A stretch of DNA of 64,000 nucleotides from Tetradesmus obliquus (Eukaryota > Chlorophyta > Chlorophyceae > Sphaeropleales > Scenedesmaceae): contig CP126194.1 in NCBI GenBank assembly GCA_030272155.1, positions 5,323,501-5,387,500 on the forward strand. The letters are read 5' to 3'. This document shows positions 1 to 64,000 of the stretch, in pieces (the first letter of the stretch is position 1; every line of letters starts with the position of its first letter). The notes beneath the pieces are model-generated. The model had not been told where the DNA came from. It was given only the letters and a program-made list of their open reading frames with translations, and searched no databases. The translations under genes and the position numbers were made by a program.

Positions 1-880
1 GGCGCTGCAGATGCAGCTGCTGCTGCCGCTGCTGCGGCTGCTGCCAGTGCAGCAGCGAGCCCTGCTGCATCTGTGATGCCCTCATCTTCTGCTGCTGCCT
101 GCAGCTTCAGTGCTGCCTTGACCTGTGCGGGTGAGGCATGGCCTGCGGCTGCCTCGACTGCCCGCTGCAGCTCCAGCGCTGCTGCAACCTCCTCGGGTGT
201 AGATGACGCGGCTGCTGCTGCCAGCTTCAGCTGCCCCTGCAGCTGCCCCGGCTGGTAGATGCCTGCCTGCGCAGCAATGTCGCCCAGCTGCAGCGCATCA
301 CGCAGCCGCTGCGGCTCCACCAGCCCACCCAGCTGCTGCTTGGCTGCCGCTGCCAGCGCTAGCCGCTGCTGCAGCTGCTGCCTGTCGTAACTGCCAACCT
401 CCTGCTTCACCAGGGCAGCAGCAGCAAGCGCCTCACGCAGCCGCTGCTCACCGCTGGCATCCTCCCCAAACTCCTGCCGCACCAGCGATGCTGCTGCCAG
501 CGCCTGCTGCACCTCAATGCCGTTGCAGTGCCCCAGCTCCGCCTGGCATGCTGCCGCTGCTGCCAGCGCCTCCCGCAGCTTCTGCTCGCTAGCATCTGCC
601 CCCAGCTCCTGCTTGCACACCGCTGCAACCGCCAGCGCCTCCTGCAGCTGCTTTGGAGCCGCATTCGCTCCCAGCTGCTGCTGCGCGACAGCAGCAAGGC
701 TCACAGCGCTTGCCAGCTGATCATTGCTGAGTGCAGATGCACCACCTGCGCCGCCTGTTGCGTTGCGCACAGCACCCAGCAACTTCAGCGCCTCAGCCAC
801 CTCAGCAGGGTCTCTGCTGTCCAGCTCGCTACGCATGGCTGCATAACACGCCAGCGCTGCCTTCACCTCTGAGAGCTGCG
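1..880 (-). repeat. Protein-level array of ~23-residue repeats in the myosin tail
   Basis: The last visible myosin exon encodes about 12 degenerate units of 19-26 residues. The clearest read [20 protein letters not shown] and [16 protein letters not shown]. The pattern is a leading L or V, then AL two or three residues on, an alanine-rich helix, then QELG or similar and a variable loop. The units become almost pure alanine near the left edge. The frame stays open from 1055 to 1, so this is coding and not a microsatellite shadow. It looks like stacked helices (alpha-solenoid) or a segmented long helix; I do not recognise it as a named repeat. Confidence 0.75.
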
Positions 881-3800
881 TGATGCCGTACTGATCCTTG
901 AGTGCAAGGAAGCCCTCCTCTGCCTCCCTGCGAGCTGCCTCTGCTGCTGCCTCAGCTGCCTCGCGCTTGCGGCGCGCCGCCAGCCGCGCAGCCACGCGCT
1001 TGTTGAGCTGGCGGCTGCGCTCCGCTGCCTGGAAGACGGTGACAGCGCGGTGCACCTGCAGGACGTGCGGCAGCAGATACAGCAGCACATAGCACAGCAA
1101 AGTCAGGTGTGCGGGCTGGTGGTAACAGTGCTCCTGCAGACAAATGCATCAGCTGCCACAGCAGGCACCAGCACAGGAGGCGCGGTCCTCATCAGTTGAG
1201 CACTGCTCTGCTAACGCATAGTATGCAACACAGCATGGCTTGCTGCTGCCTTTCAGCTTTGCTGCAAGCTGCTGCTGTAGGTGACCCGCCGCGCACCTTC
1301 TTGTATTCTGCGCGCTGCACGCCGCCCCTGTAGTGCCGCTGGATGCACACGGCCGCCTTGTGCTCCCGCAGGTCCTTCGCAAACTGCAGCCGCGCCACGC
1401 GGCCGCGCCACGCGCTCTGCAGCAGCAGCGCCGCCGCCCTGTGCTGCTGGAAGCGCTTGCGCGCGAAGAACATGCGCGTGTAGGCCTGCAGCTTGAGCAC
1501 TGAGGACTGCATCTTGGCCCAGGTGTCCTCCACATAGCCCAGCACGCCTGCAGGACACATGGTAAGAGCAAGCACAGTGCAGCAGAGTGCAGCAGAGTGC
1601 AGCAGTTGTTGGTCAAGTTGCACAGGCAGCAGCTGCTGCTCCTGCTCTGCTGCTACACGCAGGTACAGGTTTTGCTTGCAAGTCACTGCATCGACAAAGA
1701 GCACGCAGCCAGGTGCTCTAAAGCATGCTGGTGCCAGAAGTCCAAACTCTCTCTACATCAGGCAGGACAATGCACTCAGTCAAGCCACAGTGCTATCCCA
1801 CATGCATGTGCAAGACTGCATATGCAAGACTGCATGTGCAAGACTGCTAGCTTAAAGCTCACCTGGCTTGAAGAAGACCTTGGTGCGGCCCATCTCATAC
1901 TGCCCAGGTGGCACCTTGAACACCGCCAGCAGCTGCACCACGGCCGCACGCGTCTCGCCGTCATTGTGCAGCACCATACCCTGCTGCTCGCGCGGCAGCA
2001 GGATCTTGTAGCGCGTGACGAAGTCCGCGTGGCGGTAGCGCGTGGGGAAGCCTGCACGCGACACGCGAGCCACCTCCAGCACACCACAGCAGCGCAGCTG
2101 CTGCAGCACAAGCTCGCTTGTAAAGGAGCCCGGCGAGAGCTTGGCATTGGGCTTGATGCAGCGCACGAAATGCAGGCCGGTGGCGTCCAGCATGCTGACG
2201 AGCTCACGCAGCTGCTGCGTGAAGCGGCTGCTGACTGTCTGGCCGCCGCGCTTGCCCTCCATCTCGTCTGCTGTGGTTGCGGCGATGCTGGTGATGAGCG
2301 GGCTGCAGCTGCTCTCCATCAGCTCCACCAGGTCTGTTTGCAGCAGCAGGTAGAGCACAGGCAAGGCGAGCACATGTTTTTAGCATTGTGCTACAGGTTT
2401 GACGGCGTATTTTGGCGCAACGGCATGATGACGGTGGGCTGCTGTGTGTGCTGCACTGCCATTGTAGTTCATGCCCCACCTCTCGCAGACGCCAAGCAGG
2501 CTGGTGTGTTGGGCCCCCACCTGTGTTGAGCATGTCCTTGTTTTTGTCGAGGAAGCCGGACGCATTGTAGCTCACAGGCCCCGCGTAGTGCTTCACAAAG
2601 AACTCGCCCTGGCGGCGCGGGTCGGTGCCAAAGTGGTCGTTGCTTGATAGCGCGTCACCCAGCGCATGCATGAAGGTCTCGTCGCTGCCCTTAGGGAAGC
2701 GGCACTGGCTGTCCAGCACTGCTAAAACGCCGAGGCCCTTAGGGGGCATGGCCTCAATGACATCCACGCAGGCCTGGTTGTCCACCCACTCCACCTGGCA
2801 TGTGCAGGAAGCAGCAGCACAGAGACAGCAGCAGCGGCAGAGGATGAGCAAGAGCAGGGCAAGCTGAGCATGCTGCAGGTGCATCACGTGAAGGCACAAT
2901 CATGCCGCAGGTGCATCACGTGAAGGCACAATCATGCCGCAGGTGCATCACGTGAAGGCACAATCATGCCGCAGGTGCATCACGTGAAGGCACAATCATG
3001 CCGCAGGTGCATCACGTGAAGGCACAATCATGCCGCAGGTGCATCACGTGAAGGCACAATCATGCCGCAGGTGCATCACGTGAAGGCACAATCATGCCGC
3101 AGGGAGCGCTGCAGACCCCAGGCTGACAAGCGGGGCACAAAGGGCGGACACTGCCAGTGCTTATACCACAGTACCCGCTGCTTCCATAAGAGACTGCTGC
3201 AAACTGCAGAAGTTGCTGGTAACCCTACATGGTCCTGCTGCTGCTGCTGCTGCCGCTGCTGCTGCAGCGGTTGTGACCGCACCTTGGTCCAGTCGATGCC
3301 CTCAGCCTCGTACTCCTCCTGCTCCAGCGTGAACAGGTGGCGCGTGAACTGCTGCTGCAGCCGCTCGTTGGCGTAGTTGATGCACAGCTGCTCAAAGCTG
3401 CAGGAGGCAGGCAGCAGCAGGTGCAGGAGCAGGAGCAGTGCGGAGCGGGCGTTCAGTTCGGGGGCGCGGCGCCGGCAGATTCTGGCAGCAGACGGCGTGT
3501 GCCACACAGCATGTGCCACTGGACTCGCAAAACACACGCAGCGCCTGGCAGGGAACAGATGCTTTTTGCAACCACTATCCCATTCCCCGCAGCTGCGCGC
3601 ACCTGTTGGTCGTGAACTGCTCAAAGCCGTAGATATCCAGGATGGCAATGAAGCGCCCGCTGGCTTTCTTGCCCATGTCCAGCTTAGCGTTGATGGCGGC
3701 CACGATCCAGCCAAAAACACCGGCATAAAGGGCCTTAGCCAGTGCGTCGCGCGCGTCACCGGCCTCCTGGGCTGTCAGCGGCTTCACAATGAGCTCGTCA

Positions 3801-6728
3801 CGCGTCTTGATCTGTTGGTTGAGGTGTGCAAACATGTTGTTGACAGACAGCACGCCAGCACGCAGGAAGGTCAGCGTATGGCAGGCCGGAGACAATCAAG
3901 AACATCTGTGCACAACAGGCAGCCAGGACAGCTGGACGTTTCAACAACTGGCAAGTAACGCAGCATACAGCGCTGGATAAGTTGATGGGTGACCAGCAGC
4001 TGCCGCCTGCGAGCGCAGCGCTTCACCTTCTTGTGTGTGAGCGCATACGCCAGGTCCTTCTCCCTGAGCCCCAGCATGCTGGCAGCATTCGCCAGCGCAG
4101 CATCAATCTTGATGCGGCTGCTGTCGTCTGCGTGCACCGGCTCCACCTTGAGGTTGCCCAGCCACAGGATGCCGCTCAGGCTGGCCAGCAGCGCGGTGAT
4201 GTCAGCGGGGCTGAGGCCGATGTCAGCCAGGGCCTCCAGCACCTCGGCAAAGTTGGCTGCATCATCCACGCCGTCAATGTCCTGCAAGGCAGATGTTGGG
4301 ACGGTCATCAAGCAGAGCACAGACTTCAGCATCGCTGCTGCAACGGGGCATCAGTACGGATGGTGAACTTGCACGAGCACCACAGCAGCAGCATTACCAT
4401 GGCTGGTGCCAAGCACATGGCACGAGCAGTAGTTGGGGTGGCAGGCGCCTGCTAGCACCACCACCACTGCTGCTGCTGCTGCTGCTAATCGCTCACTGTG
4501 CAGCCGCTCTTGGCCAGGTAGGCAAAATCGGAGGGCTTGTTGGGCAGCCTCAGCGCCTCACGCTGGGTCTTGTCCTTGGTGCCGCGCACCAGCTGGTAGA
4601 AGATGTGGTAGCTGCGCTCGCCCTTGAGCTGGTGCACCTGCAGGTACCCGGCAGTACAGCAAGCACAGGCGGTGGTGTGTAAAGCACAGATGTGCGTGCT
4701 TACATGAGGGGCAGGTTACCTAGCGCAAGGTGGCCAAGGTTTTCTGCCCTAAGCCCACAGTGCATTGCAGGCACACAACACACAACACGGCTACAGCTGT
4801 TAATGCTGTAAGTTTCGTGTGTCTGTTCTGGTGCTGCCAACTCGGCAGCAATGAAAAACAACTTCCCACAGACACTCAACACCCAGCATCAGCATGTATG
4901 CACCCCCTCCAGGCACTCACCACCCTGCTCTTCTCCAGCAGGTACGTCCTGATGCGCGCCCCACAGATGTGGTTGGTCTTGTTGAAGTGGATCTCGATCA
5001 GCTTGCCGAAGCGGCTACTGTTGTGGTTGCGCAGCGTCTTGGCGTTACCAAAAGCCTCCAGGATGGGGTTGGTCTGCAGGGTGGGCAGTGGGAATTTAAA
5101 AGGAGGCCAGAGCTCTATCAGGCGAACTCAGGCACAGGATTCAGGTGTGATCAGATGCAGCACAGCATAGGACTACGTACTGCAGTTCTTCCAAGCCGAG
5201 TGCCGCATCCTGTGACACTGCAGCAGCTGCAGCACCCTCCAGCTGCTGAACTTCTGGCAGATGCCGTTAAGTCAATCCCGCACCATCATCAACTGGCTAG
5301 GCATACACCATGTCTCTCTGCTGCTGTTGGATTGGCCTGAGCTTACAGCAGCCCTGCTGCTCGGTTCCACGTAAGCGCTGGCTGCAGGCTGGCAAACCCC
5401 TCTTCAAACCATAGCAACCGCTGCTGCAAACTCCATCCGCCTTACCTCCAGCACCTGCCCCTCCACGCCACAAGTGCTGGCCACAACCCCTACCCTCGGT
5501 CCTTGCTGCAAATAATGGAGACAGCCCCTGCCCTCCATCCCCCTTTGCCACTGCCTGCCTGCCATTCAGCTCACCTCCAGCACCTGCCCCTCCACGCCGG
5601 TGCCCCCCGCCAGCGCCGCAAAGAACTGCATGGCCTTCTTGGTGGTCTCCGTCTTACCGGCGCCGCTCTCCCCGTTGATGACCAGCGACTGGCTGGTGCC
5701 CTGGCGCACCATGTCCCTGAAGGCCGCGCCAGCCACCAGGTAGATGTGCGGGTCCAGCTGGTTCACTGCCTCAAACGCGCCCGCTGCAGCAGCAGGCGCA
5801 TGTTCAGGTGCAGAGGGACCAGGGCATGTGTGCATGTCAGGGGTGGTTAGGGGTGTATTGATAGTGGCTGCTCTGCAGAAGGCAGCACTTGCTGCTACTG
5901 CTGGTGCTCCTGCTGGCTAAGCTAGGATCCAGACGAAAACACACAAGTGCTGCCAGCTGCGGGAGTGCAGGTGTACACCCGCCGGTGGCAGCTGCTGCAG
6001 GTGAAAAAGTCAGCACCAAGCTCGATGTACTGCAACATGCCGCCATTACCAGCAGTACGAGATCAGCTGCGCATGGATACTGTGTGCTTGTCAGCATGAC
6101 ATGTGCAACACACTTCCCCTCACGAGCCACAACTGCAACAACAGTCATTGCCTAATCTCTTTGCGGCTGCCCCATGGTACCCTAGCACATGCTGGTACCC
6201 CGCCTGAGGTCTGCACAACTGCATCTGCGCCTGCTGCTGCTGCTGTCCCCTGTCTGCTTGAAATGCCACTCCTGCTCCTGCTCCTGCCTGCAACACAAAA
6301 TGGATGTTTGCTGCACACACCATAAACCCCACCTCCCACCACCAGCAGCAGCTCACCCTTGTATTGGTCGGCCACCTGTGAGGTATACAGCGGCAGGTTC
6401 CTGCAGGGGTTGACCGCTATCAGCACCGGCCCCGCATTGGTGTAGATGCAGTCGCCGCCGTAGCGCTGGAACAGGTTGTCCAGGATGCTGGGCTCGTTCA
6501 AATATGACAGCTGCGTGAGGTCAGCAATGGCCTGCTGCAGCTCGGGGTTTGCAGGAACAAGTTTGCTGGGCTCCACGCCTTGCAGGAGCTTGCCAGGGTG
6601 GCCGCTCAGCAGCGCCACTGTGGGCTTGCCGTTGCTGTTCTCCTTGATCTCTGCAAGCAGCCATGTCTCTGCGTCCTGCTTGTACCAGACGCGCGAGCCC
6701 TTGCTCAGGCTGCCGACTGTCTCGTCCA

Positions 6729-6729
<1 letters not shown>
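1..6729 (-). CDS. Class VIII-like myosin heavy chain, 3' end beyond the window
   Basis: Actin-based motor. Exons, in transcript order: 6729-6357, 5783-5575, 5073-4921, 4637-4497, 4281-4027, 3811-3603, 3397-3283, 2794-2521, 2333-1863, 1547-1297, 1055-<1. All phases join, giving 817 codons before the last exon. The ATG at 6729 opens an SH3-like N-terminus. [12 protein letters not shown] and [10 protein letters not shown] follow and resemble plant class VIII rather than class XI. The P-loop [10 protein letters not shown], switch [10 protein letters not shown], switch II DIYGFE and the SH1-helix stretch [18 protein letters not shown] are intact, so an active ATPase is expected. Exon 10 (1547-1297) carries three IQ motifs for calmodulin-type light chains. 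Exon 11 has a charged R/E/A helix, then an array of ~23-residue repeats instead of an ordinary coiled-coil tail. Family assignment is firm; class VIII is inferred from motor motifs alone. The tail end lies outside the window. Confidence 0.93.
2876..3103. repeat. 32-bp minisatellite, seven copies, in a myosin intron
   Basis: Seven near-perfect head-to-tail copies of a 32-bp unit start at 2876, 2908, 2940, 2972, 3004, 3036 and 3068, with a few bases of an eighth. The array sits in the intron between exons ending at 3283 and starting at 2794. Every unit contains the palindrome CACGTG within ATCACGTGA, so the array holds seven G-box/E-box cores. Confidence 0.95.
5446..5505 (-). other. Candidate in-frame cassette exon in the myosin loop 1 region
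   Basis: Between exon 2 (ends 5575) and exon 3 (starts 5073), an acceptor TTATTTGCAG precedes position 5505 and a donor GTAAGG follows 5446. The enclosed 60 nt have no stop in the phase-0 frame that links exons 2 and 3, and would add 20 residues ending GVEGQVLE. That ending is the same as the end of exon 2, because the last 26 bases repeat the exon 2 edge including its GT. Use is predicted, not shown. Confidence 0.5.
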
Positions 6730-6760
<31 letters not shown>

Positions 6761-7702
6761 GATAGTAGCAAGTGCCAGGGGTGAGGAAGAGCAGCACAGC
6801 ACCAACCAATCAGCGCAACAGCAACACTAGCAAGCATGCATAATCCACAGGAACGAGCGTTTATGCAAATTGCAAAGGTTGTCTAGAGTTCCCTGCATAA
6901 CAGAGAGGGATGTCTGAAGTACAGGACTCTGGACCTTGCACAGCAGCAGCTACAACTGCTCAATGCCAGAAACAGCAGCTGCCCATCAGCTGCTAAGTTT
7001 GCAGGCTCGGCGATCGTAACAAGGCCATTTGTGCTGATGCGCAAGCGCTGCTACTGATAGGAACCAACAGAGCCAGTCAGTTGCAGGACGAAAACTCCCT
7101 GTGCTGCTGTTGCCGCTGTGCTCGCCCAGCCGATGTCTATGCAACAATTCTCGTCAGAACTGAAGCTTTGATGCCTGCACTGCAAGCTTACCGGTTTGCA
7201 ATGAGCTCCTACCGCTCCTTGCCTCCGGTGCTCCTTTCCTAGTGTGCACTGCTCAGCTCCATCACATGAGACTATGAATAGCTGAAATATATATGATGAT
7301 ATTGCGGCGTTGCAGCAGTAATCGCGGACAGAGGAAGTGCGATACACCTAAAAAGAGGGGCACCCCTTGCTGCTTCCGCTGTTTCCCCTACGCACTCAAA
7401 CAAACGCGCTTGAGAGTGCTACGTCAGTCTCTTGCCGGTGACGAGGAGCATGCGATTGAAGTGACAGTCACTCACCAGACCCAAGTGACCAGAACCTAAC
7501 CAGCCAGCTGATACTCACACCAACTCATCAGGGCCCCCCTCACCTGCCTAATTGTGGTCTTGTGTGAGTCGTTCAAGAAAACTGCTTGCTAAAACATTAT
7601 ATTACGTGCGCTCATTACCACTTCACTAGCAGCAGGAGCAGCAGTAGCAGCAGCAGCAGCACTGGCAGCAGCAGCAGCAGTAGCACCAGCAGCAGCAACG
7701 TC
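6730..7702. promoter_or_regulatory. Divergent intergenic region between myosin and heme lyase
   Basis: This 973-bp spacer separates two genes transcribed away from each other and should hold both promoters and 5' leaders. A run of eight CTG triplets touches the myosin ATG (6730-6753), and AGC-rich stretches precede the heme lyase ATG (7629-7700). AATATATATGATGATATT near 7286-7303 is the most AT-rich part. I see no convincing coding ORF. Confidence 0.5.
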
Positions 7703-8011
7703 ATGGGGGCAGAAGACGCTCACAGGGCTTTCGTGCGCGCAGCATCTTCAACTGGTGCACAGTGTGCATCAAACACAACAAGTGCAGATGCTGCAGGTGG
7801 GTGACCCGTGATCTGCTGGCTGCCGCACGGCAACCCTGCAGCCTGCAACCCTGCAACCTGCACACCTCCAGGCACCACGTCGTGTTTGTACTCATGCTCA
7901 CCTTGAAGCCTCATACAATACTACACTGTATGATGCATGAAACATGTGAACTGGTTGACCTGTTGCTGCTGGATCTGCCCGACCTCCGTAGGTTGCCCTG
8001 TGGCAGCTCCC

Positions 8012-8042
<31 letters not shown>

Positions 8043-8782
8043 CGCAGCGCAGTGCAGCATGCAGCTCTCCTTCTGCAGCAGCATCAGCAGAGCACGCAGC
8101 ACGCATCAACATGGACGTGGTCAGCAACGCAGCAGCCAACAGCAGCAACCTCAGCACGCAGCGGCAGGCCTCCAGCATACCCATCGCAGCCAGCCAGCTG
8201 CCGCAGCACCAGCAGGAGGCGGCAGCTGACGTGTGGATGTACCCCTCAGAGCAGCAGTTCTTCAATGCCATGAAGCGCAAGGTGGGCCGGGGCAGGCAGC
8301 TGCCAGCAATCAGCATCAGCAGCTGTCAGCTGACGCCAACGTTGTTTGTTAGTGGCAGACCAAGCGAGCTGTGCACATGCAAGCTTGCGGTCCTCTAGCA
8401 ATGCAGCAGCCTGTGACCAGCTGTACTCGCAATCAGCAGCTGCAGCGACAGCAGATGTTGTCTGCTAGCTGCTGCTGCGAACTGCCGCGCTTGCACCCGT
8501 TCCAGCCACGCACAGCTTGCCAGCAAGCAGCACATGTTGACCCTGCAGTGGTGCACAGTCACTTCGCGCATGTGACTGCACCACACAGCAGCGCAACCTT
8601 GTTTTCAGTCCCCCTCCTGCGATGCGCACCTCATCATCGTGGCTCAGCTCCCTCCACATGTCAGCTGGCCTGCTCTAGCGCTGCTGCTACTGCCCATAGG
8701 CCAAGCATGCAGCCTCTTGCTGCTGCAGCCACCACATGATCCACAAATGCTGGTGCAGCAGAACCCCCTGCAGCTCACACTA

Positions 8783-8813
<31 letters not shown>

Positions 8814-8817
8814 ACTG

Positions 8818-8852
<35 letters not shown>

Positions 8853-9912
8853 ACTGCTACTACTGCTGCTGCTGCTGCTGCTGCCGCTGCCGCAGGGCTG
8901 GGACCCTCACGAGCCTGACATGCAGCGCGTGGTGGCCATCCACAACACGGTCAACGAGCGCGCCTGGCAGCACGTGCTGGCCTGGGAGGCGCTGCACGCC
9001 TGCGATTGTAACCAGTCGCCGCGGCTGAAGCGCTTCCAGGGCAAACCGAATGAGTTCAGCCCCAAGGCGCGCCTGCTCAACATGCTGGTGCGTGGGCTAG
9101 GGGTGTGGTGGTGGTGGTGCTGTGGTGGTGTAGTGGCTGGGCAGCACTGGAAGGCATGTGAGGCAATGTGTGCAGACAAGGCTCAGCATGCTGGTGCGTG
9201 GGCTAGGGGTGTGGTGGTGGTGTGCTGGTGTAGAGGCTGGGCAGCACTGGAAGGCATGTGAGGCAATGTGTGCAGACAAGGCTCAGCATGCTGGTGCGCG
9301 GGCTGGGGTGTGGTGGTGGTGTGCTGGTGTAGTGGCTGGGCAGCACTGGAAGGCATGTGAGGCAATGTGTGCAGACAAGGCTCAGCATGCTGGTGCGTGG
9401 GCTGGGGTGTGGTGGTGGTGTGCTGGTGTAGTGGCTGGGCAGCACTGGAAGGCATGTTAGGCAATGTGTGCAGACAAGGCTCAACATGCTGGTGCAGCTG
9501 GAGGCGCTGATGGTGAAGGGGAGAGCATGCAGTACCCTGGTCCTGCCATACTATGCTGGTGCGAGACACCACTAGGTCGGCTCCTGCAGCTGTTTGCTAC
9601 CTCACACAGCTGCAGCTGTAACACTGGTGCCAGACAACTTAAAAACATCACCAGCACTGCCACTGCTGCTACCACTGCTGCTGCTGCTCTCAGGGCTTCA
9701 AGCTGCCGTTTGACCGCCACGACTGGGTCGTTGACCGCTGCGGGCGCGAGGTGCGCTACGTGATCGACTTCTACAGCGGCGCGCCGCAGCCGGGTGTGCC
9801 TGCCTCCATGCACCTGGATGTGCGGCCTGCACTGGACAGTGTGGGGGCGCTGTGGGATAGGCTGCGCATGCAGGCGGGCTGGGTGGCCAGCGGCAGGTGG
9901 AGGGACGAGTGA
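7703..9912 (+). CDS. HCCS: Holocytochrome c synthase (cytochrome c-type heme lyase)
   Basis: Attaches heme covalently to the CXXCH of apocytochrome c in the mitochondrial intermembrane space. Exons 7703-7796, 7992-8281, 8896-9087 and 9694-9912 join in phase to 264 residues, close to the 268 of human HCCS. The N-terminus has a CPVAAP motif (the CP motif typical of the family) followed by a serine run from AGC triplets. Then come [10 protein letters not shown] and [29 protein letters not shown] with the conserved heme-binding histidine of [15 protein letters not shown], and [14 protein letters not shown] with VRYVIDFY near the C-terminus. The gene is divergent from the myosin. TGTAA at 10162 may be its polyadenylation signal. 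Odd features are the CTG run abutting the exon 3 acceptor and the repeated donor region in intron 3. Confidence 0.95.
8784..8890. repeat. CTG/CTA triplet repeat leading into a splice acceptor
   Basis: About 107 bp of CTG triplets with a few CTA interruptions end a few bases before the CCGCAG acceptor of heme lyase exon 3 (8896). The run takes the place of a normal polypyrimidine tract. Confidence 0.9.
9078..9500. repeat. ~100-bp tandem repeat carrying copies of an exon edge and donor
   Basis: Starting at the last bases of heme lyase exon 3, a unit of 106, 100, 99 and 99 bp is repeated in tandem. The exon end plus donor (CATGCTG then GTGCG) begins each unit, with the GT at 9088, 9194, 9294 and 9393. 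A fifth partial copy at 9492 reads GTGCAG. The units are GGTGT-rich. Using a later donor would shift the reading frame, so only the first should give functional protein. Confidence 0.9.
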
Positions 9913-10882
9913 GGCAGCGAGCCGACTACAGCGCGACTTGTAGTGAGAGTTTGGAGGGTTTTTAGTTGCAGCAATGCAGTGAGGGTGGCCAGTGTGCTGA
10001 TCGTAGTTTGGGGAGTGTGCGGCGGTGCCGTACTGTTTAGGGCGGTGCTTGTGGCAGAGACTGCTCGGTACACGGTCGGTGGGTGCCGCTGGTGGCAGCG
10101 TGAATAGTTGATACCAAGGAGGTTTGCCGCCTTGTGTGGCTCAGCCGTTTTGCTTTGTGCTTGTAAGAGTGACTCATGGCTTTTGACCGGTAACGCTGTA
10201 CGGCAACTTGTACTGTGCGCACTAGAAAGCAGAACCTGACCTGTTTGCATTCAGCCCCTTCAGTTGAGACATACCTGAGTAAACTCATCACAGGGTTTAA
10301 ACATCTACAATGCACTATACAGCTGAGCTTCAGATACAGTACAACGCAGCCACAGTGTCGCAACCTCAGACAGATCAAGAACTTCACGAAGCCGTCGTCA
10401 GTTTGATGCCACACTTCTGCACTTGCAGATGAAACTAAGCGCTAGAATCGCTGCGCCTGCCACAGAGAGTGAACCAAATGGCTTGCTTTTACCCTGCCAG
10501 GCTGACAACAGCTGCAGTACTCAATTGCAATCACATGTCCAGCCAGCAATCTCAAACGTTTGTTCACATTCAAGAGGCAATCGCTGGCCAGTGCAGCCCG
10601 CACACAGGCCGCCACCTGTACATGCACTGCAACGATCAAGCATGCCTGTTGCCTGCGCGTAGCCCAGTAAGCTCAATGTACAACATCAAACCGTTGAAGC
10701 AGATCTTCGCATCCCCAAGCGACAGATCACGTGATGGCCGTGCTGTCCCACCTGTACCATGAGGCAGGCAGCCTGGCTTAAGCCCACAAATGTCACCGCC
10801 ACGATCATCGTATGATGCCACAACTGAGCCCATAGTCATTATGTATCAAGCCCCTGTAATCGCTGCTGCTGACACTCCAGTC

Positions 10883-10946
<64 letters not shown>

Positions 10947-11090
10947 ACAGTGTGTGGTGTCCTGCCAAGATGTAAAAAAATATCCCTTCTGAGCTGCTGC
11001 TGCCCCAGCTGCTGGTGTGCAGCAGGTCCAAAAAAATATCCCTTCTGAGCTGCTGCTGCCCCAGCTGCTGGTGTGCAGCAGGTCCACGGT
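9913..11090. other. Convergent intergenic region with two simple repeats
   Basis: Lies between the 3' ends of the heme lyase and the coiled-coil gene. It holds TGTAA at 10162-10166, a pure CTG run of 21 units at 10884-10946, and a perfect 56-bp tandem duplication (10974-11029 and 11030-11085), each copy starting with seven A and continuing TATCCCTTCTGAG. No ORF here shows family motifs. Confidence 0.6.
10974..11085. repeat. Perfect 56-bp tandem duplication
   Basis: Two identical 56-bp copies lie directly downstream of the GTGAGA donor-like site at the end of the coiled-coil reading frame on the minus strand. The perfect identity suggests a recent event. Confidence 0.95.
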
Positions 11091-12549
11091 CTCACCGCTG
11101 CTGCAGAACTTCTGCGGTGTTGAACACCGGCTCCCGTGCCAGCTGGCGTTCCCGGCTGCTGATGCGCGCCTTCTGTGCACCCAGCGCAATCCAGCTGCCT
11201 GGGCCCTGCAGTTTCGCAAGCTCATCAGCAGTTGCCTGCAGCTGCACAGCCAGGCCAGACTTTACTGCATCAGCCAGCTGCAGGTGCTGCTGCAGGGCAG
11301 CCGCACTTGCCTCGCTGGCCTGCAGGTCAGCTGCTGCTGCCAGCGTCTCAGCAGTGAGGCTGTACTGGATCTTGGTTGCTGCAGCCTCTGCTGCATCTAT
11401 GGCGTGCTGCGCCTCTGCCTCTGACAGGCGCGGCACATCTGCAGCAACAGCTCGCTGCTGAGGCTGCTGGCGTCCTCCTGCTGCTGCTGCCTGCTGGCTT
11501 CAGCAGCTGCCAGGTCAGCTGCCAGGTCAATCTGCAGGCACATTGCCCGGGCTAACACCTCGCCCGGCCGGGTTGCCAGCTGGCTCTGGTCGCTGTGGCA
11601 GCTGTGCAGCCGCTGCTGGGATGCTGACAGCTGAGCAGACACGCCGTCAAACTGCGGCTGCTGCTTTGCAGAGCTTACTGCATGTGCTGCGGTGTCTGCT
11701 GTACGTGCTGCCTTCTCAGCTGCCAGTTGGCTCAGCGAGCTGCAATGTAACTGTGGTGCTGCTGCACTTCACTGCTCAGCTCCTGCTGCATTTCTGCAGA
11801 TGCAGCTGCCAGCCCTGCATTCTTGTGCTGCAGTGCTGCGCCAGCCGCCTGCTGCTGGGAGAGCTGCTGTTGCAGGCTGGCGTTGCTGATGTGTGCAGCA
11901 GCCAGCTCCTGCTGCATTGCTGCATGTGCAGCTTCTAGGCCTGCAGTCTTGAGCCGCTGCGCTGCACCAGCTGCCTGCTGCTGGGACAGCTGCCGCTGCA
12001 GGCTGGCAACCTGCTGCCCTAGTGCTGCCACCTCGGCCTCTTCCTGAAGGTACCGGCGGGTCATTTCTTGGTGCTGCTCCATCCAGGCATCAACTAGGGT
12101 GGCCTGGCAGAGGGATGCTGCCTTGCAGGACGAGCTGCTGGTGGTGCTGCTCCTCTTGGTGCTGGTGGTGCTGCGCTTGGGGGCTGGGCTGCGAGCTGCC
12201 TGCGTAGATGGGTTGAATGAACACAGTGCAGCAATGCAGGTGCGGACCACAGGCCAGCAACAAAGTGAAAGACGCTCATGAGCAAGCATACTATAAGGCT
12301 TTGTCACCAGTCATTGAAATGACTGGCTCTGCAGCTGCTGCACTTGCAACCAGTGCAATAATGGCGCCAGAGGACAGGATGGCAGCACACATCAGGCTAC
12401 ATTGATGGGCGCTGTGCTTCCTCGACCGCAGCTCTGGCTCTGTTCACGGCCTGAAGCAAGTCTTCTACCTGCTGTAGAGCTGCTTGATTTGCTGTAGAAG
12501 CCGCTACACCGGCTCTGTTGCCCATGCTATGTCTTCCCGCCTGCAGCAT
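11091..12549 (-). CDS. Ala/Gln-rich coiled-coil protein with frame slips; possibly decayed
   Basis: No family recognised. The main frame opens after acceptor CTACGCAG at 12199 with a Ser/Thr/Lys-rich stretch (KRSTTSTKRSS). It then has long heptad-like helices with a duplicated ~42-residue segment whose copies start ASLQRQLSQQQAAGAA and ASLQQQLSQQQAAGAA. A possible first exon is 12549-12469 (MLQAGRHSMG), which joins in phase 0 through a weak GTAGAA donor. Coiled-coil character continues in a second frame from about 11720 (LSQLAAEKAARTADTAA) and in a third from about 11440 (VPRLSEAEAQHAIDAAEAAA) to about 11092. No credible introns sit at these two switches, so either indels broke the gene or the assembly has base errors. 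The left boundary is uncertain. Confidence 0.5.
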
Positions 12550-13985
12550 GGTGTCGGCCGCTGTGTCGGACCCAAACACAGAATAAGTAGCTGTTCTAAT
12601 GTATCTAATTGTTGAAGGTGTTTTAGAGCGTTGCGAGACGCAGGCGCACAAAACTGCTGTGAGCGGTTCCTGGTGGCGGGACAGAGCAGGGCAAGCCCGA
12701 ACGCTGGTTGAACACGCAAGCAGAGCTGAAAGTTCGTTGTTCGTGTTGTGTGTTCTCTACGGCGATGTTACGTATCTATAGGGCCCTTTGAACCGACTCG
12801 CACAACCTGAAGGGTTCACTGCAGCTAATCACTGCCGATGTGCAGCTCCGGCTCAGCACCAGCTTCCAGAACGGCAGGAGCTGCATCGGGGCTTGGACAC
12901 AGATATCACAGGACAGCTTAGGCTCCTGCAGTGAGCAGTTGTGCCGTGCTGGCTGGCACAACCATCAGCGCTGAGCCAGCACGCACTGCTAGCCTGCCTG
13001 CATACTGCCAGCCTGGCAGGTTAACCTGCAACGCTGCTAGATGGCAGTTCTTGATATGTAGGTCTGCACGCGCCATCGAGTGTGCGTGGCATCATAGCGT
13101 GCAATGCAGTGCGCAGAGGTTTCTCGTCTTTAATTTTCTACACTGTACTTGCAGGTTGCGCCACTTGCATGCTGTGCCGAGCTGTCATGTGTGTGCATGG
13201 CAGTGTGTGACGCAGGCGTGTTGGTTGTGCAAAGCCTGCTGCAATAACAGAGGCAATTGTTGGCATGCGGCAAGAACCAACATTGATTACTCTTGGTTGC
13301 GTGTACTGTACAGCTGTAGCATGTTGCGCATTGGCTGTGCAAGCCCCCTGGTGCATGTCAGTAGCGAGTTCAACAGTAATTGACAAAAGTGTTTTCTCTG
13401 TGCTGCTGTGTAGTCTGCGGTGTGACATCCATTCACTTCTTGTAGATCAGCCTGGTTGTGTTCGTTACAGCTTCTGTAATTTTGCAACGCACTGCAAAGT
13501 TGAGCTGCAAATGTAGCACAACCATTGCAGCCCCAGTCCAATGAAGAACCCACAAGCAGTGCCCATCAATCCAACCCTTTTGTGCTGTGAGACGGAGAGC
13601 TGTTATCACTGTGGTTGTAAAATTGATCAGCCCACATGGCTGGCAGCTACCTTGCCCAGCCGACAACACTACGCAGCTCGCAATCAACATGCATGTGCAT
13701 ATGCCCGGCCGACAACTGCAACTGTCCAACAGCCAAGCACTGGCAGGTGCAGCATGCACACAAGCCGCAGGCTGCAGGCCCCTACTGTATACACATGGCA
13801 ACAATACGCCACCAGTGAATGGTACCATTCCTGTCGCCTGTGTGTGAGCTCAGTAAGCTATATGTACCGTACCAACAGCTCCAGGCATCATGCCTAATAA
13901 TATGATATTATTGCAACCAAGCGATGTTACGGCAGCCCCTTCAACAGTCAACTCAGCTGCCCCAAACCAAGGCAACCCCACAGTG
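12550..13985. other. Intergenic, no gene seen
   Basis: Between the coiled-coil gene and the armadillo-like gene, both on the minus strand. Only short overlapping ORFs with no motif or codon pattern like the neighbours. TTACA at 13464 (TGTAA on the minus strand) is a possible polyadenylation signal for the armadillo-like gene. Confidence 0.5.
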
Positions 13986-15008
13986 CTAATCGCTGTAGTT
14001 GTCTGAATCATGAAGTGATGCGCGGGGGTCGAAGCCCAAAAACGCAATGAAGGACTGCCTGCTCATGGCCTCAGCAATGCACCTGTCACGCAGCTCTGCC
14101 TTTGCCTGCTGCTCATTCAAGCCAGCGTCCAGCATGCAGCGGATGAAGGGTGGCAAGCCCCCAGCAGCGTCCAGTGCGCGGCTGCTGGATGCATCATGGG
14201 CCAGGTGGAACAGGCACAGTGACAAACCCTGGAACATAAAGCCTGCTTCTTCAGAGTACTGATTGTATGTTGCTGACAGGGTTGTAAGGATGCACTTGAT
14301 TCCGCCACGCACTGCTGCAATGGCTCTGCTGCCATGCGGGGCTGCTGCCAGCCGCGCCAATGCATGCGCTGCCAAACAAGCGTCTACATCATCAACGTCA
14401 TCAGGGCTCAGTTCATTCAGCAGAACCTCCACAGCTCCTGCCTCCACCACTGCCTTCGAGACTGCCGGGTCCTTCGTCAAGTCGCACAGCAAGCTCAAGC
14501 CGTCACTGTCGGAGCAGCGGAACCAAGTGGCACCCTCTGCTCCCGCCACCAAGACCTTAATGCCCCCTGCAGCAGCAAAGGCCAGCTTGCCAGCTGTGTC
14601 ATGAGCAAAGCCCTCCAGGATGGACAGCGCCCTGTCCTGCGCATCACGCAGCGCGCTGTCCTTGCTGCCTTGCCATAACCTGTCCTCGCGGCTGGCTTGC
14701 GGAGTATATATGACCCTCGGCAGCTGCAGCACTTGCAGCAGCACTGGGAGTGTGACTGGGGTGATGTGTTCCTTCATGCTGCGGCTTGCCAAGGCTGCGA
14801 GGGCGTGGCGCAGGGTGGCCAGCACATGCGGCTCTGACTGTGGAGCGCGACTGCTGCTGCTGGTGCTGGATAAGCTGCTGGTGGCTTGCCTTATGGTCTG
14901 CAGCAGCGGCTCCAGGCAGGAGTCCATGGGTATGGCACCTTCTGCCACCAGCTGATGCAATGCAGCAGCGCCGCAGGCTGTGCTGACTGGTTCAGGGCTG
15001 TCCAGCAT
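13986..15008 (-). CDS. Armadillo-like helical-repeat protein
   Basis: An intronless ORF of 340 residues from ATG 15008 to a stop at 13986, among intron-rich genes. It is almost entirely helical, with ARM/HEAT-like units: SLLCDLTKDPAVSKAVVEAG with AVEVLLNEL, then AAHALARLAAAPHGSRAIAA with GGIKCILTTL, then LSLCLFHLAHDASSSRALDA with AGGLPPFIRCML. The G-A-V/G-G-I turns between helices are typical of armadillo repeats, which usually serve protein binding. The C-terminus is acidic and polar (HDSDNYSD). There is no signal peptide or membrane segment. No subfamily is recognised, so the partner and role are unknown. The frame upstream of the ATG closes quickly without another ATG, supporting this start. 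Confidence 0.8.
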   Translation of the reverse strand: MLDSPEPVSTACGAAALHQLVAEGAIPMDSCLEPLLQTIRQATSSLSSTSSSSRAPQSEPHVLATLRHALAALASRSMKEHITPVTLPVLLQVLQLPRVIYTPQASREDRLWQGSKDSALRDAQDRALSILEGFAHDTAGKLAFAAAGGIKVLVAGAEGATWFRCSDSDGLSLLCDLTKDPAVSKAVVEAGAVEVLLNELSPDDVDDVDACLAAHALARLAAAPHGSRAIAAVRGGIKCILTTLSATYNQYSEEAGFMFQGLSLCLFHLAHDASSSRALDAAGGLPPFIRCMLDAGLNEQQAKAELRDRCIAEAMSRQSFIAFLGFDPRASLHDSDNYSD

Positions 15009-15182
15009 GTGCAGGAACAGTCCGCTGCCTTGGATAAGGTTTTTTTGCTTTCAGTGTATATCGCTCGACGCCTTCAATAACAGCACTGGCTGATAGCAGC
15101 TTCAGCGAGGACATCAGGCTATCCGTGCTGGATCCGAACGACGACAGTTTGACGACGCACTGGTTTCAGCAGCGTTGTTGGT

Positions 15183-15210
15183 CTCGTTCGAACGAGCGAG
15201 AATTCTCGCT
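15183..15210. promoter_or_regulatory. Two adjacent perfect palindromes upstream of the armadillo-like gene
   Basis: CTCGTTCGAACGAG (15183-15196) overlaps AGCGAGAATTCTCGCT (15195-15210) by two bases. Both are perfect dyads, about 175 bp upstream of the ATG at 15008. They could be dimer-binding operator-like sites or a hairpin; function is not shown. Confidence 0.4.
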
Positions 15211-17225
15211 GGTGGAAAAACCGTCACACCACGTAACTTGGGCCATTACGGTGTGCATGTCCTTGTATTGATCCTAAGCTGTCCCTCGGCTGGGGTCCAA
15301 CTCAAGGTAAACCGCCAGATTGCAGTTGATCCTGCGAGCACTGCAGCTTTGCGCGGCCCACCTGTATGCGCCTGGCCTGAGCTGAAACAACCACCGCCTG
15401 CTTGCCATTCACGCCGATTGTTGTAGACCTGCCCTATTGGAGATGCCAACAGATCCTGTTGCAACCACTGCAAAAAAAGGCTGTTCATGTGACGAGCACA
15501 AGACAGAACCCAAAATGCAACACACATTATTAAGTATCAGTTGGAATTCATCGCAAAAGGGCACCTGCCAAGCCTGCCGAAAAGTACACAAAGCAGCAGG
15601 CGGCTGCCAGCACCGCATGCACTGCGTGGCACGCGCACACACCGCGCTCCAGGCAAGAGTTGATGCTGAGAAGTCAGGTCAAAGCCTTTGACGCATAGGT
15701 CAAGAACAGAAGCCGTGCCCGTGACAGGCACATGGCGTGCATGAACACTTCCGTACTAGGTACACCCTTCAACATGGGGGCGCCTGGAGAGCTCTGGCTG
15801 ACAGTGTGTCCAGTGTGCTGCCGTGTGACATGGCACGTTGCCATATAAAGAAAGTTGCCGATTGCATACATTTACAAGCATTGAAGCACAATGCAACATC
15901 ATGCATACTCACATAGCTAGACGGCGCCCCCAGGCCATCATGGCTGCTTCAACTTCAGAGTCTAATGCCATGCGTGTGCACGAACATGCATGTGGTGCAT
16001 GCCTTGCGCTTCTCTGACTTCACAATTGCCTGGCTGTCGAGGCCCAAAAGAGGCCTGAGCCACCCCAGGCATGGCCTAGCAGTGCATACGGCCGTAGTGC
16101 AGCAGCCAGGCGATGCAGTCATTGACCGTACCTCGCAGGCACGCAACATGCTACGCTGATCAATATATCAGCACCTGCTGCAAAACCACCATGTGTGATC
16201 ACATCAACACATATGTATGGCCCCAGGCGCTCGCATAGCCAGCAAGGGCACTCATTGTAGTCCACACCATGGCATGCAGCAGCTGCCACCAAAGTCGCTG
16301 TCTTCGGAGCGCCAAGTGCTTGCTGCGCACGATAGTAAAGACATCATCATGTGTGTGCGAACCTGCCAGCATCTACACCCTCAGGGGTACGGCACATCGT
16401 GACGCCGCAACCAGGGTGTACAGCGCAGGCAAGGCTATGACAAGCTCAACGCCTCGCCTACTGGGCAGCTGCACACTAGTCCCACTGATGACAAAAACTT
16501 GGCCGCTGGTGCAGTGCAAAGCACGCGCCGCTGCACAAACCCTGCAGACGGGTGGGCAATGCTGCTAGTTGATTATATTCTTGATGATAACTGCATCCAG
16601 CTGCTGAGGCAGCCATCGCCAGCCACTGCCCAGCAGGACACGCTAGGAGCACCACCACAAACGCCACCGCCACCACAAGATATGATCGCTCCCACACCAC
16701 CACAACAATAGGCCACCCCCACCTCATCACCAATACCTGCCAACACACCACACAGCCAGCTGTCAGCCGGCATGTACCGGTGTGTGCCAATCCCAGCCTG
16801 GAGCAAATGCCAGCTGCTCACGAGCGCGTAACTATGATACATGGTTGCACAATGCGCCAAAACACTCAACACGCAAGGGCCGCCAGGTGCTGGTGCACGT
16901 GATGGCTGATTACACTGTACATGTGGTGGTCATTGCCAATCAATCCAGCTGTGACGTCAAGGTGACAAGCCATGCATGTGAACATTTGTATGTGCCAACC
17001 AACCTGCATACCCAAGGATACGCTGCTATGATTGTCTTTCTTCCTTTTCTTAAGTGTAGCAAGCTCTTTGATCGTGTGAACATGCAGGCAGGGGCCTGTG
17101 TAACAAGCAACATAAACATACACAGGGAATAATGTGTGCTGTACACCAGCAGCAGGTCGCACCTGCCCCTGACAATCACAGGTGCCAGATGTGGCACACT
17201 CTTCACAGCCACAGCACACGCCGTT

Positions 17226-17302
17226 CCAACAAGCAGCAGCAGCACTCGCCATCACTAGATGCGGGCTCAAGCTCCATGGGGCTCACCACCACCATGCCTG
17301 CA
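17226..17302. repeat. Diverged copy of the terminal coding segment of the adjacent gene
   Basis: These ~77 bases match 17439-17527, which hold the last codons, stop and 3' flank of the gene ending at 17474. Shared blocks include CACTCGCCATCAC and ACCACCATCATGCCTGC-like sequence with substitutions and indels. The copy would encode a variant of the same MVVSP-ELE ending but lacks the stop at the equivalent place. Confidence 0.7.
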
Positions 17303-17473
17303 CCAGCCCACCACAACTAGAAGCTGCCAGGCGTAGTGCAAGTTCAACTGCCACAGCACACACTCAACTGTGCGTAGCGTCTGTGCCACTGCCAGTCGCA
17401 GCACACACCTCCGCGTTGCTGACGTCAGCAACGTAAACCCCACAAGCAGCAGCAGCAGCAGCAGCACTCGCCA

Positions 17474-19220
17474 TCACCAGATGCGTGCCTGCTCCAGCTC
17501 TCTGGGGCTGACCACCATCATGCCTGCCGCCTCACCCCCGCCTGCATGGTGCTCGCCCGACACAAACTGCAGGTCGATGCACGACATGTAGCTGCGGTCG
17601 GCCAGCAGCCGCCGCCGGCCCTCGGGGCCGCTGCTGCACAGGTGGCGCTGCATGCGCTCCGCCAGGCGCAGCAGGTCCCCCGCCATGCCTGGTACCGCTG
17701 CCGCTGCTGCTGCCAGGAAGGTGGGGTTGGTGTAGGCGGGGTAGGCGGGGTCTTGGGGGATGCTGGCTCCCTCCACTTTCTGCTTCTGCAGTGCCTTGAA
17801 GCCCAGCTGCAGGCCAGAAAGAGTCACAGCAGCAGCAGCAGCAAAAAAAGTTGCGTTTGGTTGACTAGAGCTTAGAAGCACGATTCGACACGACCCAAAC
17901 AGTATGCAGTGTACTGTATGAAGTGCCACGGCAGGTGCGCCGCGCTGCTAACACTATAACACTCTGCACTGCTGGCGAGCACGGATCCCTGCATGCAGGC
18001 ACTCAGGACTGCCGATGGTGGACCTACAAACAACAGCAGCTGAGCTACAAGGTTTGTGCTGTGTGCTGTTGCTCACCAGGGCTATCTGCAGGACCTTGAT
18101 GTAGCAGCTGCTGCTGACATCGCAGCCTGACACGCCTGTAGCACAGCAGCAACAGAGTCATGTCGAAACAAGCAGCCCACCACCAGCACGATGCAGCAAC
18201 TGTCATGCCGATGGAGACGCATGCGGCTAGTAACTTAGCAACTTGCAAAACATGACCAATAGCTTGTGCCTTCTGGCAAAACGACAAAGCCGGATCCTCT
18301 CTGTACTGCACCAACACCCCACACTTGGTTGACAGCAGCACAAAAGACGGACAGCCACGTGCAGCACAGTTAAGCACACGTACGCACGCACCTGCCTCCT
18401 GCAGGGCTGTGATGGCTCTGTGGGGCACCTCGCGCTCCCGGCCCATGCCCTGCGTCATCAGGTTGCGCAGCTGCAGAACGCGAGCCTGCAGGTCCTCGGG
18501 GCGCGCCTGCACAAAAACATTCAACCCCAACCACGTGAGTACAACGTGCGGCGCCTGACTGCTGTATATGCATAGCTGGCGGGCTTTGACTCTGGCAGCA
18601 AGCGCTGTTGCTGTGGAGGCTGTAGTGTTGTTTCCTGCAAGCGCTAGGGTCGGTGGTGAGTCATGCCAGTCAGGCTGTGCAGTGTGCTGCACACCTCGAC
18701 GCACCACTCCAGCGCACGCTCCCCGTCCTCCAAGGTGGCACGGCGGCCAGCACGTCCAAAAGCTTGCCCTGGAGGGGCCTGGAAGGTGCACAGCTCACCC
18801 CGCTACAGTTCGCAGAACATGCAGCAGCAGTTGCAGATGGAAGTTCAATAGCTCTGCTGCTGGCAGCCCATAGCACGGCGCAGTTGCTTACTGCCAGAGG
18901 TACGACGCATTTGCTGAAGATATAGCACAGCATGGTGTATGTACAACTCCTAACAATGTGGATGCTGGCTGCCACTGTTGCCATGCTGTGCTACTGCTGT
19001 TGCTGCTGCTGTTGCTTACACCTACCCGCAGCATCGCTTCGTACTTGCTGCACTCGTCAGCGGCCTGTGGGTCTGAATCAAACTGCGCTACATCATGCCT
19101 CCTTTGCAGCAGCCCACTGAACAGGAAGCGTGCCACGACGCGTTGCCTTGCAACTGCTGCAGCTCCGCCACTGTTCCCATGATTCCGTAAGCACGGCTGT
19201 TGATGCACTTTTAAGATCAT
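17474..19220 (-). CDS. Five-exon protein of unknown function
   Basis: Exons 19220-19026, 18778-18695, 18506-18392, 18126-18077 and 17806-17474 all join in phase to 258 residues. That phase agreement, with GT-AG borders at each junction, is the main support. Recognisable stretches are RFLFSGLLQRRHDVAQFDSD, ATLEDGERALEWCVE, EDLQARVLQLRNLMTQGMG, CDVSSSCYIKVLQIAL and DLLRLAERMQRHLCSS. The protein looks helical and soluble, without signal or membrane segments. I do not recognise the family. The ATG at 19220 is the first in frame but residues before RQRVVARFLF look non-conserved, so the start is the weakest part. It is divergent from the Fes1 gene. A diverged copy of its last exon lies just downstream. 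Confidence 0.65.
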
Positions 19221-20243
19221 GGTCGCCCACGTTGAAAGCACGGTCCGACGACAGACGCAGTTGGCGTATCGAGGAAGAGCCGAGAGTTATGCAGCGCTGA
19301 AGGGCTGACCAGAAAGGTGCACGGATTGCTAAGAATGTAAGTATATGGTCAAAATGTTTCCGGGTCGGGCCGGCGCAGCACTGCAAGTGCTCAGTGAGCA
19401 CAACCCACGATTGTTTGGGGCTTGAAATGACAGCTTTCCGTATCTTGCCGATCCGTGTCCATTGAGCCTCTGGCTGTAACAGGGATACCAACGAAACTGT
19501 GTCTACTGCCTGGCATTCACAACAAGCATAGCTTCACGTGAGGGTGTGGCACTGCGTCATGGATGACAGGACGGTTGCCGTCCACCATGTCTGACACACC
19601 AGCAACATCACGTTGCCCAAGCATCTGGAATTACACTTTGACCACGTTACACCTGAGTAGTAAGATCGCCAGTGGCTGAGTGGAAGACCATGCTCAGCAA
19701 GGCACGCTGGGTATTTCACATGTGTGCAGGCAAACAGGAGTCCAGACTGCTAAGTCGCTTGTACAGAGGATCGCGTAGTTATGCCTGAAACAACAGATAA
19801 CGCTGTTTAATTTGAGCTAATGTGAATTTTTTATTATGAGGCTCCAGAGCAGCCGCAAGCCATGATGATCATCAGCATCAGTACAGGCCCTGTACTGCCT
19901 GCCAAGCAATGAGGAGCTACGATCTGGATATGCTCGCAAGAAACGCGGTTGTAGGCATTACCCACCAACGTTGAGCCTTCTGCATCGTACACATTCGTTG
20001 GTTGGGCACGTTCCTCGTTGCCGTACTGTTCTTCCAAACCCTTCTCGATGAATCTCGAAAGCTCCAGGCACAAGAGCGGCCAGGCTTTGAATAACACATA
20101 CTGCCTACTCAGTTGTCGTCTACACAGACCGTCACACCCGTTCTATTCCAGGTGCACCGTCCAGAAGTGGTGCAACAGCAGACGCCGCGGTGGTATCTCT
20201 TTCTGCGTCAAGGCGTATACACACAGCTGACACAGCAAGAAAA
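19221..20243. promoter_or_regulatory. Divergent intergenic region, unknown gene and Fes1
   Basis: About 1.0 kb between two oppositely transcribed starts; both promoters are expected here. No ORF with convincing coding character and no repeat seen. The stretch around 19820-19840 (TGTGAATTTTTTATTATGAG) is unusually AT-rich. Confidence 0.45.
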
Positions 20244-22346
20244 ATGGGACAACCAGTGGACATGGGCAAGTGGAAGGGTGAGCAGCTCAGAGCAGCAGCT
20301 GCACCACAGGCAGCAGCAGCACCGCAGCAACCATGCTTGCTGTGTTCCTGGCTGTTGCGCATTGCATAGATGCGTCAACCAACAGCACTGCCTGTAGTGT
20401 GGAAGGCAGTGCTCATGTATATATGTGTTGTGTGTGCAGGCCTGTTTGAGTGGAGCATGCAGCACCAGCAGGACGGTACACGAGCCAGCGACATCCAGGA
20501 GATGCCAGCAGACAAGAAGGCATGGTGAGCACCAGCAGCAGCTGCCACGACACAAGCATACGTTGCTGTGTGTGCATGCACGTACTTCTCAACATTCATG
20601 CATGCATGCAAGTATTGGCAAACCCTGGTCGAGTCTGCCTGCTTTTTCACGCGTGCATGCCCTGCTGCATCAAATGCTGTAATGCAGCAGCCTGCAAGCC
20701 CGCAAGGGTCATGTGCATTACGCATGTCATGTGCAATTGCATGACACACGCCATGGCATTCCTACCATGTGCATTACGCAGTGGCAACGATGTTCCAATC
20801 CCTGCATGTCAAATGCTGCTGCTGCTGCTTCTGTGGCTCCCTGTGTAGGCTGGACAATGCGCTGCAGGAGTTCATGAAGGATTTTGCAGACCGCATGAAG
20901 GAGATCAAGCACGCACTCAGCGATGAGGGCCAGCCAGCTGCCGACCAGCAGCAGCAGCAGCAGGGCGCAGAGGCGGCAGCAGGCAGTGCAGCAGCTGCCG
21001 GGCTGAGCCTGGCTGAGAAGGAGGCGCTGTGTGATGAGCTGATGGACATCGTGGAGAGCGTTGACTGTGCACGAGGTGGGCTGAGCGAGGGAGGTCGAGG
21101 AGGTACATTGGCAGACAGAAAGGGAAGCAAGGGAAGCAAGTAAGAGTGAGAGTGCAGCATTGGAGGTGCTTATGCGGCGTACGAAAGAGCATGAACACCT
21201 GGTGTGGTGGGAGACCTGCGTCTGTGCAGGCCTAGCTACCCTGTTTGCAGCAACGTCAGGGGCCGTGTGCAGCAGCTGGGCACCATCTACTTGGACACGA
21301 TGTGCCAGCCTGCCTTGCATGTTCAGTGCTTCTGCCTCTGGGGGCAGCTGCCAACCTATTGTGTCCCCGCTGCACTGTCGCACATCCGTATTATTGCTGC
21401 CGCAGACCTGCACAAGATTGGCGGGCTGCCCACGCTGCTGTCCCTCATGGCCAGCAGCCACGCCTCCCTGCGCTGGCGCGCAGCAGAGATCACCGCCACC
21501 TGCATGGCCAACAACCCACCCGTGCAGCGCTGGTTCATGGAGGGTGGCGCGCTGCCTCCACTGCTGAACCTGCTGGCAGACCCCAGTGTGGTGGTGAGGA
21601 CGAAAGCAGTGCTGGCGCTGTCAGCATTGGTGAGGCACTATGGGCCTGGCCTGGAGGCGTTTAGGCTGGCCGGTGGTTTGACCAAGCTGATGGCGCTGCT
21701 GGGCTGCAGCGGCACAGATGCAGCAGTCGAGGCAGCAGCAGGTGAAGCAGAGGCCGGCAGCAGTGCAGGACAGCAGCCAGGCGGCAGCAGCAGCAGCACA
21801 GCAGCAGCAGGTGATGCAGGGGGAGATGAGGAAGCGGCAGAGGAGCAGCGGCTGCAGCAGCGCAGCCAGCAGCGGCGCCTGACGCGCAAGGTGCTGGCGC
21901 TGCTGCACTACATGCTGCTGAAGCACCCGGCTGACAGGCTGGCTGCAGCAGAGTATGGCGTGGTGCCGCAGCTTGCATCCTGCCTGGATGCTGCGCCAGA
22001 CTCTGACATGCGCCAGGCTGCGCTGTCTGTGCTGGCTGCGCTGCTAGCTGAGCCGCGCGCCTGGCAGTGGGTGCAGCAGCACAGCGGCAAACAGGAGCTG
22101 CTGCAGCTGCTGACACGGCTGCAGCAGCAGCATGCGGAGCTGGATCCGGAGGATCGTGAGGCGGAGGCAGAGGAGGGTCAGCTGCTGGCGCAGTGCGCTG
22201 CTGCACTGCAGGCCAGCCAGCCGCCAGCAGGTGCTGGTGGCGCTGCTGAGGGTGGCGCGCTGTCGGGCATCGAGGATCATGTGGACTTGGACCCGCACCA
22301 GGATGGCGGGGAGCGGGCAGAGAAGACTGTGAGCATCAGGCAGCCA

Positions 22347-22387
<41 letters not shown>

Positions 22388-22490
22388 GCAGGCGGAGATG
22401 GGTGAAGTGCAGCAGGAGCAGCAGGGTGGTGGAGGCGCTGCTGCTGGCAGCATGGCGATCATGGCCGTTCCTAAGCAAGAACTGCGCTGA
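20244..22490 (+). CDS. Fes1/HspBP1-type Hsp70 nucleotide exchange factor
   Basis: Releases ADP from cytosolic Hsp70. Exons 20244-20277, 20440-20524, 20849-21075 and 21406-22490 join in phase to about 476 residues. The N-terminus (GKWKGLFEWSMQHQQDGT, then LDNALQEFMKDFADRMKEI) closely follows the plant Fes1A pattern. Then come ELMDIVESVDCARDLHKIGG and armadillo repeats: SLRWRAAEITATCMANNP, RTKAVLALSALVRHYGPG, RKVLALLHYMLLKHPADR, MRQAALSVLAALLAEPRA. A low-complexity loop interrupts the repeats at about 21716-21855. The C-terminus is Gln-rich with a pure CAG run, making the protein longer than typical plant Fes1. The first exon has only 34 nt and is identified by phase and homology. Confidence 0.92.
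22347..22391. repeat. CAG run encoding polyglutamine in the Fes1-type gene
   Basis: Fifteen CAG/CAA codons in frame give a polyglutamine tract near the C-terminus. Confidence 0.95.
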
Positions 22491-23412
22491 TGATGGCTGC
22501 GACTCTGCAGCCGATCATAGAGCCGGTGCTAGTGGTTGGGTTTGGTGGAGTGTGGAGCTGCTGTGGCATCAACAGGGCTGCTGTGTGCAGATGCAAGGAG
22601 TATGCTAGAGTACGCAAAGCACTGGCAGTGCCACCGTGGCTGCTGCTGTGACACTCTTCTGTACATGCACGTACCCCCTGCAGGATGAGGGGGCAGTCAG
22701 ATGGGCGTACATGCTCATATTGTGACCTGATGAGGTGTTTGGCCGCGCCATGGTTGCCGTGTGTGGTGCGCTCGGCAGCTCACCAGCGGTCCCTTACAAG
22801 CTGACAAGCTGACAAGGACGGCAAGGTAACAGTCCACGAGGGCTCCCACCTGAAACCATACTTTGTTGCCGATGTACAGCTTGTCTACATGAAACAGGAA
22901 AGGCGGAGCTAGACCAGCCCGGGAAGCTGCCAGAGGGGCATGAGCAGCTTTTTTCCGTTCCACGCAATGCTCTCCTCCGTGTGTACATATTGAGCAATCG
23001 TAACTACCGAGAGTTGATAGAGGCTTGTTAGTGGCCTTTGCGTGCCTGGTGAGTCTGTGCCAGTTGCAGTTTCCTGCAGGCTTCACATGTGCTTTGTTGC
23101 TGCACGCAGCCCCTGCCCACCGCGGCATGCTTGCATAATCAGTTTCTGTGTATGATTATGTCTGATACGCAGCTGCTTATGCTGCATGCATTTACTGCAT
23201 TATCAGATGGACCACAGAGCGTTAGCGCTCTCCACAGTGCATATTCGGCTTGTTAGTGACTACCACCAGTGCTTTACAGCTATCTGACGGAAATCAGCTG
23301 CGTTGCCTGCTGCGTATATGCAGTGTCTGCAGCCAGGCAGCAGCTGGTGTTCAGTCACCCACAGCACTGGCGCTGACGGGCTGCAACAGCATTGCTGGCA
23401 GGGCTGGCCAGA
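22491..23412. other. Intergenic, no gene seen
   Basis: Spacer between two tandem plus-strand genes. It should contain the Fes1 3' UTR and the promoter of the TPR gene. A 137-residue minus-strand ORF (22715-23128) has no recognisable features. Confidence 0.5.
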
Positions 23413-25122
23413 ATGCAGCAGGAGCCTCAGCACCCTTGGCAGCCACGGCTGCTGCTTACAGGCTCACAGCAGCAGTGCAGCAGCACTGGGGTCAGCAGCA
23501 GCAGTAGGCGGAACTCGGGACGCAGCAGACAGCAGCCAGGCACGCTGTTGCTAGCACATATACAGACATCTGTTGCTCAGCGGCAGCAGCAGCAAGCGCA
23601 ACAGGCGCCATGGAGCTGGATGTTGGGTCAATGCTCTAATGCGCTTGGCATCCATGAGCCAGCACAGGCTGCAGGCAGCAGCAGCACTACCTTCTGTAGC
23701 GCTGCTCAGCCGAACCAGCTGGCTACGCTGGCCCTGCTACCAGATACAGGTTCGAGCAGCAGCGATAGCAGCAAGGAGCAGCAGCCACAGCAACACGTGC
23801 AGCTCGACCGATTTGAGCTGCCGCAGCAGCAATCGCAGTCTGGGCAGCAACAAGGCGCAAGCGTATGGCCACCACGGCAGCAGCAGCAAGCACGGCAACA
23901 GTCAGGCGTGCAGTATGGCAGCAACGGCAGCAGCAACAATGGCGTGTCATCACGTGCAATGGTAGCTTCAGCAGAGCCGCAGGATGGCATGAGCCAACCG
24001 CCAGGCTTGCGAGCACTAGGCAGGGCCTTTAATGGAGAGGCAGGCAGGCTGCTAGGGTTGCTGGGGGCGCAGCTGCTGGTGCATGTAGCAAACCTGCAGC
24101 GCGGCATGGCAGCGCTACAACAGCAGCAGCAGCACGGCGGGCGGCAGCAGGACGGCGAGCAGCAGCAGCAGCGGCAGGCGCCGTGGCGGCCGCGCATGCC
24201 GTGGCAGCGGCAGCAAGCGGCCGGCTCAGACGCAGCAGCAGCGGAGGCGAAGCAGCAGCAGGCGCGGCAGGCGAGCGAGGCAGCGCGGCAGTGGGTGTCG
24301 CGGGGGGTAGTGGCAGAGGCGAAGATGGAGCTGCGGGAGGCGTTAGCTTGTTACATCAACGCTGTTACGTTGGACCCTGATGACGTGGAGCTGATCTGCC
24401 GCCTGGCCAAGCAGTGGAGCGATCTGACGTATGAGGATGGCGCCACTGTGGAGCAGATTCAGGAGGTCAACACCAAGGCCATCGAGTATGCTGAGCGCGC
24501 CATCACCATGGCTCCCAAGGTGTGTAATGATTGCTTGCAGCTGGCTAGAGAATAAGCAGAATGGTTTGGTCCTGCAGCCAGGGCGGTGCTGTGCTGTCCA
24601 GGTAGACGTGCAGCCTATGCAGCAACAGGCGCCTGTTCATTGCAGCACTGCGTAAAAAACGCCGCAGTGCGTGGATGCAGCAGTCGTGGCACGCGATGGA
24701 CAGTGCAATGTGCTCTGCTGCTGTGTCAGTGGCTGAGCTTGTAGTCTCTGCTGTGCTGCACCTGCCTGCCTGCAGGCTGCTGGTGGCTACATGGCCAGCT
24801 GTGTCAGCAGGGGCCGCCTGGCGCTGTTCAGTGACAACAAGACCAAGGTGCGTGCTGCTGTTGTTTAAAGGCAGCCGCATGCACAGCAAACTCTCTGTGA
24901 ACAGCCGTGATGCAACAGCATGTCCACATCACCCAACCCCAACGGCGCCTGCATCTGCTATTTAGGCCAACCTTTTTGCATTGCCTGCCACCTGCCAGTT
25001 CTCACCAGTTGTCTACTGAGCTGCCATGCACTGGCAAACGTGGCACTGGCAACGTGCAAGGCCGCACATTCTGCATTCTGAACACATTCCAGACAGCCCG
25101 TCTATCATGCCGCCTCTGCTGC

Positions 25123-25158
<36 letters not shown>

Positions 25159-26006
25159 AGGTGCGCCTGGCCAAGGAGGCGCAGGAGGCTGCGCGCACCG
25201 CGCTGTCCCTGGAGCCGGAGAACGACCTGGCGCACCACCTCATGGGCCGCTGGCACTTCGAGATGGCGCAGATCAACTTTGTGGTGCGGCAGCTCATCAG
25301 GCTGGTGTACGGCGCGGCGCTGGCGCCCGGCAAGTTTGAGGACGCGCTGAGCGAGTTTGAGGCGGCCGTGGCGCTCAACCCCACACGGCTCATCCACAGG
25401 TGCGCATGCTGCCTGCTGTTGTGGGTGTGCACAGTATGCAATGATATTATGAACCTCTGTGGGTTGTAAACATTGGAGCCCCTGCGTGGCGCTCAACCCC
25501 ACACGGCTCATCCACAGGTGAGCCGGCCGCCTGCTGTTGTGGTGTGTTTGTAGCTGGTGGCTGTACTGCAGCTGCAAGGTGGGTTGATCCCCTGCCCCGT
25601 GCTATATGGCACTCCAACGCAAAACTCACCGCCGCAAGCGCTGCTGTGCTGCGACTGTTGTGGCCTGTGCTGCTGCCGCCAGGGTTGAGCTGGGACGGCC
25701 CTCTGCCACCTTGCTACCTGCCAACTTCCTAACACTTGATCTGCTTCTAATTCTGTTGGAGCTCTTTGGACTTGCCGCTACCTGCTAACTGTGTTGCACT
25801 GTTGTGCCCTGCGCTGCTGCATCCAGGGTTGAGCTGGGGCGCACGCACCTGCGGCTGGGTCACAAGCGCGAGGCATACGAGCACCTGAGCGCCAGCATGG
25901 GCATGGAGATTGACGATGTCAATGCCAAGCTGCAGCGGGACGACGCGGAGCTGCTGCTGGACAAGCTGAAGGGCGAGTTTGAGCGCTCAGTGAGCTGGGG
26001 AGGCTT

Positions 26007-26044
<38 letters not shown>

Positions 26045-26166
26045 GCAGCAGTGCAGGCGGGAGTGCGGCCGGTGCTGCAGGCAGTGGCGCCCTAAGTGCC
26101 AACGGCAGCAGCAGCAGCAGCAGCAGCAGTGGGACAAAGTCAGCTGGTGGTGAGCAAGAGCAGTAG
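23413..26166 (+). CDS. RMDN-type TPR protein (regulator of microtubule dynamics family)
   Basis: Exons 23413-24519, 24776-24847, 25161-25399 and 25827-26166 join in phase to about 585 residues. The TPR part matches the RMDN pattern: EAKMELREALACYINAVTLD, ELICRLAKQWSDLTY, KAIEYAERAITMAPK, SCVSRGRLALFSDNKTK, then EPENDLAHHLMGRWHFEMAQ with the family's HHLLGRW-like motif, EAAVALNPTRLIHR and ELGRTHLRLGHKREAYEHLS. Human RMDN proteins bind microtubules or organelle membranes; the role here is inferred. About 280 Gln/Ser-rich residues precede the domain, with one modest hydrophobic stretch (RLLGLLGAQLLVHVANL). The first in-frame ATG is at 23413. The tail has two Ser runs from AGC triplets (26008-26045 and 26105-26131). 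Intron 3 carries copies of both its own splice sites. Confidence 0.88.
25124..25160. repeat. CTG run forming the acceptor of TPR-gene exon 3
   Basis: A run of CTG triplets ends directly in CTGCAG, the acceptor used at 25161. Confidence 0.9.
25485..25520. repeat. Copy of an exon end and donor inside its own intron
   Basis: The last ~31 bases of TPR-gene exon 3, from GTGGCGCTCAACC to CATCCACAG, recur exactly here, 115 bp downstream of the original, followed by GTGAGC instead of GTGCGC. The copied donor matches the usual donor consensus slightly better than the original. Confidence 0.9.
25683..25788 (+). other. Candidate alternative terminal exon of the TPR gene
   Basis: A ~43-bp diverged copy of the acceptor region and start of exon 4 (original at 25797-25842) places a second CAG acceptor at 25682. 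Spliced from exon 3 in the same phase it reads RVELGRPSATLLPANF and then a strongly hydrophobic stretch LTLDLLLILLELFGLAA before TAA at 25786-25788. The normal exon 4 instead gives the last TPR helix and a Ser-rich tail. Use is predicted, not shown. Confidence 0.4.
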
Positions 26167-27947
26167 CTGGTGGCTGCTTGCTGTGTTCGTTAGCATGTTT
26201 GATTATGCCAATGCATCTCTTACAGCAGATTTTGCTATATATGCAGCATGAACTTGCTTTGGCACCGGCTTGAGCGGCGCAGGCAGCAGCTGGTGGCATT
26301 GATCGGCAACCGCCCACTCCCCGGCACCTGCCTGCTGCTGGCTCGAGCATTTGGATCGCCCTGCACACCTGCTGATGCTTTGCGCAGCACCTCTGCCTGA
26401 TTACAGGCCATTGTTGGTGAGCTGTGGCAGCCAGACTGTCAGCCAGATGGGGCATGTGCACATGTGCACGCATCAGGGGCAGCAATGAAACCAACCTGGC
26501 AGCGGTTGGAGGTTTGGTGGCAGTCTGCAAGTGCAGCTGGTCTGCTCGATTGCCTGTGTGCTGAGATTGCACAGCCTGTTTGGTGGGGGTATGGGGTGTT
26601 GCCTTGGCTTTGTGTGCGGGTCTCTCTGTGTGTTGTGTGTGGGATGCGGGAGCTGCCTGTTGATGGGGTCACGACCTGCAGATGTAGGCATGTCGCGGTA
26701 TTGCCGGTCTGTGCATGCCAGCGGTGTTTGTGCGTGCCTTCTTACTCAGGTTGGGTGTGTCCTCTGGTGTCAGCAACGACAGCGGGTTGTGGTCATGGAA
26801 GCACACTGATGCGCTTCTGTGCGCATGCTGCTGAGTCAGGCTGACAAGTGGGCTGTACGCAGTTAGAGTACACGGTGTGAACTGGTTTATCTTGCATGGC
26901 GGCGCGATGCTGCTGCTGTCGTGTGCTTGGATACAGGGGGTTCTCTGCAACTCGCGAGATCGGTTGTGCCAGGCATGCTCTTGAAGTACATGAGTTGCAT
27001 GCTGCCTTCCATTGACGTGGGCACTTCCTTCGCTGCTGTACTCCTTTTTGGCTGGTCTTACCTTGCCGGACATGTCAACATAACAATGCTGTAGTACAGC
27101 TGTGTATGGCAGAGGTGCACTGTTCGACTTGCAAAAGGAGACTGCTGTTGCATGCCTGCCCACATGATAGACATGGCATGCATCAGCGTTGTGGCCATAT
27201 GTGTTTGCTCTTTGTTTATCGCTGTTCAATTGCCATGCACTGTGCATGCAATTTTCTTTGATCACAGCATCATGCACAGTGTGACCCGTCAGCTTGCGAG
27301 GCCCACTGGTGGTTGCGCTGAACACATGTGTTGTACAAGGCGCCAGCATGCATGGCCTGTCTGGGTGCTCAAGCTGCCAGTTGCTCTTGGTGGCGCTGGT
27401 TTGTAAGCTTCAAGTCTGCACAACTTGCCCTCTACTAGCGGCAGCCGCCACCTTTACGGCTAACATTTAGCATTCGAGCCGAAGCCGGCGCCCTTTACCA
27501 CGCACTGTGCAGGTGCCCACCAGCTGCCACTTGCTCTCTACGCTAAAGCAGCGCGCACAACAGTGCCCCCAGGGGGCAAGCCAGTCAGTGCCGCTGACGA
27601 GGTGTGCAAAGCAGAGGACAGTATACTGTCGTAGTACGTACAACAAAAGCGCGCCTCTGTGCAACCTAGTGCAAGAGCTGCGGTTGTCAGCCAGCTGAGC
27701 AACCAGAGCAACATGTGTCTTGCACCTCGCAGCAACACTGCTGTCCGCCGGCTAGGCTAGCAACACAGCCGTCGCAGGCCGACAGCTTGTATATGTTACA
27801 CTTTTGCTGTGGCAGCAAAGCGAACAACACGTGTTAGCTGCAGCGCTATGCACTTCCTCAGAAGGAAAATGGCTGCAGCCTGGCTACAGCTCCTGGAGCA
27901 TGGGCTGGACCTAAACTGGTGACATGGTGATGCAGTGCTCCACCTGT
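26167..27947. other. Convergent intergenic region, no gene accepted
   Basis: About 1.8 kb between the 3' ends of the TPR gene and the TraB-like gene. A 226-residue minus-strand ORF (26669-27349) has an ATG but no motif, no neighbour-like codon bias and a composition like random translation. No repeats of note. Confidence 0.5.
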
Positions 27948-29758
27948 TCATCCTGCACTGCCTGGCTCCTGCTGACTAGCTGCTGCGCTGCCTGCCTGCT
28001 GAGTGCTGCCAGCCGTGTCAGCAGTGCTGTCATCGGCGCCGCCGCGCTCCACAACTGACTCAGCAAAGCTGCGAGGCATCCTGTCACGCCACAGCGGCGA
28101 GGCAGCATCCTGCCACATGGCTTGCAGGCCGTGCACATGCTGCCTGCCCACAACTACCAATACTGTCGGCACCTTGCCTGCTGCTGCTGCAACTGCAGGT
28201 TCCCTGCCCTGACTGCCTGCTGATGATGATGAAGAACTCTGCTCCGCTTGCTGCTGCTGCCGGACAGCGACAGAGGGCTGCAGGCCAGCAGCCTTTGCTG
28301 CTGCTGCACACAGCTCCTTGACCTGACGCGCCATGTAGCGCTGCCGTAATGCAAAGTGGGCCCACTTCAGCGGCTGCAGCCGCTGCAGCCGCTGCATTGC
28401 CTCCTGCGCCGGACAGGGTGCAAGCATTGCTGCTGAAGTGGCCCTGCTGACCTTGAACAGCAGCAGCGACTGCTGCTCGGCCGACGCCTGCCATGCATCG
28501 GCTGCGCCAGCTTGCACGGCTGCCTGCAGCTGCTGCGCCGCTGCTGCCATCTGCCTGTCCCATGCCAGCGCAGCAGGTGGCAGTAGCTGCTCATTTGCTG
28601 CCAGGTCCTTGGCTGGCTGGTATGCCTTGACATGCTGCTCATCCATTGTGAAGTTATCCAGCAGGGTCTTGACCCAGGCCTCCTGCAGCTTGAGTGACGC
28701 GTCCACGCAGCTCAGCGCGGCACCTGCAGCAGGCGCACATGGACAAACATCCCTAAACTCAGGCTACAATGCGCAAAGAGTGCAGCACAGGCAGTTGAAC
28801 TGTAGCAGTTACGCAACAACACTGACGCAACACAGTAGGGAACAACCTGCGGCATCTCTCTCTGCATGGCAATCACCACAGCCGGCACAGAGCTTGCTGT
28901 CAGGCCAGCGGCTGCCGCAGGTGTGCAGCAATCCCTGCACCCAGCTGACCAAGCCTATTTCTCTCACCAAAACCACCACAGCAGCACAGCACGCACCTTG
29001 TCCAAGCGCGTACGTGGCAGCAGCAAGCAGCTCTAGGCCAGGCAGGAAGCCGCAGCGCTGCAGCACAGGCACCAGCACCGCAGGCGCCCTTGCTAGGTCC
29101 AGGGCCCCATAGAAGCCAAAGGTCTCCCAGGGGTCCATGATGTCACGCCCAACCTTAGCGGCTGGGTGGCCTATGTCCAGCAGCTGCTGCTCAAGCTGCT
29201 GCAGCTCCAGTGTTAGCTGGGGTTGCTGCTGCTGGGTGCTGCCAGCTGCTGCCAAGCCCCTGCGCAGTGCCGGCTGCAGCGCATCTTCGTTGTCTAGCAG
29301 GGTTTGTATCCAGGGTGTGGCAGCAGCACGCCTGGCTGGCCTTCTGCAGATGTTGCGTCTGCTGGCTGCTCGATTGCAATGTAGTCGGGCTGAACTTGCT
29401 GCAGCGCAGCCTGCACAAGCTGCTCTTGCAGAGGTGCAAAGAAGCATGCCCCGACAAGCACCACGGTGCAGCCTGTCTCTGCATCGACTAGCTTGTTGTC
29501 CAGCGCATGCTGCAGCCACTGCCTGTTTGCCTGCAGCAGGGCCGATGTTACACCAGTAGTGCTGCTGCTACTGCTGGCAGTGGTGCTGCTGCTGCTGCTG
29601 CTGCTGCCGTCAGTGGTGCGTGTATTGCTCGTCTGAGGTAAAGCTTTGATACGACTGTTGAATGCTTGTCTGTGGCATGCACTGCGTGCATGGGCTCTGG
29701 CAGAGCAGCCAGCTGCTCTGCAGGTGGTGGGCTGGTGAGTAGTGGTCAACATGAACAT
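27948..29758 (-). CDS. TraB/TIKI-like domain protein, possibly organelle-targeted
   Basis: Exons are 29758-28997 (with a frame change near 29340) and 28723-27948, joined in phase at GGA-CAA-G/GT. The N-terminus is Arg/Ala/Ser/Thr-rich, as in a transit peptide. TraB-like signs are VVLVGACFFAPLQEQLV followed by PDYIAIEQP, the AHFALRQRYMARQVKEL helix, and the C-terminal VPTVLVVVGRQHVHGLQ, which matches the family's G-x-x-H-v-x-G motif. The first conserved GTxH is replaced by GACF, so a metal-ligand histidine seems absent. Near 29340 the reading frame must change by one base with no credible intron, suggesting an assembly indel or a damaged gene. Plant TraB proteins sit on mitochondrial or ER membranes; location here is not shown. 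Divergent from the next gene. Confidence 0.65.
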
Positions 29759-30273
29759 CGGCAGGGGAGTAGCAGTGCGACCAAGCCCGCAATATATTGA
29801 GATCGTGTCTTAAAAGAAGCTGTGTGATCAGTAGAGTGTTCTAGTGCTTCAACGGTATTCTGGGACCGTCAGACAGCGAACCGGCAGAAGGTATGGCATA
29901 AGGGAGCGACAAAGCACCTGCGCGGCTCCCGACACTCCTTATAGTTGCAAGTGATCACGATTCCAGGTGTGTGTCGTGAATCTGCAGACCTATCTTGATA
30001 CAGACCTTTCCAGTCGCTGCAATCAATTGCTGCCATCACTCTTTACTTGTTGGTTCACAACTACACCCATCCCATCATACCAGTTTATTACCTGTTGTTT
30101 GATTTTGTTGGGTGGGCCACGGCTAGCTCACCGAGGGCAGTGCCATCTATACAGCCTGCCATGTATTTGATGTGCGCTCTCAAGGGCTGATTCCATATTA
30201 TCCCAATCGACAACACCAGAACCTAGCGGCCACTGCTCGTGGTACTGGTGGCAGCTGTGCACAGGCATCCACT
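29759..30273. promoter_or_regulatory. Divergent promoter region, TraB-like and unknown gene
   Basis: A 515-bp spacer between two ATGs pointing away from each other, so both promoters must lie here. No specific element recognised. Confidence 0.5.
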
Positions 30274-31553
30274 ATGGCAGCAGCAGCAGTGTCACCTGCC
30301 AGTCAGGATTCTGTTAGCCCTTTCGAGCTTGCAGCCAGTCAAGCAGCAGTAGTGACAGCGCAGCCAGCATCACCAACGACTCCGCAGTATGAAGCACTTG
30401 CGCAACAGCAGCACCCACGCAGGCGGGGCCTACGTGGGTTGCTGTGTTGCTTCGGGGGCGCAGGCAGCGAGGCTGGCAGCGGCGTAGCCATCACAGAGCA
30501 GGCCAGCAGCAGCCTGGCATGCAGCACCAGCGGCCACTCCCAGGTTGGTGCCATGCCAGCACGGCACAGCTTGGACTTAGTCCTAGCACACAGCTCAGGC
30601 TCGCCGCGCAAGGCTGGCAGCATGTCGCGCCGCAGCAGCAGCCCGCGCAAGTTTGCCCTCAGCTCATCTCTGAAGCGCGCCAGCAGCAACGCCTACTCTG
30701 ACGTGGAGTGGCATGATGCTGACAGCCACTTCAGCGGTGCTGCCAGCGACCAGGAGCGGGCGCTGGAGGAGGTGGCCCAGATGGTGAAGGAGGCCTCGCT
30801 GGGGCCCCTGGGCAAGGCCGCGCCCTGGTGAGCCTTCAAGTGATAACAGTGATTCAAGTGATATAACAGTGATTTACAGGACGAGCTGAACCCACTGCTG
30901 CTCCTTCTGCTACAATGATCATGCAACTGTCTATCCTGCCAGAAGCATTTACGTCGTCACCAGGCTGCTCAGTGATGCAGTGGCGTCACTGGCCATTGAA
31001 GGCAGCTGCTTGCCGCATCTGTTCCATACAGCCGGCATACCTGACCCAGCAACACTCAAGCTCAAGCCATAACTTCTATACTGCTTGTGTGTATGCATTT
31101 ACCTTTGCAGGATCCCCGAGCCCCCGCTGGTGTTTGGCACCCCAGGCATGCAGTTTGTGCGCGTGCCGGCAGTCACCGGCTTTGCCGCGTTCTGGCTGCG
31201 CGACGACGCGCGCACCACGCCCTTCCCGCAGCCCATCGACCTCATGCTGAAGGCGTCCTTCCTGGTGCAGAAGGTGCACGCCTCCATCCCAGGCATCATC
31301 ATCGATGAGACAGCCAGCGAGCTCAGCATTGTGGCCAACCCAAAGTTCCTGCCCGCGGTGGGTGGCGTTGTGATGATGCTTGTGGCCATGCACACACATG
31401 GGTATGGACTGTTCTTTGACTGCATGCGTGCTGCAGTGCGCTGCGTGGGGTATGATGGTCGAGAGTGCCAGGAGATACATGTTCATCATGGCACAAGAGC
31501 TACAGTGTCTACAGCTGCACATGCGTTCCCGCTGCTGACAAGTGTGCCTCGCG

Positions 31554-31592
<39 letters not shown>

Positions 31593-32624
31593 AGTTCCTG
31601 GGCATTGACGGCTATGCAGAGCAGTACGACAAGAGCAACGCAACGGAGCCCAGCTGGTTCCCGCGGTGAGCAGCGCAGCAGCAGGCAGGCAGCCACCATG
31701 AGCCGCCCAATCAGTGTATGTGCTGCAGTTGCAACAGCACTTGCAACACTGATCAGCAGCGAGTACAAACGTCTGAGCATTCAGTTTGCCTCATATTGCT
31801 CGTTGTTGAGAATCCTTCAACACTCGTTCTTAGCAAGTACATGCCGGTCAGGCCTTTTGAGGCTGCGGCTGTGCTGTGGTGGTGTTCAGGCTGCACCTGC
31901 CGGCTTGTGCGCTGCGGCTCAGGCAGTGGGCTGACGCTGCTATGCCAACTGCCCCGCTTGCCTGCCTGTCTCATGTCTGACGTCACCCCCGCAGGCGCGA
32001 CCTCAAGATGGGCCGCGCGTATGGCAAGATTTACATGACTGCTGACGGCATGCTCATTGCACGCGTGTGGCAGCGGCCGGCCTTCTCTGACCGCGTGGAG
32101 ATCATCATGGAGGAGTACATGCGCCTGGAGGCAGGCGGTGACGTCATCGTGGACAAGCAGACCTGCCTGCACGTGAGTGGGGTCAACGTCGTGTGGCTGG
32201 ACCTTTCGGCAAGCGTTGTCCCTACTGCAATGACTCATAATATGCAGGGCAGCATGCATACGAGCTCACCTGGGGCTGCCTGGATGGGCCAGCACTGCAA
32301 CCACTGGCGTGTGCACACATAAGGAGAGGAGGTGCATGGTGTGCCTGCATGTTGACAAGGTGGCAGCATAAGGTCAGGCGCAGAGCGCTGCTGTGAGTTG
32401 CAGCAACCTACGCTGGGCTGCTGTAGATCAGCGGCAGCACAGGAAGGTGTGTGAGTCGGCTGCCATCGCATGAGACTGCACACCACGATCACATGCGCTG
32501 TCCACTCACCTCATTTTGTGCTGTCGCTGCCGCTGGTGGTGCTGGTGTGCTGCAGGTGGAGTCGGGCAAGCGTGCCACGCAGTACCTGGTGGGCTTCAGG
32601 CGGCCCCTGCCTGACAAGCAGTGA
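30274..32624 (+). CDS. Five-exon protein of unknown function
   Basis: Exons 30274-30827, 31111-31357, 31595-31665, 31995-32172 and 32556-32624 join in phase to 372 residues. The first ~185 residues are low-complexity with a basic CCFG patch (RRRGLRGLLCCFGG) and many Ser-Pro-Arg sites (SGSPRKAGSMSRRSSSPRKF), as in a phosphorylated regulatory region. The rest looks like a folded, beta-rich domain: PPLVFGTPGMQFVRVPAVTG, FPQPIDLMLKASFLVQKVHA, KMGRAYGKIYMTADGMLIAR, VWQRPAFSDRVEIIMEEYMR. There is no signal peptide or membrane segment. I do not recognise the domain. Exon 3 is preceded by a CTG run ending in the acceptor. Confidence 0.75.
31555..31594. repeat. CTG run ending in a splice acceptor
   Basis: About 13 CTG triplets end in CTGCAG, the acceptor of exon 3 of the unknown gene. 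Confidence 0.9.
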
Positions 32625-32676
32625 GCTGGCAGGCCCGCTGAGCTGGCAGGCCCGCTGAGCTGGCAGACCTGCTGAG
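32622..32676. repeat. 17-bp tandem repeat starting at a stop codon
   Basis: Three copies of TGAGCTGGCAGGCCCGC (the third with substitutions) begin at 32622, 32639 and 32656. The first TGA is the stop codon of the preceding gene. Confidence 0.85.
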
Positions 32677-34905
32677 GCATGTGGCGCTCTGCTAGAGCTG
32701 TTCAAGTAATCGTGTTGAAAGAGGAGCAAGGCCATTTGCCTGGTGCTTCATGCTTATGAGTTATAATCAGCAGGCAGTGCTGCTGAGTGATGCTGTTGGA
32801 GAGCTGTGCTGCTGGTGCGCGTGTGTTTTGTGTTGTACAGGGTGCGGTGTGCGGCGTAAGTTGCTGCGTGCTGTGGCTGCTTATTGTGAGTGCACGTTGT
32901 ACTTATCAGTGCGGGCACCCCAACCCGTGTTGAGGGGCTTGTGCTTTGCTGTCTGTGCCGCAGCTGCTGGTGATCCTGTGAGGCTGCTGTTTGCGCATGT
33001 TGTTCACGCGTGTTCGCGTTTCCGGCTGTGCAGTTTAATGGCTGCTTCGTGACCATCACAAGTGACCCTTTCACATTACATGCGCCAACGTTTATAGGAT
33101 CCGTCTGTTCTGGCCAACAACTATGTATGACTGTGCTAGCTATATTTGAGTCTATGCCCGTCGCAGTGCTGCAACATGCATGGCGCCTGGGCAGTGTTCT
33201 GGCATCGCTTGTGATGGCGGCTGGACTTCACACCAGCAGCGCCCGGCGTTGACTGTAGCATAACCAACACTGATATGGCGACTACACTGCTATGTGCGAT
33301 ATTCATTCTGTGATGTGCCTGACAGCCTGTACGGCATTACTACTGTTGGCCGGGCGTGACGCGGCTCAGCCATATGCCTTTCTCTATTTTGAGCTCTAAC
33401 TGTGAGGTTGCTAGCGCTGCTGTTGTCATGGTGGCGGTCCGGGGCAGTCGGCTGAGAATCTGATGGGAGTTGTGTTCACATGCCTCCCATAGCAGTCTCT
33501 TCTGCAGACTGCTCCTGATTGCACTGAACGAGTGGGCTGTGTTTTGGGCTGTAAGGTGACCAATGCTGTTGCAGCTGTGCCAGAGCTTGAGGTCCGGTGG
33601 GTTATGGCAGGGCACATTGGTGTTGTTGCCACCAGAGAGGCAGCATGTGGCGCCTTTTCGACTGTGCTGAGCGGATGCCTCTCATTCCCACAGCGCCGTT
33701 GCACTGCGCAGCTTGCTGTCACCCAGTGTCCAGGTGATGGTTGAAAACTGTTATGTCATGTATTGCAGAGCGTGGTCACTGCCTCCTTGTTCAATGCCTT
33801 CCTGTTCTGCTGTATCTATAGCTGCTGGTGCTGATGCTCTACTGCGATTTGGTTCTGTGTTGCAACCCTGTACAGTGCACATGTGCACTAAGGTAGCCTG
33901 GTGTTTTTGTGGATGGCCCTGCCTGTTGCTGTTGCGTCTGGACCTGTCAGTGTGGTATTAGAAGCGTGTCATGTGCGAAGGTTGCGCGAATGTCGCTGCA
34001 AGACGCACATGCAGATGCGACAGGCATGCGGCCTTGAGCCTCAGGCGGCCTGAATGCCACATGGTGGCATCTGGTGTTTAGTGCACAGCCACTTCCACTT
34101 GGCTTGGTAGCCTCGATAGAGTGCGTGCCTGCAAACTGCGCTGTTGCATATGCCATCTGCAATTATTTATATCTGCTGCTGTGGTTAAGATGTTTGAATG
34201 GCGGACACATGAACTGCTGTTTTGTTTGTGGATGGAAGTTGCTGCTGGGATGTCTGGCACCGCACATGCTAACAGCTGGTGTTAGCACATGATGTGCGTG
34301 CCGCGCAGCGTGCGTACCCCCACATAATCATTGAATGTCAGCCACTATTGTAACACAGTAGAAACAACAGCAAGTGTTGAATGCACATGTCAGCATACCC
34401 CAAAGGCATTTGCTGTGAAGCCTGAACCGTGCACTAAGTACCCATGCTTTTGCCAAGTTGCTAAACCAAGCAAGTATCATCATCTGCATTGAGCAATCTA
34501 ACAAGCTGCTGGCCACGAAAATAATGTGTTACTTCCTTGTTTGTAAACGCTGGGTCCAGGTCTTATTCCCACAAGCAACAGCACACTAGGATTGCAAGCA
34601 ACGAAGAGGATCTCGGTTTCAAGGTGTCTCATTGTTCTCTGGGGGCTGTGTATGCTTTCATCTAGGCGCCACCGGCCAGTCTGCACGCTAGACTGTGTTC
34701 GAGAAGTTGTCACCCCTGCCTCCCAAGTGCTCCTTTACATCACGAGTAATTGATCGTGCTTGTACAACGACCATTGTAATACGGTGCCTGCTGCTGTGTG
34801 TTTGTAGCAGCAGCAGTCACCCACTGCTGCCGCACTCTGGCAAAGACATCAGCTTCGCCCAGTCTAAACACATAGTCTCACCCATAAAGGTAGAAGCTAG
34901 CAGCT
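32625..34905. other. Intergenic, no gene seen
   Basis: About 2.3 kb between two tandem plus-strand genes. Only short ORFs; nothing resembling the neighbours in motif or codon use. The 17-bp repeat lies at the left end. Confidence 0.5.
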
Positions 34906-35959
34906 ATGGCGGGCGACCGTGACGCAAGGGCAAAGGCAGCAGAGAAGGAAGCAGGTGGGGTGCAGGCTGCAGCGCTGGAGCTGCTGCTCTGCAGCTGGCT
35001 GAGCTGTTTACATCCACATGGCCAGGTGCCGCGCTGTGCCACTTTGCAGCTGCTTGTAGCTATAATGAATTCCGCCTGCCAGGATGCCCCGGCCTTGAGG
35101 TCGGCTGCTCCTGCAGCTCCAAGGACACCTAGCACACACTGTTGCTTGCATTGTGTGCCTCGTGCATCAAACTGGCTGTTGTGAACAGTGCCACGATTCA
35201 AATTGCTGATGCATTGCTGCTAATGCACTGCCATTGCGCCGGGTGCTGGGATTTGCTGATGCTGATTGTTGTGCTAATGTCCCTGATGGTGCCTGCAGCC
35301 AAGGCAGCAAAGCGCGCCGAGCAGAAGGCCAAGCGTGCAGCCAAGGAGGCAGCAAAAGCTGAGAAGAAGGGCTCAGGGGGCGGCGCAGACGACACATCAG
35401 ACCAGGAGAACCCCAACGGGGCAGCAGCAGCCGAGGGGCTCAGCCATTCAGTCAGCCAAGTCAGCTTATCCAAGTCAGACAACCAGCCATGGGACGAAGA
35501 CCACGGCCGCAGCACCACAGGCGTGCTGGCCTCGCACCCACAGAGCCGCGACATTCAGATTGACTCCTTCACGCTGCTGTTCCATGGTCACGAGCTGCTC
35601 GCTGACACTCGCCTGGAGCTGAACTACGGCCGCCGCTACGGCCTGCTGGGCCTGAACGGCTGCGGCAAGTCCTGCATGCTGCAGGTGCGGTTCCAGACGG
35701 TGCATTGCAGCTGCCGCGGGGATAGCATGCAGTGCAATGATACTGCGGTGTGTGCCGCATGCAGCCTGCATGGTAGCGGGGTTGCTGAGCGCATGTGTGC
35801 AGGCACTGCCAGCTGGAGCTGCCTGCCTGGCCAGTCGCCTGTCTGCGTGTGCCCAGATGCATCGAGGTCAGCTGCAGCAGTGCTGCGCCACAGCTGTTCT
35901 TGGCTTTTGCTCATGCAAAACTAACCTATGCACAGCAGCATATGGGTAAAAATGTTCAA

Positions 35960-35992
<33 letters not shown>

Positions 35993-38900
35993 AGGCGCTT
36001 GCTGGGCGTGAGGTGCCCATCCCTGACCACATCGACATGTACCTGCTGGACAAGGAGATGCCTGCGTCAGACAAGACAGCGCTGCATGTAAGGCGCAGCT
36101 GCGGCAGCCAACAGCAGCTGGTGCCACAGTGCTTGCAATCAGGCCAGGCCCCTGGCTTCTGTTGCATGCTTGTGCACCTTCATGCAACAATTGTACTGGA
36201 ACATGCAACGGTCTAGGAGGTGGTGGCTCAGCCACTTGCTTGACGCTGCAGCTGCGAGGCTTGCGATTGTGCTGCTGGCGCAGCTGCAACTTGTGACCTG
36301 TTGAACTGCCTGGCCGCTTCAGTACCCACCTGCCTGTCTGTCTTCCTTGTTCGCGCTGCCGCCAGGCTGTGATGGAGGTGGACCAGGAGAAGGTGCGGCT
36401 GGAGGCAGAGGCAGAGGAGCTGGCAGAGGCGGAGATGACGCCAGAGGTGGAGGCGCGCCTGGTGAGCTGGCACGCTGGCCCAGCAGCAGCAGCAGTGGTA
36501 GTGGCAGCAGAGCCAGATGCAGTGGCTGCAGGTGCAGTGGGTGGTGTGGTGGTGGTTGCTTTGGCAACTGCAGTTGGAGCAGCCATGGCAGCGACGTGCT
36601 TCACCCACCAGCAGCAGCATGGCGCATGCACGTGTGCGGTGCTTTGCGAGCAACAGTTTGGTTGGCATTGTTTGCCGTCTGCGCTGTGCAAGTCGTCTGG
36701 CAGCTGCTTACGGTGTCTGCTGCGCCTGCTCTGTGGCTGATTTGCAGGCTGACGTGTATGAGCGGCTCGACGCACTGGACAGCGACACCACTGAGGCTCG
36801 AGCAGCATCCATCCTGCACGGCCTGGGCTTTGACAAGGAGATGCAGGTGCGACGGTGCAGCAGCAGGCAAATGCTTTCATCACCTGGCAAAGGGCAGCAC
36901 GGTGATGGAGGGTTGCATCGTAACCATAAGCAAGCGGCTGAATAACTGGGTGGCACATGAGCAGCAACTCTGTGTTTGAGCTGCTTGCTGGTGTTGCTGT
37001 TTGGGTGATGTGCGACTATACGCCCGCTGGGCGTTTCCGTGCACATGACAATCACCACGCACTGTCACTGTTGTTCTCACCCGCAGCACAAGAAGACGCG
37101 CGAGTTCTCTGGCGGCTGGCGCATGCGCATTGCGCTGGCGCGCGCGCTGTTCCTGGAGCCCACCTTCCTGCTGCTGGACGAGCCCACCAACCACCTGGAC
37201 CTGGAGGCGTGCGTGTGGCTGGAGGACTACCTGTCAAAGTTTAAGCGCATCCTGCTCATGGTCTCGCACAGGTGCGGGCGACACCACTGCATGCCGGGAC
37301 TTGCTGTGTCTGGTGGTGTGCTTGTGCATGTTGCAGGGCATACAGGGGTGCACTCTGCACAAGTGCAGCATGTGAACAGTGTGTTAATCTTACAGTTGGG
37401 ATGCATCATTCTGTTTGTAGATAGCAGAGTGTGCTGCCATGTCCATACGATTAATTGAGAGTGCTATGTCTGGCTGGCTGCTGTTGCTGCCCTGCAGTCA
37501 AGACTTCCTGAACGGCGTGTGCACCAACATCATTCACATGCACAAGAAGGGCCTCCAGTACTACTCAGGCAACTACGACCAGTACGTGCAGACGCGCGCA
37601 GAGCAGGAGGAGAACCAGATGAAGCGCTACAAGTGGGAGCAGGAGCAGATCAGCCACATGAAGGTGCGGATGCGCCAGCGGATCTGATACAGAGCACGGG
37701 TTTACAAGCAAACATGCAGCCCTGATAGCTACGCAGCCTCGCAGTGCAGTACGTGCTCGCTGCAGCAGCAGTGCATGCACACTGCTCCTGAGCCCCCTTG
37801 ACAGCAGTTGTCCTGCGTTGTTTGCGCTGTGCAGGAGTACATTGCGCGCTTTGGTCACGGCTCCGCCAAGCTCGCGCGCCAGGCGCAGAGCAAGGAGAAG
37901 ACGCTGGAGAAGATGGTGCGCGGCGGACTCACTGAGCGCGTGGAGACGGACCGCGTGGTCAAGCTGCACTTTGAGAACGTGGGCAAGCTGCCGCCGCCCG
38001 TGCTGCAGTTCTCCAGCGTGGCGTTTGGCTACAGCCCAGACAAGGTGCTGTACCGGTGAGTGGCTGCGCGCGGAGGGTGTTGGAGCTGGGGGCTGATAGA
38101 TGCACAAGGTGCTGGAAGGAACTGCTGCGCTGGATTGGTGTTGATGTCGCCGTGGCTGAAGCAGCTTAAAGCAGAACACTGCACGCCAGCTAGCTCAAGC
38201 TGGCGTGTGTGGTGGGCTGCAGGGGTGGCTGGGCTGTTGCGCTGTAGACCAGAATGGCATGTTTTACTCTGCTGTGCCGCCTGCTGTGCACTGCACCTGT
38301 ACCTGTACCATCTGCAGCAACGTGGACCTTGGTGTTGACCTAGACAGCCGCGTGGCTATTGTGGGCGCGAACGGCACAGGCAAGTCCACGCTGCTGAAGC
38401 TGATGACCGGCCAGCTAGAGCCGCTGGATGGCATGGTCAAGCGCCACAACCACCTGCGCATCGGCGTGTACCACCAGCACTTGGTGAGGGGGGCGGCTGC
38501 AAGACACCTGCAACATCTTCCTTGTCAGAGATAGGTAGCTTCGTTTAGACAGGGTGGCCCGGTGAATCTTGATGCGCATGCTGATCTGTTGTGGGCTAGG
38601 GCGATCTGCCTGATTTTGCAACGGTTGCCCTGTAGATATCCTTCTGCCTCATCTGCATAGTTGGGCTGAGAAGGCGGCTTGCGCTGAGCTTGGTGGGTGC
38701 GCCGCTGTTTTGTGTGGTGTTGTTATTTGCAGACTGAGCTGCTGGACCCGGACATGAACGCGCTGGAGTACATGATGAAGGAGTACAAGGACATCCCGCT
38801 GGAGAAGATGCGCAGCGTGGTGCGTGTGGGGCCATGCGCTGCGTCATTTGTTTGATTGTTTGACAAACCTGTGTCGGCCTTCCCTCCAGCTGCAGGCATC

Positions 38901-39670
38901 TATAATGTGCATTACCATATGTTAAGCAAGTGTAGCTCAGCTGTGTTGGTGTGCGTGTCAGCCGGTGGTACACATAACCTGCTGCAGGATGAAAACGGCA
39001 GCTCATGCATTGCTGGCAGCGTAAGCAGCTTGGTGTCAGCAGTTTGATCAATTATGCTACTCTGCGTACATGCTGGGTTGCAGCAAAGACTCGGTGCTTT
39101 GTGTTTGTGCAGGTGGGCCGCTTCGGCATCACTGGTGCTGCGCAGACGCTCAGGATCAGGCACTTGTCAGACGGGCTCAAGAGCCGAGTGGTGTTTGCCT
39201 GGCTGGCGCAGCGGACACCGCACATGCTGCTGCTGGATGAGCCCACCAACCATCTTGACATCGAGACCATTGACAGCTTGGCGCGCGCCATCAACAGTGA
39301 GCGGCACCACAGGGCTTGTCGCTAGCGTGCAACACGTTGTGTGCTGTTGCCTGCGTGCTGCTGTTGGGCAGAACGTCTTCTGGGCTGCATCTGCTGATGT
39401 ACTGCTGTGTATTTTTTCATATGCCTGCCATGCGCTGGTTGCGTCTGTGCTGTTAACGATGCTGCTGTGTGTTCTCCTGCCCCGCCTGCAGATTGGGATG
39501 GAGGCCTGGTGCTGGTGAGCCACGACTTCAGGCTCATCAGCCAGGTGGCCAACGAGATCTGGGAGGTGCGCGACGGCGGCGTGCACGTGTGGAGGGGCGA
39601 CATTGTCAGCTACAAGAAGCACCTCAAGAACAGCTTGGAGGCGCTGCAAAAGCGCAAGGACCTGGCATAG
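34906..39670 (+). CDS. ABCF2-type ABC ATPase (GCN20 family)
   Basis: A soluble twin-cassette ABC protein acting at the ribosome or in translation control rather than in transport. Exons 34906-34954, 35299-35684, 35995-36087, 36366-36461, 36748-36846, 37087-37271, 37498-37663, 37835-38055, 38318-38483, 38733-38819, 39113-39296 and 39492-39670 join in phase to 636 residues (human ABCF2 has 623). Cassette 1 has Walker A GLNGCGKS, signature [15 protein letters not shown] and Walker [12 protein letters not shown]. Cassette 2 has GANGTGKST, signature [15 protein letters not shown] and [22 protein letters not shown] in place of LSGG is normal for ABCF2 cassette 2. The linker is the charged ABC_tran_Xtn type ([15 protein letters not shown]). 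The N-terminus is Lys/Ala-rich ([20 protein letters not shown]). No membrane segments. Confidence 0.95.
35961..35994. repeat. CTG run ending in a splice acceptor
   Basis: Eleven or so CTG triplets end in CTGCAG, the acceptor of ABCF2 exon 3 (35995). Confidence 0.9.
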
Positions 39671-40680
39671 AACCCCCCTGCTTGTGGTTATGAACGCGCT
39701 GTTTGCGCTGGTCCTGCAAGCACGTACTTGCGGCCTGGGTTGCTGGCTCTTGAGGCTGTGCCCGCGCGTGCGCTGACTACATGCCCCAACTGCAAGTGCC
39801 GGGCTAACTAGGTCGGCAGGCTTATCTGTACATGACTGCTAGCCTGCTGCCAATATACTGCAGTGCTGCAGCAAAGTCTGCTGCTGGTGCCGGTGAGCTG
39901 TCGGCACTTCCCGTACATTGTTGGCAAAGTAGGTGCTGTCATAGCTGTTGCTGACGCTGCAGATGGAGGTGCTGCCAGCACGTCCCAGCTACAGCTGGTG
40001 TTGCTTTGGTCCTGCTGTGCTACTGTTGTAGGTGAGGAAGAGTCGAGCGAGGAGGGACTGTCGGGATGTGTGTAGGCAGGTTTGTCCGACAAACAGCAGA
40101 GTCTGCTGTGGTGTGCTCCAAGGATGTGACACACATCTTTGTTGTTTCTACGAGACCAATCGTTGACCAGGCTGGAGATAGATTGCCTACGGCATGGTTG
40201 GCTGGTGTGTTTGCAATCATTGCATGGCTGCTGTGTATTGGTCTTGTTGGCTGAGCCAGGTCGTGGTGCACAGTGGGCACCAACTGAACATGACATGGCA
40301 AGCACGTCTGTCCTTGAGCGTGCTTGTTGTGGATACCTGTAATTGTTTGATGGTTCAAGGGATGAAGTTGAGGAGTGGGGGCATTGACTGTAACGTTTTT
40401 TGAATGACCACGGCTCCAGTCAAAGGTCACACTAAAAATGACACGGCAAGCCAAGCACCGCCGATTGCAATCATCGAGTGCAAGTTATCTGCGTGTGAAT
40501 CGATTGATTGTGATGAGTAAGGACCGGCATCATCAGCTTACGCTTAGCTGTAACTTGCACCGTACTGTTGTTTCACTGCATCATCATGGCTACGGTACTG
40601 CCCGATGGCGTGTAATGTCGACTGGATGCCGGTTTTGAGGAGGGTTCCCAGGGCAGGGGTCTGCTTGGCTAGCTGAGTCA
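39671..40680. other. Intergenic between ABCF2 and HYDIN
   Basis: About 1.0 kb holding the ABCF2 3' UTR and the HYDIN promoter. TGTAA occurs at 40337 and 40389. No coding ORF is supported. Confidence 0.5.

Positions 40681-64000
<23,320 letters not shown>

Follow-up and report, generated by a model that had tools for sequence, protein, structure and literature searches.

Splice junctions can be duplicated locally in more than one way. The RdRp gene of potato carries a tandem genomic duplication across an intron/exon boundary (PMC4974935); the direct duplication includes a splice site and part of an exon, and it has given rise to an additional exon and a new, spliced intron, which 106 RNA-seq reads support. 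In the Rogers model, as outlined in two sources (PMC3443670, PMC4974935), tandem duplication of a tract containing a splice-site-like AGGT makes the copied exon end into the 3' end of a new intron. Tandem exon duplication and mutually exclusive exons, as treated in a further source (PMC9013439), involve copies of exons with both splice sites. On the protein side, two reports (PMC8191873, PMC3912159) describe splice variants of loop 1 in the myosin II of scallop and smooth muscle; these tune ADP release, with longer loops giving faster release. The introns of the green alga Tetradesmus obliquus are long, averaging 462 bp versus 230-302 in four other green algae, according to a published table (PMC5966456).

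We analysed a window of 64,000 nucleotides from T. obliquus (contig CP126194.1, positions 5,323,501 to 5,387,500; the parent assembly has 104,662,953 bases in 17 contigs). The minus strand of the window contains a myosin gene (1..6729) that starts at 6729 and continues past base 1 of the window. Its hand-made model has 11 exons: 6729-6357, 5783-5575, 5073-4921, 4637-4497, 4281-4027, 3811-3603, 3397-3283, 2794-2521, 2333-1863, 1547-1297 and 1055-1, the last being open beyond the window. The ten modelled introns are 187-573 nt long. The original prediction had called the gene a myosin, and a profile search agrees: the Myosin_head profile PF00063 matches at 764.7 bits against a curated cut-off of 33.3 (E 1.1e-229), and an IQ motif is also present. 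The nearest solved structures to the motor are entries named myosin Va, myosin II heavy chain and 'motor domain of myosin' (7dhw). Exon 2 (5575..5783, minus strand) encodes the P-loop, the following helix, loop 1 and VEGQVLE, and ends in phase 0 with the donor GTGAGC. Exon 3 (4921..5073, minus strand) encodes a segment starting with 13 residues read in the hand model.

The 3'-terminal 24 bases of exon 2 and the GT that follows (5573..5598, minus strand) recur as 26 identical bases in intron 2 (5444..5469, minus strand), 129 bp downstream of the original; the coordinates originally given for this pair were correct to the base. With its flanks, the ungapped pair extends over 37 nt at 89% identity. 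An AG at 5506-5507 lies 60 nt before the copied donor and bounds a candidate cassette (5446..5505, minus strand) encoding 20 residues. Translation confirms that this segment is open and without a stop in the frame linking exons 2 and 3. If it were included, the upstream intron would be the 69 nt at 5506..5574 (minus strand). The locus has a direct repeat of an exon end with its donor, on the intron side of the junction, and in this resembles the duplication across a splice junction in potato. However, the potato copy creates a new intron and exon, whereas the algal copy appears to stay within the old intron. With the Rogers model it shares the local direct duplication and an AGGT in the copied tract, but the end of the copy (5446) lies 372 nt before the start of exon 3 (5073) and thus is not the 3' end of an intron. 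The likeness to tandem exon duplication is the presence of exon-like sequence in a neighbouring intron; here, however, the copied part is the last 24 nt of an exon and its donor.

Little distinguishes the myosin copy from a large class. Local direct repeats occur throughout 272 kb of sampled genome. We considered junctions of modelled exons of at least 60 nt with a coding score of at least 10. In 352 kb, a copy of the exon end lay within 300 nt on the intron side at 59 of 363 donors and 49 of 380 acceptors; about one junction in seven in the sampled gene models has such a copy. In 20 shuffled controls, which paired junctions with introns of other genes, matches of at least 15 bases had a mean of 0 at donors (maximum 0) and 0.05 at acceptors (maximum 1). 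Copies on the other side of the junction, with the same sample and limit, were seen at 23 of 363 donors and 21 of 380 acceptors. A scan with a 700-nt limit, requiring an exact, non-repetitive match of at least 15 bases around the exon end, gave a downstream copy at 34 of 279 donors (controls: 0 inverted, 8 on the other side, 0, 1 and 1 in three shuffles) and a copy at 26 of 293 acceptors (0 inverted, 11 on the other side, 1, 0 and 0 in three shuffles). Array members and low-complexity cases were taken out manually, which reduced the 34 donor copies to 29 for profiling and to 25 for later analyses; in three cases (L014:7957, L012:3861 and L019:4394) the distance to the nearest copy was entered manually as the spacing. 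From the 59 copies, 58 were used, and 49 for codon positions after nine from two arrays (L030 beyond 7000, L013) were dropped.

The density of these copies is a more interesting result than the myosin case itself, though it is uneven. Of 29 stretches, 18 contain donor copies, with 11 in L030 alone; the window with an 8-kb extension has 93 donors and three copies, one of which lies in repetitive sequence. The second clear instance in the window is at 25365..25520 (plus strand), where 36 identical bases of an exon end and its donor recur 118 bp downstream, in an intron of another gene model. Successive copies of one exon end and donor with a period of about 151 bp were observed in L012 (3830-4620), apparently an expanding array. 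In L030 (about 7200-8600) there is an array with a 106-bp period, in which a 72-nt exon-like unit with its donor is repeated. None of the literature found in our searches describes introns of Tetradesmus or of another green alga as often containing copies of exon ends, which is not proof that no such report exists.

The spacing and extent of the copies point to tandem units. The median spacing is 139 for all 58 used donor copies, and 118 (interquartile range 108-139) for the 39 copies at 180 nt or less. A unit forced to span the junction predicts that copy frequency falls with distance into the exon. Among 14-base probes taken every 5 bases, 84 of 1419 from the last 30 exon bases were copied, compared with 13 of 1280 from -105 to -75; the first 30 intron bases gave 27 of 1403, and the two figures at acceptors were 42 of 1492 and 23 of 1382. 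As expected of a tandem unit, 13 of 24 testable copies also have intron halves that resemble each other (P < 0.05), whereas the sequence upstream of the copy shows a resemblance in 4 of 24 (P about 0.05 or less). In the myosin gene the intron parts of the 129-bp unit are not significantly alike (P = 0.129); the copied tract may have been shorter than the full unit.

Reading frame does not constrain the copies as a class. Spacing was a multiple of three in 9 of 10 repeat clusters within one exon versus 8 of 40 involving an intron (Fisher P = 8e-5). The other 18 of the 68 clusters fell outside this comparison: 13 between separately called exons (4 with multiples of three), four intergenic (2) and one exon-intergenic (0). 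Spacing free of frame wherever introns are involved indicates that intronic copies as a class are not read as protein. The myosin spacing of 129 happens to be a multiple of three.

We conclude that the myosin copy is probably a neutral relic of a local direct duplication across the exon-2/intron-2 junction, removed together with the intron. One small duplication out of the large genomic population, in which shorter-range copies are typically spaced about 118 bp apart, would have spanned the junction. Splicing would stay with the original, stronger donor, and the second exon edge would be lost inside intron 2 (5074..5574, minus strand; 501 nt), which would be excised whole. The duplication would be neutral; the intron would lengthen, and copy and intron would then drift. 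As the original edge and donor would stay constrained, the exon side of the copy and its first intron bases should be the last to become unrecognisable. That an in-frame acceptor lies 60 nt upstream of the copied donor is most likely fortuitous.

The best surviving alternative, although rather unlikely, is that exon-end copies do not drift but are preserved, whether by selection or by gene conversion from the exon. Over 58 copies, identity of about 0.90-0.96 between -25 and +5 drops to 0.69 or less beyond, and the sharp fall after +5 is also seen in the 25 copies kept by hand. However, much of this fall is reproduced by a simulation of neutral tandem duplication with indels that constrains nothing but the original exon and its donor, and thus we rejected the loss of identity after +5 as proof of constraint on the copies. 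At the best of 32 parameter settings the simulated profile is similar in shape to the real one, with residuals: identity in the last exon bases is 0.94-0.96 versus 0.88-0.89 simulated, while from +5 to +15 the observed values are lower (0.69 and 0.60 versus 0.78 and 0.70). Third positions account for 85 of 159 differences in 49 copies, versus 636 of 1744 in the best-fitting simulation; a hand estimate of the neutral share, for a copy beside a constrained original, is roughly 44%. There are no stops among 149 changed codons in the 58 copies. The third-position excess and the missing stops exceed neutral expectation, and some copies may be genuine exons, or gene conversion may keep them similar to their originals.

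The synonymous bias is, however, not tied to the presence of an acceptor. Copies with an in-frame acceptor have 23 synonymous and 24 non-synonymous changes, and those without have 51 and 38 (P = 0.37). A bias at least as strong in copies that lack a usable acceptor argues against exon use, and leaves gene conversion or errors in the gene models. Nor are the donors of the copies biased: GT is kept in 51 of 59 and average quality equals that of the originals, the original being stronger in 16 of the 51, equal in 21 and weaker in 14. Real coding exons as a general reading of the copies were thus rejected on the free frame and the unlinked synonymous bias, some copies excepted.

For the myosin copy itself, the original prediction had proposed a regulated cassette exon. 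Inclusion would add 20 residues to loop 1 and alter ADP release, and skipping would give the short-loop motor. We regard this as quite unlikely, although the anatomy of the proposal holds. Strictly, the junction falls after VEGQVLE, the start of a helix, and thus outside loop 1, where the insertion had been placed; the cassette would nevertheless in effect enlarge loop 1. As VEGQVLE is repeated in the copy, the protein would regain the helix leading into NPILEAF, with the added residues in the loop, and the predicted inclusion product, written out over 39 residues, has a loop 1 longer by 20. A genome search found two further myosin genes (C11:2293005-2297456 and C3:8084942-8088826). Both read through the loop-1 junction without an intron, so that of the three genes only this one has the intron. 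Between GG and the helix (VEEQVLE or IEQKVLE) they have 15 and 20 residues, versus two here; a loop longer by 20 residues is thus structurally plausible and fits the fold. A scan of viral contigs with exon 2 gave 16 pattern matches, none of them a relative. The muscle myosin II variants (PMC8191873, PMC3912159) are alike in position, just after loop 1, and in changing the length of the loop. However, they are expressed animal isoforms, whereas the algal segment is a candidate. A literature search for alternative splicing of loop 1 in algal myosins had a single match, which concerns toxins.

The splice signals speak against regulated use. In general, GTAAGG would pair slightly better than GTGAGC with the U1 consensus, and the copied donor had been described as the closer of the two to consensus. 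The donor scoring of this alga reverses the order: GTAAGG scores 5.51 (36th percentile) and GTGAGC 8.18 (91st). G occupies +3 in 82-86% of modelled donors (L004-L031 and the window), which read GTGAG, GTGCG or GTGGG rather than GTAAG; GTAAG was found at 6 of 279 donors versus 82 of 279 for GTGAG. The loss of score from original to copy in the myosin gene is the second largest among the 51 copies that keep GT. The cassette acceptor (5.67, 33rd percentile) is better than that of exon 3 (4.43, 20th percentile). Yet among 5560 random placements in 139 introns, 7.5% gave an in-frame open cassette with an equal or better acceptor, and 43% gave one with a positive acceptor score. An acceptor as good was present in 4 of the 25 real copies, including that of myosin, and two of the four lack GT. 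The signals of the cassette are thus not better than expected by chance.

The upstream intron needed for inclusion presents a further difficulty. At 69 nt it would be shorter than any of the ten modelled introns of the gene; among models of the retrained gene finder 25 of 338 introns are below 70 nt, and several of the short introns listed for the earlier version look doubtful. The 69-nt stretch (5506-5574) contains no branch-point-like YTNAY. However, YTNAY is present in 47% of 287 intron tails versus 32% of bodies, no branch-point consensus can be derived, and thus its absence is weak evidence. The parts of the proposal that stand are the myosin, the effective site at loop 1, the open in-frame 60 nt, a usable acceptor and the plausibility of 20 added residues; the regulated pair of motors does not follow from them, given the high base rate of copied exon ends in this genome, the chance quality of the acceptor and the weak donor.

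Gene-finder predictions at the copy are unstable. The finder is a small home-made program, trained on 272 kb of the genome and retrained on 352 kb, with gene models based on sequence; since it was seeded from this myosin gene, the match between its output and the hand model is in part circular. The first version predicts the cassette, whereas the retrained version predicts instead a 9-nt exon (5446-5454) inside the copy. The minimum intron was 40 in the version used. At 5500 the exon probability with this minimum is 0.49 and 0.32 in two models, but 0.0 once the minimum is raised to 70; at 5450 all four settings give 0.86-0.91. This is compatible with noisy exonization, i.e. splicing-in of the 60 nt at trace level, or of 9 nt via a CAG inside the copy, with no regulated function. 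Scored as acceptors, AGs within the copy reach 4.21 and 3.98. However, DNA copied from an exon inherits its coding score, so that exon scores on copies are inflated and are no evidence of use; indeed, the finder predicts exons at 10 of the 25 copies. We consider noisy exonization very unlikely.

Similarly improbable, in our estimate, is a wider scenario. Junction duplications would seed thousands of intronic exon-end copies with donors (extrapolated from 352 kb) and so provide a standing supply of exon material; the myosin copy would have met an in-frame acceptor and would now yield a second motor with a loop 1 longer by 20 residues, a splice switch outside animals. Chance similarity or an assembly artefact is hardly credible, as shuffled controls are near zero and the copies diverge from their originals to varied degrees, unlike assembly stutter.

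If the sampled density holds genome-wide, one of the main ways in which introns of this alga grow would be by short local duplications spanning splice junctions, and the copies would be a systematic trap for gene annotation. They also are natural raw material for studying how new exons arise. A long-loop form of the myosin, if proven, would give a handle on the tuning of ADP release in a motor of the plant lineage. In view of the potato precedent, the long introns of T. obliquus (PMC4974935, PMC5966456) and the fact that no such population was reported in the literature we found, the class of exon-end copies deserves a proper survey.

Two other repeats were observed in the myosin gene. A Pfam search of the tail gave no match above cut-off; the tail (window 1-1055 and L003 about 6990-8000) contains degenerate repeats of about 22 residues, with an autocorrelation z of 5.6 at offset 22. 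A tandem array of 32-bp units (window 2875-3103) lies within the 488-nt intron 7.
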